Below, in pieces: positions 1-64,000 of a stretch of 64,000 nt of DNA. The stretch's first letter is position 1. Each line of letters begins with the position of its first letter. This DNA is from Frateuria edaphi (lineage in GTDB: Bacteria; Pseudomonadota; Gammaproteobacteria; Xanthomonadales; Rhodanobacteraceae). Location of the stretch: positions 744,001-808,000 of the forward strand of contig NZ_CP088251.1 in the NCBI RefSeq assembly GCF_021117405.1. Reading direction: 5' to 3'. The translations under genes were made by a program, and so were the position numbers. The notes under the pieces are model-generated. The model saw nothing but the letters and a program-made list of their open reading frames with translations, had not been told where the DNA came from and made no database searches.

Positions 1-2
1 TG

Positions 3-1025
3 GCTTCGGTCGGAGGCGTGCGTTCCAATCAGCTGATCGGTTACGGCCTGGTCGTGGGCCTCGATGGCAGCGGCGACCAGACCACCCAGGCCCCGTTCAC
101 CACCCAGAGCCTGGAGAACATGCTCCAGCAATTCGGCATCACCGTGCCGCCGAATGCGCGCCCGCAGCTCAAGAACGCGGCGGCGGTAACCATCACTGCG
201 GAACTGCCCCCGTTCGCCAAGCCCGGCCAGGCCATCGACGTCACCGTCGCCTCGATCGGCAACGCCAAGAGTCTGCGTGGCGGCGAACTGCTGATGTCGC
301 CCCTGCGCGGTGCCGACGGCAACGTCTATGCGATCGCGCAGGGCAGCGTGGTGGTCGGCGGCATCAGCGCGCAGGGCAAGAGTGGCTCCAGCGTGCAGGT
401 GAACATTTCCGCCAGCGGCCGCATTCCCAACGGTGCCTCGGTGGAGCGCAGCGTGCCCAGCGCGTTCAGTGGTGCCGGCGACCTGATGCTCAACCTCAAC
501 ACCCCCGACTTCACCACCGCCGCGCGCGTGGCGCAGGCGGTCAACACCGCTTTCGGCGCGGGCACCGCCACGCCGGTCGATGGCGGCACCATTTCCGTGC
601 GCGGCCCGCAGGATCCGGCGCAGAAGGTCGCCTGGCTCGGCATGATCCAGAACCTGGACGTCACGCCGGGCGACGCCCCGGCGCGCGTGGTGGTCAATTC
701 GCGCACCGGTACCGTGGTGATCGGCTCGGACGTCAAGGTCACCGCCGCGGCGGTGGCGCACGGCGCGATCCAGGTCACCATCAGCGAACAGCCGCTGGTC
801 AGCCAGCCGCAGCCGTTCTCGCGCGGCCAGACCGCGGTGGTGCCCAGCTCCGACGTGCAGGTCAGCGAGGACGGCGCGCACATGTTCAAGTTCGGCCCGG
901 GCGTGAGCCTGGACACGATCGTGCGCGCGGTGAACCAGGTCGGTGCGGGTCCCAGCGACCTGATCTCGATCCTGCAGGCGCTCAAGCAGGCTGGCGCGCT
1001 TCATGCAGAGCTCGTGGTGATCTAG
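3..1025 (+). CDS. flgI: Flagellar P-ring protein FlgI (5' end missing)
   Basis: FlgI polymerises into the periplasmic P ring that acts as a bushing for the rod in the peptidoglycan layer. The reading frame is open from the window edge: an Ala-Ser-Val-Gly-Gly run precedes the [10 protein letters not shown] stretch that lies near the mature N-terminus of FlgI, so the signal peptide and first residues lie outside the window. The rest is full length and ends in the typical LHAELVVI tail. The GTG at 18 is internal and is not the start. flgJ follows after 17 nt, as in the usual flgHIJ order. Confidence 0.96.
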
Positions 1026-1042
1026 CGACACGCGACGGAAAC

Positions 1043-2140
1043 ATGACGCCCGCCAACGCCTCCCTGCCGGCACTCGACACCTGGACCGACCTGTCCGGGT
1101 TCAACCAGTTGCGCGCGCAGGCCAAGGGCGACGACAAGGCGGCGCTGCCGAGGGTCGCGAAGCAGTTCGAGGCGATCTTCACCCAGATGATGTTGAAGTC
1201 GATGCGCGAGGCGAATGCCAGCTTCGGCGACAACGACGTCGGCGACAGCCAGCAGGGCAAGGCCTACCGCGACCTGTTCGACCAGCAGCTTTCGCTCTCG
1301 CTCTCGCAGGGCAACAACGGTCTGGGCATCGCCCGCATGCTGGTGCGCCAGCTCGGCGGCAAGGACGCCGAGCCCAAGCCCGCGCCGACGACGGACAACA
1401 AGGCGCTGCTCGCCAGCGTCGCCGCCGGCGCGCTGCCGGGCACCGCGGCCGCGAGCCTGTTCGGGCCCCTCGCGGCGGGCGCCGAGGCCGGTACCCGCGC
1501 GCTGCTGCACCTGGGCGAAAGCGTGGCGGGGCAGGGCGACGGGCTGCTGCCCCTCACCGCCGATGCGAACCCGGCGCAGGGCTGGCGCGCCGCGCTCGGC
1601 GAGCTGGCACAGGGCGCGGTTAACGTGGCCAGCAAGTTCATCCCGGGCGATCCGGCCGGCTTCGTGCGCGCCATGGCGCCGCACGCGCAGGCCGCGGCCG
1701 ACAAGCTCGGCGTCTCGGTGCGCGCGCTGCTGGCGCAGGCCGCGCTGGAGACCGGCTGGGGCAAGCACCTGCCGCACCGGCACGACGGTTCCAGCAGCTT
1801 CAACCTGTTCGGCATCAAGGCCGGCGGCAGCTGGGGTGGCGACAAGGTCAGCGTGCCCACGCTCGAATACGAAGGCGGCGTGGCGGTGCGCAAGCGCGAC
1901 AACTTCCGCGCCTACGACAACCCTTCCGAGGCTTTCGCCGACTACGCCCGCATGCTGGCGGACAACCCGCGCTACGCGCAGGCGCTGGGAAAAGGCGAGA
2001 ACATCGCCGGGTTCGCGCATGCGCTGAGCCGTGGCGGCTACGCGACCGATCCGTCCTACGCGGCCAAGCTCACCACCATCGCCAACAGCCCGCAGATGCG
2101 CGAAGCGCTCGCGGCGCTGGATGCCGGGACGCTCAAGTGA
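1043..2140 (+). CDS. flgJ: Flagellar rod-assembly protein and peptidoglycan hydrolase FlgJ
   Basis: FlgJ caps the growing rod and cuts peptidoglycan so that the rod can cross the wall. The 365-residue product has two parts. Residues about 30-115 form the rod-binding domain (KQFEAIFTQMMLKSMREA). Residues about 200-350 form a glucosaminidase-type hydrolase domain (LLAQAALETGWGKHLP, then FNLFGIKAG). An Ala-rich linker joins them. This is the dual-domain form of beta/gammaproteobacteria. It sits between flgI and flgK. Two hairpins follow the stop. Confidence 0.95.
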   Translation: MTPANASLPALDTWTDLSGFNQLRAQAKGDDKAALPRVAKQFEAIFTQMMLKSMREANASFGDNDVGDSQQGKAYRDLFDQQLSLSLSQGNNGLGIARMLVRQLGGKDAEPKPAPTTDNKALLASVAAGALPGTAAASLFGPLAAGAEAGTRALLHLGESVAGQGDGLLPLTADANPAQGWRAALGELAQGAVNVASKFIPGDPAGFVRAMAPHAQAAADKLGVSVRALLAQAALETGWGKHLPHRHDGSSSFNLFGIKAGGSWGGDKVSVPTLEYEGGVAVRKRDNFRAYDNPSEAFADYARMLADNPRYAQALGKGENIAGFAHALSRGGYATDPSYAAKLTTIANSPQMREALAALDAGTLK

Positions 2141-2162
2141 TGCGTCAAACGGCCGTCACAGC

Positions 2163-2223
2163 GGGCATGACCCATGCCCTGATTCCGTCGCGCGGTCTCA
2201 TGCGGGGCCGCGTGTCGCGGCCC
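2163..2223. terminator. Two adjacent hairpins between flgJ and flgK
   Basis: Two small perfect stem-loops lie side by side: GGGCATG/CATGCCC with a 3-nt loop (2163-2179) and GGGCCGCG/CGCGGCCC with a 3-nt loop (2205-2223). Neither has a T-tract, so they could reduce read-through, stabilise a transcript end, or be incidental GC-rich structure. Confidence 0.35.
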
Positions 2224-2260
2224 GCGGCCCGTCCGCGCGCCTACCATCCGGGAAACCTTC

Positions 2261-4129
2261 ATGGCTGACCTGCTTTCCACCGGCGTCTCCGGCCTGCTCG
2301 CCGCCCAGGTGGGCCTGAGCACCACCGGCCACAACGTGTCCAACGCCAACACCGACGGCTACAGCCGCCAGCAGGTGAGCTTCGCCGCGCGTGCGCCGCA
2401 GGCGCAAGGGCAGTACTACGTGGGCACCGGCGTGGACACGCAGGCCGTGCAGCGCGCCTACAGCCAGTACCTCAACACGGCGCTGTGGTCGGCCTCCTCT
2501 TCCAAGGGGCGTGCGGACGCCTACCAGGCGCTCACCGACCAGCTCAACAACCAGCTTTCGGGCAGCAGCAACCTGCAGGCGTCGCTGGACACCTTCTTCG
2601 GCGCGGTGCAGGACATGGCCAACGCGCCAGCCGATGCCTCCGCGCGCGGCGTGCTGCTGGCTCGCGCCGGTGCGCTCGCCAGCACCTTCCGTGCGCTGTC
2701 CGGACAGTTCGGCAGCCTCGATGGCCAGGTGCAGCGCCAGCTCACCGACACCGTCGCCTCGATCAACAGCGACAGCGCCGCGATCGCCAAGCTCAACGAA
2801 CGCATCCGCTCCTCCACCGGCACGCAGCCCTCGGACCTGCTCGACCAGCGCGACGCGCTGATCAAGAAGCTCTCCGGCGAAGTAGGCATCAGCGTGGCGA
2901 CGCAGAACGACGGCACGCTGAGCGTGTTCGTCGGCAACGGCCAGGCGCTGGTCAGCGGCACGCAGTCCTACGAACTGGGCACGGCGCCGAACGCCTACGA
3001 CGCGACCCGGCTGGAAGTGGTCGACAAGGGCACCGGCGCGGTGCTGAGCGGACGCATCGGCGGTGGCACGCTGGGCGCGCTGCTGGACTTTCGCGGCAAC
3101 GTGCTCGACCCGGCGCAGAACCAGCTCGGCCGCGCCGCGCTGGCGATGGCCGACGCGTTCAACGCCCAGCACGCGCAGGGCGTGGACCTCAACGGCCAGC
3201 TCGGCGGCGATTTCTTCACCGTCGCCGGTCCGGCCGTGCAGGCCGCCAGCGGCAATACCGGCAGCGCCACGCTTTCGGCGGGCATCGCCGACCTCGGCGC
3301 GCTGGGCAGCCAGGATTACACGCTGTCCTTCGACGGCACCGCCTGGAACCTGCGCGACGGCAGCGGCGCCGCGGTGGCGATGAGCGGCACCGGCACCGCG
3401 GCCGATCCCTTCCTGGCCGGAGGCCTGAGCTTCGTGGTCGGTGGCGGCGCGGCGAGCGCGGGCGACAGCTTCCGCATCCAGCCCACCCGCAACGCGGCCG
3501 GCAGCATCGCGGTCGCGATCACCGATCCCAACAAGATCGCAGCCGCCGTCCCGCTGCTGGGCAGCGCGGCCAGCGCCAACACCGGCACCGGCGCGGTCGG
3601 TGCGCTCACGGTGGCCGATGGCACCGATCCCAACCTGTTCACTGCGTCCAGCATCGTGTTTTCCTCGCCCACGACCTACAGCATCGACGGCGGAGCGGCG
3701 CAGACCTTCACCGCCGGCACGCCGATCGTGCACAACGGCTGGAGCCTGACCCTGGACGGCGCGCCGTCCGCGGGCGATACCTTCGGCGTCAAGGCCAACG
3801 CCAACGCGCGCGGCGACAACGCCAATGCGCTCAAGCTCGGCGCGGTCGCCAACCTGGGCGTGCTCGATGGCGGCGCCACCAGCGTCGGCCGCGCCTACGG
3901 CCAACTGGTCGGGCAGGTCGGCAGCGCCGGCTCGCTCGCCGACGACGCGGCCAAGACGCAGACCGCCGTCTACAACCAGGCGATGGCATCGCAGCAGAGC
4001 GTCAGCGGCGTGAACATGGACGAGGAGGCGGCCAACCTGGTGCGCTTCCAGCAGGCCTACCAGGCGTCGGCGCAGATCATCACCGCCGCCAACACCGTGT
4101 TCAACGCGCTGCTCGGCGCGTTCAAGTAA
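2261..4129 (+). CDS. flgK: Flagellar hook-filament junction protein FlgK (HAP1)
   Basis: FlgK is the first of two junction proteins between hook and filament, exported through the flagellar type III apparatus. The N-terminus (MADLLSTGVSGLLAAQVGL, then NTDGYSRQQV) is the axial-family D0 helix. The C-terminus (SVSGVNMDEEAANLVRFQQAYQ, ending in FNALLGAFK) is the matching helix. The 622-residue length is normal for FlgK. The central 250-500 region is Gly/Ala/Thr-rich and variable. flgL begins 12 nt after the stop. Confidence 0.96.
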   Translation: MADLLSTGVSGLLAAQVGLSTTGHNVSNANTDGYSRQQVSFAARAPQAQGQYYVGTGVDTQAVQRAYSQYLNTALWSASSSKGRADAYQALTDQLNNQLSGSSNLQASLDTFFGAVQDMANAPADASARGVLLARAGALASTFRALSGQFGSLDGQVQRQLTDTVASINSDSAAIAKLNERIRSSTGTQPSDLLDQRDALIKKLSGEVGISVATQNDGTLSVFVGNGQALVSGTQSYELGTAPNAYDATRLEVVDKGTGAVLSGRIGGGTLGALLDFRGNVLDPAQNQLGRAALAMADAFNAQHAQGVDLNGQLGGDFFTVAGPAVQAASGNTGSATLSAGIADLGALGSQDYTLSFDGTAWNLRDGSGAAVAMSGTGTAADPFLAGGLSFVVGGGAASAGDSFRIQPTRNAAGSIAVAITDPNKIAAAVPLLGSAASANTGTGAVGALTVADGTDPNLFTASSIVFSSPTTYSIDGGAAQTFTAGTPIVHNGWSLTLDGAPSAGDTFGVKANANARGDNANALKLGAVANLGVLDGGATSVGRAYGQLVGQVGSAGSLADDAAKTQTAVYNQAMASQQSVSGVNMDEEAANLVRFQQAYQASAQIITAANTVFNALLGAFK

Positions 4130-4141
4130 AGGATCGGGGCC

Positions 4142-5335
4142 ATGCGAGTCTCCACCAGCTGGATGCAGCAACAGTCGGTCAACACCATGATGGAGCGGCA
4201 GGGCGACCTGTCCGACATCCAGACCCAGATGGGCACCGGCAAGCGGATCAACCAGCCCTCCGACGATCCGGTCGGCGCCGCGCGTGCGGTCGAGCTCACC
4301 CACCTGGACGCCGACACCGCGCAATACCAGCGCAACATCACCTCGGCCAACGCGCGGCTGGGCCTGGAAGACCAGACCCTGTCCTCGGTGAGCAACGTGC
4401 TGGACCGCATCCGCACGCTGACCTTGGAGGGCATGAACGGCACCCAGACCGACGAGTCGCGTTCCGACATCGCCGCCGAGATGGTCCAGTTGCGCAGCCA
4501 GTTGATGGGCATCGCCAACAGCAAGGACTCCCAGGGCGACTACATCTTCGCCGGCAACCGCACCGGAGCCGCGCCATTCGTGTCGCAGGCCGGCGGCGTG
4601 AGCTACGTGGGCGACGAAGGCCAGCGCATGGTCGCGGCCGGGCCCGGCCTGCAGGTCGCCACCGGCGATCCGGGCAGCACCATCTTCATGGACGTCCCAA
4701 CCGGCAACGGCACGTTCGTCGTCGGCGCCACCGCCGGCAACACCGGCACCGCGGTGGCCGGCGCGACCAGCGTGACCGACGCCAGCGCATGGGACGGCGG
4801 TACCTACCAGATCAGTTTCACCGCGCCGGATGCGTATGAAGTGCGCGACAGCGGCGGCACGCTGGTGGCGAGCGGCGCCTACGACACGCAGAAGGGCGGC
4901 ATGGTCGCTTTCAACGGCGTGCAGGTGGCGCTGTCCGGAGCGCCGGCGACAGGCGACAGCTTCACGGTCGCGCCCTCCTCGACGCAAAGCGTGTTCGCCA
5001 CGATGGACGCGATCATCGCCAGCTTCACCCAGACCAACAGTGGCGGCACCGACGCGCAGAACGCGCTCAACGGCCAGCTCGCCAACCTCGACCAGTCGAT
5101 AGGCTCGCTGACCCGCGCACGCGCGGCGGTCGGCGCGCGCATGAACGCACTCGACCAGCAGCAGGCGCTCAACGACGACCTGACGCTGCAGTACAAGACC
5201 GCGCTGTCGGACGTGCAGGATCTCAACTACTACGACGCGGTAAGCAAGCTCAGCCTGCAGAGCTCCGCGCTGCAGGCCGCGCAACAGACTTTCAGCAAGT
5301 TGCAGAATCTTTCGTTGTTCAACTACATCAAGTAA
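4142..5335 (+). CDS. flgL: Flagellar hook-filament junction protein FlgL (HAP3)
   Basis: FlgL is the second junction protein, on which the filament assembles. The 397-residue product starts MRVSTSWMQQQSVNTMMERQ, with the KRINQPSDDPVGAARA motif that FlgL shares with flagellins, and ends in the amphipathic D0 helix (LSLQSSALQAAQQTFSKLQ). The variable middle holds two short similar beta-rich blocks (about 175-290). It is co-directional with flgK, and a strong palindromic region follows. Confidence 0.95.
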   Translation: MRVSTSWMQQQSVNTMMERQGDLSDIQTQMGTGKRINQPSDDPVGAARAVELTHLDADTAQYQRNITSANARLGLEDQTLSSVSNVLDRIRTLTLEGMNGTQTDESRSDIAAEMVQLRSQLMGIANSKDSQGDYIFAGNRTGAAPFVSQAGGVSYVGDEGQRMVAAGPGLQVATGDPGSTIFMDVPTGNGTFVVGATAGNTGTAVAGATSVTDASAWDGGTYQISFTAPDAYEVRDSGGTLVASGAYDTQKGGMVAFNGVQVALSGAPATGDSFTVAPSSTQSVFATMDAIIASFTQTNSGGTDAQNALNGQLANLDQSIGSLTRARAAVGARMNALDQQQALNDDLTLQYKTALSDVQDLNYYDAVSKLSLQSSALQAAQQTFSKLQNLSLFNYIK

Positions 5336-5342
5336 GCAGCCA

Positions 5343-5417
5343 GGCCCCTGCAGGGGCCCACTCGTGGGCGATGCGCGCTTTCGGCAGCCTGGAAAAATGC
5401 ATCGCCCACGAGTGGGC
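5343..5417. repeat. Nested REP-like palindromes between flgL and fliC
   Basis: A 16-bp perfect palindrome, GGCCCCTGCAGGGGCC (5343-5358), runs into a 19-bp perfect inverted repeat with arms 5356-5374 and 5399-5417. Each arm itself contains a small palindrome (GCCCAC, two bases, GTGGGC). This is the architecture of bacterial REP/BIME elements. It probably ends or protects flgKL mRNA and insulates fliC. Confidence 0.7.
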
Positions 5418-5472
5418 TCACGCGAAAAGCCCGGCCTTTCACCTTCACCCGCAAAAAAACCCATTGACCTGC

Positions 5473-5499
5473 TCAAGTTTCCATGATCGACGTCGAAAC
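5473..5499 (+). promoter_or_regulatory. Sigma-28 (FliA) promoter of fliC
   Basis: The -35 octamer TCAAGTTT (5473-5480) and the -10 octamer GTCGAAAC (5492-5499) are separated by exactly 11 nt, the FliA spacing. The -35 differs from TAAAGTTT at one position; the -10 keeps 5 of 8 consensus bases. It gives a leader of about 80 nt to the fliC start. Flagellin is the classic FliA target, and fliA is at 29284. Confidence 0.72.
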
Positions 5500-5585
5500 A
5501 GGCTCTGAGGCGGCGGTGTACCAACCGGCATCCCGCTGACAACCACCGCCGACAAACGGCAACGACCCGATACGGAGCAAATCCC

Positions 5586-7304
5586 ATGGTCATGAGCGTT
5601 CTCACCAACATCAGCTCGCTGAATGCCCAGAACAATCTGGCGAAGTCGCAGAGCAAGCTGTCCACCGCCATCGCCCGCCTGTCCTCCGGCATGCGCATCA
5701 ACAGCGCCAAGGACGACGCCGCCGGCCTCGCGATCGCCACGCGCTTCACCACGCAGATCAACGGCCTGAACCAGGCCGTGCGCAACGCCAACGACGGTAT
5801 CTCGCTGTCGCAGACCACTGAGTCGGCGCTGGACGAAGTCACCAACAACCTGCAGCGCATCCGCGAGCTGGCCGTGCAGTCGGCCAACGCGACCAACTCC
5901 GAGAACGACCGCGCCGCGCTCGACGCCGAAGTGCAGCAGCGCCTCGCGGAAGTGACCCGCATCTCGCAGCAGACCACCTTCAACGGCCGCCACGTGCTGG
6001 ACGGCTCGTTCGGCCAGGCCGCCTTCCAGGTCGGCGCGAACGTCGGCGAGACCATCTCGGTCGACCTGACCAAGGGCACCCGCGCCGCCGACGTCGGCGC
6101 CGTGGCTTCCGCTTCCAGCGACGTCAGCGGTGCGTTCGGTTCGGCCGCCGGCCTGACCCTCGCCGCCGGCGACCTGACCGTGCAGCTGGGTTCCGGCACC
6201 GTGGTGAACGTGGCCGCCGGCAACTACGCCGACGCCACCAGCCTGGCCGCCGCGATCAACACCGCCGCCACCTCGGCCGGCGTCGGCGGCACGCTCGCCA
6301 CCGTCTCGGGCAACGAAATCGCCTTCGACAACGCCGAGAGCAGCGCCGTGACCTTCGGCGGCAGCGCCGCCACGACCCTGGGCATGAGCTCGGTCGCCGC
6401 GCAGTCGTCCACGACCACGGACACCACCGCGACCTCGTCGGGCGTGATCTCCAACTTCACCGTGACCGACCTGACCATCGACGTCGGTAGCGGTGCGCAG
6501 ACGGTCGCCACCGGCTCGTACACCGACGCTGCCGCCCTGGCCGCCGCCATCAACACCGCCGCCGGCAGCACGATCGCCGCGGACGACGGCACCGGCAAGC
6601 TGCAGATCACCAACTCCACCGTCGCCGCGTTCACGTTCGGCGGTTCGACCGACAACGCCGCGCTCGGCCTGTCAACGGTGGGTGCGGCCACCAGCACGAC
6701 CACCGACGGTGCGGCCACCTCGACCGGCGTCAACGCCGCCGTGACGGCTGCCGCCGCCTCGACCCCGCTGACCCTGGCCTCCGGTGACTTCAGCATCAAC
6801 GGCACCGCGATCACCGGTACGTTCAAGGACTCCAAGGCCCTGGTCGACCAGATCAACAGCTCGGGCATCAGCGGCGTGTCGGCCTACATCAACGACGCCG
6901 GCCAGCTGGCGATCAACTCGCAGGACGACCTGGTGCTGGCCGGCAGCAACACCTCGCTGGGCTTCACCGCGGGCACCACGGCCGCTTCGGGCGACCTGAC
7001 CACGGCCAACGTGAAGACCGTCGCCGGCGCGAACGAGACGATCAACCGCATCGACTCGGCCCTGCAGTCGATCAGCTCGATCCGCAGTGACCTGGGTGCG
7101 GTGCAGAACCGCTTCGACTCGACGATCGCCAACCTGCAGACCATCTCGCAGAACCTCGACTCGTCGCGCAGCCAGATCCAGGACGCCGACTTCGCGGCCG
7201 AAACGGCCAACATGTCCAGCGCGAACATCCTGCAGCAGGCCGGTGTCTCGGTGCTGGCGCAGGCCAACTCCACCACGCAGAGCGTGCTCAAGCTGCTGCA
7301 GTAA
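5586..7304 (+). CDS. fliC: Flagellin FliC
   Basis: This is the filament subunit. The N-terminal D0/D1 region ([38 protein letters not shown]) and the C-terminal D1/D0 region ([20 protein letters not shown], ending in SVLKLLQ) are canonical. The 572-residue length reflects an expanded Ala/Thr/Gly-rich middle, about residues 190-475. That middle is made of repeated modules of the form T-x-ASGD/GS, then AA-INTAA, then FGGS-ALG. ATG 5586 is preferred over 5592 because GGAG (5574-5577) lies 8 nt upstream. It is the only flagellin gene seen here, and no glycosyltransferase gene adjoins it. Confidence 0.97.
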
Positions 7305-7321
7305 CAGCGGCGACAACCTGA

Positions 7322-7353
7322 GTGAGGCGGCCGCGGCGACGCGGCCGCCTCAC
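7322..7353. terminator. GC-rich hairpin after fliC
   Basis: A perfect 13-bp stem (arms 7322-7334 and 7341-7353) with a 6-nt loop lies 17 nt after the fliC stop and about 20 nt before fliD. No U-tract follows. It is likely a 3'-stabilising or attenuating hairpin that lets flagellin mRNA greatly exceed fliD mRNA. Confidence 0.6.
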
Positions 7354-7374
7354 CCATAAAAGGATTCCACGACC

Positions 7375-8772
7375 ATGGCTATCACCGTCGGCTCCACCAG
7401 TTCCTCCAGCGCGCTGTTCAGCGCCGCCGGCATCGGATCCGGACTCGACGTCGACAGCCTGGTCAGCCAGCTGGTCGCGGCCAAGAAGAAGCCGCAGCAG
7501 GACCAGATCGACGCACAGACCAGCAAGGCGCAGACGCAGATCTCGGCCCTGGGCCAGGTCAGCGCGGCGCTTTCGGCACTGAAGTCGGCGCTCAGTCCGC
7601 TGAGCGACGGCAGTGCGCTGGCCGCGCATGCGGTCGCCATCGGCGACACCAGCGTGCTGTCGGCCACTGCCCGCACCGATGCGGTCAACGGCACCTACAA
7701 GATCGAAGTGACCAAGCTCGCCGGCGCCATGAAGGCGTCGTCCGGAGCATTCACCGACAGTGACGCGACCGTCGGCACCGGCACGCTCACCATCGCCGTC
7801 GGCGACAAGCAGATGAGCCTGGACATCGACGCCGCTCACGCCTCGCTGGCGCAGATCCGCGACGCGATCAACAAGTCCTCCGACAACCCCGGCGTCAGCG
7901 CCACCATCGTCACCGGCACCGACGGCGCGCACCTCGTGCTGCGCGGCACCCGCACCGGCACGGACAACGGCTTCAGCGTGAGCGCCAGTGGCGGCGATGG
8001 CGGCCTGTCCGCGCTCAGCTACGACCCGAACGCGGCCTCGGGCAACGGCTTCACCGTGATCGACCCGGCACAGGACGCCGAGTACACCATCGACGGCCTG
8101 CCCGGGCACAGCGCGGGCAACACCATCAGCACGGCCATCGACGGGCTGACCCTGAACCTGGTCGCCGAAGGCACCAGCACGGTGACCGTCAGCAGCGACA
8201 CGGCCAAGGCGACCAGCGCGGTCACCAACCTGGTCAACACGTACAACAGTTTCATCGGCATCTACAAGAACCTCACCAAGTACGACGCGACCACCCAGAC
8301 CTCCGGCGCCCTGATCGGCGACGCCACGCTCAACAGCATCAAGGGCACGCTGGCGGCGGTGATGGGCGGCGCGGCCAACGGCAGCACGCTGAGCGACATC
8401 GGCGTGACGCTGCAGCTCGACGGCACGCTCAGCCTGGACAGCGGCGAGCTGAGCGATGCGCTCAGGGGCGGCGGCGCGGCCGTGTCCAATCTGTTCGGCG
8501 GCGACGCCGGCCTGGCCGGCAAGCTCGGCGGTGCGCTCGACAAGTGGGTCGGCGACGACGGCATCCTCGAGACGCGCACCGACAACCTCAACAAGCAGCT
8601 GACGGACCTGGACGACCGCCAGAGCGAACTCGACAGTCGCATGCAGGCGCTCACCACGCGCTACACGCGCCAGTTCAGCACGCTCGACACGCTGCTGACC
8701 AAGCTCAACAGCACCAGCAGCTATCTCACCCAGCAATTCGACGCGCTCACCGCGGCGAACAAGAACAAGTAA
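7375..8772 (+). CDS. fliD: Flagellar filament cap protein FliD (HAP2)
   Basis: FliD forms the cap at the filament tip and inserts flagellin subunits. The 465-residue product has the N-terminal motif ...AGIGSGLDVDSLVSQLVAAKKKP typical of FliD, a variable centre, and a C-terminal coiled-coil (TDNLNKQLTDLDDRQSELDSRMQALTTRYTRQFSTLDTLL) ending in SSYLTQQFDALTAANKNK. It lies between fliC and fliS, as in most gammaproteobacteria. Confidence 0.96.
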   Translation: MAITVGSTSSSSALFSAAGIGSGLDVDSLVSQLVAAKKKPQQDQIDAQTSKAQTQISALGQVSAALSALKSALSPLSDGSALAAHAVAIGDTSVLSATARTDAVNGTYKIEVTKLAGAMKASSGAFTDSDATVGTGTLTIAVGDKQMSLDIDAAHASLAQIRDAINKSSDNPGVSATIVTGTDGAHLVLRGTRTGTDNGFSVSASGGDGGLSALSYDPNAASGNGFTVIDPAQDAEYTIDGLPGHSAGNTISTAIDGLTLNLVAEGTSTVTVSSDTAKATSAVTNLVNTYNSFIGIYKNLTKYDATTQTSGALIGDATLNSIKGTLAAVMGGAANGSTLSDIGVTLQLDGTLSLDSGELSDALRGGGAAVSNLFGGDAGLAGKLGGALDKWVGDDGILETRTDNLNKQLTDLDDRQSELDSRMQALTTRYTRQFSTLDTLLTKLNSTSSYLTQQFDALTAANKNK

Positions 8773-8789
8773 GTCGGAGGAAACCCACC

Positions 8790-9200
8790 ATGGCATTCGG
8801 ACAGGGCGCCAACGCCTACCAGCAGGTCCGCTCGCACGGCGGCGTCGAATCGGCCGATCCGCATGGCCTGATCACGCTGCTCATGGACGGCGCGCTGGAG
8901 CGCCTGGTCACCGCGCGCGGCCACATGCAGCGCGGCGAGATCGCGCCCAAGGGCGAGGTGATCGGCCGCGTCATCGAAATCATCGGCGGCCTGCGCGACG
9001 CGCTCGACCCGAAGGTCGAGAGCCCGCTGGTCGGCCAGCTCGACGCGCTCTACGACTACATGGGCCGTCGCCTGCTGCACGCGAACCTGCGCAACGACGT
9101 GGGCGCGCTCGACGAAGTCAGCGCGCTGCTGCAGAAGGTCCGCAACAGCTGGGTGATGGTGCCGCCCGAAGCGCGCCGTCCCGCCGGCGCCGCGGCATGA
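8790..9200 (+). CDS. fliS: Flagellin export chaperone FliS
   Basis: FliS binds the C-terminal helix of newly made flagellin and prevents premature polymerisation. The 136-residue product starts MAFGQGANAYQQVRSHGGVE and contains the family's PHGLITLLMDGALERL motif and a four-helix pattern. The start at ATG 8790 has a clear AGGA box (8778-8781) upstream. The frame is open further upstream through fliD sequence, but that part is not coding. The stop overlaps the next gene by 4 nt. Confidence 0.94.
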   Translation: MAFGQGANAYQQVRSHGGVESADPHGLITLLMDGALERLVTARGHMQRGEIAPKGEVIGRVIEIIGGLRDALDPKVESPLVGQLDALYDYMGRRLLHANLRNDVGALDEVSALLQKVRNSWVMVPPEARRPAGAAA

Positions 9201-9481
9201 ACGACGCGCTGCCGCTCGCGCTGGCCCTGGCGCTGACGCGCGCCATGCTCGAGGCCGCCCGCGCGGGCGACTGGGAGCAACTGGTCGCGCTGGAGGCCGA
9301 GCGTCATCCGCTGGTGATGCGGCCGGTGGCGCAGGACGCGGACAGCGTGCGCCAGTTGGGCGAACTGCTGGCGATCGATCGCGAGCTGCAGGCGCTGGTC
9401 ATCCAGGCGCGCGACCAGGCCGGCGAACAGTGGCAGGCCGGGCAGGATCGCGCCCGCGCCATCGCCGCCTACGTCGGTTAG
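9197..9481 (+). CDS. fliT: Small FliT-like flagellar chaperone
   Basis: This 94-residue, highly helical protein overlaps the fliS stop by ATGA and is therefore translationally coupled to it. Position, size and composition match FliT-type chaperones, which bind FliD and in some species modulate the master regulator. Sequence signatures are weak (WEQLVALEAERHPLV resembles the start of FliT proteins), so the assignment rests mainly on gene order. Confidence 0.72.
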   Translation: MNDALPLALALALTRAMLEAARAGDWEQLVALEAERHPLVMRPVAQDADSVRQLGELLAIDRELQALVIQARDQAGEQWQAGQDRARAIAAYVG

Positions 9482-9488
9482 CGTCTTT

Positions 9489-9676
9489 GCTCCCTCTCCC
9501 CTCCGGGGAGAGGGCTGGGGCGAGGGGTCAAGGCTTGCGGGAAGATCCGCACGAGCCAGATCAGGTCTAGTTGTCGGGACGAAAACCGGGTCGGCTCGGT
9601 GAGAGCTTCCCGCGAGCCCTGGCCCCTCGCCCCAACCCTCTCCCCCTGCTCCCATCAAAAATGGGGGAGAGGGAGC
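9489..9676. repeat. About 190-bp inverted-repeat element (MITE/REP-like)
   Basis: Two long arms, 9489-9544 and 9606-9676, are near-complements of each other and each contains its own hairpin of the CCCTCTCC/GGAGAGGG type. The right arm carries about 15 extra nt in its hairpin loop. The spacer of about 60 nt shows no ORF. Related hairpins occur at 19042, 35495, 50576, 52096 and 54442. It fills most of the fliT-pilZ gap. Confidence 0.65.
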
Positions 9677-9716
9677 GAACGTCGTCCTGCGGATGCGCTT
9701 CATTTGATAAGAGCTT

Positions 9717-9732
9717 GGGCCCGCAGCTTGCA
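9717..9732 (+). promoter_or_regulatory. Candidate sigma-54 promoter of the PilZ-like gene
   Basis: GGGCCCGCAGCTTGCA has GG (9718-9719) and GC (9730-9731) exactly 10 nt apart and a perfect TTGCA -12 box; the -24 box is degenerate (GGGCCC for TGGCAC). It would start transcription about 30 nt before ATG 9771. Confidence 0.4.
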
Positions 9733-9770
9733 TACTCCCCGCCGATGAAAGCCTCCGTCGGAGAAACGAC

Positions 9771-10325
9771 ATGACCGCCAGCGCCTGGAACGAGTTCGAG
9801 CAGCGCCTTGCCTGCGAGGACAGCTGGCACGCCGACAGCCAGGCGCTTGCCTGGCCGCTGCCCGAAGGACTCGCCCAGCGACTGGCCGAGCGCAATACCG
9901 CCGCGCTCGCTTCGGTGGCGGCGCTGGAGGAACGGCGCGTCGAAAGCGCCGATGACGACAGTCCGGTCATGCAGGAACTGTCGAGGCTGGATGCCAAGCT
10001 CAACGCGTTGATCGACATGATCAACCGCCTGGCGATGCCTGCCGAAACGTTGCCGCCCCGCCAGGCCTTGCGCTTCAACGCGATCGGCGCGGTATTGCCG
10101 GCGGCGCTGGTGCCCGCGGGCGACGCCCTGCTGCTGCGCCTGCGCTTCGACGCTTGCCCGGGCGTGCCGCTGGAGTTGCCCGCGCACATCGAGCGACGGT
10201 TCGCCGACGGCGGCGCGTTCGTCGCCTTCCACGCACTGGGCGATGGCGTTGCTGCGTCACTCGAAAGGTTCGTGTTTCGTCAACACCGACGCAAAGTGGC
10301 AGGTGCGCGCCAGGCCGCTCCGTGA
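9771..10325 (+). CDS. PilZ-like domain protein of the flagellar cluster
   Basis: This 184-residue cytoplasmic protein has an N-terminal helical part (about 1-90, with a predicted coiled region MQELSRLDAKLNALIDMINRLA) and a C-terminal beta-rich part containing PRQALRFNAIGAVLPA. RQALR resembles the PilZ RxxxR c-di-GMP motif, but the second motif (D/N-x-S-x-x-G) is not in its usual place, so c-di-GMP binding is doubtful. PilZ-type genes beside fliS/fleQ are known in xanthomonads. A role in adjusting motility is inferred from context. Confidence 0.6.
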   Translation: MTASAWNEFEQRLACEDSWHADSQALAWPLPEGLAQRLAERNTAALASVAALEERRVESADDDSPVMQELSRLDAKLNALIDMINRLAMPAETLPPRQALRFNAIGAVLPAALVPAGDALLLRLRFDACPGVPLELPAHIERRFADGGAFVAFHALGDGVAASLERFVFRQHRRKVAGARQAAP

Positions 10326-10705
10326 ATGCCGGTCGGCGCGACGTGAAGCGGTGCGCGCATCGCGCGTGAAGCACTTCACACTTTCGCGAGGTCACGCGTC
10401 GTCCGTTTGACGGTTGCCGACAGGGCGGTGTCGTGGTGTGTCACTCCTTCGACGGCCCCGTGGCGCCAGCAAACCGTCGCCGCTGCTCGGTTCTCGCGTA
10501 ACACCCTTTCGACGCAATCTTCACATGTGACGCATTAGGGCCATCCGCCCGTCCGCGGACAGCCGCAACGGCCGCCTGCGCTGGCCTTCTTCTTGCTCCC
10601 TCCCTCGCGTGACCGGTGACGGAAAGCCGGCGGTCCCAAGAAGTACGAACACTGCAGGACAGCCGGCGGTTCGTCGTTCAAAGCGTCAACGTGGAGGGCA
10701 TACAT
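10326..10705. other. Leader region upstream of fleQ, no gene seen
   Basis: This 380-nt stretch has no convincing ORF. It holds a small inverted repeat, GTGAAG-CA-CTTCAC (10366-10379), a TCACATGTGA palindrome near 10523, and a sigma-54-like site at 10582. The length suggests fleQ is controlled by more than one input. Confidence 0.4.
10582..10597 (+). promoter_or_regulatory. Candidate sigma-54 promoter upstream of fleQ
   Basis: TGGCCTTCTTCTTGCT keeps TGGC at -24 and TTGCT at -12, with GG and GC 10 nt apart. It lies about 110 nt before the chosen fleQ start. FleQ-type genes are usually sigma-70 dependent, so an RpoN promoter here would imply feedback. Confidence 0.38.
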
Positions 10706-12133
<1,428 letters not shown>

Positions 12134-12282
12134 AGCGGGAAACGGGAAGGGGAACGGGGGCGTCGGCCGCGCGCCGGTTCGGCGGCCCGCGCATCCGCCG
12201 ACATCCGTTTCCGCCCGGCCACTGTCCGCATCGCACGCCGCCTGGACCCGCACGTTTTCCCGTTTTCCGTTCCCCCTCCCCG

Positions 12283-12298
12283 TGGCACGCCTCGTGCA
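12283..12298 (+). promoter_or_regulatory. Sigma-54 promoter of the fliE operon
   Basis: TGGCACGCCTCGTGCA has a perfect -24 box (TGGCACG) and GTGCA at -12, with GG and GC 10 nt apart. It lies 40 nt before the fliE start and is the expected RpoN/FleQ target for fliEFGHIJ. Confidence 0.75.
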
Positions 12299-12337
12299 GT
12301 CATACCCCCAGAACCTGCCACGCGCCGGAAACCCGAC

Positions 12338-12661
12338 ATGAGCACGATCGACGTCAACAACCTGCTCGCCCAGATGCGCCAGATCTCCAGCCAGGTGCGT
12401 CCGGCGGAGACCGCGCTGAAGGCGGCGCCGGCGGCGAAGGCGGACTTCGGTGCGCTGCTGAAGGAATCGATCGGCAGCGTCGGCCAGAGCCAGCAGCAGG
12501 CGGGACAGATGGCGGCGGCGTTCGAGCGTGGCGATCCGGGCGCGGACCTGGGCCGCACGATGGTGGCGATCCAGAAGGCCGACCTCTCGCTGCGCACGAT
12601 GACCGAAGTGCGCAACAAGCTGGTCGATGCCTACAAGGAAATCATGAACATGCCGGTCTGA
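12338..12661 (+). CDS. fliE: Flagellar hook-basal body protein FliE
   Basis: FliE joins the MS ring to the rod and is among the first export substrates. The 107-residue product has the C-terminal signature DLGRTMVAIQKADLSLRTMTEVRNKLVDAYKEIMNMPV. It opens the fliEFGHIJ run, directly behind a sigma-54 promoter and the regulator gene. Confidence 0.95.
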   Translation: MSTIDVNNLLAQMRQISSQVRPAETALKAAPAAKADFGALLKESIGSVGQSQQQAGQMAAAFERGDPGADLGRTMVAIQKADLSLRTMTEVRNKLVDAYKEIMNMPV

Positions 12662-12708
12662 CCGCCGGCAACACGTTCTCCCCTTTGCTTTACGGATGAT
12701 TCGTTCCC

Positions 12709-14382
12709 ATGGCTGACAACGCCATCGCCACCACCGACAGCTCTGCCAACCGCTTCGATCTCAAGCAGCTTGCGCGCAGCCCGGCCTCGCGCCAGTTGCT
12801 GCTGCTGGTCGGCATGGCCGCGGCCGTGGCGCTGGGCGTGGCAGTGGTGCTGTGGTCGCGCGGACCCAACTGGGGCCTGCTCTACGCGGGCCTCGGCCAG
12901 CAGGACGCCGCGGCGATCACGCAGGCGCTGCAGTCGACCAACACGCCCTACCAGCTTGGCAACGACGGCAGCTCGATCATGGTGCCGGCCTCGGACCTCG
13001 CTGCGGTGCGCCTGCGCCTGGCCGGGCAGGGGCTGCCGCAGGGCACCGCCACCAACTCCGTGCCGCAAGCCGATTCGCCGTTCGGCATGAGCGACCTGGC
13101 CGAGCGCACGCGCTACCAGCAGATGCTCGAGACCGACCTGGGCAACACCATCGGCAGCCTGCAGGGCGTGCGCGCCGCGCGCGTGCACCTGGCGCTGGCC
13201 AAGCCCTCGGCCTTCATCCGCGACAGCCGCGAGGCCAGTGCCTCGGTGCTGGTCACGCTCTATCCGGGACGGCAACTGGACGCGAGCCAGGTGGCCGCGA
13301 TCGTGCATCTGGTCGCCGCCTCGGTGCCGGACCTGGACGCCAAGCAGGTGTCGGTGATCGACCAGCAGGGCCAGCTGCTCACCGGCAGCGACCCGGACAG
13401 CGCCGCCGCCGTCGGCGACAGCCGCCTGCGCCTGGCCACGCGGATCGAAAACAGCTACGCGCAACGCATCGAGGAATTGCTCACCCCATTGGTCGGGCCG
13501 GGCAAGGTGCACGCACAGGTCTCGGTGGACCTGGACTTCAGCGCCACCGAGAAGGCCAGCGAGACCTTCGACCACGAACACCCGGCGCTGCGCAGCGAAC
13601 AGACCAGCAGCGAACATCATGCCGATGGCACGGCCGCCGACGGTGGCGTGCCCGGCGCGCTCAGCAACCAGCCGCCGGTGATGGCCGCGCAGCCGACCGC
13701 GGCCAATCCCAACGCCGGCGGCAAGGCCGCCGTCGCGCCGGCGGCCGCCACCGCCCAGACCAACACCGGCGACAGCTCCTCCAGCGCCACCCGCAACTAC
13801 GAACTGGACCGCACCATCAGCCATACCAGCGACCCGGCCGGACGGCTGGCGCGCCTGAGCGTGGCGGTGGTGGTCGACAACAAGACCGTGAGCGGCCCCA
13901 AGGGCGACGCCAGCGTCCCGTTCACGCCGCAGGAACTGGACCACCTCACTCAACTGGCCAAGAACGCGGTCGGCTTCGACCAGACCCGCGGCGACAGCGT
14001 GAGCGTCATCAACCAGGCTTTCCGCACCGCGCCGGCCGCCGACGCGCCCGAGCAACTGCCGCTGTGGCAGCGCCCCGGCGCGCTGGACCTGATCAAGCAG
14101 GCCATCGGCGTGCTGATCGCGCTGATCGTCGCCTTCGGTCTCCTGCGCCCGCTGCTCAAGGGGCTGCTGCGCAGCGCGCCGCAACCGGCGCTCGCTGGCG
14201 CCGGGCGCGTGCCTACGGTTTCCGTGCGGATTGCCGATGACGATGACGAGGGGAACCGACTGTCGGGCCCACAGGTGATCGGTTATGAGCAGAAAGTGGG
14301 CCTGGCCCGACGCATGGTCAGCGACAACCCCAAGCAGGTGGCGCAGGTGGTCAGGAACTGGGTCGGCGAGGATGGCGGCTAA
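12709..14382 (+). CDS. fliF: Flagellar MS-ring protein FliF
   Basis: FliF forms the MS ring in the inner membrane, the base for rod, switch and export gate. The 557-residue product has an N-terminal TM segment (about 27-47), periplasmic ring-building domains (NWGLLYAGLGQQDAAAI; YQQMLETDLGNTIGSLQGV) and a low-complexity Ala/Asn/Thr insert (about 300-360). A second TM (about 465-485) precedes a cytoplasmic C-terminal tail with acidic residues that binds FliG. fliG starts 6 nt after the stop. Confidence 0.96.
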   Translation: MADNAIATTDSSANRFDLKQLARSPASRQLLLLVGMAAAVALGVAVVLWSRGPNWGLLYAGLGQQDAAAITQALQSTNTPYQLGNDGSSIMVPASDLAAVRLRLAGQGLPQGTATNSVPQADSPFGMSDLAERTRYQQMLETDLGNTIGSLQGVRAARVHLALAKPSAFIRDSREASASVLVTLYPGRQLDASQVAAIVHLVAASVPDLDAKQVSVIDQQGQLLTGSDPDSAAAVGDSRLRLATRIENSYAQRIEELLTPLVGPGKVHAQVSVDLDFSATEKASETFDHEHPALRSEQTSSEHHADGTAADGGVPGALSNQPPVMAAQPTAANPNAGGKAAVAPAAATAQTNTGDSSSSATRNYELDRTISHTSDPAGRLARLSVAVVVDNKTVSGPKGDASVPFTPQELDHLTQLAKNAVGFDQTRGDSVSVINQAFRTAPAADAPEQLPLWQRPGALDLIKQAIGVLIALIVAFGLLRPLLKGLLRSAPQPALAGAGRVPTVSVRIADDDDEGNRLSGPQVIGYEQKVGLARRMVSDNPKQVAQVVRNWVGEDGG

Positions 14383-14388
14383 GCGTCG

Positions 14389-15393
14389 ATGAAACAGGAA
14401 CCGCAAATCACCGGTGCGCAGCGCGCCGCGATCCTGCTGCTCACCCTGGGCGAGCAGGACGCCGCCGAGGTGCTCAAGCATCTGTCCGCACGCGACGTGC
14501 AGGCAGTCGGCCAGGCCATGGCCGTGCTGACCAGCGTGTCGCGCGAACAGGTCGACAAGGTGCTCACCCGGCTGCACGACGACATGGGCTCGCAGACCGC
14601 GCTCGGCGTCGGCACCGAGGACTACATCCGCAAGATCCTCACCAACGCGCTGGGCGAGACCAAGGCGGGCAACCTGATCGACCGCATCCTGCTGGGCCGT
14701 TCCAGCAAGGGGCTCGAATCGCTCAAGTGGATGGAAGGCCGCGCCATCGCCGAGATGGTCGGCCAGGAACATCCGCAGATCATCGCGCTGGTGCTGGCGC
14801 ACCTGGAACACGACCAGGCCGCCGAAGTGCTCGGCTACCTGCCGGGCCGCACCCGCTCGGACGCGATCATGCGCATCGCCACGCTCGATGGCGTGCAGCC
14901 GCATGCGCTCAACGAGCTGGACGAAATCATGGAGCGCCAGTTCTCCGGCAACACCAACAAGTTGAAGTCCGCCAGCGTGGGCGGCCTCAAGGCCGCGGCC
15001 AACATCCTCAACGCGATGGAATCCTCGCGCGAGGCCGAACTGATGGCCGCCATCCGCAGCCACGACCCGGGCCTGGGCAGCAAGATCGAAGACCTGATGT
15101 TCGTCTTCGACGACCTGGTGGAGCTGGACGACCGTTCGATGCAGGCGCTGCTGCGCGAAGTGCCTTCGCCGCGCCTCATCGTGGCGCTCAAGGGCGCCGA
15201 GCCGTCGATCCGCGAAAAGATGTTCGCCAACATGTCCAAGCGCGCCGCCGACATGCTGCGCGACGACCTGGAAGTGGCCGGGCCCGTGCGCGTGTCCGAG
15301 GTGGACGCCGCGCAGAAGGAAATCCTCGGCATCGCCCGGCGCCTGGCCGATGCCGGCCAGATCACCCTCGGCGGCTCGGATGACCTGGTCTGA
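14389..15393 (+). CDS. fliG: Flagellar motor switch protein FliG
   Basis: FliG is the torque-transmitting rotor protein that contacts the stator. The 334-residue product shows the EHPQIIALVLAHLEHDQAAEVL motif of the middle domain. Its C-terminal torque helix region (VFDDLVELDDRSMQALLREV) retains charged residues thought to face the stator. The product begins MKQEPQITGAQRAAILLLTLG, a normal FliG N-terminus. It overlaps fliH by 1 nt. Confidence 0.97.
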   Translation: MKQEPQITGAQRAAILLLTLGEQDAAEVLKHLSARDVQAVGQAMAVLTSVSREQVDKVLTRLHDDMGSQTALGVGTEDYIRKILTNALGETKAGNLIDRILLGRSSKGLESLKWMEGRAIAEMVGQEHPQIIALVLAHLEHDQAAEVLGYLPGRTRSDAIMRIATLDGVQPHALNELDEIMERQFSGNTNKLKSASVGGLKAAANILNAMESSREAELMAAIRSHDPGLGSKIEDLMFVFDDLVELDDRSMQALLREVPSPRLIVALKGAEPSIREKMFANMSKRAADMLRDDLEVAGPVRVSEVDAAQKEILGIARRLADAGQITLGGSDDLV

Positions 15394-16007
15394 TGAGCGC
15401 CGTCCTCAACCGCGACGCGGTCGCCGGCTACCAGCGCTGGGAGCCGCCGCAGATGGGCGACGCGCCGTCGCAGGCGCCCGCCGAGCCGGCCAACCATCCC
15501 ACCGTCAGCGACCTGGAAACGCTCCAGCAGCAGGCGCGTGAGGAAGGCCATGCCGCCGGCCTCGCCCAGGGCCTGGCCGAGGCGCGCGCGCAGGGGCGCG
15601 AGCGCGTCGCAAGGCTGGAGGCGATCTGCGCCCAGGCGGCGCGCCCGCTCGACGCGCTCGATGCCGCGGTGGAACAGGAGCTTGCGCAACTGGCGCTGCT
15701 CGTCGCACGACGCGTGATCGCGGAGGAACTGGCGACCCGCCCGGAGCTGATCGTGCAGGCCGTACGCCAGGCCGTCGCCGCGCTGCCGGCCGCCACGCGC
15801 GAGCTGCGCGTGCGCCTGCATCCGGACGACCTGGCGCTGATGCGCGAGCTGGAGGCCGCCGAGACGCACTGGCAACTGGTAGCCGATCCCGCCCTCAAGC
15901 GCGGCGACTGCCTGCTCGAAAGCGAACGATCGCGGCTCGATGCGCGATTGGAGACGCGCCTGGCCGTGATGATCGATGCCGTACTGGGTGACGAGACCGG
16001 CGCATGA
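15393..16007 (+). CDS. fliH: Flagellar export ATPase regulator FliH
   Basis: FliH is the peripheral stalk that holds and restrains the export ATPase FliI. The 204-residue protein has a Glu/Ala/Gln-rich central coiled region with GxxxG-like repeats ([19 protein letters not shown]) and a C-terminal V-type-E-subunit-like domain ([15 protein letters not shown]). Gene order fliG-fliH-fliI and the ATG overlapping the fliG stop support the call. Confidence 0.9.
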
Positions 16008-16047
16008 GCCTTCGTCGCCACCCGCTTTCCCGCAAAGAGCCCGCGGC

Positions 16048-17385
16048 ATGAACGCCTGGTCGCAGCAACTGGCCCGCCGCCGCCAGCGCGCGCAGGCGGC
16101 CCATACGCTCACGGTCGAAGGACGATTGCGCCGCGTGGTCGGGCTCACGCTCGAGGCCGAAGGCTGCGAAGCCGCGCTCGGCGCGCGCTGCCTGGTCGAC
16201 ACCGCCGACGGCAGCCAGCTCGACACCGAGGTGGTCGGCTTCGCCGACGAACGCCTGTTGCTGATGCCCGTCGGCGAGATGCACGGCGTGCTGCCCAACG
16301 CCCGCGTGCGCCCGCTCAGCGACGCCGGCGGCCTGCCGGTGGGCGCGGGCCTGCTCGGACGCGTGATCGGCGCCGACGGCGTGCCGCTCGATGGCATGGG
16401 TCCGCTGGACACCGGCGAACATGCCGCGCTCAAGGCCGAACCGATCAACCCGATGGCGCGAAAGCCCATCGACACCCCGCTGGACACGGGCGTGCGCGCG
16501 ATCAACGCGCTGCTCACCGTCGGTCGCGGCCAGCGCCTGGGCCTGTTCGCCGGCTCCGGCGTGGGCAAGTCCACGCTGCTGGGCATGATGACCAAATACA
16601 CCGATGCCGACGTCGTGGTCGTCGGCCTGATCGGCGAGCGCGGCCGCGAAGTGAAGGAGTTTGTCGAGCACACGCTGGGCGTGGAAGGGCGCCGCCGCGC
16701 GGTGATCGTCGCCGCCCCGGCCGACGCGCCGCCGCTCAAGCGCCTGCGCGGCGCGCAGTACGCCACCGCGATCGCCGAGTGGTTCCGCGACCGCGGCCAG
16801 CGCGTGCTGCTGCTGATGGATTCGCTCACCCGCTACGCCCAGGCCCAGCGCGAGATCGCGCTGGCCATCGGCGAGCCGCCGGCGACCAAGGGCTATCCGC
16901 CGTCGGTGTTCGCCATGCTGCCGGCGCTGGTCGAACGCGCCGGCAACGATGCCGGCGGTGTCGGCTCGATCACCGCCTTCTACACCGTGCTGACCGAAGG
17001 CGACGATTACCGCCACGATCCGATCGCCGACGCGGCGCGCGCGATCCTGGACGGCCACATCGTGCTCTCGCGCGACCTGGCCGAGGCCGGCCACTACCCG
17101 GCGATCGACATCGAAGCCTCGATCAGCCGCGTGATGCCGGCGGTCACCGCCCGCGAGCACCAGCGCGCCGCGCAGCGTTTCCGTCAGGTCTATTCGGCCT
17201 ACCGCCAGCAGCGCGACCTGATCGCGGTGGGCGCCTACCAGAAGGGATCCGACCCGCAGGTCGACCAGGCCATCGTGATGTGGCCCCGCCTGCGCGCGTT
17301 CCTGCAGCAGGAAGTGGACGAACCGATGAGCCTCGCCGACGGCATCGCCGCCCTCAACGCCCTGGCCGCCGAGGCCACGCAGTGA
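16048..17385 (+). CDS. fliI: Flagellum-specific export ATPase FliI
   Basis: FliI is the hexameric ATPase that prepares substrates for export. The 445-residue product has Walker A GSGVGKST (from about 170), Walker [11 protein letters not shown], and the F1-beta-like [19 protein letters not shown] region. The frame is open from 15976, but ATG 16048 ([13 protein letters not shown]) gives the normal FliI length and leaves fliH almost free of overlap. The stop overlaps the GTG start of fliJ by 4 nt. Confidence 0.95.
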
Positions 17386-17810
17386 GCAAGCGCGCCGACC
17401 GACTGCAACCGGCCGCCGACCAGGCCAAACAGCGCAGCGAAGATGCGGTGCTCAAGCTCGCCGAGCAGCAGCAGCGGCTGGCCAAGGCCGAGCGCCAGCT
17501 TGCCGAACTGCGCGGCTACCGCCAGGAGTACGCCAGCCCCGGCGTCGGCGGTTTGACGGCCGTAGCGCTGATGAACCGCCAGCAATTCGTCGAGCGCATC
17601 GACCGCGCGATCGACCAGCAGGTGCTGGAGATCGAACGCCAGCGCCAATCGCTCGATCAGATGCGCGGGTCCTGGCGCGACGCGCATGCCCGCGAAGCCG
17701 CGCTGGACAACGTGATCGACCGTTATCGCGAGCAGGAACGCAAGACCGAGGAGCGCCGCGAGCAGAACGACATCGACGAGCGCATGCAGCATCGGCGACC
17801 CGCCCGATAG
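17382..17810 (+). CDS. fliJ: Flagellar export chaperone-escort protein FliJ
   Basis: FliJ is a small coiled-coil protein that resembles the gamma stalk of ATP synthases and couples FliI to the export gate. The 142-residue product is almost wholly helical and rich in Arg, Glu and Gln ([26 protein letters not shown]). The start is the GTG at 17382, inside the GTGA overlap with fliI. The same frame is open upstream through fliI but only as a shadow. Confidence 0.9.
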
Positions 17811-17877
17811 GCCTTGGCGCGAAGTTTGCTGGACTGACTCGACGCATGCCGTTTGAAGCCTTGATGAGGAAGTGCCC

Positions 17878-18891
17878 ATGAGCGCGACCACCGCCGCCGT
17901 GAACCCCGTCCAGCCGGCTCCGCCGCCGGCCCGCCCTGCCGCGGACCCGGCCGCCCGGTCGGACGACAGCCGCTTCGACCGCCACCTGGACGCCGCCCGC
18001 CAGCAGCACGGCGAGTCGCAGGACAAGCCGGCGCAGGACGAGGGCAAGCATGAGGTGGCGAAGGCCAAGGGTTCCTCGAAGACCGACGCCGACAAACAGA
18101 AGCCGGCCGACGCAAGCGCGAAGGACCCGAGCGACGCGGATGCCGCCGCGCTGGCGGCGGCCATGCTGGCGCTGATCGGCCAGGCCGCGCCGGCCAAGCC
18201 GCTCGCCGCGGCCGGCATGCCGGCGCATGCGGCGACCGGCGCCATCGCCGATGGCGCCGCCGCCAAGGCGCCGGCCGCGCTGGTGTTGCTCGCCAATACC
18301 GCGGCCGCGGCAGCGACGGCCAAGCCAGCGATCAGCCTCGATGCCAATGCGTTGGCGCCGATGCTGGCCAAGCCCGCCGAGCAGAAGGACGCGTCGATCG
18401 ATGTCGCGCAGCTGGGCAGCCTGTCCGCCAACCCGATGCCCGTGCCCGACGCCGGCACGACCGCGGCGCCGGCGCACAACCTCAACCTCGCCAGCCCCGC
18501 CGGCACGCCGGCCTTCGCGCAGGAGCTGGGCCAGCACGTGGTCTGGCTGGGCCAGCAGGACGTCAAGCAGGCGCGCATCCGTTTGCATCCGGAAGACCTG
18601 GGCACGCTCGACGTCAAGGTCAGCCTGAACCACGACCGCGTCGACGTGAGTTTCGCCGTGCAGCATCCGGCGGCCGTGCACGCCGTGCAGCAGACCCTGC
18701 CGCAGCTGGACGCGTTGCTGGCGCAGCATGGCCTGGCGCTGGGCCAGGCCGACGTGGGCCAGCGCCAGCAGCATGGCGAAGGTGGTCGTGGTGGCGAGGC
18801 GGCGGGTGCGATCGGAGAGGTCGACGCCGAACCGGCCGTGATGGCCAGCATGCCGGTGGCCGCGCTCGGGATGCTCGATACGTTCGCCTGA
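17878..18891 (+). CDS. fliK: Flagellar hook-length control protein FliK
   Basis: FliK measures the hook and triggers the export specificity switch through FlhB. The 337-residue protein has a long Ala/Pro/Lys-rich N-terminal ruler region. The conserved C-terminal domain (about 225-320) has the signature KQARIRLHPEDLGTLDVKVSLNHDRVDVSFAVQHPAAVHAVQQTLPQLDALL split over its length. ATG 17878 is preferred to GTG 17872 because AGGA (17867-17870) precedes it. A 527-nt gap with the fliL promoter follows. A second FliK-like gene lies at 38381. Confidence 0.93.
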   Translation: MSATTAAVNPVQPAPPPARPAADPAARSDDSRFDRHLDAARQQHGESQDKPAQDEGKHEVAKAKGSSKTDADKQKPADASAKDPSDADAAALAAAMLALIGQAAPAKPLAAAGMPAHAATGAIADGAAAKAPAALVLLANTAAAAATAKPAISLDANALAPMLAKPAEQKDASIDVAQLGSLSANPMPVPDAGTTAAPAHNLNLASPAGTPAFAQELGQHVVWLGQQDVKQARIRLHPEDLGTLDVKVSLNHDRVDVSFAVQHPAAVHAVQQTLPQLDALLAQHGLALGQADVGQRQQHGEGGRGGEAAGAIGEVDAEPAVMASMPVAALGMLDTFA

Positions 18892-19041
18892 CGCGGAGCG
18901 CCCTGCGACTCTGGTCTGCGGCCTGCGCCCCAAGGTGAACGGGGTTTTCCGGTCGTTCTTCCCGCAACGTTTCCATCGTCCCATCCTTGCCGAGCGCAGG
19001 CGCGCAGCGCCGAAACCGAAGCGCCTCGCCCCGGCCCAATC

Positions 19042-19060
19042 CCTCTCCCGCCAGGAGAGG
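19042..19060. repeat. CCTCTCC/GGAGAGG hairpin
   Basis: A 7-bp perfect stem with a 5-nt loop in the fliK-fliL gap. It is one of several related hairpins in intergenic DNA of this window. Confidence 0.45.
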
Positions 19061-19336
19061 TGCCGAAGGGCGGGTGGGAGTCCGGGCAAAGCAGGGCGCA
19101 TCGGCGCCATCGAACGGTCCTCCCGACGCTTCTCCCGATGGGAGAGCGTGGCCGAGCCTCGCGTGCCTCGCCCATCCCGTTCGCGCTGAGCGCAGGCGCA
19201 CCGCGCCCGAAGTCGGAGCGCTCCCGACCCGCCGATTTCCAGACACCCGTCGTGATCGCGACGCGCCCGTTCCCCGGCGCGCGTCAAGAAAGCGCCGCGC
19301 CTGCCGCAAACCAAGCAGGACCAAGCCCTCCCGCCG

Positions 19337-19352
19337 TGGCACGCGGATTGCA
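19337..19352 (+). promoter_or_regulatory. Sigma-54 promoter of the fliL operon
   Basis: TGGCACGCGGATTGCA is a perfect match to TGGCACG-N4-TTGCA, with GG and GC 10 nt apart. It lies about 70 nt before fliL and should drive fliLMNOPQR and possibly flhB under RpoN and FleQ. Confidence 0.82.
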
Positions 19353-19418
19353 ACAAGGTCCCTGCAAGGTGGCGCCCCCGGGAGCCAACAAGAAAAACAA
19401 CACCGAGGTTTTCAAGGC

Positions 19419-19934
19419 ATGGCAATTACGGAAGAAGAAGCGGTAGCGGTGGCGCCACCGAAGAAAAAGCGCTCGCTGCTGGTGATCGGCCTGGTGGTGG
19501 CGCTGCTGGCGGTGTCCGGCGCGTGCGCGTACCTGTTCGTATCGCACGGGCAGCACAAGCCCGCCACGGCGGCGGCCGGTAAGGACGCCGGCGACGCCCA
19601 GCCGACCAAGATCCAGCCCGAATACTTCCTGCCGCTGGACCCGGCTTTCGTCGTCAACTTCCGCGACGACGACGCCATGCGCTACCTGCAGGTCGGCGTG
19701 ACCCTGATGTCGCACGACCAGGCCGCGCTGGACACCGTCAAGGGTGTGGACCCGGTCGTGCGCAACGCGCTGGTGATGCTGTTCAGCCGCCAGAACTACT
19801 CGATCCTCAGCGACCCCGTCGGCAAGCAGAAGCTGCAGGCCGATGCGCTGGACGCGGTGCGCAAGATCGTCGCGGCGCGCACCGGCAAGCCCGGCATCGA
19901 CGCGTTGTACTTCACCAGCTTCGTGATGCAGTGA
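19419..19934 (+). CDS. fliL: Flagellar basal-body-associated protein FliL
   Basis: FliL is a single-pass inner-membrane protein that surrounds and supports the stators. The 171-residue product has a short Lys-rich cytoplasmic N-terminus, one TM helix (about 19-41, LLVIGLVVALLAVSGACAYLF) and a periplasmic stomatin-like domain (YFLPLDPAFVVNFRDDDAMRYLQVGVTLM). The frame is open upstream, but ATG 19419 is the only start placed correctly after the promoter. Confidence 0.94.
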   Translation: MAITEEEAVAVAPPKKKRSLLVIGLVVALLAVSGACAYLFVSHGQHKPATAAAGKDAGDAQPTKIQPEYFLPLDPAFVVNFRDDDAMRYLQVGVTLMSHDQAALDTVKGVDPVVRNALVMLFSRQNYSILSDPVGKQKLQADALDAVRKIVAARTGKPGIDALYFTSFVMQ

Positions 19935-19948
19935 GGCCCTGAGCGCCC

Positions 19949-20962
19949 ATGAGCGATCTTCTTTCCCAGGACGAAATCGACGCGCTGCTCGACGGCGTCA
20001 CCGGCGGCAGCGTCGCCACCGGCGAGGACGAGCCACCTCCCACCGAGGCGGTGCAGTCCTACGACTTCACCCAGCAGGACCGTATCGTGCGCGGCCGGCT
20101 GCCAACGCTGGAGATGGTCAACGATCGCTTCGCGCGCTTCTTCCGCCTGGGCGTGTTCAACGTCCTGCGCAAGAGCTGCGAGGTGTCGGTGCTCGGCGTG
20201 AAGATGGTCAAGTTCGCCGAGTACGTGCACAGCCTGGCCGTGCCGAGCAACCTCAACCTGGTGAAGATCAAGCCGCTGCGCGGCACCGCGCTGGTGGTGT
20301 TCGAGCCGCGGCTGGTGTTCACCGTGATCGACAACTTCTTCGGCGGCGACGGCCGCTTCCACGCGCGCATCGAGGGTCGCGATTTCAGCGCGATCGAAAA
20401 CCGCGTGATCCAGATCATGCTCACCGAGCTGTTCGGCGCCATGACCGAGGCGTGGAACCCGGTGCTGCCGCTGGAGTTCGAGTACATGAACTCCGAGATC
20501 AACCCGCAGTTCGCCAATATCGTCAGCCCCACGGAAACCGTGGTCGTCTCGCGCTTCCACGTCGAACTCGACGGCGGCGGCGGCGAAATCCACCTGACCC
20601 TGCCGTACGCGATGGTCGAGCCGATCCGCACGCTGCTCGACGCCGGCGTGCAGAGCGACCTGGCCGACCGCGACGACCGCTTCACCGAGCACCTGCACGA
20701 GGAAGTGCTCGACGCCGAGGTCGAGATCAGCTCGCTGCTGATCGAGGCGCAGCTGTCCATCGGGGATTTCCTGGGCCTTCGCCCGGGTGACGTGATCCCG
20801 GTGACGCTGCCCGAACTTTGCACCGTCTTCGCCGAAGACGTGCCGGTGTTCCGCGGCCGCTACGGCCAGGCCAACGGCCACACGGCGATCCAGTTCCAGG
20901 CCCAGGTCGGCCGGCGCGAAAGGCGCGCGGCCGGCGAATTCATCGAGAAGAAAAGCGCATGA
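19949..20962 (+). CDS. fliM: Flagellar motor switch protein FliM
   Basis: FliM is the C-ring protein that binds phospho-CheY and reverses the motor. The 337-residue product has the N-terminal CheY-binding motif LLSQDEIDALLDGVTGG (residues 4-20), the CheC-like middle domain (FFGGDGRFHARIEGRDFSAIE) and the C-terminal SpoA domain (IGDFLGLRPGDVIPV). It overlaps fliN by 4 nt. Confidence 0.97.
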   Translation: MSDLLSQDEIDALLDGVTGGSVATGEDEPPPTEAVQSYDFTQQDRIVRGRLPTLEMVNDRFARFFRLGVFNVLRKSCEVSVLGVKMVKFAEYVHSLAVPSNLNLVKIKPLRGTALVVFEPRLVFTVIDNFFGGDGRFHARIEGRDFSAIENRVIQIMLTELFGAMTEAWNPVLPLEFEYMNSEINPQFANIVSPTETVVVSRFHVELDGGGGEIHLTLPYAMVEPIRTLLDAGVQSDLADRDDRFTEHLHEEVLDAEVEISSLLIEAQLSIGDFLGLRPGDVIPVTLPELCTVFAEDVPVFRGRYGQANGHTAIQFQAQVGRRERRAAGEFIEKKSA

Positions 20963-21294
20963 ACGCCAACGACGCCGCGGTCGCCGACCGCATCGACTCC
21001 GACACCCTGGCCGGCTTCGCCAGCGAAACCGGTGACGTCAACCTGGACATGATCCTGGACGTGCCGGTGATCCTGGCCATGGAAGTCGGCCGCACCCGGA
21101 TCAGCATCCGCAACCTGCTGCAGTTGAACCAGGGCTCGGTGGTGGAACTGGACCGCGCCGCCGGCGAACCGCTGGACGTGTTCGTCAACGGCACCCTCGT
21201 CGCGCACGGCGAGGTGGTGGTGATCAACGAGAAGTTCGGCATCCGCCTGACCGACGTGGTCAGCCCGGCCGAGCGCGTGCGCAAACTGCGTTGA
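20959..21294 (+). CDS. fliN: Flagellar motor switch protein FliN
   Basis: FliN forms the base of the C ring and helps dock the export ATPase complex. The 111-residue protein is essentially a SpoA domain (LDVPVILAMEVGRTRISIRNLL, GSVVELDRAAGEPLDVFVNG). The start is the ATG overlapping the fliM stop. fliO begins 4 nt after the end. Confidence 0.96.
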   Translation: MNANDAAVADRIDSDTLAGFASETGDVNLDMILDVPVILAMEVGRTRISIRNLLQLNQGSVVELDRAAGEPLDVFVNGTLVAHGEVVVINEKFGIRLTDVVSPAERVRKLR

Positions 21295-21298
21295 TCCG

Positions 21299-21679
21299 AT
21301 GCTCGCCCTGATCTTCGCCGCGCCCGCCGCCACGCCCGACATCAACGTCGGCGGGGAGTTGTTGCGGGTGCTCTTGAGCCTGGCAGCGGTGATCGCGCTG
21401 ATCTTCGTGGCCGGGTGGATGAGCCGCCGCCTGCAGGCGCGCAACCTGCCGGGTGGCCGGCGCATCCGCTGCGTGGAATCGATGGCGGTCGGCGCGCGCG
21501 AGCGTGTGCTGCTGATCGACGCCGACGGCAAGCGCCTGCTGGTCGGCGTGGGGCAGGGTGGCCTGCGCACCCTGCACGTGTACGAAGGCGTGGCTCCGGC
21601 CGATGCCAACCCGCCGGCGCCGCTGCCGGTCGCTCCCAACTTCGCGCAACTGCTGTCGCGCTGGAAAGGCAAGTCGTGA
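21299..21679 (+). CDS. fliO: Flagellar biosynthesis protein FliO
   Basis: FliO is a membrane factor that helps assemble the FliP pore. The 126-residue protein has one strong TM segment (about 21-41, [21 protein letters not shown]) and a cytoplasmic domain with [21 protein letters not shown], which is the FliO hallmark. The stop overlaps the GTG start of fliP. Confidence 0.92.
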
Positions 21680-22497
21680 AACTGTTTTCCTTCTGCGGCG
21701 CGCGCTGGGTGCTCGCGCTGGTGCTGATGTTGTTGCCGTTGTTCGCCTTCGCCGCACCGCAGGCCACACCCGGCCCGGCGGCGCCGGCACTGAGCATGCC
21801 GGCGAGCCCTGCCATGCCGGGCGGCATCCCGGTGCTGACCGTGCACGACGCGCCTGGCGGCGCGAAGAACTGGACGCTGTCACTGCAGTTGCTGGGTCTG
21901 ATGACGGTCCTGACGCTGCTGCCGGCGATTCTTTTGATGATGACCTCGTTCACCCGGATCATCATCGTGCTCGGCTTCCTGCGCCAGGCGCTGGGCACGC
22001 AGTCGACGCCGCCCAACCAGGTGCTGCTCGGGCTGGCGCTGTTCCTGACGATGTTCGTGATGGGCCCGGTGTTCAACAAGGCGTACAGCGATGGCGTCAA
22101 GCCGTACATGGACGGCCAGCTGACCGCCGAGCAGGCGTTGCCCGCCGCCAGCGCGCCGTTCAAGCGCTTCATGCTCGACCAGACCCGTGATGCCGACCTT
22201 CAGCTGTTCACCCAGCTGGCCAAGGAGAAGCCCTACGCCAGCAAGGACGACGTGCCGTTCCGCGTGGCGATGCCGGCGTTCCTGACGAGCGAGCTGAAAA
22301 CCGCGTTCCAGATGGGCTTCCTGCTGTTCATCCCGTTCCTGATCATCGACCTGGTGGTCGCCAGCGTGCTGATGTCGATGGGCATGATGATGGTCTCGCC
22401 GATGATCATCTCGCTGCCGTTCAAGATCATGCTGTTCGTGCTGGTGGATGGCTGGACGCTGCTGATCGGGACGCTGGCGGGGAGCTTCTACACGTGA
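21676..22497 (+). CDS. fliP: Flagellar export gate protein FliP
   Basis: FliP is the core pore-forming subunit of the type III export gate. The 273-residue product has an N-terminal signal peptide (cleavage probably near Ala-Phe-Ala-Ala) and multiple TM helices. The family motifs [22 protein letters not shown] and [24 protein letters not shown] are intact. The start is GTG 21676, overlapping fliO by 4 nt. Confidence 0.97.
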
Positions 22498-22763
22498 CCC
22501 CGGAATCCGTCATTCAATTCGGCCAGCACGCGCTGTACATCGCGATCCTGGTCGCCGCGCCGCTGCTTCTCACCGCGCTGGCCGTGGGCCTGCTGGTCGG
22601 CGTGATCCAGGCGGCCACGCAGATCAACGAGATGACCCTCTCGTTCATCCCCAAGCTGATCGCCATGGCGGTGGTCGCGCTGATCACCGGTCCGTGGATG
22701 CTGCGCACCCTGGTGCAGTTCACGCGGCAACTGATCGAGGGGCTGCCCGGTGCCGTCAAATAG
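22494..22763 (+). CDS. fliQ: Flagellar export gate protein FliQ
   Basis: FliQ is a small two-helix gate subunit that wraps the FliP-FliR complex. The 89-residue product has the expected [24 protein letters not shown] segment. It begins at GTG 22494 within a GTGA overlap with fliP. Confidence 0.96.
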
Positions 22764-22775
22764 TGGGGCCGTGAA

Positions 22776-23546
22776 ATGACCACGGTGGACCTGGCCCAGC
22801 TGGAGAACTGGCTGGGCGGCCTGCTGTGGGCGCTGGGCCGCGTCGGCGGCCTGTGCCTGATCGCGCCGGTGCTGGGTTCGGGCGTGATTCCCGCGCGCAT
22901 CCGCGTCGCTCTGGTGGTGATGCTGACGCTGGTGCTGGCGCCGCTCGCGCCCGCAGCGGTCGATCCGCTCAGCGCCAGCGGCGTGGCGACGATGGTCAGC
23001 CAGATCCTGATCGGCGCCTCGGTCGGCTTCGTGCTCAAGCTGGTGTTCGAAGCGGTGGCGTTTGGCGGCGAGCTGGTGGGGCAGGGCATGAGCCTGGGCT
23101 TCGCCGAAGTGGTCAACCCGGGCGGCGGCGGCAGTACGCCGGTGCTCAGCCAGTTCTACATGGTCCTGGTGACCTTGCTGTTCCTGGCGCTCAACGGCCA
23201 CCTGCGGCTGATCCAGCTGCTGGCCGACAGCTTCCAGACGCTGCCGCCAGGCCCCGTCGCGATCAATGCCGAAGGGTTGCACGCGGTGGTGCTGTTCGGC
23301 ACACATCTTTTCGCCGGCGCGGTGCGCGTGGCGCTGCCGGCGGTCACCGCGCTTTTGGTGGTGAACATCGGTTTTGCCGCGATCAGTCGCGCAGCGCCTT
23401 CGATGAACCTGTTCGCGGTCGGCTTCCCGATCACCCTGTGCCTGGGTTCGATCGCGCTGTGGATGGGTCTGCGCGCGCTCCCGGGTGCGTTCGAAACGCT
23501 GCAGGACAGCGCCTGGTCGCTGATGCACGAACTGGTCGGAGGCTGA
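22776..23546 (+). CDS. fliR: Flagellar export gate protein FliR
   Basis: FliR completes the FliPQR gate. The 256-residue polytopic protein has about six hydrophobic segments and the typical ALRGxG-like stretch LVGQGMSLGFAEVVNPGG in the second half. It follows fliQ by 12 nt and precedes flhB by 4 nt, so fliL to flhB is probably one transcription unit. Confidence 0.95.
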   Translation: MTTVDLAQLENWLGGLLWALGRVGGLCLIAPVLGSGVIPARIRVALVVMLTLVLAPLAPAAVDPLSASGVATMVSQILIGASVGFVLKLVFEAVAFGGELVGQGMSLGFAEVVNPGGGGSTPVLSQFYMVLVTLLFLALNGHLRLIQLLADSFQTLPPGPVAINAEGLHAVVLFGTHLFAGAVRVALPAVTALLVVNIGFAAISRAAPSMNLFAVGFPITLCLGSIALWMGLRALPGAFETLQDSAWSLMHELVGG

Positions 23547-23550
23547 TGTC

Positions 23551-24687
23551 ATGGCCGAGAACGACGACCAGGAACGCACAGAACAACCATCGGAAAAACG
23601 GCTCAAAGAGGCCCGCGAAAAAGGCGACGTACCCCGATCGCGCGACCTTTCCGGCGCCCTGGTGGTGCTGGCCGGCGTGGCGGCGTTGCTCTCGGGCAGC
23701 GAAGGGGCGATGGCGCATGCCCGCACCATCTACAGCTTGGGGCTTTCCTACAGCCGCGACGCGCTGTTCTCCGATGCGCTGCCTGCCCGGGTACTCGGCA
23801 TGGCGGTGCACGAGGCGCTGATGCTGTTCATGCCGGTGGCTGTGGCGACCGTGCTGGCGGCCTTCGCGGGGCCGATGCTGCTCGGCGGCATCAGCTTCAG
23901 CGGCCAGGCGTTGCAGCCGAAGTTCGACCGGCTCAACCCGGTCGCCGGCCTGGGCCGCCTGGTCTCCATGCGCGGGCTGGTCGAGCTGGTCAAGTCGCTG
24001 GTCAAGCTGCTCTTCATCGGTGGCGCGCTGGCGCTGCTGCTCAAGCATTCGGTGGATGAGCTGCAGGCACTGGGCCGCGCGGACGTGGCGCTTGGCGTGG
24101 CCCGTGCGATGTCGCTGCTGGGCCGCTCGGCATTGCTGTTCGGCGCGCTGCTCGCGCTGATCGGCGGCGCGGACGCGCTCTACCAGAAGTTCGACCACGC
24201 CAAGCGCCTGCGCATGACCAGGCAGGAACTCAAGGACGAGGCCAAGGAAACCGAGGGCAACCCCGAACTCAAGGGCCGCATCCGCCAGGTGCAGTTCGAG
24301 ATGTCGCGCCGCCGGATGATGCAGGAGCTGCCCAAGGCCGACGTCATCGTCACCAACCCGACCCACTTCGCCGTCGCGCTGAAATACGACGAAAACGGCG
24401 CCGGCGCGCCGCGCGTGATCGCCAAGGGCGTGGACGTGCTGGCCCAGCAGATCCGCCTGGTGGCAAGCGGCCACCGCATCCCGATGGTCGAGGCGCCGCC
24501 GCTGGCACGCGCCTTGTATGCGACTACCTCGCTGGGCCGGGAAATCCCGGTCTCGCTGTACGTGGCGGTGGCCCAGATCCTGGCCTACGTCTACCAGCTG
24601 AAGCAGGCGACGGCACGTGGCGACGAGCCGCCGCCGGCGCCGCAGCCCCAGGTCGATCCGGACCTGATGGGCCCATACAAGCTCTAG
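23551..24687 (+). CDS. flhB: Flagellar export switch protein FlhB
   Basis: FlhB controls the switch from rod/hook to filament substrates. The 378-residue product has an N-terminal acidic and basic tail (QERTEQPSEKRLKEAREKGDVPRS), four TM segments, and the cytoplasmic autocleavage motif NPTH at residues 269-272. The tail is Pro-rich. A separate protein resembling only this cytoplasmic domain is encoded at 38118. Confidence 0.97.
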   Translation: MAENDDQERTEQPSEKRLKEAREKGDVPRSRDLSGALVVLAGVAALLSGSEGAMAHARTIYSLGLSYSRDALFSDALPARVLGMAVHEALMLFMPVAVATVLAAFAGPMLLGGISFSGQALQPKFDRLNPVAGLGRLVSMRGLVELVKSLVKLLFIGGALALLLKHSVDELQALGRADVALGVARAMSLLGRSALLFGALLALIGGADALYQKFDHAKRLRMTRQELKDEAKETEGNPELKGRIRQVQFEMSRRRMMQELPKADVIVTNPTHFAVALKYDENGAGAPRVIAKGVDVLAQQIRLVASGHRIPMVEAPPLARALYATTSLGREIPVSLYVAVAQILAYVYQLKQATARGDEPPPAPQPQVDPDLMGPYKL

Positions 24688-24714
24688 AAATTCAGGTTCT
24701 AAGGGGAATACCGC

Positions 24715-26808
24715 ATGGCCGCCGCTGGCGCAATGGAATCTCTCAAGCAGCTCGGACGCCGCGGCGTCGGCGCGCCGGTGGTCATGCTGGCGATGCTGGC
24801 GATGGTCATGCTGCCGATGCCGCCGTTCCTGCTGGACATGCTGTTCAGCTTCAACATCGCGCTGTCGCTCGTCATTTTGTTGGCGGTGATCTACGTGATG
24901 CGGCCGCTGGAGTTCGCAGCTTTTCCGACGGTCGTGCTGATGGCGACGCTTTTACGTCTCGCCCTGAACATCGCCTCGACCCGCGTGGTGCTGCTGCACG
25001 GCCACGACGGCCCGGGGGCGGCCGGCAAGGTGATCGAGGCGTTCGGCGAGTTCGTCATCGGCGGCAACTTCGCGGTCGGCCTGGTGGTGTTCGCGATCCT
25101 CACCATCATCAACTTCGTGGTGGTCACCAAAGGCGCCACCCGCGTATCGGAAGTGACCGCCCGCTTCACCCTGGACGCGATGCCCGGCAAGCAGATGGCG
25201 ATCGACGCCGATCTCAACGCCGGCCTGCTGACCCAGGAGCAAGCACGGGAGAGGCGCCAGGAAGTACGCGAGGAAGCGGACTTCTACGGCTCGATGGACG
25301 GTGCGTCCAAGTTCGTCCGCGGCGACGCCACGGCCGGCATCCTGATCCTCTTCATCAACATCATCGGCGGCTTCTTCGTCGGCATGTTCCAGCACGGCCT
25401 GGGCGCCGGCGAATCGGCCAAGACCTACACCCTGCTCACCATCGGCGACGGCCTGGTCGCGCAGGTGCCGGCGCTGATGCTCTCGATCGCCACCGCGGTG
25501 ATCGTCACCCGCGTGTCCAAGTCCCAGGACATGGGCAAGCAGGTGATCGGCCAGGTGTTCGGCCAGCCGCGCGCGCTGGCGGTGGCCGGCGCGGTGCTGG
25601 GCGTGATGGGCCTGATCCCGGGCATGCCGAACCTCGCCTTCCTGCTGCTGGGCGGCTGCTGCGGCGGCGCGGCGTACCTGATGATCAAGCGCGAGCGCGA
25701 GACGAAGGAAAAGCTGGCCGAGGCGATCGCCGAACCGGCTGCCGCGCCTGCCGTTCCCCCCGAGCGCATGGAGCTCAACTGGGACGACGTCGCCAGCGTT
25801 GATCCGCTGGGCCTGGAAGTGGGCTACCGGCTGATCCCGCTGGTGGACACCCACCAGGGCGGCGAGCTGATGGGGCGGATCAAGTCGGTCCGCCGCAAGC
25901 TCTCGCAGGAATTCGGCTTCCTGGTGCCGGCGGTGCACATCCGCGACAACCTGGACCTGGGGCCCAACACCTACCGCGTGACCCTGATGGGCGTGCCGAT
26001 GGGCGAGGCCGAAGTGCACAGCGAGCGCCTGATGGCGATCAACCCCGGTCGCGTGCACGGTCCGCTGCAGGGCATCCAGACCAAGGACCCGGCGTTCGGG
26101 CTCGAAGCGGTCTGGATCGAGCAGGGCCAGCGCGAGATGGCGCAGAGCCTGGGCTACACCGTGGTCGACCCGGCCACCGTGGTGGCCACGCACCTGTCGC
26201 ACATCCTGCAGACCCACGCGCACGAACTGATCAGCCACCAGGACGTGCAGCAGCTGCTGGACCGCCTGGCGCAGACCGCGCCCAAGCTGGTCGAGGACCT
26301 CGTGCCCAAGCGCATGGCGCTGGGCGTGGTGGTCAAGGTGCTGCAGAACCTGCTCGCCGAGCGCGTGCCGATCCGCAACATGCGCACCATCGTCGAAACC
26401 TTGGCGGAGCACGCGGGCCAGAGTCAGGATCCCGGCATGCTCACCGCCGCCGTGCGCGTCGCGCTGGGCCGCCAGATCGTGCAGGAGATCACGGGGCTGG
26501 GCACCGAGGTGCCGGTCATCACGCTGGCGCCGGAGCTCGAGCAGATCCTCATGAACTCGCTCTCCGGCGGTGGCGTGGCTGGCGCGGCGGTCGAACCGGG
26601 CCTGGCCGACCGGCTGCAGCAGAGCGTCGCCGACGCCGCGCGCCGCCAGGAAATGAGCGGCGAAGCGGCGGTATTGCTGGTCGCGCCGCAGCTTCGTCCG
26701 TGGCTCGCGCGCTTCACCCGCCACGTGGCACAGAACCTGCACGTACTGGCCTACAACGAGGTGCCGGACAACCGCAGGGTGCGGCTGGTCCAGGCGCTGG
26801 GACGTTAA
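24715..26808 (+). CDS. flhA: Flagellar export gate protein FlhA
   Basis: FlhA forms the nonameric export-gate ring that receives chaperone-substrate complexes and uses proton motive force. The 697-residue product has eight TM segments in its first half, the FHIPEP-family loop (LDAMPGKQMAIDADLNAGLL) and a large cytoplasmic domain. Its start has an AAGGGG ribosome site 8 nt upstream. A candidate sigma-54 site for flhF lies near its 3' end. Confidence 0.97.
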   Translation: MAAAGAMESLKQLGRRGVGAPVVMLAMLAMVMLPMPPFLLDMLFSFNIALSLVILLAVIYVMRPLEFAAFPTVVLMATLLRLALNIASTRVVLLHGHDGPGAAGKVIEAFGEFVIGGNFAVGLVVFAILTIINFVVVTKGATRVSEVTARFTLDAMPGKQMAIDADLNAGLLTQEQARERRQEVREEADFYGSMDGASKFVRGDATAGILILFINIIGGFFVGMFQHGLGAGESAKTYTLLTIGDGLVAQVPALMLSIATAVIVTRVSKSQDMGKQVIGQVFGQPRALAVAGAVLGVMGLIPGMPNLAFLLLGGCCGGAAYLMIKRERETKEKLAEAIAEPAAAPAVPPERMELNWDDVASVDPLGLEVGYRLIPLVDTHQGGELMGRIKSVRRKLSQEFGFLVPAVHIRDNLDLGPNTYRVTLMGVPMGEAEVHSERLMAINPGRVHGPLQGIQTKDPAFGLEAVWIEQGQREMAQSLGYTVVDPATVVATHLSHILQTHAHELISHQDVQQLLDRLAQTAPKLVEDLVPKRMALGVVVKVLQNLLAERVPIRNMRTIVETLAEHAGQSQDPGMLTAAVRVALGRQIVQEITGLGTEVPVITLAPELEQILMNSLSGGGVAGAAVEPGLADRLQQSVADAARRQEMSGEAAVLLVAPQLRPWLARFTRHVAQNLHVLAYNEVPDNRRVRLVQALGR
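26726..26741 (+). promoter_or_regulatory. Weak candidate sigma-54 site inside flhA, ahead of flhF
   Basis: TGGCACAGAACCTGCA has a good -24 box and CTGCA at -12, with GG and GC 10 nt apart, about 180 nt before flhF. Such sites occur by chance in coding DNA, but flhF is RpoN/FleQ-regulated in related polar-flagellate bacteria. Confidence 0.33.
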
Positions 26809-26919
26809 AGGCCGGGAGACGGGCATCGTGATTCGCCAGTTGCACATGCAGACAGCGCAAGGCCCTGGGGCCGCCGCGGCGATGGACACGATGGCCGCGA
26901 CCCGCTTGCGGAGCAGGCA

Positions 26920-28341
26920 ATGAAGATCAAACGTTTCGTGGCGCCGGACATGCGCCAGGCGATGCGCGAAGTACGCGAAGAGCAGGGACCCGATGCGGTG
27001 ATCCTGTCCACGCGCAAGCTCGACGAAGGCATCGAGATCATCGCCGCCGTCGATTACGACGAGGCGCTGGTGCGCGAAGCCGCGCGCCATGGCGCGGCCC
27101 CCGCGCCGGCCGCCGAGCCCCCGGCGCTGCCGCCGCGTGCCGCCGCCATACCGCCGCCGCCGGTGCGCGAGGCGCGCGTCGAAACGCTGGCGCCTGCCAA
27201 TCGTCCGACGCCGATCGAGACCGCCGCGAAGGCCTCGGTCGCCGCGGAGGAAAGAGAGCCGAAGCCGGTGCGTGCCGAAGTGCGCGCTCCGCACGCCTCG
27301 CCCCGCGCCCAGGCCGAGGGTCTGGTCCAGGCGAAGGCGCAACCGTCGCCGTCTCAGCCGGCGCCCGAGGCCCCGGCCGAGCCGGCGGTCCATCCGTTGA
27401 TCGAGCGTGCCGCGCAGGACACGGTGCGCATGCGCGCAGAGCTTTCCAGCCTGCGCGAGATGCTCGAGATGCAGCTCTCCAGCCTCGCCTGGAACGACAT
27501 GGAACGCCGCCAGCCGATGCACACCCGCGTGCTGCGCGAGCTGACCCGGCTGGGCATCGACGCCGACGTCGCCCGCGCGCTGGCCGATGAACTGCCGCCG
27601 CAGATGACGCCCGAACAGGCGCGCTACCTGCCGCTGGGCATGTTGAGCCGTGGCATCGCCGTCAGCGGCCGCGGCCGCTCGGACGAAGCCGGCGTTACCG
27701 CGCTGGTCGGCCCGACCGGCGTGGGCAAGACCACGACGCTGGCGAAACTCGCGGCCCGGGCAGTGGTGCGCCACGGCGCCTCGCAGGTCGCGCTGGTCAG
27801 TACCGACCATTACCGCATCGGCGCTGCCGCGCAACTGGAGCACTACGGTCGCCTGCTCGGCGTGCGGGTGTACCCGGCGTACGACGCGCAGAGCCTGCGT
27901 CAGGTGCTGGAACTGCTGAAGGGTTGCCACACCGTGCTGGTCGACACCGCGGGCCTGGCCGGCAACGACCCGCGGCTGAAAGAACAGCTCGAGGCGCTGG
28001 GCGAGGCCGGCGACCTGCGCGTCTGCCTGGTGCTGGCCGCCAATGCGCAGGCGCAGTCGCTGGAAGAAGCCGTGCGCGCGTACCTGCCGGCCAATCCGCA
28101 CGCGGCGATCCTGACCAAACTCGACGAGGCGCCCAGCCTCGGCGGTGCACTGTCGGTGCTTATCCGCCACCGGCTGGCGCTGGACTACACCACCGACGGC
28201 CAGCGCGTGCCCGAGGACATCGCCGCCGCCGATGCACGCCTCTTGGTGTGCCGCGCCGCGCAGGCGCTCAAGGGCAATGCGCCGGCCGCCGACGAGGCGG
28301 TGCTGGCCGAGCGTTTCGGGACGATGGTGGCCCAGGCATGA
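26920..28341 (+). CDS. flhF: Flagellar placement SRP-type GTPase FlhF
   Basis: FlhF sets the polar position of the flagellum. The 473-residue protein has a basic N-terminal B-type domain (MKIKRFVAPDMRQAMREVREEQGPDAVILSTRKL) and a Pro/Ala-rich linker of about 100 residues. An SRP-type GTPase core follows, with GPTGVGKTTTLAKLAAR (from about 265) and VDTAG. The stop overlaps flhG. The flhA-flhF-flhG-fliA order is typical of polar-flagellated gammaproteobacteria. Confidence 0.96.
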   Translation: MKIKRFVAPDMRQAMREVREEQGPDAVILSTRKLDEGIEIIAAVDYDEALVREAARHGAAPAPAAEPPALPPRAAAIPPPPVREARVETLAPANRPTPIETAAKASVAAEEREPKPVRAEVRAPHASPRAQAEGLVQAKAQPSPSQPAPEAPAEPAVHPLIERAAQDTVRMRAELSSLREMLEMQLSSLAWNDMERRQPMHTRVLRELTRLGIDADVARALADELPPQMTPEQARYLPLGMLSRGIAVSGRGRSDEAGVTALVGPTGVGKTTTLAKLAARAVVRHGASQVALVSTDHYRIGAAAQLEHYGRLLGVRVYPAYDAQSLRQVLELLKGCHTVLVDTAGLAGNDPRLKEQLEALGEAGDLRVCLVLAANAQAQSLEEAVRAYLPANPHAAILTKLDEAPSLGGALSVLIRHRLALDYTTDGQRVPEDIAAADARLLVCRAAQALKGNAPAADEAVLAERFGTMVAQA

Positions 28342-29282
28342 GCGGAATCCTTGCAATGAATCAGGCGTGGGGCTTGAAAGACATGTTCAACGCGATCACG
28401 GGCGAGCGCGATGCCGCGCCGGCCGCACCGCACCGGCCGCACCAGGCGACCAACGCAGGCGCACCGCGCCGCCGCTGCCGCGCGATCGCGGTCGCCGGCG
28501 GCAAGGGCGGCGTCGGCAAGACCACCGTGGCGGTCAACCTCGGGATGAGCCTGGCGATGGCCGGGCGCGAGGTGATGCTGCTGGATGCCGACATGGGCCT
28601 GGCCAATGTCGACGTACTGCTCGGCCTGGCGCCCTCGCGCCACCTGGGCCACCTGCTGGACGGCACGGCCACGCTGGAGGAGCTGCTGCTTGACGCCCCC
28701 CACGGGCTCAAGGTCATCCCCGGCGGCTCCGGCGCGCGGCGCCTGGCGCAGCTGGGCAACGGCGAGCATGCCGCGGTGATCCGCGCGTTCGACGAGCTGC
28801 CCCGTCCGCCGGACTACCTGCTGGTCGATACCGCCGCGGGCCTGTCGGACAACGTGGCGATGTTCGCCGCGGCGGCCGACGACGTCGTGCTGGTGGTTTG
28901 CGACGAGCCGGCCTCGCTCACCGACGCCTATGCGCTGATCAAGGTCCTCTCCCGCGACTTTGGCGTGCGCCGCTTCCGCTTCGTCGCCAACATGGTGCGC
29001 AACCTGGGCGAGGCCCGCGCGCTGCACCAGAAGCTGGCCAAGGTCAGCGACCGCTTCCTGGACGTGGTGCTGGATTTCTTCGGGTTCGTGCCGCAGGACG
29101 AGCGGCTCAAGCAGGCCATCCGGCGCCAGAACGCGGTGGTGGACATGTGGCCGGCGGCGCGTTCGTCGCAGGCATTCAAGCAATTGGCAGGTGCGGTCGA
29201 TAACTGGGAGGAACCCGCGCGCGCGGGCCTGGACCGCATCGCATTCTTCGGTGGCCAGGCCGTGACGGCGTCGGGGTGGTGA
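28338..29282 (+). CDS. flhG: Flagellar number regulator FlhG/FleN (MinD-like ATPase)
   Basis: FlhG limits flagellar number, stimulates FlhF GTPase and in some species restrains FleQ. The 314-residue product has a deviant Walker A, GGKGGVGKT (from about 54), and LLDADMGLANVDVLLGL. The N-terminal FlhF-activating helix, usually DQAxxLR, reads NQAWGLK here. ATG 28338 overlaps flhF by 4 nt; ATG 28356 is an alternative start that would still retain this helix. Confidence 0.95.
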   Translation: MSGILAMNQAWGLKDMFNAITGERDAAPAAPHRPHQATNAGAPRRRCRAIAVAGGKGGVGKTTVAVNLGMSLAMAGREVMLLDADMGLANVDVLLGLAPSRHLGHLLDGTATLEELLLDAPHGLKVIPGGSGARRLAQLGNGEHAAVIRAFDELPRPPDYLLVDTAAGLSDNVAMFAAAADDVVLVVCDEPASLTDAYALIKVLSRDFGVRRFRFVANMVRNLGEARALHQKLAKVSDRFLDVVLDFFGFVPQDERLKQAIRRQNAVVDMWPAARSSQAFKQLAGAVDNWEEPARAGLDRIAFFGGQAVTASGW

Positions 29283-29283
29283 G

Positions 29284-30090
29284 ATGAGCGTGGCATCGGA
29301 ATATCTCCAGCTGCAAAAACAGAGTGCAGATGAGTTGGTGCGCCAGCACGCGCCACTGGTGCGTCGTATTGCCTATCACCTGATGGGCCGTCTTCCCCCC
29401 AGCGTGGACGTGGGCGACCTGATCCAGTCCGGCATGATCGGCCTGCTCGAGGCCGCGCGGCACTACGCCACCGACCGCGCCGCCAGCTTCGAGACCTACG
29501 CCGGCATCCGCATCCGCGGCGCCATGCTCGACGAGCTGCGCAAGACAGACTGGACCCCCCGCTCGGTGCACCGCAAGGTGCGCGAAGTGGCCGAGGTGGT
29601 GCGCCAGATCGAGATCGAGACCGGCGCCGACGCCGAGGATGCCGAAGTCATCAAGCGCCTCGGCGTGAGCGCGGAGGACTACCACCAGATTCTCGCCGAC
29701 GCCGCCAGCGCGCGCCTGCTCAGCCTCACCGCGCCGGACGACGGCGACGGCGCGCCAGCCTTCGACGTGGTCGACCAGGGCACCCTGGGGCCGGCCGAGA
29801 GCATCGAGCAGGACGGCCTGCGCCAGGCGTTGATCGACGGCATCTCCGGCCTGCCCGAGCGCGAGCAGCTGGTGATGTCGCTGTACTACGAGCAGGAATT
29901 GAACCTGAAGGAAATCGGCGCCGTGCTCGGCGTGACCGAGTCGCGCGTGTGCCAGATCCACGGCCAGGCGATCGTGCGGCTGCGTGCGCGCATGGGCGAC
30001 TGGCGCGACGACGTGCAGGGGGAGTCGGAAACCGGCACCCGCAAAGGCAAGGGCCGCCGCGCTTCATCCGATCGTTCCGTTTCCCGCTGA
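29284..30090 (+). CDS. fliA: Flagellar sigma factor FliA (sigma-28)
   Basis: FliA directs RNA polymerase to late flagellar and chemotaxis promoters. The 268-residue product has sigma region 2 (DLIQSGMIGLLEAARHY, FETYAGIRIRGAMLDELRKTDW), region 3 and region 4 with an HTH (LNLKEIGAVLGVTESRVCQIHGQAIVRLR). It is about 25 residues longer than enterobacterial FliA because of a polar C-terminal tail. Four matching promoters occur in this window (5473, 39591, 41099, 43968). No flgM is in view. Confidence 0.97.
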   Translation: MSVASEYLQLQKQSADELVRQHAPLVRRIAYHLMGRLPPSVDVGDLIQSGMIGLLEAARHYATDRAASFETYAGIRIRGAMLDELRKTDWTPRSVHRKVREVAEVVRQIEIETGADAEDAEVIKRLGVSAEDYHQILADAASARLLSLTAPDDGDGAPAFDVVDQGTLGPAESIEQDGLRQALIDGISGLPEREQLVMSLYYEQELNLKEIGAVLGVTESRVCQIHGQAIVRLRARMGDWRDDVQGESETGTRKGKGRRASSDRSVSR

Positions 30091-30138
30091 CCCCTCCGAC
30101 TTCCGATCCCGAATCCCGATTTCCTACCAGAGGAACCA

Positions 30139-30546
30139 ATGGACAAGAACATGAAAATCCTCGTGGTGGACGACTTCTCCACCATGCGGCGCATCGTCAG
30201 GAACCTGCTGGTGGAGCTGGGTTTCACCAACACGCTGATCCAGGAAGCCGACGACGGCAACAACGCGCTGACCATGCTGAAAAGCCAGCCGTTCGACATG
30301 GTCGTGACCGACTGGAACATGCCCAACATGACCGGCATCGACCTGTTGCGCGCGATCCGCGCCGAACCCTCGCTCAAGGGCCTGCCGGTGCTGATGGTTA
30401 CCGCCGAGAACAACCGCGACCAGATCATCGCCGCGGCCCAGGCGGGCGTGAACGGCTACATCGTCAAGCCGTTCAACGCGGTCACGCTGAAGGAGAAGCT
30501 CACCAAGATCTTCGAGCGCCTGGCCGCCGCGGGAGCCAGCGCATGA
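30139..30546 (+). CDS. cheY: Chemotaxis response regulator CheY (first locus)
   Basis: This is a single-domain receiver that carries the signal from CheA to the FliM switch. The 135-residue protein has the acidic pair (VVDDFS), phospho-acceptor Asp58 ([12 protein letters not shown]) and the KPFN loop. The downstream cheZ overlaps it by ATGA, which identifies it as the motor-binding CheY. AGAGGAA precedes the start. Confidence 0.95.
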
Positions 30547-31184
30547 GCGCCGTGCTTTCCACCTTCGACGAAACCGCGCTGCCGCAAGAGCTGCAGGACC
30601 TGCTCAACAGCGAAGATGGCGCGGCCTTCGAGCACGCGCTCGATGCGCTGGTGCGCCAGCGCGAGCAGCACCTGTTCCGGGCGTTGGGCCTGCTCGCGCG
30701 CGACCTGCATGGCGCGGTCAGCCGGCTCGGCAACGACCTGGCGCACGAAGGTGTGCCGGGCAAGGTCGCCGACGTGCGCAAGCACCTGAACGACGTGCTG
30801 GAGATGAGCGCCCAGGCGGCCCATCGCAGCATCGATTTCGCCGAACGCATGAGCCCCGAGGCCGACGCGCTGGCGCAGAGCGCCGAGCAGGTGCTCGCCT
30901 CGGCGGCACCATGCGACCCGGTCGCGGACCTGGCGCGCCAGGCCGGCAACTTCGCAGGCGCATGCCGCGAGGGCCTCAACGACATGGTGATGGCGCAGTC
31001 CTGGCAGGATCTGTCCGGCCAGCGCATCAAGAAGGTGGTCAACTTCATCGAGTCGGTGGAGTCCTCGCTGCTGGAGCTGGTCCGCCTGACCGGTGCATTG
31101 TCCGGCCGCGAGCCGCCGCCGGTGGTTGAGAAGATCTCCGGCCAGGACGAGGCGGACCGCCTGCTCAGCGAATTCGGTTTCTAA
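30543..31184 (+). CDS. cheZ: CheY-phosphate phosphatase CheZ
   Basis: CheZ dephosphorylates phospho-CheY and resets the motor. The 213-residue protein is a long helical hairpin with the active-site region [21 protein letters not shown], and ends in the CheY-binding peptide [10 protein letters not shown]. The frame is open upstream only as a shadow; ATG 30543 overlaps the cheY stop. The second chemotaxis locus has no CheZ. Confidence 0.96.
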
Positions 31185-31199
31185 GGGAGTCCCAGGCGA

Positions 31200-33134
31200 A
31201 TGGATCCCTCGCTCGACGCCGAACTGCGCGACGATTTCCTGGTCGAGGCCGGGGAGCTGGTCGAGCGCCTGTCGGAACAACTGGTCGAGCTGGAAGCCAG
31301 CCCGCGCGACGCCGAGCTGCTGAACGCGGTGTTCCGCGCCTTCCATACGGTCAAGGGTGGCGCGGGCTTCCTCGCCATCGAGCCGATGGTGCAGCTGTGC
31401 CATCACGCCGAGGACCTGCTCAACGTCGCCCGCAACGGCGCGCTGGTGCTGGATTCGGCGAGGATGGACGCACTGCTCGAAGCGCTGGACCTGCTCAACG
31501 CGATGATGGATGCGCTGCGGGGCGGCACCTCGATGGCCATGCCGCCGCCTGCGCTGCTCAAGCGGCTGACGCCCGGCGCCGCGGCGCCCGCGCCGCCGCC
31601 GGTCGCCGCGCCCGTGGCCGCACCGCCGGCGGACGGCAGCATCGACGACAGCGAATTCGAGGCCCTGCTGGACAGCCTGTACGGCACCGCCGCGCCGGGC
31701 ACCGTCGCACCGGCGCCGGCCGTGCCGTCACCGACCCACATCAGCGACGACGAATTCGAGGCGCTGCTGGACAACCTGCACGGCACGGCGGCGCCCGGCG
31801 CCAGCGCCGTACCGGCATCCAGCACGACTATCGCCGACGACGAATTCGAGGCCCTGCTCGACAACCTGCACGGCAAGGGCGCCGCCCCCGGCGCCCAGCC
31901 CATAACCGCCGCTCCGGCGCCTGCGCCTGCGCCCGCGCCCGCACGCGCGGCCGCGCCGGCCGAGACCAGCGTGCGCGTCGATACCGGCCGGCTCGACGCG
32001 CTGGTCAATCGCGCCGGCGAACTGGTGCTGGTCCGCAACCGCCTGCAGAGCCTGGCCCAGAAGAGCGGCGACGACATGCTGGCGCAGGCCGCGGCCGAAC
32101 TCGACCGCGTCGCCGACGAGATGCAAGGCGCGGTGCTGTCCATGCGCATGCAGCCGGTCGGCCGGCTGTTCCAGCGCTTTCCGCGCATCGTGCGCGACCT
32201 CGCCCGCCAGCTGGGCAAGGAAGTGGACCTGGTGACCGAAGGCGAGGGCACCGACCTCGATCGCAGCCTGGTCGAGGCGCTCGCCGATCCGCTGATCCAC
32301 CTGTTGCGCAACGCACTGGACCACGGGCTGGAAATGCCCGAGGAACGCGTCAAGGTCGGCAAGTCGCGCCGTGGCACGGTGCGCCTGTCCGCCAGCCAGC
32401 GCGGCGAGCGCATCGTCATCGCGGTGAGCGACGACGGCCACGGCATGAACCCCGAGGTGCTCAAGCGCAAGGCGGTCGAGAAGGGCGTGATCGACGCGGC
32501 CCAGGCCGCGCGCCTGAGCGAGAACGAGTGCTACGAACTGATCTTCCGCCCGGGCTTTTCCACCGCCGCGCAGATCTCCGACATCTCCGGCCGCGGCGTC
32601 GGCATGGACGTGGTCAAGACGCGCGTGGCCGAACTCGGCGGCACCCTGCAGGTGCGCTCGAAGCTCGGCCAGGGCAGCGAACTGCAGCTGACCGTGCCGC
32701 TGACCCTGGCGATCCTGCGCGTGCTGATGGTGCGCGTGGGCCCGCGCCTGTTCGCGCTGCCGCTGTCCAACGTGGAGGAAGTGTTCGAACTGTCCGCGGG
32801 CCAGGACCGCATGCTCGATGGCCGGCTGGTCGCCAACCACCGCGGTCGCGCGCTGCCGCTGGGCGATCTGGCCGGCTGGGCCGGCGTGGTCGGCGTCGCG
32901 CCGCGCCACGTGGTGGTGCTGCACATCGGCCACCAGCGCATCGGTTGCCTGGTGCACGAGGTGCTCGGCCGCGAGGACGTCATGGCCAAGCCGCTGGGTC
33001 CGCTGTTCGAGGGCCTGCCGGGCATCGCCGGTGCCACGGTCACCGGCGACGGTGCGCTCGCGCTGGTGCTGGACCTGGCCGGCCTGGCCGACGATGGCGG
33101 GCAGCTCCTGCCGTCACTGAGGGCGGCGGGCTGA
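31200..33134 (+). CDS. cheA: Chemotaxis histidine kinase CheA (first locus)
   Basis: This is the core kinase of the array coupled to cheY-cheZ. The 644-residue protein has an HPt domain with His49 (FHTVKGG), then a Pro/Ala-rich linker (about 120-260). The linker carries three copies of an acidic motif DxEFEALLDxLxG at 33- and 30-residue spacing (31641-31880). The dimerisation, ATPase (LRNALDHGLEMPEE; ISGRGVGMDVV) and CheW-like domains follow. No classical CheY-binding P2 domain is evident; the repeats occupy its place. motC begins 1 nt after the stop. Confidence 0.95.
   Translation: MDPSLDAELRDDFLVEAGELVERLSEQLVELEASPRDAELLNAVFRAFHTVKGGAGFLAIEPMVQLCHHAEDLLNVARNGALVLDSARMDALLEALDLLNAMMDALRGGTSMAMPPPALLKRLTPGAAAPAPPPVAAPVAAPPADGSIDDSEFEALLDSLYGTAAPGTVAPAPAVPSPTHISDDEFEALLDNLHGTAAPGASAVPASSTTIADDEFEALLDNLHGKGAAPGAQPITAAPAPAPAPAPARAAAPAETSVRVDTGRLDALVNRAGELVLVRNRLQSLAQKSGDDMLAQAAAELDRVADEMQGAVLSMRMQPVGRLFQRFPRIVRDLARQLGKEVDLVTEGEGTDLDRSLVEALADPLIHLLRNALDHGLEMPEERVKVGKSRRGTVRLSASQRGERIVIAVSDDGHGMNPEVLKRKAVEKGVIDAAQAARLSENECYELIFRPGFSTAAQISDISGRGVGMDVVKTRVAELGGTLQVRSKLGQGSELQLTVPLTLAILRVLMVRVGPRLFALPLSNVEEVFELSAGQDRMLDGRLVANHRGRALPLGDLAGWAGVVGVAPRHVVVLHIGHQRIGCLVHEVLGREDVMAKPLGPLFEGLPGIAGATVTGDGALALVLDLAGLADDGGQLLPSLRAAG
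31641..31880 (+). repeat. Three tandem acidic-motif repeats inside cheA
   Basis: Each repeat carries the DNA core GAATTCGAGG (31653, 31752, 31842; the middle copy reads GAATTCGAGGC as well) within an encoded D(D/S)EFEALLDxLxG unit. The spacing of 99 and 90 nt keeps the frame. Repeats two and three are nearly identical at protein level, so the duplication looks recent or under strong selection. Confidence 0.8.
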
Positions 33135-33135
33135 C

Positions 33136-33876
33136 ATGGACGTGGTGAGCCTCGTCGGCACGATCCTGGCCTTCCTGGTCATCATCGTGGGCACCATCCT
33201 CAAAGGCTCCACGGTCGGCGCGCTGGTCAACCCGGCCGCGTTCGTGATCGTCTTCGCCGGCACCATCGCCGCCTTGATGGTGCAGACGCCCGGCAGCGTG
33301 CTCAAGCGCGCGCTGGGCATGCTGCCGATGGTCTACCGCCCGCCGGTGTTCCAGCCCTCGGACCTGATTGCCCGCATCATCGGCTGGAGCGAGATCTCCC
33401 GCCGGCAGGGCCTGCTCGGCCTCGAGCCGAGGATCGACGAGGAAAGCGACGGCTTCGTGCGCAAGGGCCTGCAGATGCTGGTCGACGGCGGCGAGCCGGA
33501 CGCGATCCGCGGCGTGCTCGAGGTCGAGATGGAGGCGCGCGAGCACAACGAGCTGGTCGCCGCCAAGGTGTTCGAGAACGCCGGCATCTACTCCCCGACG
33601 ATGGGCATCATCGGCGCCGTGATGGGGTTGATGGCGGTGATGCAGAACCTCGCCGATCCCAGCAAGCTGGGCCACGGCATCGCCGCGGCCTTCGTCGCCA
33701 CCATCTACGGCGTGGCGCTGGCCAACCTCCTCATGCTGCCGATGTCCGCGCGGCTCAAGGGCCTGGTGCGCAAGCAGACGCAGATGCGCGAGATCCTCGT
33801 CGAAGGTCTGGTGTCGATCGCCGAAGGGGACAACCCGCGGCAGATCGAGGCCAAGCTGCAGGGGTATCTCTCGTGA
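33136..33876 (+). CDS. motC: Flagellar motor stator protein MotC (MotA family)
   Basis: This is the proton-channel stator subunit of the MotCD type. The 246-residue protein has four TM segments and the MotA/ExbB domain (ENAGIYSPTMGIIGAVMGLMAVM; IAAAFVATIYGVALANLLMLP). Location directly after cheA and before a MotB-type gene matches motCD of pseudomonads and xanthomonads. The stop overlaps motD by 4 nt. Confidence 0.94.
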   Translation: MDVVSLVGTILAFLVIIVGTILKGSTVGALVNPAAFVIVFAGTIAALMVQTPGSVLKRALGMLPMVYRPPVFQPSDLIARIIGWSEISRRQGLLGLEPRIDEESDGFVRKGLQMLVDGGEPDAIRGVLEVEMEAREHNELVAAKVFENAGIYSPTMGIIGAVMGLMAVMQNLADPSKLGHGIAAAFVATIYGVALANLLMLPMSARLKGLVRKQTQMREILVEGLVSIAEGDNPRQIEAKLQGYLS

Positions 33877-34904
33877 AAAAGAAGCATCACCACGAGGATC
33901 ACGTCAACCATGAGGCCTGGGCGATTCCCTACGCCGACCTGATGACGCTGCTGCTCGCTTTCTTCGTGGTGATGTATGCGGTCTCGGTCGTCAACGAGGG
34001 CAAGTACCGCGTGATGTCCGAGTCGATCATCGAGGCGTTCAACGGCTCCAGCCACGTGATCGCGCCGATGCCGGCACAGAATGCGAAGCCGCACAACGTC
34101 GACCCGGCCATCGCCGCGCCGCAGGGCCAGCCCGGCGCGGCCGTCGCGCCGGTGGCCGTGCCGATCCCGTTGCGCCCGGCGCCGCGGCGGATGGTCGCCG
34201 AACGCGCCCCGCACGAGACCTTGCGCGACGTGCAAGCCACGCAGGAAGCGCAGCGCCAAGCGAACCTCACGCGCATCCAGCACGAGGTGGAAAAGGCGCT
34301 GCAACCGCTGATCGACAGGCAGCAGGTCGTCGTGCGCCGCACGGCCAACTGGCTGGAGATCGAGATCCGCACCGACATCCTGTTCCCCAGCGGCGTGGCG
34401 CAGCTCTCGCACCAGGCCGATGCGGTGCTGAGCAGCCTGGGCGGCATCCTGGCGCCGTTCGGCAACCCCTTGCGCATCGAGGGCTATACCGACGACAAGC
34501 CGATCAATACGGCCGTCTTTCCGTCCAACTGGGAACTGTCCGCCGCCCGCGCCGCCAGCGTGGCGCGGCTATTCACCGAACACGGGGTGAGCCCCTCGCG
34601 GCTTGGGATCATCGGCTGGGGCCAGTTCCGCCCGGCGGCCGACAACGTCACCGTCGAAGGCCGCAACCGCAATCGCCGCGTCCTGGTCGTGGTGCTGAGC
34701 GACCACGCCACGCCGACGCGCTATTCCGGCGACGCCGATCGGCTCGGCCAGCTTGCCGACGTCGCGCCGCCCGCCGATGCGCCCGCCACGCCTGTTCCGC
34801 CGGGCGCGGGACTGGCCAAGGCCGGCGCCACGGAAGGCACGCCCAAGGCTGCGGTGCATGTCGTCGAGCCACCGTTGATCGTCACGCCCGGGCACGGCAA
34901 ATGA
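33873..34904 (+). CDS. motD: Flagellar motor stator protein MotD (MotB family)
   Basis: MotD anchors the stator to peptidoglycan. The 343-residue protein starts at GTG 33873 with a His/Lys-rich tail and one TM helix with the proton-carrying Asp22 (AIPYADLMTLLLAFFVVMYA). An Ala/Pro linker leads to an OmpA-like peptidoglycan-binding domain (IRTDILFPSGVAQLS; IEGYTDDKPINT; GRNRNRRVLVVV). A Pro/Ala-rich tail of about 65 residues extends beyond OmpA. No second stator pair occurs in the window. Confidence 0.95.
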   Translation: MKKKHHHEDHVNHEAWAIPYADLMTLLLAFFVVMYAVSVVNEGKYRVMSESIIEAFNGSSHVIAPMPAQNAKPHNVDPAIAAPQGQPGAAVAPVAVPIPLRPAPRRMVAERAPHETLRDVQATQEAQRQANLTRIQHEVEKALQPLIDRQQVVVRRTANWLEIEIRTDILFPSGVAQLSHQADAVLSSLGGILAPFGNPLRIEGYTDDKPINTAVFPSNWELSAARAASVARLFTEHGVSPSRLGIIGWGQFRPAADNVTVEGRNRNRRVLVVVLSDHATPTRYSGDADRLGQLADVAPPADAPATPVPPGAGLAKAGATEGTPKAAVHVVEPPLIVTPGHGK

Positions 34905-34935
34905 GCCGCGCCGCCACTACCATGAAAACCAAGCC

Positions 34936-35397
34936 ATGAATGCTCCGGCCACCCCGAACACCCAGCACTGGCTCACCTTCCAACTGGATGGCCAGGCCTA
35001 CGCCGCACCGCTGGTCCAGGTCAGCGAGGTGATCCGCGTCGGCGAGGTGACGCCGGTGCCCGGCGCCGCTGCCGACCTGCTCGGCATCCGCCATCTGCGC
35101 GGACGCGTGGTGCCGGTGCTGGATGGCCGCCGCCGGCTAGGCCTGCCACCGCGCGATGGCGACACCGACAGCGTGCGCGTGGTGATGCTCAACCATGCCA
35201 GCCATGCCGTCGGCCTGCGCGTCGATGCGGTGGGCGAGTTGCTGTTGCCGGGCGCCGATGCCGTCGCACCGCCGCCGCCAGGTCGCGCCGCGCGGGTGGA
35301 TGATCCGGTCATCGGCGTGTTGCCATGGAAGGGTGGTTTCGTCGCGCTGCTGGACGTGCGCCGGCTGTGCCGGTTGCCGGAGGCGGATGCGGCGTAA
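34936..35397 (+). CDS. cheW: CheW-like coupling protein (first locus)
   Basis: This 153-residue protein is a single CheW domain (WLTFQLDGQAYAAPLVQVSEVIRVGEVTPVPGA; LLGIRHLRGRVVPVLDGRRRLG). It follows motD by 31 nt and closes the cheY-cheZ-cheA-motCD unit. In pseudomonads this place holds parC-parP-cheW; the ParC/ParP genes are absent here. It is more diverged from textbook CheW than the protein at 44029, so it could be a specialised coupling protein. Confidence 0.85.
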   Translation: MNAPATPNTQHWLTFQLDGQAYAAPLVQVSEVIRVGEVTPVPGAAADLLGIRHLRGRVVPVLDGRRRLGLPPRDGDTDSVRVVMLNHASHAVGLRVDAVGELLLPGADAVAPPPPGRAARVDDPVIGVLPWKGGFVALLDVRRLCRLPEADAA

Positions 35398-35494
35398 GTG
35401 TGGGCTCGCCGCAAGGCTGCCCCCATCCGCCCTCCGGCACTTCCCCTGCAGGCGGGGGAAGGAACAACCCTGGCGTAGAGCTCCCCGACCGAGC

Positions 35495-35516
35495 CTTCCC
35501 CCGTTGACGGGGGGAG
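35495..35516. repeat. CTTCCCCCG hairpin after cheW
   Basis: A 9-bp stem with one mismatch and a 4-nt loop lies between the convergent cheW and dsrE-type genes. It can serve as a weak terminator and resembles the other CT-rich/GA-rich hairpins in the window. Confidence 0.4.
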
Positions 35517-35550
35517 GGAGCCGACCGGCGGAAGGGGCGACCTTGCCGGA

Positions 35551-36183
35551 TCAATCCGGCTCTTTCGGCACCTCGCCGTAGCCCGCCGCCTGCAGCTCCT
35601 CACGCGTGGTCAGCGCCGACAGCGAGAGCTTCATGCCCGGCCGGATGTTGGCGGCCACGAAGTTCTGGTGCCCGAGCGCCTGCCCGCACACCACCATGTC
35701 CACATTGGCCTGGTGCAGTTGCCGGATCAAGCCTGCGTTCGGGTTGGGGCGCCCGAACTTCTTCCGGTAGGCCGCGTCCGACAGCGCGAGGTCGACGCCT
35801 TGTCCGTAGAACAGCACCACCAGGTGCACCTTGTCGTTGGGCACGCCCGCCAGCGCATACAGGTTGAGAAGCTTGGCCGCGGTGTGCAGCCGCCGGTTGA
35901 TTTCACCGTGGCTGGGTTCGTCGCTGTCGATGTCGATGTACAGGCGATGGTCGGCCCGGGTCGAGGGCATCAGCGCGTCCGGGCCCACCGGCAACACGCC
36001 GCCGGCGCCATGGATGCGCGGGTAGGTGAGGCGCGGGTCGGGGCGCGGGCGCGAGACCGTGAAGGCAACGGCCGCGGCACAGGCCACCAGCAGCAGGACG
36101 ACGCCGCTCCAGGCCAGCATGCGGCGGATCGGCGAAGGGGCGAGATCATCGTCGGACATGGTGGTCGCTTTGCTTTGGGACAT
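35551..36183 (-). CDS. DsrE-family membrane-anchored protein
   Basis: This 210-residue protein has one N-terminal TM helix (about 22-44) and a soluble DsrE/DsrF-like domain. The domain shows VHLVVLFYGQGVDLAL, FGRPNPNAGLIRQLHQANVDMVVCGQAL with Cys166, and ALTTREELQAAGYG. Such domains bind small sulfur species or act in sulfur transfer; the single Cys is in the usual VCGQ position. An AGGAG-type site lies about 11 nt before ATG 36183; ATG 36159 is an alternative. It lies downstream of two cytochrome c genes on the same strand. Confidence 0.82.
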   Translation of the reverse strand: MSQSKATTMSDDDLAPSPIRRMLAWSGVVLLLVACAAAVAFTVSRPRPDPRLTYPRIHGAGGVLPVGPDALMPSTRADHRLYIDIDSDEPSHGEINRRLHTAAKLLNLYALAGVPNDKVHLVVLFYGQGVDLALSDAAYRKKFGRPNPNAGLIRQLHQANVDMVVCGQALGHQNFVAANIRPGMKLSLSALTTREELQAAGYGEVPKEPD

Positions 36184-36323
36184 CCCTGAGTGGTCTCCTC
36201 CGGCCGGGTCGCCCCGGCTCGCGAAATGCGCCAGTCAGTGTAGGAACGGCGCGTGAATTGGCAGGCAAAAACCAGGGCCCGCAATGGTGGTTGTGACGCT
36301 GCGCACACTGCTCGGCCGGTCGC

Positions 36324-37232
36324 TCAATGCGCCGGTTGCGCACCCAACAGGTGGCCGTTGACACGCTGGCCATACAGCGACATCGGCGTGTCGTGGAAGG
36401 CCTTGCGCGTGGCGGCCAGGTCGCCTTTGAAGCGCGGATCCTGCGGGCGCTCGTGCGCATCCATGAACATGGCCACGTCCCAGGCTTCCTGATCGCTCAA
36501 GCTGCCGCCGCGGCTGAGCGGCATGTTCGCCTTGATGAACGCGCTGGCCTTGTCCAGCTCGTGCATGCCGGCGCCCCAGTTGAACGAGTCCGGTCCCCAT
36601 AGCGGCGGGAAGACATAGTCGCCGGCGACCTTCTGGCCCTGGCCATTCGCGCCGTGGCAGAGCGCGCAGTCGCGCTGGAACACCGCCTGGCCGCGCGCGT
36701 AGTCCGGTTTCCTTGCCGGCGCCGGGACCTTGGGGTAACCGGCTCCCTCGAGCTTCACGCCGTGCGGCGCGCCTTGCGCCATCCACGACGAATAGGTTTC
36801 CAGCGCGAGCATCACCTTGTCGTCCAGCGGCGGGGCCTTGCCGTTCATGCTGTACATGAAGCAGCCCTGCAGCCGCTCGCCGTAGCTGTTCACGTGGCCG
36901 TTCTTCTTGCGGTATTGCGGATACATGCCATAGGCGCCCCACAGCGGCGCCGCGTCGGCGAGCCGTCCCGCGTCCAGGTGGCAGTTGACGCAGGCGAGCC
37001 CGTTGCCGACGTAGGCCGGTGCGGCCTTGCGCGTGTGCAGGAAGATCTCGCGGCCCAGCCGGACCATGTCGCCGTACGGCCCTTGCGGGATGGCCGATTC
37101 GGACGGTGGCGCGAAGATCGGCGGCTTGGTCGATGGCGTCGCGACTTCGGCGGCGTGCGCATCCATCGGGCTGCGATCGGCGCATCCGCCGAGCGCGAGC
37201 GTGGCGAGCAGCAGGTAGAGGCGCTTGCTCAT
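36324..37232 (-). CDS. TsdA-like di-haem cytochrome c lipoprotein
   Basis: This 302-residue protein has a lipoprotein signal (LATLALGGC, Cys17) and two haem sites, CVNCH (81-85) and CALCH (189-193). Between them, QGCFMYSMNGKAPP carries Cys124 at the position of the axial Cys ligand of thiosulfate dehydrogenase TsdA, and SMNGK matches that family. TsdA interconverts thiosulfate and tetrathionate in the periplasm; this activity is inferred, not shown. The start overlaps the cytochrome c4-like gene by 4 nt. It could also be another SoxXA-related cytochrome. Confidence 0.78.
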   Translation of the reverse strand: MSKRLYLLLATLALGGCADRSPMDAHAAEVATPSTKPPIFAPPSESAIPQGPYGDMVRLGREIFLHTRKAAPAYVGNGLACVNCHLDAGRLADAAPLWGAYGMYPQYRKKNGHVNSYGERLQGCFMYSMNGKAPPLDDKVMLALETYSSWMAQGAPHGVKLEGAGYPKVPAPARKPDYARGQAVFQRDCALCHGANGQGQKVAGDYVFPPLWGPDSFNWGAGMHELDKASAFIKANMPLSRGGSLSDQEAWDVAMFMDAHERPQDPRFKGDLAATRKAFHDTPMSLYGQRVNGHLLGAQPAH

Positions 37233-37888
37233 CGTCCGCCGCTCCCGGCCGGAAGCGGTTGCGCGGCGAACCACTTTGCCACCGCGGCGATGTCCTCGGC
37301 GCTCAGCGCACGGCTCAGGTGCTGCATCAGCTGCAGCGGATCGTTGCGCCGCGCGCCCTGCTGCCAGGCTTTCAACTGCGCCTCGATGTAGCTCGCCGGC
37401 TGCCCGGCCAGCGGCGGGAAGTGGGCGCCCACGCCCACGCCGCCGGGACCATGGCATTGCTCGCAGGCCGGCACCCGTTGCGACCAGCGCCCGCGCGTGG
37501 CGAGCGTCGCGCCCAGGTCGTTCGCCGACGGCTGCGACGAAGGCGGAATCGCCGGCACGGGCAGTCGGCTGTAGTAGGTGCCGATCGCCTGCCGCTCGTC
37601 CTCGGACAGAGCCCGCGCGATCGGTTGCATCACGGCGTTGGCGCGCGTGCCGGCGGCGTAGTCGGCCAGTTGTCTGGCGACATAAGCGGCATCCAGCCCA
37701 GCCAGGCGTGGAAAGCCCGCCGCTGCCTGGCCCGCGCCGTCCGCCCCATGGCAGGACTGACAGGGCGGCGCGCCATGACCGTTGCCCTGGCTGACGAGCT
37801 CCTGCACCGACGCGGCATGTGCCAGCAGCGGCCATGCCCCCGCAATCAGCGCGCTCCCCAGCACGCGCACGGTCAATCCCCTGCGCAC
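37229..37888 (-). CDS. Cytochrome c4-type di-haem protein (TsdB-like partner)
   Basis: This is a periplasmic electron carrier with two haem-binding motifs, CQSCH (43-47) and CEQCH (142-146), in two similar halves (FPRLAGLDAAYVARQLADY and FPPLAGQPASYIEAQLKAW), as in cytochrome c4. The GTG at 37888 begins a good signal peptide; the frame is open to 37945 but the extra residues are not signal-like. Its stop overlaps the TsdA-like start, as in tsdB-tsdA pairs, where the c4-like protein accepts electrons. Confidence 0.82.
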   Translation of the reverse strand: MRRGLTVRVLGSALIAGAWPLLAHAASVQELVSQGNGHGAPPCQSCHGADGAGQAAAGFPRLAGLDAAYVARQLADYAAGTRANAVMQPIARALSEDERQAIGTYYSRLPVPAIPPSSQPSANDLGATLATRGRWSQRVPACEQCHGPGGVGVGAHFPPLAGQPASYIEAQLKAWQQGARRNDPLQLMQHLSRALSAEDIAAVAKWFAAQPLPAGSGGR

Positions 37889-38117
37889 TCTCGCACCCCC
37901 GACATCCCGATCGTTCCCGCGGGCAGGCGGTCCCCGCGGTTCCAAGGACGTGAGGAATAGCGAGCCTTGCGTGCAGAAAGCGTCAGCAGCCTGGACAGCA
38001 GCCGTCCGGTTGCGTGCATGCAGGGGCGCTGGGCGCCCGCGCGACCGCCGGGCGCAACAGCGTGACGTCGACGCGACGGAACGGCCTCATCGCAACGGCA
38101 GCGGCCTGCGGCGAAGG

Positions 38118-38384
38118 TTACGCAGCGGACTCGTCGCTCGCGTCGTACGCGCTCGCCAGCACCGCGGCGGCGGCGGCGTAGAGCAGCACCGGGACGTCCT
38201 CGCGCAGGCGCAGGGCGGCCAGTACCGCGGCGATCTGCGGATCGTGGTGCAGCGGCAAGCCCAGCGCGCGGGCGCGGGCCAGCAGCAGGTCGAGCGCTTC
38301 GGGCGGCATCGGCGCGGGCTTGGTCTCCGGACCGGCCAGACGCAGGGTGACGCGCCGTTGTGGCGGCGGCAGGCCGTTGCTCAT
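38118..38384 (-). CDS. FlhB C-terminal-domain-like protein (FhlB/FlhX)
   Basis: This 88-residue protein resembles only the cytoplasmic C-terminal half of FlhB after autocleavage (DLLLARARALGLPLHHDPQIAAVLAALRLREDVPVLLYAAAAAVLASAY). It has no TM segments and no NPTH site. Stand-alone proteins of this kind are known beside a FliK-like gene and can substitute for the cleaved FlhB fragment. ATG 38384 overlaps the upstream FliK-like stop. Confidence 0.85.
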   Translation of the reverse strand: MSNGLPPPQRRVTLRLAGPETKPAPMPPEALDLLLARARALGLPLHHDPQIAAVLAALRLREDVPVLLYAAAAAVLASAYDASDESAA

Positions 38385-39538
38385 GCAGTGGCCTTCAGCA
38401 GCAGGGCGCTGGCGTGGCTGCGGCCCTGCGGCAGGCCGGTCTGGCAGCTCAGCTGTTCCAATTGCAGGCCGCTGGCGGCCAGGCGCTGGCGCAGCGGGGT
38501 GAACTGGCGTTCCAGCCGCTCGGTGGTGGCGCTGCGCTCGGCCCACAGGCGCACGTTCAAATGCAGGTCGCGCAGTTGCAGCTCGCCTTGCAGCGGCCCG
38601 AGCGCGGGCAGGTCGATGGCGAAGCCCAGGGTCCACGTGCCGGCGCCGGTCTCGGCGTCCTGGCCCTGCTCGAGGTGCAACTGCAGCACGTCGCGTCCGT
38701 CGGGGCCCTGCAGGGGGATGTCGATCATCCAGGCCTGCGCGCCGGCGGCGTCCAGCTGGGCGATTTCCAGCCGGGCGAGCGCGGCATGCACGTCGCCGCG
38801 CAGGCGGCCGAGCAACTGGTTGACGTCCTCGTCCGCGGGCAGGTCGGCGAACGGCATGGCCAATGGCGCGCGCGGCTGGGCCTGCAGGCCGCGCTGGCGC
38901 AGCGGCGGCGGCGTATCGGCGTTGCTGGAGGGAACGTGGGCGGGCAGGCGCGGTTGCCGGTCGAGCAGCGCTGCCAGGCGCAGCAGTACGGCCTTGAAGT
39001 CTTCGTCGCCCAGCGGCATCGGGTTGCTGCGCGGGCGCGCCAGTTGCGATTCCAGGAACAGGCCGCTGCGGGCGATCGCCTCGCGCAGGCCCTCCGGGCG
39101 GCTGATGTCTTGCGGCGTGCGCACGCCCTGGTCGAGCAGTGCCAGCGCGGCGCGCACGGCCGGGGGCAGCTGCCGCACCACCGGCCGCTGCGCGAGCGCA
39201 CCGAGCGTGGCCAGCAGCGGCGCGTAGCCGTTCTGCTGCGGCAGTCGTTCGCGCAGCGCCTGTTGCACGCGCGGGTCGGTGGCGGCGCCGGCAAGGATCT
39301 CCAGCAACGGCGGATTGCCCATGGCGAGCACGCGCACCTGGAACTGCGAGGGCAGCGGGATGCCCAGCGGGTCGGTTTCGACCGTGAGCGCGCCGATCTG
39401 CAGCACCATCCGGCCCTGGTCGCCCATGCCCAGCGGACGCGCGGGCAGCACCGCGCCCACGCGCCAGCTTTCCGACGCGGCACCGGAGGCGGCACCCGCC
39501 CAGGTCATCGCAGCGAGGCTGGTGGGTTGGATGATCAC
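38381..39538 (-). CDS. Second FliK-like hook-length control protein
   Basis: This 385-residue protein has an N-terminal Ala/Gln/Pro-rich region. Its C-terminal domain is of the FliK type (WMIDIPLQGPDGRDVLQLHLEQ; WTLGFAIDLPALGPLQGELQLRDLHLNVRLWAE; RLAASGLQLEQLSCQTG). It is coupled by ATGA to the FlhB-like gene, so the two probably act together on export specificity. It is on the opposite strand to all other flagellar genes. The true FliK of the main operon is at 17878. Confidence 0.82.
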   Translation of the reverse strand: MIIQPTSLAAMTWAGAASGAASESWRVGAVLPARPLGMGDQGRMVLQIGALTVETDPLGIPLPSQFQVRVLAMGNPPLLEILAGAATDPRVQQALRERLPQQNGYAPLLATLGALAQRPVVRQLPPAVRAALALLDQGVRTPQDISRPEGLREAIARSGLFLESQLARPRSNPMPLGDEDFKAVLLRLAALLDRQPRLPAHVPSSNADTPPPLRQRGLQAQPRAPLAMPFADLPADEDVNQLLGRLRGDVHAALARLEIAQLDAAGAQAWMIDIPLQGPDGRDVLQLHLEQGQDAETGAGTWTLGFAIDLPALGPLQGELQLRDLHLNVRLWAERSATTERLERQFTPLRQRLAASGLQLEQLSCQTGLPQGRSHASALLLKATA

Positions 39539-39894
39539 GCGGGTCTCCTGCCTGCCGGCCGGGCAGGTTGGGCCGGTTCCGTGCAGTCGGTAAAGGAATC
39601 GACCCGAACGACGATAACTTGAGCCTTGGGGCGATAGCGGCCGCGACCATGAAATTCGCGTGAAATCAGGGCAGACCTTCCCTAGCCGCGCGTTTCACCG
39701 GATCCGGCGCAGCGTCCGCAAGAATTTTCGCAGGCGTCCACGGGGAGGCGTGGGCGCACTGTGCCGGAGCCGCTTGAAATCGGCTGCCCGTTATCCCGAT
39801 GTCGCCTCGCCCCCGCAAGGCCCAGCCCGGCGGGGACATGCCATGCCCGGGGCAGCCACGCAATCAGGGGGAACACACCCGCGAGGAACGTGGC
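39539..39894. other. Divergent intergenic region with a sigma-28 promoter
   Basis: These 356 nt lie between the FliK-like gene (minus) and the propeller gene (plus). I see the FliA-type promoter at 39591-39617 and no convincing ORF: the frames that open here are short or run antisense to the propeller gene. The long leader of about 270 nt could hold a regulatory RNA element, but I recognise none. Confidence 0.5.
39591..39617 (+). promoter_or_regulatory. Sigma-28 promoter ahead of the propeller gene
   Basis: TAAAGGAA (39591-39598) and GACGATAA (39610-39617) are separated by exactly 11 nt. The -10 matches GCCGATAA at 7 of 8 bases and the -35 retains TAAAG. It points toward the gene at 39895, with a leader of about 270 nt. 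Confidence 0.6.
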
Positions 39895-40977
39895 ATGAAA
39901 ACGTCTGCTTTGGTTTATTCCGTGCTGGCGCTGACCGTGGCCAGCTTGTCCGCGCCGATGCCTTCACGCGCCGGAGTCGCGCAAGGCGATGCAGTGCTGG
40001 TGGCCCGCCAGCTCGTGGTGAACAGCGACCAGAAGGGGACCGGCTTTGCCGTGGTCGATACCCGGGGCCGCGAGGCTTACCTGATGCCCCCCGAGGAAGG
40101 CGTGTATCGGGACCTGGGCGGCTGGTCGCCCGGCGGTTCGAACATCGTCTTCGAGGTGTCGCGTGACGGCATCTTCGATCGCTCGCACTTGTGGGTGATG
40201 GATCGCCAGGGCGGCGGGGTCAGGCGCATCACGCAGGGTATCGGTGTGCGTCTACAGCCGGTCTGGGGCCCCGGCGGCATTGCCTACATCGAAAACTCCA
40301 ACTGCCTGCACATCGTCGGTGGGCAAGGGCAAAACCATCGGCGCCTGTTTTGCCTGCCCGAGGACGCCCTCATCGTCAGGCTGCAATGGTCGCTGGACGG
40401 CAAGAGCGTGCTGTTCTTTGGCGAAACTGAGATCGGCGGCGGCCTCGAGCCCCCCACCGACCAGAGCATCTATCGGGTGAACGTGCGCACGGGCCTGGCC
40501 ACCCGCATTTTCCTGCGCCGACTGAACGGGCCTTCCAGTTCGCGTCTCTTCCTGTCGCCGGATGCCGCCTGGGCGGTCGATATCAACTACGACCGGGCCG
40601 AACAATTGAGCCTGATCGAGCTTGCGACCGGGGCCGAGTCGGGGTTGGTCAGCTACGGTAGCAATCCGGTGTGGTCTCCGGACAGCAAACGCCTGGCATA
40701 CGACCTCTTCGGCGACCTCTACGTCATGGATGCGGCGACCCGTCCCAGCGAACGGCGCCTGCGCCGGCTTACCAACAATCCGACCGACATCAACTATGAG
40801 CCGATTGCCTGGTCCAGGGACGGAACATGCCTGCTCGCCAACCGCCTGCACTACGTGGGCTCGGGTGAGCACGCCTACACCGAGGCGGATCCGGTGATCT
40901 TCAACCTCGTCACCGGCGAGCGCACGCGCTTGCCGCCAGGGGCGGCGGTCGAACACGGCTGGTTCCAACACGAGTAG
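39895..40977 (+). CDS. Secreted TolB-like beta-propeller protein
   Basis: This 360-residue protein has a Sec signal peptide (MKTSALVYSVLALTVASLSAPMPSRAG) and repeated PD40/WD40-type blades (GWSPGGSNIVFEVSRDG, LSPDAAWAVDINYD, WSPDSKRLAYDLFGDLYVMD, AWSRDGTCLL). ATG 39895 is chosen over 39799 because it begins the signal peptide and follows an AGGAA site. No enzyme signature is visible. It lies behind a FliA promoter between flagellar operons, so a cell-surface or periplasmic role linked to motility is possible. Codon use looks slightly less GC-rich than its neighbours. Confidence 0.8.
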   Translation: MKTSALVYSVLALTVASLSAPMPSRAGVAQGDAVLVARQLVVNSDQKGTGFAVVDTRGREAYLMPPEEGVYRDLGGWSPGGSNIVFEVSRDGIFDRSHLWVMDRQGGGVRRITQGIGVRLQPVWGPGGIAYIENSNCLHIVGGQGQNHRRLFCLPEDALIVRLQWSLDGKSVLFFGETEIGGGLEPPTDQSIYRVNVRTGLATRIFLRRLNGPSSSRLFLSPDAAWAVDINYDRAEQLSLIELATGAESGLVSYGSNPVWSPDSKRLAYDLFGDLYVMDAATRPSERRLRRLTNNPTDINYEPIAWSRDGTCLLANRLHYVGSGEHAYTEADPVIFNLVTGERTRLPPGAAVEHGWFQHE

Positions 40978-41027
40978 CCGCATGCGTTCGTGAACAACCG
41001 CTCCTGCTGGCCCAGACCCGGCGACTG

Positions 41028-41065
41028 GCCCGCTTCGTGCAAACGAGGCGGGCCGACGGGTTTTT
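41028..41065 (+). terminator. Terminator-like hairpin after the propeller gene
   Basis: An 11-bp stem with one mismatch and a GCAA tetraloop (arms 41028-41038 and 41043-41053) is followed 8 nt later by TTTTT (41061-41065). It separates the propeller gene from the next FliA promoter. Confidence 0.5.
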
Positions 41066-41098
41066 GTCGCGCGGTTTCCGGCGTCCCACGCGCCCGGC

Positions 41099-41125
41099 TA
41101 AAGGCATCGGCCTTTGCGCCGATAT
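41099..41125 (+). promoter_or_regulatory. Sigma-28 promoter of the STAS-cheY-cheA operon
   Basis: TAAAGGCA (41099-41106) and GCCGATAT (41118-41125) are separated by 11 nt. The -10 matches 7 of 8 consensus bases. The predicted start site lies about 30 nt before ATG 41163, which also shows that the longer ORF from 41037 is not the real start. Confidence 0.75.
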
Positions 41126-41162
41126 GCCTTGGGCAGGGGCCCGGTACGACGCGGAGGTAAGC

Positions 41163-41477
41163 ATGGGCAGCAAACGAGAGCTCAAACAGCCCAGAACGGT
41201 CGAAATCGGCTTGCCGGCCGACTGCCGCATGGCGGCGCAGTCGGCCTTGCTGGCCGATCTGCTGGGCGCGCTGGACGCACCGGCCACGCAGATCGACGGC
41301 AGTGCCGTCGAGCGCGTGGACACGGCCGCGCTGCAGCTGCTGACGCTGTTCCGCCGCGAGGCCCTCTCGCGCGGTTGCGAAGTCAGCTGGCGGGGCGCGA
41401 GCACCACATTGTGCGAGGCGGCGGACACGCTCGGCCTCGTCAAGGCACTTGATCTACCGGTCGCTGCGGCGGCCTGA
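41163..41477 (+). CDS. STAS-domain protein (first gene of second chemotaxis locus)
   Basis: This is a 104-residue single STAS (anti-anti-sigma-factor) domain: IDGSAVERVDTAALQLLTLFRREALSRG. The usual phosphorylated Ser of the D-S-x-x-L motif is Thr54 here. GGAGGT lies 6 nt before ATG 41163. cheY and cheA follow within 18 nt each, so this protein is probably part of the chemosensory circuit (CheX/STAS-like) rather than of a sporulation-type sigma switch. Its partner is unknown. Confidence 0.85.
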   Translation: MGSKRELKQPRTVEIGLPADCRMAAQSALLADLLGALDAPATQIDGSAVERVDTAALQLLTLFRREALSRGCEVSWRGASTTLCEAADTLGLVKALDLPVAAAA

Positions 41478-41495
41478 AACAACTGAGGAAAAACG

Positions 41496-41858
41496 ATGGC
41501 AAAGATTCTTGCGGTGGACGATTCGGCGTCGATGCGCGGCATGGTGGCCTACACCCTGCGCGGCGCGGGCCACGAGGTGACCGAGGCGGAAAACGGCCAG
41601 CTCGCGCTGGACGCCGCGGCCGCGGGCGGGTTCGACCTGGTGCTGGCCGACGTCAACATGCCGGTGATGGACGGCATCAGCATGGTGCGCGAGCTGCGCA
41701 CGCGCCCGGCGTACAAGGGCGTGCCGATCCTGATGCTGACCACCGAGTCGCACACGGACAAGAAGATGGAAGGCAAGGCCGCCGGCGCCACCGGCTGGCT
41801 GGTCAAGCCGTTCGACCCGGACCAGCTGCTGGCCACGGTCAAGCGCGTGCTCGGCTAA
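41496..41858 (+). CDS. cheY2: CheY-type response regulator (second locus)
   Basis: This is a 120-residue stand-alone receiver with acidic pair VDDS, phospho-acceptor Asp52 (LADVNMPVMDG), switch Thr in MLTTES and KPFD. It is adjacent to a cheA gene and is likely phosphorylated by it. Whether it binds FliM or acts as a phosphate sink cannot be told from sequence. Confidence 0.93.
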   Translation: MAKILAVDDSASMRGMVAYTLRGAGHEVTEAENGQLALDAAAAGGFDLVLADVNMPVMDGISMVRELRTRPAYKGVPILMLTTESHTDKKMEGKAAGATGWLVKPFDPDQLLATVKRVLG

Positions 41859-41876
41859 AGCCGCGGAGAAACACCC

Positions 41877-43850
41877 ATGAGCAACGCGGGCCTGGCGCAG
41901 TTCCAACAAGTGTTCATCGAGGAGAGCCTGGAAGGGCTCGACACGATGGAATCCTCGCTGCTCGCGCTGGACGAGGGCGGCGACGGGGAACTGGTGCACA
42001 CCATCTTCCGCGCGGCGCACTCGATCAAGGGCGGCGCGGCCACCTTCGGTTTCCCGGAGATGGCCTCGTTCACGCATGAGGCCGAGTCGCTGCTGGACGA
42101 GGTCCGCGGCGGCAAGCGCGCGATCGACAAGCCGATCGTCGAACTGCTGCTGCGCTCGGTCGACTGCCTGCGCGGCATGTTCGACCGTGCCAGGGCCGGC
42201 CAGCCGTTGAACGACGCCGTCTCCGACGGCGTGCGTGGCGAACTGGCGGCGATGATGGGCCGCGAGGCGCCCGCGCAGGCGGGCCCGGCCCGCCGTGCCG
42301 GGGACCAGGCCGAGGCGTGGATGATCCGTTTCCAGCCGCACGCGGGCATGCTCGCGGGCGGCAACGATCCGCTGCGGCTGATCCGCGAGCTGGCCGGGCT
42401 GGGCGAACTCTCCATCGAGGCCGACCTCTCGCGCCTGCCTTCGCTGGACAAGCTGGACCCGTCCGAGTGCCACCTGGGCTGGAACATCGAGCTCAAGGCG
42501 CCGGTCAAGCGCGAGGACATCGCGGCGGTGTTCGACTGGGTCGAGGGCGAGTGCGAGCTGTCCATCGAGCCCAAGCCGAGCACGGTCGTGACGCCCGTCG
42601 CGGCTGCGGCGCCCGCCCCGGCGAACATCGCCGATGCGGCGGCCGCGCGTGGCACGCGCGAGGCGAGCGCCGAATCGAGTTCCGTGCGCGTGGCGATCGA
42701 CAAGATCGACAGCATGATCAACCTGGTGGGCGAGCTGGTGATAACCCAGTCCATGCTCGACACCTTCCGCGAGGATTTCGACCCGGCCCGGCTGCCGTTG
42801 CTGCAGCAGGGCCTGATCCAGCTTGCCCGGCATGCGCGCGAGCTGCAGGAAAGCGTGATGGGCATCCGCATGCTGCCCATCGCCTCGGTGTTCAACCGCT
42901 TCCCGCGACTGGTGCGCGACCTGAGCCAGAAGCTCGGCAAGCAGGTGAAGCTGGAGCTGCACGGCGAGCAGACCGAGCTGGACAAGACGGTGCTGGAGAA
43001 GATCGGCGATCCGATGGTGCACCTGGTGCGCAACGCGATCGACCACGGCCTGGAAATGCCGGACAAGCGCCGCGCCGCCGGCAAGCACGAGATGGGCACG
43101 CTCAAGCTCGATGCCTTCCATCGCGGCGGCAACATCGTGGTGGAGGTGTCCGACGACGGCGCCGGCCTCAACCGCGAGGCGATCGTGAACAAGGCGATCG
43201 AGCGCGGCCTGATCGCCAGCGGCGAAGGCCTGAGCGAGGAGGCGGTCGGCGAACTGATCTTCCAGCCGGGCTTCTCCACCGCCGCGGTCACCACCGACCT
43301 TTCCGGCCGCGGCGTGGGCATGGACGTGGTCCGCCGCAACGTCTCCGACCTCGGCGGCACGGTCACCATCCGCAGCAAGCCGGGGCAGGGCAGCGTGTTC
43401 ACCATCACCCTGCCGCTCACGCTCGCGATCATCGACGGCCTTACCGCCGCGGTGGGCGAGGAGCGCTACATCGTGCCGCTGGTGTCGATCGTCGAATCGG
43501 TGCAGCTCAAGCCCGAGGCGCTCAAGACCGTGGTCGGCGGCGGCGAATTGTTCCGCTTCCGCGGTGAGTACCTGCCGGTGCTGCGCCTGCACGAACTGTT
43601 CGGCTGCGACGGCGCCAAGCGGTCGATCGAGGAGGGGTTGCTGATCGTGGTCGAGGGCGACGGTTCCCGCGTGGGGCTGTTCGTCGACGGCCTGGTCGGC
43701 CAGCAGCAGGCCGTGGTCAAGTCGCTGGAAGCGAACTACCGCCGCGTGCAGGGCGTGTCCGGCGCGACCATCCTGGCCGACGGCGCGGTGGCGCTGATCG
43801 TCGACATCGCCGGCCTCGTGCGCCTGCACAGCCGCCGCAAGGCCGCCTGA
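41877..43850 (+). CDS. cheA2: Chemotaxis histidine kinase CheA (second locus)
   Basis: This 657-residue kinase has an HPt domain with His48 (RAAHSIKGGAATFG) and a P2-like domain (about 140-230, IRFQPHAGMLAGGNDPLRLIRELAGLGELSIEADLS). Dimerisation, ATPase (VRNAIDHGLEMPDKR; LSGRGVGMDVVRRNV) and CheW-like receptor-coupling domains follow. Unlike the kinase at 31200 it has no acidic repeats. It works with the downstream CheW, receptors, CheR, CheD and CheB. Confidence 0.96.
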   Translation: MSNAGLAQFQQVFIEESLEGLDTMESSLLALDEGGDGELVHTIFRAAHSIKGGAATFGFPEMASFTHEAESLLDEVRGGKRAIDKPIVELLLRSVDCLRGMFDRARAGQPLNDAVSDGVRGELAAMMGREAPAQAGPARRAGDQAEAWMIRFQPHAGMLAGGNDPLRLIRELAGLGELSIEADLSRLPSLDKLDPSECHLGWNIELKAPVKREDIAAVFDWVEGECELSIEPKPSTVVTPVAAAAPAPANIADAAAARGTREASAESSSVRVAIDKIDSMINLVGELVITQSMLDTFREDFDPARLPLLQQGLIQLARHARELQESVMGIRMLPIASVFNRFPRLVRDLSQKLGKQVKLELHGEQTELDKTVLEKIGDPMVHLVRNAIDHGLEMPDKRRAAGKHEMGTLKLDAFHRGGNIVVEVSDDGAGLNREAIVNKAIERGLIASGEGLSEEAVGELIFQPGFSTAAVTTDLSGRGVGMDVVRRNVSDLGGTVTIRSKPGQGSVFTITLPLTLAIIDGLTAAVGEERYIVPLVSIVESVQLKPEALKTVVGGGELFRFRGEYLPVLRLHELFGCDGAKRSIEEGLLIVVEGDGSRVGLFVDGLVGQQQAVVKSLEANYRRVQGVSGATILADGAVALIVDIAGLVRLHSRRKAA

Positions 43851-43866
43851 CCGCCAGATTTCCCGG

Positions 43867-43931
43867 AGGAGCGCCCTTGGGCGCGACCGCGATGCCATCC
43901 AGGCATGGCGGTCGCGCCCAAGGGCGCTCCT
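43867..43931. repeat. REP/BIME-like 24-bp inverted repeat between cheA2 and cheW
   Basis: Two perfect 24-nt arms (43867-43890 and 43908-43931) enclose a further 5-bp stem and 5-nt loop. Each arm contains the palindrome GCGCCC-TT-GGGCGC. This looks like a REP pair and can end the cheA2 transcript before the next FliA promoter. Confidence 0.75.
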
Positions 43932-43967
43932 GTCTCCGGAAACCGCGACGCCCGCACGTTCCCCTGC

Positions 43968-43994
43968 TCAAGAACCCCGTCCGGCAGCCGATAG
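43968..43994 (+). promoter_or_regulatory. Sigma-28 promoter of the cheW-mcp-cheR-cheD operon
   Basis: TCAAGAAC (43968-43975) and GCCGATAG (43987-43994) are 11 nt apart; the -10 matches 7 of 8 bases. Transcription would start near 44001, so the ATG at 43999 cannot be the translation start and 44029 is used. Confidence 0.72.
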
Positions 43995-44028
43995 ACCCAT
44001 GTCTCGGTATCTCACCGCGGAAACGCAA

Positions 44029-44547
44029 ATGAACCATCCAGCGAACCCCGCCGCCCCGGAAACGGCCACAGCGGTCCAGTACCTCACCGTGAACCTCGCG
44101 CACGAGGAATACGCCATCGACATCCTGGCCGTGCGCGAGATCCGCGGCTGGACGCCGGTCACGCGCATTCCCCAGGCGCCGCACTACGTGCTCGGCGTGC
44201 TCAACCTGCGCGGTGCCATCGTGCCGGTGCTGGATCTGCGCCTGCGCTTCGGCCTCGCGCGCGAGGAGTACACGGCGACCACCGTCACGGTGATCGTCAC
44301 CGTCGCCGAGCGCCTGTTCGGCGTGATCGTCGACGCCGTCTCCGACGTGCTGGACGTGCGCCCGGACCAGCTTCGCCCGGTGCCCGACATGGGCACCACC
44401 GTGGACACCGAATACCTGAAGGGACTGACCGCCATCGAGGACCGCATGGTGCTGCTCCTGGACGTGGACAAACTGCTGCAACCGCAGGACGCGCAGATGC
44501 TGGAAGCCGCCTTGCCCGCGGCCAATGACGTTAAAGCCGTGGCCTGA
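44029..44547 (+). CDS. cheW: Chemotaxis coupling protein CheW (second locus)
   Basis: CheW links CheA to receptors. The 172-residue product is a canonical CheW domain (YLTVNLAHEEYAIDILAVREIRGW; VLGVLNLRGAIVPVLDLRLRFG; GVIVDAVSDVLDV). ATG 44029 is the first in-frame start after the predicted transcription start; the longer frame begins at 43999. The receptor gene follows after 12 nt. Confidence 0.95.
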   Translation: MNHPANPAAPETATAVQYLTVNLAHEEYAIDILAVREIRGWTPVTRIPQAPHYVLGVLNLRGAIVPVLDLRLRFGLAREEYTATTVTVIVTVAERLFGVIVDAVSDVLDVRPDQLRPVPDMGTTVDTEYLKGLTAIEDRMVLLLDVDKLLQPQDAQMLEAALPAANDVKAVA

Positions 44548-44559
44548 CAGGAACCACCC

Positions 44560-46287
44560 ATGAAGATGCCGAAATTCAAGTTCAAGATTCCCTCCCTGAC
44601 CGTGCGTGGCCGGCTGCGCGTGGTCATGGGCATGCTGATGCTCATGCTCGTTGGCGGCGCCGTGATCGGCATCGGCTCGATGCAGCTGCAGAACGAAAGC
44701 ATGCGCGCGACCTACGAGAACGAGATCGTTCCCGCCCAGGTCGTCGCCCAGCTGCAGCAGAGCTCGCTGTTGTCCTTCATCGTGCTGGGCGAGGCGGGCA
44801 ACCTGGTCGGCAAGCCGGCCCTGAAGCAGAAGCTGGCCGAGTTCGCCGAACACCAGGCGAACGTCGTCAAGTACAAGAAGATGCTCGAGGGCTTCCCCAA
44901 GGGCGAGGCGATCGCCAAGCAGTACAAGGACTACCTCTCGACCAACGAGGATTACCAGAGCGCCAAGAAGGACATGCTGGACGCGCTCAACCAGAACGAT
45001 GCCGGTGCGCTGGACGTGCTCGACATGGAGGTGCGCCCGCTGCTGATGCTGCGCCAGGAGTCGCTGGCGAAACTGGCCGACCTGCAGCGCGCCGAGGCCC
45101 AGGGCATCTACGAGGCACAGGTCAAGCGCTTCCAATGGATCCGCGCCATCAGCATCGGCGCGCTTGCCGCCGGTCTTCTGATCGCCGCCTGGATGGCGCT
45201 CTCGCTCAGCCGCTCGATCATCGGCACGCTGACTTACGCCGGCCGCGTCGCCCGCGAGATCGCCCAGGGCAAGCTCGGCCACGCCATCGAGGTCAAGCGC
45301 AACGACGAACTGGGCCAGCTGCTGGAAGCGTTCCGCAGCATGGACGAGCGCCTGTCGGCGATCGTCGGCGAGGTTCGCCACGGCTCCGGCGCGGTGAGCA
45401 CCGCCGCGCAGCAGATCGCCCGCGGCAACGACGACCTTTCGCAGCGTACGCAGGAACAGGCCTCCAGCCTGGAGGAAACGGCCTCCTCGATGGAGGAGAT
45501 GACCTCCACCGTCAAGCAGAACGCCGAGAACGCCAGCCACGCCAACCAGCTGGCCCGCGGCGCCCGCGAACAGGCCGAGCGCGGCGGCGAAGTGGCCTCC
45601 CAGGCGGTCGTGGCGATGAAGGAAATCAACGCCTCCAGCCGCAAGATTTCCGACATCGTCAGCCTGATCGACGAGATCGCCTTCCAGACCAACCTGCTCT
45701 CGCTCAACGCGGCCGTGGAAGCGGCGCGTGCAGGCGAGCAGGGCCGCGGCTTCGCGGTCGTCGCCACCGAGGTGCGCAACCTGGCGCAGCGCTCGGCCGG
45801 CGCGGCCAAGGAGATCAAGGCGCTGATCAACGACAGCGCGGAGAAGGTCAAGGCCGGTTCCGAGCTGGTCGACCAGTCCGGCAAGGCGCTCGCCGAGATC
45901 GTCGACAGCGTCAAGAAGGTCACCGACATCGTGGCCGAGATCGCCGCGGCCAGCCAGGAACAGTCGGCCGGCATCGACCAGGTCAACCACGCCGTGCTGC
46001 AGATGGACGAGATGACCCAGCAGAATGCCGCGCTGGTGGAGGAGGCTGCTGCGGCCGCCCGCGCCATGCAGGAGCAGGCCGGCGAGCTGTCGCGCCAGGT
46101 CGCGTTCTTCCGCCTCGAGGGCGATGCGGCGGCGGCGCCCGCACCGGTGAAGCCGCAGTCGTCGTCCGTGGTCGCCGAGGCCGAGGCCGTGTTCGCCGCC
46201 GTACGCAACACGCCTCCGGTGCGCGCCATGCGCTCGGCCGAACCGGCCGCCGTGGCAGCCGACGCGGGCGTGTGGAAGGAGTTCTGA
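44560..46287 (+). CDS. Methyl-accepting chemotaxis receptor with CheR/CheB pentapeptide-like tail
   Basis: This 575-residue receptor has a Lys-rich N-terminus, TM1 (about 23-45), and a periplasmic four-helix-bundle sensor (about 46-190, including [20 protein letters not shown]). TM2 (about 195-215), a HAMP domain and a long signalling hairpin ([44 protein letters not shown], quoted in pieces) follow. The C-terminus VWKEF fits the xWxxF tether recognised by CheR and CheB, whose genes lie directly downstream. Ligand unknown. Confidence 0.95.
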
Positions 46288-46290
46288 GCG

Positions 46291-47166
46291 ATGAACGCGG
46301 TCGCCAGCCAGGATCAAGCGACGGCCGGCCTCACCGGCCCCGTGCTCGGCGATGACGAGTTCCAGTTCCTGCGCACGTTCGTCTACCAGCACTGCGGCAT
46401 CGCGCTCAGCGAGCAGAAACACCAGCTGGTGCAGGGGCGCCTGGTGCGTCGCCTGCGGGCGCTGGGCCTGAAGGGCTTCGACGCTTACTGCCAGCTGCTG
46501 CGCACCGACCCCGACAGCGAGCTGGGCGAGCTGGCCAGCGCGATCAGCACCAACGTGACGGCGTTCTTCCGCGAGGTGCACCACTTCGAGGCGCTGACCA
46601 ACGAGATGCTGCCGCGCTGGCTGGAGCAGAAGCGTCGCGAAGGCGATCGCCTGCGCATCTGGTCGGCCGGCTGTTCCAGCGGCGAAGAGCCCTATTCGCT
46701 GGCGATGGTGCTGGCCGAGGCGCTGGAGCGCTGCGGCCGCAGCATCGACGCGAAGATCCTCGCCACCGATCTCTCGCCCGCGGCACTGGCCGCGGCGCAG
46801 AAGGGTGTCTATCCCATCGAGCGGCTGGAAGGGGTCAGCGCCGAGCGCCGCCACCGCTGGTTCCTGCGCGGCGAGGGCGAGTACGCGGGCCTGGCCTGCG
46901 TGCATCCGAAGCTGCGCGAGCTGGTCACCATCGCGCCGCTCAACCTGCTGCACGACTGGCCGATGCAGGGGCCGTTCGACGCGATCCTGTGCCGCAACGT
47001 GGTGATCTATTTCGACCAGCCGACCAAGCAGAAGCTGTTCCGCCGCTTCGCGCGGCTGCTGCCCGCGGGTGGCCCGCTGTTCCTGGGCCATTCGGAGTCC
47101 ATGCACGGTCTTTCCGACGAGTTCGAACTGATCGGCCGCACCATTTATCGGAAAAAGATTGCATGA
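46291..47166 (+). CDS. cheR: Chemoreceptor methyltransferase CheR
   Basis: CheR adds methyl groups to receptor glutamates. The 291-residue product has the N-terminal helical domain (VYQHCGIALSEQKHQLVQGRLVRRLRALGL) and the SAM-binding methyltransferase fold (RIWSAGCSSGEEPYSLAMVL; DAILCRNVVIYFD; LFLGHSESM). It is only 3 nt from the receptor gene and overlaps cheD by 4 nt. Confidence 0.96.
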   Translation: MNAVASQDQATAGLTGPVLGDDEFQFLRTFVYQHCGIALSEQKHQLVQGRLVRRLRALGLKGFDAYCQLLRTDPDSELGELASAISTNVTAFFREVHHFEALTNEMLPRWLEQKRREGDRLRIWSAGCSSGEEPYSLAMVLAEALERCGRSIDAKILATDLSPAALAAAQKGVYPIERLEGVSAERRHRWFLRGEGEYAGLACVHPKLRELVTIAPLNLLHDWPMQGPFDAILCRNVVIYFDQPTKQKLFRRFARLLPAGGPLFLGHSESMHGLSDEFELIGRTIYRKKIA

Positions 47167-47813
47167 CCCAGGTCGTCGCGAGGCTGCCCCTGGGCCAGGC
47201 CATCGCACCCGCTTTACCCGGTTTCGAGCATCTGCGCAGGTTCTGGGATCCGACCCACCAGTGCGTCACCGCGAAGGTGCTGCCCGGCGAGTTCTACGTA
47301 TGCACGCAGGAGGAGATGATTTCGACCGTACTGGGTTCGTGCATCGCCGCCTGCATCCGTGACCGGCGCCGGTGCGTGGGCGGCATGAACCACTTCATGC
47401 TGCCCGAGCCGGTGGGTGAGCGCGACAGCTGGACGGCTGCGGTCGGCCGCGCGGCGCGCTACGGCTCCGATGCGATGGAGCAGCTGATCAACGCGATCCT
47501 CAAGGCCGGTGGCCACCGCGAGGACCTGGAGGTGAAGGTCTTCGGTGGCGGGCGCGTGCTGGCGCAGATGACCGACGTCGGCCGGCGCAACATCGAATTC
47601 ATCCAGCGCTACCTCGCCACCGAAAGGCTCGAGGTGGCCGCCTCCGACCTCGGCGACGTGTATCCGCGCCAGGTCCAGTACTTCCCGGCCAGCGGCAGGG
47701 TGCGCGTGCGCCAGTTGCGCGGTACGCGCGACGCGGCGCTGGTCGATGGCGAGCGTGGCTACCTCAAGCGTTTGGCAAACGATCCGATAAAGGGAGAGGT
47801 GGAGCTGTTCTGA
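47163..47813 (+). CDS. cheD: Chemoreceptor glutamine deamidase CheD
   Basis: CheD deamidates receptor glutamines and helps adaptation. The 216-residue product has the catalytic Cys60 ([12 protein letters not shown]) and His77 ([10 protein letters not shown]), and KVFGGGRVL. The ATG overlaps the cheR stop. The C-terminus ends KGEVELF, almost the same as the AGEIELF tail of the receptor-like protein encoded at 49068. Confidence 0.95.
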
Positions 47814-47818
47814 CCTCT

Positions 47819-47912
47819 GGTGGCGCTGGGCCGTGGGGGCGCGGCATCCGCCGTTCCGGCGGCGCCCATTTCCGGTGCAGACGGATCAACGCCCTCACGA
47901 CCCAGCGCCACC
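47819..47912. repeat. 94-bp imperfect palindrome between cheD and cheB
   Basis: Arms 47819-47841 and 47890-47912 are 23 nt long with two mismatches and enclose GC-rich inner palindromes. It fills most of the gap before cheB and may form a strong mRNA hairpin. It is distinct in sequence from the REP-like element at 43867. Confidence 0.65.
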
Positions 47913-47952
47913 GCTCCACTTCATTTCACAGGCAAGCTCGAGACATAACGGC

Positions 47953-49053
47953 ATGGACAAGGTGCGAGTTCTGGTAGTCGACGATTCCGCACTGGTGCGC
48001 AAGCTCCTGTCGTCCATGCTTGCCTCCGATCCGCAGATCGAGGTGGTCGGCACCGCGGCCGATCCGTTGATCGCGCGCGAAAAGATCAAGCAGCTCAACC
48101 CCGACGTGCTCACGCTCGACGTCGAGATGCCGCGCATGGACGGGCTGACCTTCCTCGAAAATTTGATGCGCCTGCGGCCGATGCCGGTGGTGATGGTCTC
48201 CTCGCTGACCGAGCAGGGCGCCGACGTCACGCTGCGTGCGCTGGAGCTGGGTGCGGTGGATTTCTTCACCAAGCCGTCCAGCGACCTGGCCGGTGTCTTT
48301 GCCGCCAGCGCGCAGGACATCTGCGCCAAGGTCAAGACGGCCGCACGCTCGAAGCCGCGCGCGCGCACCGCCGTGCGCAAGCTGGAAGTGGCGCCGCGGT
48401 TGTCGGCCGATGCCGTGCTGCCGCTGTCGCAATCGGCAGGCACGCGCGGCGGCAGCCCGATCATCGCGATCGGTGCGTCCACCGGCGGCACCGAGGCAAT
48501 CCGCGCCGTGTTGGAGGCGATGCCGCCGGATGCGCCGCCGATCGTCATCACCCAGCACATTCCCGCTGCCTTCAGCGGCCCGTTCGCCACGCGCATGGAC
48601 AACTGCTCGGCGATGCGCGTGTACGAGGCGCGCGATGGCCAGCCGATCCAGCAGGGCCATGCCTACATCGCGCCTGGCTCGCAGCACCTGCTGGTGATGT
48701 GGGATGGCGCGCGTTACGTCTGCCGCCTGCACGACGGTCCGCCGGTGAACCGGCACAAGCCCAGTGTCGACGTGCTGTTCCGCTCGATGGCGGCCAGCGT
48801 CGGCAAGGCCGCGGTCGCCGCGCTGCTCACCGGCATGGGTGATGACGGTGCGCGCGGGCTGCTGGAACTGTCCCAGGCCGGCGCCGCGACGCTGGTGCAG
48901 GACGAAGAAACCTCGGTGGTGTGGGGCATGCCCGGCGCCGCCTGGAAACTCGGCGCCGCCCGCGAAGCACTTCCGCTGGACCAGATTGCCGCGCGCCTGC
49001 TGAGGCTGGCGCGCCAACCCATCGACAGCGCCCCGCGCGTCGCCGCCCTTTGA
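47953..49053 (+). CDS. cheB: Chemotaxis methylesterase/glutamine deamidase CheB
   Basis: CheB is the feedback methylesterase. The 366-residue product has a receiver domain with phospho-acceptor Asp56 ([11 protein letters not shown]). A linker leads to the esterase domain with catalytic Ser ([11 protein letters not shown]), His (ITQHIP) and Asp ([11 protein letters not shown]). The frame is open from 47833, but ATG 47953 begins the normal receiver sequence [12 protein letters not shown]. Confidence 0.96.
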
Positions 49054-49067
49054 ATGCGGACGAACCC

Positions 49068-50249
<1,182 letters not shown>

Positions 50250-50261
50250 GGAACCTGGGCC

Positions 50262-50567
50262 ATGAGCATCAACGTCCACCACGACAGCGACACCGACTGC
50301 CTGACCCTGCACCTGGGCGAGCACTTCGACTTCAGCATGCACCGCGACTTCCACGACGCCTGCCTGGGCTCGGGCCTCAAGGCGCGCAGCTACGTGATCG
50401 ACCTGGGCGAAGTCACCCGCATGGACAGCTCCGCGCTGGGCATGCTGCTGCTGCTGCGCGAACACGCCGGCGCCGACCGCGCCGAGATCCGCATCGTCAA
50501 CGCCCGCGACGAACTGCGCGGCACGCTGCGCGTGGCCGGCTTCGACAAGCTGTTCGTGCTGCACTGA
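50262..50567 (+). CDS. STAS-domain protein (last gene of second chemotaxis locus)
   Basis: This is a 101-residue STAS (anti-anti-sigma) domain with the conserved phospho-Ser motif intact (VIDLGEVTRMDSSALGMLLLLREHAG, Ser56). It follows the receptor-like gene by 12 nt. It and the STAS protein at 41163 bracket the locus. No partner serine kinase is encoded nearby. Confidence 0.9.
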   Translation: MSINVHHDSDTDCLTLHLGEHFDFSMHRDFHDACLGSGLKARSYVIDLGEVTRMDSSALGMLLLLREHAGADRAEIRIVNARDELRGTLRVAGFDKLFVLH

Positions 50568-50575
50568 GACGTGTA

Positions 50576-50604
50576 GCACCCTCTCCCCGGAAGGGAGAGG
50601 GTGC
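50576..50604. terminator. Bidirectional hairpin between convergent genes
   Basis: A perfect 12-bp stem (GCACCCTCTCCC / GGGAGAGGGTGC) with a 5-nt loop lies between the stops of the STAS gene and the small membrane protein gene. It is well placed to end both transcripts and belongs to the CCCTCTCC hairpin family. Confidence 0.65.
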
Positions 50605-50615
50605 AGGGCGGGGAA

Positions 50616-50942
50616 TCAGATCAGTTTCCGCGCAATCCCGTAGAACACCAGATTGCCCAGGCCGGTTGCACCGGCCAGCACGGCAACCATGCCGGGAGTC
50701 AGGTCGCGCCAGCCGAACGCCTGGATCAGGCCGAAACCGACCGCCAGCGCCACCAGCACGATGCCCCAATGCAGCGAGGAATGCCGCCGACGCAACTCGT
50801 CGCCCTCCAGCACCGAGCGCACCAGCCCCTCCGAACCGCCCACGGTCACCATCTGCCGGCGTACCCGCGCGTCGACGATCGCCTTGATGGCGTAGGCGAT
50901 GCAGACAAACAGCGTGATGGGAATGAGGATCTCGAAATTCAC
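50616..50942 (-). CDS. Small membrane protein (DUF6249-like)
   Basis: This 108-residue protein has an N-terminal TM helix (FEILIPITLFVCIAYAI), a basic cytoplasmic stretch (KAIVDARVRRQMV) and two C-terminal TM helices. The layout and the HSSLHWGIVLVALAVGFGL segment resemble DUF6249 proteins; function unknown. The start is GTG 50942, preceded by GGAG. It is divergent from the ECF sigma gene and may share its operator region. Confidence 0.68.
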   Translation of the reverse strand: MNFEILIPITLFVCIAYAIKAIVDARVRRQMVTVGGSEGLVRSVLEGDELRRRHSSLHWGIVLVALAVGFGLIQAFGWRDLTPGMVAVLAGATGLGNLVFYGIARKLI

Positions 50943-50996
50943 GGTCGTGCTCCTGTGGTGATGGGTTCGCCACAAGAGAGACGGCCACTGTTCGGC

Positions 50997-51023
50997 CGGT
51001 TGCACTCCCGGCACTTGCAACCG
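50997..51023. promoter_or_regulatory. Operator-like inverted repeat in a divergent promoter region
   Basis: CGGTTGCA and TGCAACCG (8-bp perfect arms, 11-nt spacer) lie between the small membrane protein gene (start 50942, minus) and the ECF sigma gene (start 51052, plus). The symmetry and location suggest a regulator-binding site. Confidence 0.45.
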
Positions 51024-51051
51024 TTTGGCCCTCGCGCGTATCCCAGTGGCG

Positions 51052-51636
51052 ATGGACGAGCGCTCTGAAACCAGCCTGGACCGCGACCTGGTCGATGCCG
51101 TGTTGCGCGGCGCGCCCGGCGCGTTCGAGCGTCTCGTGCGTGCCTACCAGGGCCTGTGCTGGCACATCATCTACCGCATGGTCCGCCACCCGGAAGATGC
51201 GCGTGAGCTGTGCCAGGAGACCTTCCTTCGGGTGCACCAGTGCCTGCACCAGTACCGCTACGAGAGCGCGCTGAAATCCTGGATCGGGCAGGTCGCCTAT
51301 TCGATCGCGCTGCGCCACCTGCAGCGCAAGCGCATCCCGTTGTTCGAGCCGGCCGCGGACGAAGATGCCACCTCGCCGCTGGAAAACCTGGGCGGGGATT
51401 TCGACCTGGAACAGGCGTTCGGCGACGCGCAGGTCGCGCGCCGCCTGCACGCCGCCATCGATGCGCTGCCGCCGGTGCAGCGCACGGTGCTCACGCTCTA
51501 CCATCTGGAGGAGGCCAGCATCCCGGAAATCGGGACGATCACCGGCCTGGCCTCCGGCACCATCAAGAGTCACCTGTTCCGCGCGCGCCTGCGCCTTCGT
51601 GGCGTACTGGAAAGCCCGCTGGGAGTCGCCGTATGA
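51052..51636 (+). CDS. ECF-type RNA polymerase sigma factor
   Basis: This 194-residue protein has sigma region 2 (LVRAYQGLCWHIIYRMVRHPEDARELCQETFLRVHQCL, key part) and region 4 (LPPVQRTVLTLYHLEEASIPEIGTITGLASGTIKSHLFRARLRLR, key part). It is RpoE-like in general form. ATG 51052 is used; the frame is open to 51025. The stop overlaps the next gene by 4 nt, the usual pairing of an ECF sigma factor with its membrane regulator. Confidence 0.9.
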   Translation: MDERSETSLDRDLVDAVLRGAPGAFERLVRAYQGLCWHIIYRMVRHPEDARELCQETFLRVHQCLHQYRYESALKSWIGQVAYSIALRHLQRKRIPLFEPAADEDATSPLENLGGDFDLEQAFGDAQVARRLHAAIDALPPVQRTVLTLYHLEEASIPEIGTITGLASGTIKSHLFRARLRLRGVLESPLGVAV

Positions 51637-52073
51637 ACCACGATCCGCGTTTGTCCCCCCTGGAAGAGTACGAGTGGTCCTTGCAGGAACGGGCGCTGGC
51701 CGACCAGCGCGCAGGCCTGGACCCCACGGATGGTGATGCGTCCTTGGGCACCTACCGCCTGATGGCACAGCTGCTTGCGCAGCCATCGGCGGACCAGCTG
51801 CCCGCCGATTTTGCCCGGCGCGTGGCGCGGCAGGTGCAGCCGAGTGCGCGCCTGGATACCCGCCTGGAACGCCGCCTGCTCGCGCTGCTCGTCGCAGCGA
51901 TGGCCGTGGGAGGGCTGGCCGTCGTCGCCCTCTACGGCGGCGCGTGGCTGCCCGCGCTCGACCAGGGCGTGCTCGGTGCATTGCTGGCCAAGCCCTGGGC
52001 CTGGGTCCTGGTGGCCTGCCTGGGCCTTTCCCGCATCTCCCGGCACTGGCTGTACCACGGCGAGCCTGCCTGA
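51633..52073 (+). CDS. Putative membrane anti-sigma factor
   Basis: This 146-residue protein has a charged cytoplasmic N-terminal half (about 1-80) and two hydrophobic segments (about 84-108 and 120-138). It overlaps the ECF sigma gene by ATGA. No zinc-binding HxxxCxxC motif is seen, so it is not a classical ZAS-type anti-sigma factor. The role is inferred from position and topology. Confidence 0.62.
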   Translation: MNHDPRLSPLEEYEWSLQERALADQRAGLDPTDGDASLGTYRLMAQLLAQPSADQLPADFARRVARQVQPSARLDTRLERRLLALLVAAMAVGGLAVVALYGGAWLPALDQGVLGALLAKPWAWVLVACLGLSRISRHWLYHGEPA

Positions 52074-52095
52074 CCTTGCCACGCTAGCTGCTGCG

Positions 52096-52116
52096 CCCTC
52101 TCCCCTCCGGAGAGGG
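52096..52116. repeat. CCCTCTCC hairpin after the anti-sigma-like gene
   Basis: An 8-bp perfect stem with a 5-nt loop, 23 nt after the stop. The following bases (GGCTTGCGG) also occur beside the related hairpin at 9489, so a longer element is shared. Confidence 0.55.
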
Positions 52117-52336
52117 GGCCGGATGTGGGGGCTTGCGGAAAGCCGCCCCAGCCTTTGTCGGAGCCCTGCGTGGGCCGTACCTTCGGCGACCGGCGACGCA
52201 CGGATCGCCTCGCAAGCGGCCTCCTACGGACGCGCGCCTGCCCCCGGGCACCCGCTTGACTAGCCCAGAGGTCATGCACACCCCTTTGCCGGTTCGCGGC
52301 TATCGTGGGCGCCTGTTTCGGCGTGGAGCGAAGGCT

Positions 52337-54430
52337 ATGCAAGCGATGCGATGGATGGTGGCGACCGCACTGCTGTGCGGTTCGGCGGTGAGCGCGGGGG
52401 CGTTCGCGGCGGCAGCCCAGCAGGGCAAGGCGCCGGCGGGGATTCCGGCCGGTGGCGCGATGGGCGTGGACCTGGCCGGCATGGATCACTCGGTCAAGCC
52501 GGGCGACGATTTCGACAATTTTGCCAATGGCACCTGGCGCAAGAACGCGGTGATCCCCGCGGACCGCGCAAGCACCGGCATCTTCCTGCAGGTGTTCCAG
52601 AAGGCCGAGAAGCGCAACGCGCAGATCATCCGCGAGGCCGGCGCCGGTCATCCGGCCGCGGGCAGCGACCAGCGCAAGATCGCCGACTACTACGCCGCCT
52701 TCATGAACGAGGCGGCGATCGAGAAGGCGGGCCTTACGCCACTAAAGCCGGAGCTGGACAGGATCGACGCGATCCGCAACCGCAGCGATCTCTCGCGCGT
52801 GCTCGGCGGCCAACTGCGCGCCGACGTCGACCCGATCAACGCGACCAACTGGGAGACCGAACACCTGTTCGGCCTGTTCGTGACGCAGGGCCTGGAAGAC
52901 CCCTCGCACAACATCGCCTATCTGCTGCAGGGCGGCTTGGGCATGCCCAACCGCGACTACTACCTGAGCGACGACAAGGAGATGGCCGGCTTCCGCGACA
53001 AGTACAAGGCTTACATGGCCGCCACCCTGCAGCGCGCGGGCGTGGCCGACGCGCAGGCCAAGGCCGACGCCATCTTCGGATTGGAGATGAAGATCGCCAA
53101 GGCGCAGTCGAGCCTCGTCGAGAGCGAGGACGTGCACAAGGCGAACAACCCCTGGCCGGCCAGCAGCTATGCCCAGAAGGCGCCGGGCATGGACTGGAAC
53201 GCCTACTTCGAGGCGGCGGGCCTCGCCGGCCAGCCGGTGGTCGACGCGTGGCAGCCGGAGGCGATCAAGGGTCTTTCCGCGCTCGTTGCCAGCGAGCCGC
53301 TCGAGACCTGGAAGGACTACCTCACCTTCCACACCATCAACGAAAGCGCTGGCCTGCTGCCCAAGGCGTACGCCGATGCCAGCTTTGAGTTCTATGGCCA
53401 CACCCTGACCGGCACGCCCAAGCAGCGCGACCGCTGGAAGCGCGCGATCGGCGCGGTCAACAACGACCTGGGCGACGCGGTCGGCCAGATCTACGTGAAG
53501 AAGTACTTCCCGGCCTCGTCCAAGGCCGAAGTGCAGGACATGGTCAAGAACATCCTGGCCGCGTTCGACGAGCGCGTGGACCAGCTCGACTGGATGACCG
53601 ACGCCACCAAGCAGAAGGCCAAGGCCAAGATCGAATCGCTCAAGGTGGGCGTGGGCTACCCGGAAACCTGGCGCGACTACAGCTCACTGGTGGTCAAGCC
53701 GGACGACGCGCTCGGCAACCACCTGCGCGCGGTCGAGCAGGAGTACCGCCACCAGAAGGCCAAGCTGGGCCAGAGCGTGGATCGTGGCGAGTGGTGGATG
53801 ACGCCGCAGACCGTCAACGCGGTGAACCTGCCCCTGCAGAACGCGCTCAATTTCCCGGCGGCGATCCTCGAGGCGCCGTTCTTCGATCCGAAGGCGGACG
53901 CGGCGGCCAACTACGGTTCCATCGGCGCGGTGATCGGCCACGAGATCAGCCACAGCTTCGACAACACCGGCGCCGAGTTCGACGCCCAGGGACGCCTGGC
54001 CAACTGGTGGACACCCGAAGACCTGGCCCACTTCAAGGCGGCCGGCCAGAAGCTGGTCGAGCAGTACAACGCCTACGAGCCGCTGCCCGGCCTGCACATC
54101 AACGGCCAGCAGACCCTCGGCGAGAACATCGCCGACGTCTCGGGCCTGACCGCCGCCTGGATCGCCTACCAGAAGTCACTGGGTGGCAAGCCGGCTCCGG
54201 AGATGCACGGGCTCAGCGGCGCGCAGCGCTTCTTCCTGGCCTTCGCGCAGTCCTGGCGCAGCAAGACCCGCGACGCGGCGCTGCGCCAGCAGATCATCAC
54301 CGATGGCCACGCGCCGGGCCGCTACCGCGCGCAGACCGTGCGCAACATCGACGCCTGGTACCAGGCGTTCGATCCCAAGCCGGGCCAGAAGCTCTACCTC
54401 GACCCGAAGCAGCGCGTGCACATCTGGTAA
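52337..54430 (+). CDS. M13-family zinc metallopeptidase (PepO/neprilysin-like)
   Basis: This 697-residue secreted endopeptidase has a signal peptide (MQAMRWMVATALLCGSAVSAGAFA), the N-terminal M13 domain (GDDFDNFANGTW) and the catalytic domain. The domain carries zinc-binding HEISH (535-539) and the third ligand Glu596 in ENIADVSG. The C-terminus ends RVHIW, close to the family's terminal Trp. ATG 52337 begins the signal peptide after a GGAG site; a longer frame reaches 52133. Such enzymes cleave small peptides in the periplasm. It is monocistronic. Confidence 0.94.
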   Translation: MQAMRWMVATALLCGSAVSAGAFAAAAQQGKAPAGIPAGGAMGVDLAGMDHSVKPGDDFDNFANGTWRKNAVIPADRASTGIFLQVFQKAEKRNAQIIREAGAGHPAAGSDQRKIADYYAAFMNEAAIEKAGLTPLKPELDRIDAIRNRSDLSRVLGGQLRADVDPINATNWETEHLFGLFVTQGLEDPSHNIAYLLQGGLGMPNRDYYLSDDKEMAGFRDKYKAYMAATLQRAGVADAQAKADAIFGLEMKIAKAQSSLVESEDVHKANNPWPASSYAQKAPGMDWNAYFEAAGLAGQPVVDAWQPEAIKGLSALVASEPLETWKDYLTFHTINESAGLLPKAYADASFEFYGHTLTGTPKQRDRWKRAIGAVNNDLGDAVGQIYVKKYFPASSKAEVQDMVKNILAAFDERVDQLDWMTDATKQKAKAKIESLKVGVGYPETWRDYSSLVVKPDDALGNHLRAVEQEYRHQKAKLGQSVDRGEWWMTPQTVNAVNLPLQNALNFPAAILEAPFFDPKADAAANYGSIGAVIGHEISHSFDNTGAEFDAQGRLANWWTPEDLAHFKAAGQKLVEQYNAYEPLPGLHINGQQTLGENIADVSGLTAAWIAYQKSLGGKPAPEMHGLSGAQRFFLAFAQSWRSKTRDAALRQQIITDGHAPGRYRAQTVRNIDAWYQAFDPKPGQKLYLDPKQRVHIW

Positions 54431-54441
54431 CCGCGAGCTGG

Positions 54442-54467
54442 CTCCCCTCCCCTCCGGGGAGGGGGAG
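54442..54467. repeat. CTCCCC-rich hairpin after the M13 peptidase gene
   Basis: An 11-bp stem with one bulge and a TCC loop, 12 nt after the stop. It is another member of the CT/GA hairpin family and lies in front of a true terminator at 54532. Confidence 0.5.
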
Positions 54468-54531
54468 GGGTCGTGGCTCGCTACGACTCGGCTGGCGACC
54501 CGAACCCACCTTCCTGGGAAAGACCAGAAAC

Positions 54532-54559
54532 AAAAAAGGCCCCGATCGGGGCCTTTTTT
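54532..54559. terminator. Bidirectional rho-independent terminator
   Basis: A self-complementary 28-nt sequence: six A, GGCCCC, GATC, GGGGCC, six T. It has the T-tract on both strands and lies between the convergent M13 peptidase and small secreted protein genes. It is the clearest intrinsic terminator in the window. Confidence 0.9.
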
Positions 54560-54583
54560 GCTGGGGTGCATCCAGTCCGATGC

Positions 54584-54934
54584 TTACCAGGTACGCACGT
54601 TCGCCACGCCGGCGGTAAAGCTCTGCATGTCCGACTGGTAGCGGAACAGGCGGCCCAGGTCGAAGTCGACCGACTGGCCCGGGGCGATATTGGCGGTACC
54701 GGCCGGCCAGCCCTTCTTGCTCGCCAGCACCTTGCCGCTGGAGTCCTTGGCGTCGATGGAAATCTGCGCGGCCGCGGGCTCGGCGCAATGGTTGACCAGC
54801 TGGCCCTTGAGGCTCAGGCGGCCGCCGCTGGCGGCGATCTTGAAATCCTGCACGGCGAAGTCGGTCGGCGAGCAGGCGGCATGCGCGGCCATCGGCACGA
54901 GCAGGAACAGGGCGGAGGCGAGCAGGATTTTCAT
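54584..54934 (-). CDS. Small secreted protein (FxLYD-like fold possible)
   Basis: This 116-residue protein has a clear signal peptide (MKILLASALFLLVPMAAHA, cut before ACSP). The mature part of about 97 residues looks like one beta-sandwich domain (FAVQDFKIAASGGRLSLKGQLVNHCAEPAAAQISIDAKDSSGKVL, key part), with two Cys that may pair. The composition recalls FxLYD-type domains; function unknown. ATG 54934 is chosen for the signal peptide over 54976. Confidence 0.72.
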   Translation of the reverse strand: MKILLASALFLLVPMAAHAACSPTDFAVQDFKIAASGGRLSLKGQLVNHCAEPAAAQISIDAKDSSGKVLASKKGWPAGTANIAPGQSVDFDLGRLFRYQSDMQSFTAGVANVRTW

Positions 54935-55006
54935 GGCGGATTCCGTGGCAGTAGGGATGTCGATAGGAGGCGACACCCTCGGGAATCGGCCGCGGCCGTA
55001 AAATCT

Positions 55007-55591
55007 TTAGCGCGGGTGCCCCGCCCGGGACCCAGCCTGGGCTGCGTGCTCCAGGAACCACAGTCCGGCGAACAGCTTCGGGTCGATCGAATAGCCCTCG
55101 GCGGCACGCGCGAACAGCCAGGCGCCGGCCTCCTGGCGGGGTACTTCATGGACCACGATATTCTCGCTCTCGTCTCCGCCGCCGGCGCCGACCCGGACCA
55201 GGTCGTGGGCGCGCACGAAGGCGATCATCTCGGTGCTCATGCCCGAGGAGGAGGGGCCCTCGTGGATGAATTCCACCTGCCCGCAACGGTAGCCGGTCTC
55301 TTCCTCCAGCTCGCGCGCGGCCGCCAGCAACGCGTTTTCGTCCAACTGCTCGGCCAGGTCGCCCACCAGCCCGGCCGGCATCTCGATGGTGTGCTTGAGG
55401 ATCGACACGCGGTACTGCTCGACGAACAGCACGCGGTCCGCCGGCGTCACCGCCACGATGATGACCGCCCCGCCGGGATTGTTGCGCTCGGCATATTCCC
55501 AGCGTCCGCGCTTGCGCAGGCTGAGCCAGCGGCCTTCGCAGAGGGTTTCGACCGGGGCGCGGGCGTCGTCGGGGATGCGGTTGTCATTCAT
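55007..55591 (-). CDS. NUDIX hydrolase, ADP-ribose pyrophosphatase type
   Basis: This 194-residue hydrolase has a Nudix box ending RELEEETG (93-100), preceded by the EMPAGLVGD segment typical of ADP-sugar pyrophosphatases. The box has about two extra residues between its first Gly and Glu. It probably hydrolyses ADP-ribose or a related nucleoside diphosphate derivative. The frame is open far upstream but only as a shadow; ATG 55591 gives the normal size. Confidence 0.88.
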   Translation of the reverse strand: MNDNRIPDDARAPVETLCEGRWLSLRKRGRWEYAERNNPGGAVIIVAVTPADRVLFVEQYRVSILKHTIEMPAGLVGDLAEQLDENALLAAARELEEETGYRCGQVEFIHEGPSSSGMSTEMIAFVRAHDLVRVGAGGGDESENIVVHEVPRQEAGAWLFARAAEGYSIDPKLFAGLWFLEHAAQAGSRAGHPR

Positions 55592-55932
55592 AAGGCTATC
55601 GGCGCAAGAAGTACGGCATGGTGCCGCGCTTGGCGTGGCCGGGCAATCGCGCCTGCTTTCGGCGGCCGAGCAGGACACCGCGACCCGATCGATGGGGCTG
55701 GCCGTGAAAATCCCTGGCGACGCGCACGGGATGGCAGGAGATCGCCTGCAACAGCTCGCCGGCGGCGCTTCCTCCGGTATCGAAGGAAGCCATTTCGTCG
55801 TGGCCGGACTCGCGCCTCGCATCCTAAACAGTGGCTTAAACGACTCTTCACGACGTGGCGCGCAGTCGAACTTCCGCGCGGGCGCCGCGGCACTCAAAAG
55901 TACGCAGATCCGCGCGGCAAAGGGAGGCGGCC
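55592..55932. other. Intergenic region between Nudix and propeller genes
   Basis: 341 nt between divergent genes. A 65-codon minus-strand frame (55596-55793) ends just before the Nudix start, but has no ribosome site and no recognisable domain. A small GCTTCC/GGAAGC repeat lies near 55768. I see no supported gene. Confidence 0.4.
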
Positions 55933-56970
55933 ATGACTCTGCAACGCTCCGTTTCGGCGCTGGTCCTAGGCCTGTGGCTTTCGACGGGAGGCCTCCACGC
56001 CCAGACCTCCCCGCGAATCGTCTGGTCCGTTCCCACGCCCAGCGGGCTCGCCAATTCCATCGTCGGGGTTGGTTGGTCGCCCGCGGGCGGGCGCATCGCC
56101 GTCGGGTCGACAGATCGCTGGGTCCGCGCGCGGGCGGCGTCGAACGGGGCCCTCCAGTGGTCGACGCTGCAGACCCCCATCGGCTCCGGTACCGCCGATC
56201 AGGCGATCTTCTCCACCGACGGCGCGATGATCGCCGCACACAACTCCGGGCAGGGATGGACCTGGCGAGTGCATCGCGCGGCGGATGGCGTGTTCGTCGG
56301 CAAGCTCGTCGGGACGTTACAGGCGAACGGCGTCGTCGCTTTTGCGCCGGACGCGCAGTTGGCCGCGTTCACAGGCGATGGCGGCTTCGATCATTGGAGC
56401 GTGGCGAGCTTTTCGACATTGAGCCTGGCCGGTACCGGTTATCAGAAGATCTCGACCAATTGGGTGTTCTCGCCGGACAACGCGCTGCAGGCTTCGGCGT
56501 CGCAAGGCACGATCACTATCCGGCGCCGCAGCGACGGCGCCGTTGTGCAGTTGATCGGCGGCGGTAACGTGCGCGGGACTACGCCCATGCAGTTCTCGCC
56601 CGACAGCATGACGCTGGCGGCGTACGTCCGCACGCCCAACGAGACGACTTTGTTCCGCGTCTCCGATGGCACGGTGTTGCGGCGGTTCACCAACCCGACG
56701 ACCAATGAAGACGTGTCCTTCGTGCGCTTCTCGCCGAGCGGGACGCGGCTTGTCACGACGGGATACCAGCCATTCGAAACGCCGGAAGGCTTCGACCAAC
56801 GCGGCATCATCCGGTTCTGGCGTGTGTCCGATGGCTCCCTGCGCCACTCGTTCGCGACCGGCACGGGGCTGGGCGTGACATCTCCGGTCGCATGGAACCC
56901 TGCGTTCACGCGCTTCGCATTTGGCACCTATGAGGGGAGCACCGTAGTCGCGACCGTTCCGTCGCCATGA
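55933..56970 (+). CDS. Secreted WD40-like beta-propeller protein
   Basis: This 345-residue protein has a signal peptide (TLQRSVSALVLGLWLSTGGLHAQ) and repeated blade motifs (VGWSPAGGRIAVGSTDRWVRAR, VFSPDNALQASASQGTITIRR, QFSPDSMTLAAYV, VRFSPSGTRLVTTGY). ATG 55933 is preceded by GGGAGG. No catalytic site is visible. Codon use appears less GC-biased than neighbouring genes, and the gene stands alone, so recent acquisition is possible. It is not obviously related to the propeller at 39895 beyond fold. Confidence 0.78.
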   Translation: MTLQRSVSALVLGLWLSTGGLHAQTSPRIVWSVPTPSGLANSIVGVGWSPAGGRIAVGSTDRWVRARAASNGALQWSTLQTPIGSGTADQAIFSTDGAMIAAHNSGQGWTWRVHRAADGVFVGKLVGTLQANGVVAFAPDAQLAAFTGDGGFDHWSVASFSTLSLAGTGYQKISTNWVFSPDNALQASASQGTITIRRRSDGAVVQLIGGGNVRGTTPMQFSPDSMTLAAYVRTPNETTLFRVSDGTVLRRFTNPTTNEDVSFVRFSPSGTRLVTTGYQPFETPEGFDQRGIIRFWRVSDGSLRHSFATGTGLGVTSPVAWNPAFTRFAFGTYEGSTVVATVPSP

Positions 56971-57032
56971 TGGCGAAAGGAACGCCACGTCGATTCGCAC
57001 CGGCGCACGTCCCATCGGCTGCGTCAACGCCC

Positions 57033-57404
57033 TCATCGAGCCATGAAGAAATCCAGGGGGATAAGCTCGACGGCCCATCCACCTTCTTCGCCCAGCGTGG
57101 CGGCCGGGTGCATGGATGCGATGCCCAGCGCTTCGTCAAGGCTGTCCGCCTCGATGATGAAGAGGCCGCCCACCACTTCCTTCGATTCGGTGTAAGGCCC
57201 GTCGCTGACGTGCGTCCTGCCGCTGCGCGGGCGAAGTGTCCTCCAGCCGTCCAGGTCGCCGAGCGACGCGGAAACCAGCACCTTGCCGGTAGCGCGCATT
57301 TTTTCGTCCAGTGCCGGGCACTGGCTTACCAATGCCTTGACATCGTCCGGCGCCAGTTCGGCGAATTTTTCGGGGATGAAGTAGGCCAGGCCGAGGTATT
57401 TCAT
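57033..57404 (-). CDS. YCII-related domain protein
   Basis: This 123-residue protein matches the YCII-related/DGPF family, with the signature DGPYTESKEVVGGLFIIEADSLDEAL. Family members are small dimeric ferredoxin-like barrels often encoded with ECF sigma factors; the biochemical role is mostly unknown. ATG 57404 begins MKYLGLAYFIPEKF; the frame is open to 57461. No sigma factor gene is adjacent here. Confidence 0.85.
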   Translation of the reverse strand: MKYLGLAYFIPEKFAELAPDDVKALVSQCPALDEKMRATGKVLVSASLGDLDGWRTLRPRSGRTHVSDGPYTESKEVVGGLFIIEADSLDEALGIASMHPAATLGEEGGWAVELIPLDFFMAR

Positions 57405-57549
57405 GGGAACTCCGTTGTCTGTGATGCACTGACGACGAAAAGCGCGCCCTGAAATCGACAATGCTCGTCAACGCGTTTGTGCCTGTCGCGGCCAGCCCGT
57501 GCGCTGCGGATCGAAAACGGGGATTGCCCCGCCATCGCGTGCGCGGACC

Positions 57550-58455
57550 TCAATCCGCCCCGAAGCCCGCCAGCGCTCGCAATCGCGAGCGGGTCAGCGG
57601 ACCGAGGCGCAGCTGTTCGCACACCGCCTCCAGCTGTCCGTTGCCGGCTCGACGGCGCAGTGCATCGGCGGCCGGCGCGACCGGTGCATCCAGCGCGATG
57701 CGGGTGAGGCGACGGCACAACAGGGCCAGCTCCGCGTGCTCGCGCAGCCGTGCGGCGCAGGCGGCCGCGCCGCGGATGCGCAGGAAGGCGACTTCGTCGA
57801 CGCGTTCCAGCAGGACGTCCAGGCTGCCGAAGTGAGCGAGCAGGGCGGCGGCGGTCTTGGCGCCGATGCCGGGGACCCCAGGGATGTTGTCCACCGCGTC
57901 GCCGCACAGCGCCAGGTAGTCGGCGACCTGGTGCGGGTGTACGCCGAGCTTCTCGTGCACGCCGGCCGGTCCCCAGCGCACGTTGCGGGCGAAGTCCCAT
58001 TGTTCGTCGCGCTCGCCCAGCAGCTGGCCGAAGTCCTTGTCGGCCGAGACGATCACGCTGTCCAGGCCGTGGCCGCGCAAACTCCACAGCGCGCTGCCGA
58101 TCAGGTCATCGGCCTCGTAGCTGTGGTCGATCAGCACCGTGATGCCGAGCGCCTCGGTGATCGCGCGGCAGAGTACGAACTGGCGCTCCAGGTCCGGCGG
58201 CGGCAGTTCGCGATTGGCCTTGTAGGCCGGGTAGATGGCGTTGCGGAAAGAACTGGTCAGCGAGGCATCGAAGGCCACCGCGACGTGTTCGGCGCGACTC
58301 TTTTCCAGCAGCTCGCAGAGGAAACGGGTGAAGCCGTGCACGGCGTTGACCGGACGGCCGTCGGCGTCGTGGAACTGGTCGGGCATCGAGTGCCAGGCGC
58401 GGAACACGTACAGGCTGCCGTCCACCAGGTGGACGGCGGGCGTCGCGGTGGTCAT
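57550..58455 (-). CDS. 5'-3' exonuclease (DNA polymerase I N-domain type)
   Basis: This 301-residue FEN/PIN-type nuclease has an acidic metal site spread over HLVDGSLYVFRA, DHSYEADDLIG and SADKDFGQLL, and the helix-hairpin-helix GDAVDNIPGVPGIGAKTAAALL. It lacks polymerase domains, so it is a stand-alone flap-type exonuclease. ATG 58455 overlaps the nitroreductase gene upstream by 4 nt, so the two are probably co-transcribed. Confidence 0.92.
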   Translation of the reverse strand: MTTATPAVHLVDGSLYVFRAWHSMPDQFHDADGRPVNAVHGFTRFLCELLEKSRAEHVAVAFDASLTSSFRNAIYPAYKANRELPPPDLERQFVLCRAITEALGITVLIDHSYEADDLIGSALWSLRGHGLDSVIVSADKDFGQLLGERDEQWDFARNVRWGPAGVHEKLGVHPHQVADYLALCGDAVDNIPGVPGIGAKTAAALLAHFGSLDVLLERVDEVAFLRIRGAAACAARLREHAELALLCRRLTRIALDAPVAPAADALRRRAGNGQLEAVCEQLRLGPLTRSRLRALAGFGAD

Positions 58456-59018
58456 GGCGTCCACGTCGAAAGCACCTCGGCGACGGTCGGTCGTTCGCGG
58501 TCGGGCACCTCGATTTGCGGCGTGCCGACATGCACGAAGCCGATTACCCGCTCGTTGCCAGCCAGCCGCAGGATCGCGGCGACGGCCTCGTCGTAGGCCG
58601 CCCAGCCGGTCAGCCACTGCGCCCCGTAGCCCAGCGCATGCGCGCCCAGCAGCAGGTTGTAGGCCACGCAACCGGCGGCGATCTCCTGCTCGATCGGCGG
58701 GACCTTGCTGCCCGCGGTGACCCGCGCGACCACGACCAGCACCAACGGGGCGAAGGCGTAGCGAGTGCGCTCCTTCTCGCGCTTGGACTCGGACAACGCC
58801 GGGTTGCGCGCGGCAATGGCGGCCAGCTGGTCGCCGAACGCCTGCTTGGCGTCGCCGCGCAGTTCGATCAAACGGAACGGCACCAGCTTGCCGTGGTCCG
58901 GCACGCGCACGGCGGCTTCCAGCAGTGCGTGTAGTTCGGCACCCTGTGGCGCCGGCTCGCCGAGCTGGCGCGAAGGGACGGAGTGGCGCTGCATCAGCAG
59001 CTCGAGCGCAGGGGGCAT
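58452..59018 (-). CDS. Nitroreductase-family protein (YdjA-like)
   Basis: This 188-residue FMN-dependent oxidoreductase has the family's LLMQRHSVPSRQLGEPAP flavin-binding start and AHALGYGAQWLTGWAAYDEAV. The compact single-subunit length and sequence pattern are like YdjA. ATG 59018 (MPPALELLMQRHS) is chosen; the frame is open to 59060. Its substrate is unknown. Confidence 0.86.
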   Translation of the reverse strand: MPPALELLMQRHSVPSRQLGEPAPQGAELHALLEAAVRVPDHGKLVPFRLIELRGDAKQAFGDQLAAIAARNPALSESKREKERTRYAFAPLVLVVVARVTAGSKVPPIEQEIAAGCVAYNLLLGAHALGYGAQWLTGWAAYDEAVAAILRLAGNERVIGFVHVGTPQIEVPDRERPTVAEVLSTWTP

Positions 59019-59146
59019 GGCGGGCTCGGAAAAGGGCGGGCCGCCCATGATAGCCGCCACGGCCGGGTGAGGTCGGTGTGCGCAGGGTGGGCTTCAGACC
59101 TGCGCCCTCGCGACAGTGAGGGCGAAGCCCATCCCTCGCTCCGGGA

Positions 59147-59560
59147 TCAGGGCAGGCGGAACGAACCGGGCAGCAGCCGTCCGACGGTGGTCTCCTCCAG
59201 CGCATCGGCGAGGTTGCCCATCAGCACCGGCATGGCCTCGTCACAGAGTTCCGCCATCACCTGCCGGCAGGCGCCGCAGGGGCTCACCGGCCCGGGCGTG
59301 TCGGCGATCACCGCCAGCTGCACGAAATCGCCAGGCCGGCAACCGGCCGCGATGGCGTTGAACAGCGCGGTCCGCTCGGCGCAGTTGCACAAGCCGTAGG
59401 AGGCGTTTTCCACGTTGCATCCCGTGAAGGTACGGCCGTCGCGGGTGGTGACGGCGGCGCCGACGCGGAAGTTCGAATAGGGCGCATAAGCCAGCTCGCG
59501 CGCTTCGCGGGCGGCGAGCATCAGCGGATCGACAACGGGAACGGGCATCGGAGTAAACAT
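59147..59560 (-). CDS. cdd: Cytidine deaminase
   Basis: This enzyme converts cytidine or deoxycytidine to uridine forms in pyrimidine salvage. The 137-residue zinc enzyme has catalytic CAE (60-62, NCAERTALFNAI), zinc ligands in PCGACRQV (Cys95, Cys98), and the substrate region YSNFRVGAAV and TGCNVENASYG. It is the short tetrameric type. GGAGA precedes ATG 59560. It is divergent from pntAA. Confidence 0.94.
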   Translation of the reverse strand: MFTPMPVPVVDPLMLAAREARELAYAPYSNFRVGAAVTTRDGRTFTGCNVENASYGLCNCAERTALFNAIAAGCRPGDFVQLAVIADTPGPVSPCGACRQVMAELCDEAMPVLMGNLADALEETTVGRLLPGSFRLP

Positions 59561-59711
59561 GGGATCTCCCTTGCAAAGACCCCGTGTGCGCCAGCCGTGG
59601 CACTGCCGGTGGGCCAGTCTACTGCGCCTGGCTCGGCGCCGGTCAAGCGGGCCGGTGCTTGCGGCCCTGGCCGTTGGGCTAGGATGAGCTGTCAGGTCCC
59701 GGGGGAACCGT

Positions 59712-60821
59712 ATGGCGATCACGGTAGGCGCGTTGCGCGAGGTGGCGGCGGGCGAGCGGCGGGTGGCGATCACGCCCGAGATCGCGCGCAAGCTGCGCGG
59801 CAAGGAAGTGCGGGTGCTGCTGGAGCACGGTGCAGGGGCGGCCGCGGGCTTCCCGGATGCGACGTACGTCGATGTCGAGTTTGGCGATGCTTCGCAGGTG
59901 CTGGCGCAGTCGGACCTGCTGGCGTGTGTGTTGCCGCCGACGGACGAAGCGCTGGGCCAGTTGCGCGAGGGCGCCATCGTGGTCGGCCAGCTGCGTCCGC
60001 ACGGCGCGGCCGCGCGCATCGCGGCGCTCGGCAAGCGGCGGCTCACCGCTTTTGCGCTGGAACTGCTGCCACGCACCACCCGCGCGCAAGCGATGGACGT
60101 GCTCAGTTCCCAGGCTGCGGTGGCCGGCTACCGCGCGATGTTGATCGCCGCCGAGGCCTGCCCGAAGTTCTTTCCCATGCTGACCACCGCCGCCGGGACC
60201 ATCCGCCCCTCGCGCGTGCTGGTGATCGGCGCCGGTGTCGCGGGCCTCCAGGCGATCGCCACGGCGCGGCGGCTTGGCGCGCAGATCGAGGGCTACGACG
60301 TGCGGCCGGAAACGCGCGAGCAGGTCGAATCGCTGGGCGCCAAGTTCCTGGATCTCGGTGTCAGTGCCGCCGGCAGCGGCGGTTACGCGCGCGAGCTGTC
60401 GGAGGACGAGCGCCGCGCGCAGCAGCAGGCGCTGGCCGAGCATTTGAAGGTCGTGGACGTGATCGTGAGCACCGCGGCGGTGCCCGGTCGCCCGGCCCCG
60501 AAGATCCTGACGGCGGCGATGGTGGAAGGCATGAAGCCGGGCGCGCTGATCGTGGACCTCGCCGCCGAGAGCGGCGGCAACTGCGAGCTGACCCGGCCGG
60601 GCGAGCGCGTGGATCATTCCGGGATCACCATCCTCGGTCCGCTGAACCTGCCGGCTGGTGCACCGTTGCATGCGTCGGAGATGTACGCGCGCAACGTGTT
60701 CAACTTCGTCGAGCTGCTGTCGCGCGATGGCGCGCTGCAGCCGGATTTCGAGGATGAGCTGGTTGCCAGGACCTGCCTCACGCATGGTGGCGAACCGCGG
60801 TTTCCTGGTCAGGCGGCGTAG
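59712..60821 (+). CDS. pntAA: NAD(P) transhydrogenase subunit alpha, part 1 (PntAA)
   Basis: This is the NAD(H)-binding dI domain of the proton-translocating transhydrogenase. The 369-residue protein has the alanine-dehydrogenase-like N-domain (VGALREVAAGERRVAITPEIARKL) and a Rossmann NAD site (VLVIGAGVAGLQAIATARRLGAQIEGYDVR, key part). It ends after dI, so the enzyme is the three-subunit form. The partner genes pntAB and pntB start about 1.77 kb downstream, behind an opposite-strand operon. Confidence 0.94.
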   Translation: MAITVGALREVAAGERRVAITPEIARKLRGKEVRVLLEHGAGAAAGFPDATYVDVEFGDASQVLAQSDLLACVLPPTDEALGQLREGAIVVGQLRPHGAAARIAALGKRRLTAFALELLPRTTRAQAMDVLSSQAAVAGYRAMLIAAEACPKFFPMLTTAAGTIRPSRVLVIGAGVAGLQAIATARRLGAQIEGYDVRPETREQVESLGAKFLDLGVSAAGSGGYARELSEDERRAQQQALAEHLKVVDVIVSTAAVPGRPAPKILTAAMVEGMKPGALIVDLAAESGGNCELTRPGERVDHSGITILGPLNLPAGAPLHASEMYARNVFNFVELLSRDGALQPDFEDELVARTCLTHGGEPRFPGQAA

Positions 60822-60909
60822 CCCCGCACACCCTCCGGAAGGAAGATTTCCGGACCGCCGAGCACTCAGCCCGCTCCCCACCCCAAGGGGAGGCAGGGAT
60901 GGATTCCAG

Positions 60910-61443
60910 TCAGTGCCCTGGCGGACGCCGGGGCGGCGGAGGCGGCGCGGGCGGGGGCGGTCCCGGCGGATGCTCAAGCCCTTGCAAACGCTGTTCGATC
61001 GTCTGCGAGCGCCACTGCCGCAGCAGCCGCTCGCGCTGGTCGGGCGGCATGTGCTGGAACTGTTCGTAGGCCTCGTGCAGTCGCGCGCGCTGCTCCGGCG
61101 GCAGGCGGTGGAACTTGTGCATGTTTTCGCGGGCGCGTTCGCGCTGTTCGGGCGACATCGTCTGCCAGCGGGCGATGCGCTGACGGATCTCCTCGCGCCG
61201 GTCAGGCGGCAGGGTGACCCAGTGTTCGGCGCGCTTGAGCATGTGCGCCTGCTTGCGTGGCGACATCTCGTTCCAGTGGCCGCGCAGCGGGGCGAGCACG
61301 TCCTGCTGGGCCGGATCCAGGCTTTGCCAGGGGCGCGCAGCCGCGGGCGCGGAAGAAGCGCTGGGGGGCGGCGCGTCCTGCGCATGCAGCGGCGCCACGC
61401 CAGCCAGGGCGAGCAGCAGTGGGAGCAGTGCGAAGCGGGTCAT
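60910..61443 (-). CDS. DUF3106 secreted protein with Arg/Glu-rich repeats
   Basis: This 177-residue protein has a signal peptide (MTRFALLPLLLALAGVAPLHA). Three to four 20-22 residue repeats of the form (M/L)(S/P)PEQRERxRExxxxFxxLPP follow, typical of DUF3106, and a Pro-rich tail. Periplasmic, function unknown. It is the last gene of a sigma factor-DUF3619-DUF3106 operon, a set also seen in betaproteobacteria. Confidence 0.86.
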   Translation of the reverse strand: MTRFALLPLLLALAGVAPLHAQDAPPPSASSAPAAARPWQSLDPAQQDVLAPLRGHWNEMSPRKQAHMLKRAEHWVTLPPDRREEIRQRIARWQTMSPEQRERARENMHKFHRLPPEQRARLHEAYEQFQHMPPDQRERLLRQWRSQTIEQRLQGLEHPPGPPPPAPPPPPRRPPGH

Positions 61444-61446
61444 GGG

Positions 61447-61863
61447 TCAGCGACGTACCTTCACGCGGTCGTTGGCGGCCAGCCAACCGTAGAAATCGAG
61501 GTTTTGATACAGCTGCGGATCGGCGATGTCGGCGTCCGGCGGCAGGTCGCTGTCGGCATCGACGGTGGTCGCCGCCGGCACCGCGCGCGAAGGCGCGTGA
61601 TCCATGTTGCGCAGCGGTTGCCAGATCATCAGCGTCGCCAGCGCGAGCACCGCGAAGGCGCCGGCCGGCAGCAGCAGGCGCGGTACCAGTTTTGCGGGCG
61701 CCGGTCGCGCGGCGTCCAGCGCCTGCCGGCGCGCGGCGCGCAGGCGGCCGGCGGTGGCCGGGTCGAGTTGCCGGCTGGCGTCCAGGTACAGCGCGCGGGC
61801 GCGCCGGGCCAGCTTGTCGGGATCGGGCCTGTCAGGACGGGACTTGTCGGGATCGGGCGTCAT
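61447..61863 (-). CDS. DUF3619-like membrane protein (putative anti-sigma factor)
   Basis: This 138-residue protein has a charged N-terminal part (PDPDKLARRARALYLDASRQL), one TM segment (about 80-98, VPRLLLPAGAFAVLALATLMIW) and an acidic periplasmic tail (DADSDLPPDADIADPQLYQNLDFYGWL). It overlaps the sigma factor gene by 4 nt. Topology and position suggest that it restrains that sigma factor. Confidence 0.75.
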   Translation of the reverse strand: MTPDPDKSRPDRPDPDKLARRARALYLDASRQLDPATAGRLRAARRQALDAARPAPAKLVPRLLLPAGAFAVLALATLMIWQPLRNMDHAPSRAVPAATTVDADSDLPPDADIADPQLYQNLDFYGWLAANDRVKVRR

Positions 61864-62444
61864 TGCCAGTCCTCCAGTTGGTCGCGCAGGTGGTGCATGG
61901 CGCGCGAAAGGTGGGTTTTCACGCTGCCTTCGGAGCAGCCCATCGCCTGGGCGGTCTGCGCCACGTCCAGGCCTTCGAGCATGCGCAGCAAGAACGCTTC
62001 GCGCTGGCGCTGCGGCAGGCGTTGCACCGCGGCGGAGATGTCGGCCCAGGACTGGCTGTCGTGCAGCCGCTGCAGTGGGCTCGGGCCGTTGTCGGGCGGC
62101 TCCCACGCGGGCAGGTCCTCACCGTCGTCGTCGCGTCCACCAAGCCAGCCGACCACGATCGAGCGCACCTTGCGGCGACGCTGCAGGTCCACGATCCGCC
62201 GGCGCAGGATGCCCCAGAACAGCGGCGTCCATTCCTGTGCGGGCTTGTCCCGGTAGCTCCTGACCAGCCGCAGCATGGCGTCCTGTACCGCGTCGAGCGC
62301 GTCCTCGCGGTGGCCCAGCTGCAATTCGGCCAGGCGGAAGGCGCGGCGTTCCACGTCGGCCAGGAACGCGTCCAGCGTCGCCGGCACGGCGCGTTCCTGG
62401 GGCACCAGCAGGTCGCTGTCCAGGGTGCCTGCAAGGCTGTTCAT
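61860..62444 (-). CDS. ECF-type RNA polymerase sigma factor
   Basis: This 194-residue protein has region 2 (HREDALDAVQDAMLRLVRSY; PLFWGILRRRIVDLQRRRK) and region 4 (LPQRQREAFLLRMLEGLDVAQTAQAMGCSEGSVKTHLSRAMHHLR, key part). ATG 62444 is the first convincing start; the frame stays open further upstream, so up to about 30 more residues are possible. It heads the operon that separates pntAA from pntAB and is divergent from pntAB. Confidence 0.88.
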   Translation of the reverse strand: MNSLAGTLDSDLLVPQERAVPATLDAFLADVERRAFRLAELQLGHREDALDAVQDAMLRLVRSYRDKPAQEWTPLFWGILRRRIVDLQRRRKVRSIVVGWLGGRDDDGEDLPAWEPPDNGPSPLQRLHDSQSWADISAAVQRLPQRQREAFLLRMLEGLDVAQTAQAMGCSEGSVKTHLSRAMHHLRDQLEDWQ

Positions 62445-62588
62445 GGCATCGAGATCCGCGTCATCGGCTCGCTGGCCCGGTTCCGGTTCGGTCGGATGCT
62501 TCAACGCGGCAGGCTCGCACGGGTTGACGCGCGACCGTATGATGCGGTCACAACCGCTCGAAGGGGCGCGCGGACAGGGGAAGGGGTC

Positions 62589-62891
62589 ATGCTCGACGGT
62601 TTCCTGGCGCTGTATGTCTTCATGCTCGCGGCCTTTACGGGCTACGAGATCATCGCGCGGGTGCCGGTGATCCTGCACACGCCGCTGATGTCCGGTTCGA
62701 ACTTCATTCACGGGATCGTGCTGGTCGGCGCCATGATCGCGCTGGGGCACGCGCAGACGCCACTGGAAATCGGTATCGGTTTCGTCGGCGTGCTGCTGGG
62801 CGCCGGCAACGCGGCTGGCGGCTACGTGGTCACCGAGCGGATGCTGGAGATGTTCAAGTCCAGCCGCCCCGGCGGCGGGGAGCCCCGCTGA
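62589..62891 (+). CDS. pntAB: NAD(P) transhydrogenase subunit alpha, part 2 (PntAB)
   Basis: This is a 100-residue membrane subunit with three TM helices (LYVFMLAAFTGYEIIARVPVILHTPLMSG, key part; SNFIHGIVLVGAMIALG), forming part of the proton channel. ATG 62589 follows AAGGGG. pntB starts at the next base after its stop codon overlap (position 62891), so the two are coupled. Confidence 0.93.
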   Translation: MLDGFLALYVFMLAAFTGYEIIARVPVILHTPLMSGSNFIHGIVLVGAMIALGHAQTPLEIGIGFVGVLLGAGNAAGGYVVTERMLEMFKSSRPGGGEPR

Positions 62892-64000
62892 TGGCCTGGC
62901 TGCCGTGGGTGATCAAGGGCTGCTACTTCCTCGCCGCGTTGCTGTTCATCCTGGGCCTGAAGCGCATGAGTTCCCCGCGCAGCGCGCGCGGCGGCATCGT
63001 GTGGGCCGGCGTGGGCATGGCGCTGGCGGTGGTGGCGACTTTCGCGCTGCCGGGGCTGGCCAACCGCGGACTGATCCTGGCCGCGTTGCTGCTGGGCACA
63101 CTGGCTGCGTGGTGGTCCGGACGCCGCGTGGCGATGACCGCCATGCCGCAGATGGTCGCGCTGTACAACGGCATGGGCGGCGGCGCGGCGGCGGCGATCG
63201 GCGCGGCCGAGCTGGTCGCCTTCTCGGGTGCGGCGGTCACCCTGCTCGACGGTGGCCGCTTCACCGCGGACGGGGAGGCGCCCGGCACCGTGCAGCTCGC
63301 GCTGGCGGTGCTGGGTGCGTTGATCGGTGCGGTGAGCTTTTCCGGTTCGTTGGTCGCCTTCGCCAAGTTGCAGGGGTGGCTGGACCGGCGTTTCGTGTTT
63401 CCGGGGCAACGCGCGTTCAACCTGCTGTTGCTGGTGCTTGCCATCGCGCTGGGCGCGGTACTGGTCACCGGCACGCTGGCGCCGTGGGCTATCGCGGGAT
63501 TCTTCGCGCTGGCACTGCTGTTCGGCCTGATGATGACGTTGCCGATCGGCGGTGCCGACATGCCGGTGGTGATCTCGCTGTACAACGCGTTCACCGGGTT
63601 GGCGGTGGCGTTCGAGGGTTTCGTGCTGGGCAACGAGGCGATGATCATCGCCGGTACCGTGGTCGGCGCTGCCGGCACGCTGCTCACCCAGCTGATGGCC
63701 CGTGCGATGAACCGTTCGCTGGGCAACGTGCTGTTCGGCAGTTTCGGCGCCACCACGGGCGCGGCGCAGGCGATCGGCGGCGCGCAGAAGCCGATCGAGG
63801 CGAGCGACGCGGCCGTGATGATGGCGTACGCCGAGCGCGTGGTGATCGTGCCCGGCTACGGCATGGCCGTGGCGCAGGCACAGCACAAGGTGTGGGAGTT
63901 CGCGCGGCAGCTGATCGAGCGCGGCGTCAAGGTGAAGTTCGCCATTCATCCGGTGGCCGGGCGCATGCCGGGGCACATGAACGTGCTGCTCGCCGAGGCC
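62891..64000 (+). CDS. pntB: NAD(P) transhydrogenase subunit beta, PntB (3' end missing)
   Basis: The frame is open from ATG 62891 to the window edge (370 codons). It shows about eight TM segments with the PntB motifs AMPQMVALYNGMGGGAAAAIG and MPVVISLYNAFTGLAVAFEGFVLGN, then the start of the NADP-binding domain (VVIVPGYGMAVAQAQHKVWEFARQL, key part; IHPVAGRMPGHMNVLLAEA). About 90-100 residues of the family's usual length lie beyond the window. Confidence 0.95.
   Translation, partial: MAWLPWVIKGCYFLAALLFILGLKRMSSPRSARGGIVWAGVGMALAVVATFALPGLANRGLILAALLLGTLAAWWSGRRVAMTAMPQMVALYNGMGGGAAAAIGAAELVAFSGAAVTLLDGGRFTADGEAPGTVQLALAVLGALIGAVSFSGSLVAFAKLQGWLDRRFVFPGQRAFNLLLLVLAIALGAVLVTGTLAPWAIAGFFALALLFGLMMTLPIGGADMPVVISLYNAFTGLAVAFEGFVLGNEAMIIAGTVVGAAGTLLTQLMARAMNRSLGNVLFGSFGATTGAAQAIGGAQKPIEASDAAVMMAYAERVVIVPGYGMAVAQAQHKVWEFARQLIERGVKVKFAIHPVAGRMPGHMNVLLAEA

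Follow-up and report, generated by a model that had tools for sequence, protein, structure and literature searches.

In a 64,000-nt stretch of Frateuria edaphi DNA (contig NZ_CP088251.1, positions 744,001 to 808,000; hereafter the window), three minus-strand genes probably make up a thiosulfate-to-tetrathionate module, a reading we hold with moderate confidence, in which a split TsdBA enzyme would work with a DsrE-family protein that holds its substrate or product. The TsdBA enzyme is known; its DsrE partner is real and apparently undescribed, and the location of the module among motility genes looks incidental. In the open-licence literature on TsdA with DsrE and on periplasmic DsrE proteins, covered largely as titles, abstracts and passages, the association was not found. 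The genes and their principal features are as follows.

37229-37888, minus strand: tsdB-like gene, coding for a Sec-exported c4-type dihaem cytochrome; best PDB match 5lo9
36324-37232, minus strand: tsdA, coding for a dihaem c-type lipoprotein, putative thiosulfate dehydrogenase / tetrathionate reductase
36978-36992, minus strand: TsdA haem 1 CxxCH (residues 81-85, with His85 as proximal ligand), invariant in 43 sequences
36861-36863, minus strand: TsdA Cys124 in GCFMYSMNGK, expected haem 1 distal ligand from alignment, invariant in 43 sequences
36654-36668, minus strand: TsdA haem 2 CxxCH (residues 189-193), invariant in 43 sequences
36522-36527, minus strand: TsdA Asn236-Met237, with Met237 the expected haem 2 distal ligand from alignment and conservation
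35551-36183, minus strand: dsrE, coding for a DsrE-family protein with an N-terminal membrane anchor and a predicted periplasmic domain
36061-36117, minus strand: DsrE transmembrane span, residues 23-41 (mean Kyte-Doolittle 2.42 over 19 residues)
35686-35688, minus strand: DsrE Cys166 (VVCGQAL), proposed thiosulfonate-carrying residue, invariant in 38 sequences

The three ORFs lie where the original prediction placed them, and the 4-nt overlap (ATGA) of the tsdB-like gene with tsdA and the GCFMYSMNGK cysteine between the CxxCH sites, both of which it had pointed out, are seen in the ORFs. The tsdB-like ORF starts with GTG, and a TTG at 37945 is a possible alternative; ~140 nt separate tsdA from dsrE, a gap whose size calls for caution in assuming that dsrE shares a transcript with tsdA. 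The PDB E-values, the co-occurrence of the genes in Frateuria genomes and the adjacency of dsrE and tsdA across the family (see below) exclude chance, and the three genes are real. A search for sigma-70-like promoters near them found none, which carries little weight in GC-rich DNA, and a PADLOC run gave no result. On reading the sequence, we also noted a short protein resembling the FlhB C-terminus, whose end precedes tsdB on the same strand (38118-38200, minus).

The cytochrome pair is almost certainly an ordinary split TsdBA, and thus known biology, as judged from sequence comparisons and a predicted structure. TsdB is a c4-type dihaem cytochrome encoded directly before tsdA, a well-established gene order seen in Halomonas, among others (PMC9237845); it has CxxCH motifs at residues 43-47 and 142-146, and Met87 and Met188 are the likely ligands. 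Its best PDB match is to residues 8-193 of 5lo9 (E 3e-39), and that of TsdA is to residues 240-512 of the same entry (E 2e-86); 5lo9 is the TsdBA fusion of Marichromatium purpuratum, and TsdA and TsdB each match one half best. TsdA has a lipobox (LGGC, Cys17) and combines a SoxA/TsdA-type domain with a cytochrome c domain, with two CxxCH sites. Both of these, Cys124, Asn236 and Met237 are invariant in the 43 TsdA sequences. Cys124 aligns with the cysteine of A. vinosum TsdA (GDCFERS), a known haem 1 ligand, and with that of 5lo9; Met237 is the counterpart of the haem 2 ligand that was investigated in C. jejuni TsdA (PMC5146829).

A SoxA-type cytochrome was considered for the 36324-37232 product and rejected on three grounds. 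Its haem-free predicted model (pLDDT 87) superimposes on 5lo9 with Z 35.8 (264 residues, rmsd 1.8) and on A. vinosum TsdA with Z 28.5-29.5, whereas the best SoxA row reaches only 10.8. It scores 52.6 bits against TIGR04484, the curated SoxA model, whose cut-off is 110. In a tree of the homologous domain, the check that had been suggested at the outset, it groups with both characterised TsdA proteins, and SoxA stands apart (100/100), although branching inside the TsdA grouping is poorly supported. The PDB matches, the TsdA model and the tree thus bear out the identities first proposed for both cytochromes. The Frateuria pair has in common with M. purpuratum TsdBA the fold, the haem ligands and the order of tsdB before tsdA, and its gene order is that of the split tsdB-tsdA of Thiomonas, Pseudomonas stutzeri and Halomonas; it differs from the Marichromatium enzyme in being encoded by two genes and not one fusion, in its lipoprotein TsdA, and in the dsrE that comes after tsdA.

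The third protein was predicted to be a membrane-anchored DsrE-family member with a conserved cysteine, and so it appears: there is one hydrophobic span, and Cys166 never varies in the sequences aligned. Membership of the DsrE/DsrF superfamily follows from a PF02635 match of 41.6 bits (cut-off 22.7) and from fold matches to 2pd2 (Z 15.6, 108 residues, rmsd 1.5) and 1l1s (Z 15.4); no second PF02635 gene was found in the window's genome. The only cysteines are Cys35, inside the hydrophobic span, and Cys166, the sole cysteine of the soluble domain. TusD, DsrE and DsrE3A have the same fold and a conserved cysteine, but they act in the cytoplasm, with TusA or DsrFH as partners, whereas the Frateuria protein is predicted to be membrane-anchored and periplasmic, with one soluble-domain cysteine. 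The predicted anchor and the lack of DsrF, DsrH or TusA neighbours in the window do not fit a cytoplasmic DsrEFH/TusBCD relay. Metallosphaera DsrE3A reacts with tetrathionate to give a Cys-S-thiosulfonate (PMC4175335), and by analogy we lean, if narrowly, towards the view that DsrE uses Cys166 to act on thiosulfate or tetrathionate; that this chemistry is transferred from a cytoplasmic subfamily counts against the proposal.

The attachment of DsrE to a TsdBA pair, at first an unfamiliar arrangement, proves to be a recurrent module and no local oddity, and the co-occurrence of these genes in relatives, which the original prediction had asked to be counted, is strongly conserved. Among 54 tsdA places in 147 Rhodanobacteraceae genomes, which are related and therefore not independent, a same-strand dsrE lies within 3.6 kb of tsdA at 52, upstream of tsdA at 46 of these and downstream at six, all in Frateuria. 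All six Frateuria genomes examined have tsdA and dsrE together, and five have tsdB. In Frateuria flava (L128 / L068) we found no tsdB match beside tsdA and dsrE, and a 1939-codon ORF occupies the tsdB place; tsdB is, from these sequences, lost or disrupted there. A set of 80 named tsdA loci includes DsrE at 51 and TsdB at 75, with those lacking DsrE mainly in Burkholderiales or on cut-off contigs. Since most Burkholderiales tsdBA loci have no dsrE, DsrE is not required for TsdA.

Two gene orders recur. Type I is dsrE (secreted)-SBP (solute-binding protein, PF13531)-tsdB-tsdA. Type II, tsdB-tsdA-[porin]-dsrE (membrane-anchored), occurs in Frateuria, Rhodanobacter sp. T12-5 and Lysobacter telluris. 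The last two have a porin-like gene separating tsdA from dsrE, which in Rhodanobacter sp. T12-5 matches Porin_O_P; there is none in the window. Type II DsrE proteins form one clade in the tree (100/98), away from type I DsrE, so that by phylogeny tsdBA is linked to two lineages of DsrE; that both side and lineage switch speaks for function. A second cluster, a type I dsrE-tsdBA with TlpA-/DsbG-like genes downstream, is present in one Frateuria genome (G003:C1:1498379-1501468; L071).

Class-level TsdA loci lacking DsrE suggested that the linkage is limited to the family, a view overturned by plasmid records. Twelve such records have dsrE within ~5.2 kb of tsdA (several are near-identical Paraburkholderia fungorum plasmids), and dsrE lies beside tsdBA on both alpha- and betaproteobacterial plasmids, with gene assignments backed by profile searches. 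An Acetobacter ascendens plasmid has the order dsrE-SBP-SBP2-tsdB-tsdA followed by a cbb3-type oxidase, and a P. fungorum plasmid has DsbC-DsrE-TlpA-SBP-Tat protein-SBP-tsdB-tsdA. DsrE also adjoins a different enzyme. DoxDA oxidises thiosulfate to tetrathionate and is unrelated to TsdA; a dsrE-SBP-doxDA order surrounds close DsrE relatives in three class-level genomes, with PF04173 and PF07680 in the third gene of the two that were scanned, and recurs in three further genomes from one of those families. By gene order, DsrE is a recurrent partner of tetrathionate-forming enzymes, whether TsdBA or the unrelated DoxDA.

In the module as we propose it, after characterised TsdA enzymes, haem 1 (His85/Cys124) would be the site where two thiosulfate ions join into tetrathionate; haem 2 (His193/Met237) would relay the electrons to TsdB, the c4-type cytochrome, and TsdB, we infer, to a terminal oxidase; the cbb3 oxidase gene ccoN is found in the window's genome. 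DsrE is predicted to be held in the inner membrane by its anchor, with the soluble domain facing the periplasm; its Cys166 may react with either tetrathionate or thiosulfate, and the resulting Cys-S-thiosulfonate would keep substrate or product beside the tetrathionate-forming enzyme. A search of the window's genome for SoxA returned a sole match, the TsdA of the module, below cut-off; with no SoxA in the genome, tetrathionate should be the end point of oxidation, barring some other route.

DsrE could instead take no part in catalysis and serve as a periplasmic scavenger or sensor of sulfane sulfur or thiosulfonate, guarding thiols from tetrathionate. Such a role would suit the DsbC-, DsbG- and TlpA-like thiol proteins of related clusters and the ArsR-type DNA-binding domain in frame with some dsrE genes, but we think it unlikely, as DsrE is linked more tightly to tetrathionate-forming enzymes than to thiol proteins, and there are no thiol proteins near the window genes.

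A second alternative keeps the enzyme and turns it round, as a tetrathionate reductase fed via TsdB, like Campylobacter jejuni TsdA. TsdA enzymes are bifunctional in vitro, and the Asn-Met beside haem 2 is common to the oxidation-biased MpTsdBA and the reduction-biased CjTsdA (PMC5146829). Direction is therefore not readable from sequence. We nevertheless rate reversal as decidedly unlikely: terminal oxidase genes come after tsdBA in relatives, the accessory genes also accompany DoxDA, an oxidising enzyme, and the module is present in thiosulfate-oxidising Dyella. A genome that is very probably that of Dyella thiooxydans ATSB10, a thiosulfate oxidiser (PMC4919399), carries it with dsrE upstream of tsdA. 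The oxidase genes, the swap with DoxDA and D. thiooxydans all favour oxidation, which is likely the direction in vivo.

It is also improbable that dsrE is an independent neighbour travelling with tsdBA on mobile DNA. The ~140-nt gap would allow it, as would the several clusters that lie on plasmids with transposases nearby, but it predicts neither the placement of dsrE, in different lineages, on either side of tsdBA nor the same dsrE-SBP pair next to DoxDA, which is unrelated to TsdBA but catalyses the same conversion.

The window module sits between cheW and fliK/cheA genes, and flagellar and chemotaxis genes flank the module at all Frateuria loci of type II examined; the second, type I copy of one Frateuria genome lies elsewhere, without motility neighbours. 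The link to taxis once suggested by this setting, in which the module would couple sulfur redox state to chemotaxis, is extremely improbable and was rejected, as such neighbours are confined to Frateuria, with tsdBA-dsrE lying elsewhere in other genera, and none of the three proteins showed a signalling domain in a profile search.

We return to the proposed thiosulfate-oxidising module and to variants of its DsrE slot, which in some clusters is filled by a Tat-exported protein that weakly resembles DsrE. A Methylobacterium radiotolerans plasmid has the order Tat protein-SBP-(LysR)-tsdB-tsdA with oxidase genes, and a Gluconobacter oxydans 621H plasmid has Tat protein-SBP-DoxD. Five Tat proteins aligned with the DsrE profile (hhalign) over ~63 C-terminal columns, with the conserved cysteine in register and a score of 33.9, against 21.0 for the best of 60 column shuffles, 14.4 on reversal and 16-20 for unrelated profiles; the hhalign probability was 41% with five sequences and 35% with one. 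The Tat protein has no DsrE match in Pfam and no match in the PDB, and its homology to DsrE is a lead only.

Acidithiobacillus ferrooxidans offers the closest parallel for this slot. There AFE_0042, which carries a Tat-signal protein annotation, precedes genes for a solute-binding protein and DoxDA, and all of these increase on sulfur (PMC2754497). According to a review AFE_0042 codes for a ~25 kDa non-haem thiosulfate dehydrogenase, which does not reduce ubiquinone or horse cytochrome c (PMC6335251); by gene order it resembles the Tat protein. The AFE_0042-0043-doxDA operon shares with the modules described here the reaction, the solute-binding protein and a Tat-signal protein in the first slot, a slot that operons of this type in other genomes fill with the weakly DsrE-like Tat protein or, in other families, a true DsrE. 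The A. ferrooxidans oxidase is DoxDA, whereas Frateuria has TsdBA and lacks the solute-binding and Tat proteins; neither has a match in the window's genome at the limits used, which leaves Frateuria with a minimal set. A broader idea, which we offer tentatively and regard as doubtful, is that periplasmic DsrE-fold proteins are overlooked thiosulfate-handling partners swapped between TsdBA and DoxDA, that the AFE_0042 type belongs to the same superfamily, and that the DsrE of the window may itself bind thiosulfate and activate it for TsdA.

Many soil and acidophilic bacteria convert thiosulfate to tetrathionate, and usually just TsdA and DoxDA are considered. A periplasmic DsrE beside either enzyme, often with a solute-binding protein, would be a new component that may present thiosulfate or capture tetrathionate, and the link offers a place for the orphan non-haem thiosulfate dehydrogenase of Acidithiobacillus. 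The module would also aid annotation of thiosulfate oxidation in Dyella and Rhodanobacter; in the genome report of D. thiooxydans, sulfite oxidases and rhodaneses are mentioned but TsdA is not (PMC4919399).

Several further dsrE contexts were observed. The type II clade is adjoined (99/96) by fusions of DsrE with a BLH-type phosphatase domain, and the nearest of these phosphatase-like fusions (L085:9824-10849 and L086:9574-10716, both minus) have no tsdA nearby. Rhodanobacteraceae-like dsrE-SBP-tsdBA clusters occur on the MAG contigs JAGQJE010000319.1 (L157, labelled Myxococcales) and CAJCJD010000206.1 (L172, Eremiobacteraeota), which are probably binning errors or transfer. At six loci in Dyella, Rhodanobacter and relatives, and Frateuria G003, an ArsR-type helix-turn-helix is in frame with dsrE with no intervening stop (L133, L134, L136, L143 and L156, at ~3160-3850, plus; L071, at 11004, minus). 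Those inspected have a Shine-Dalgarno-like AAGGAG and an internal ATG ahead of the signal peptide, and the ArsR-DsrE product may act as a sensor that binds DNA while held in the membrane, with its DsrE domain in the periplasm.
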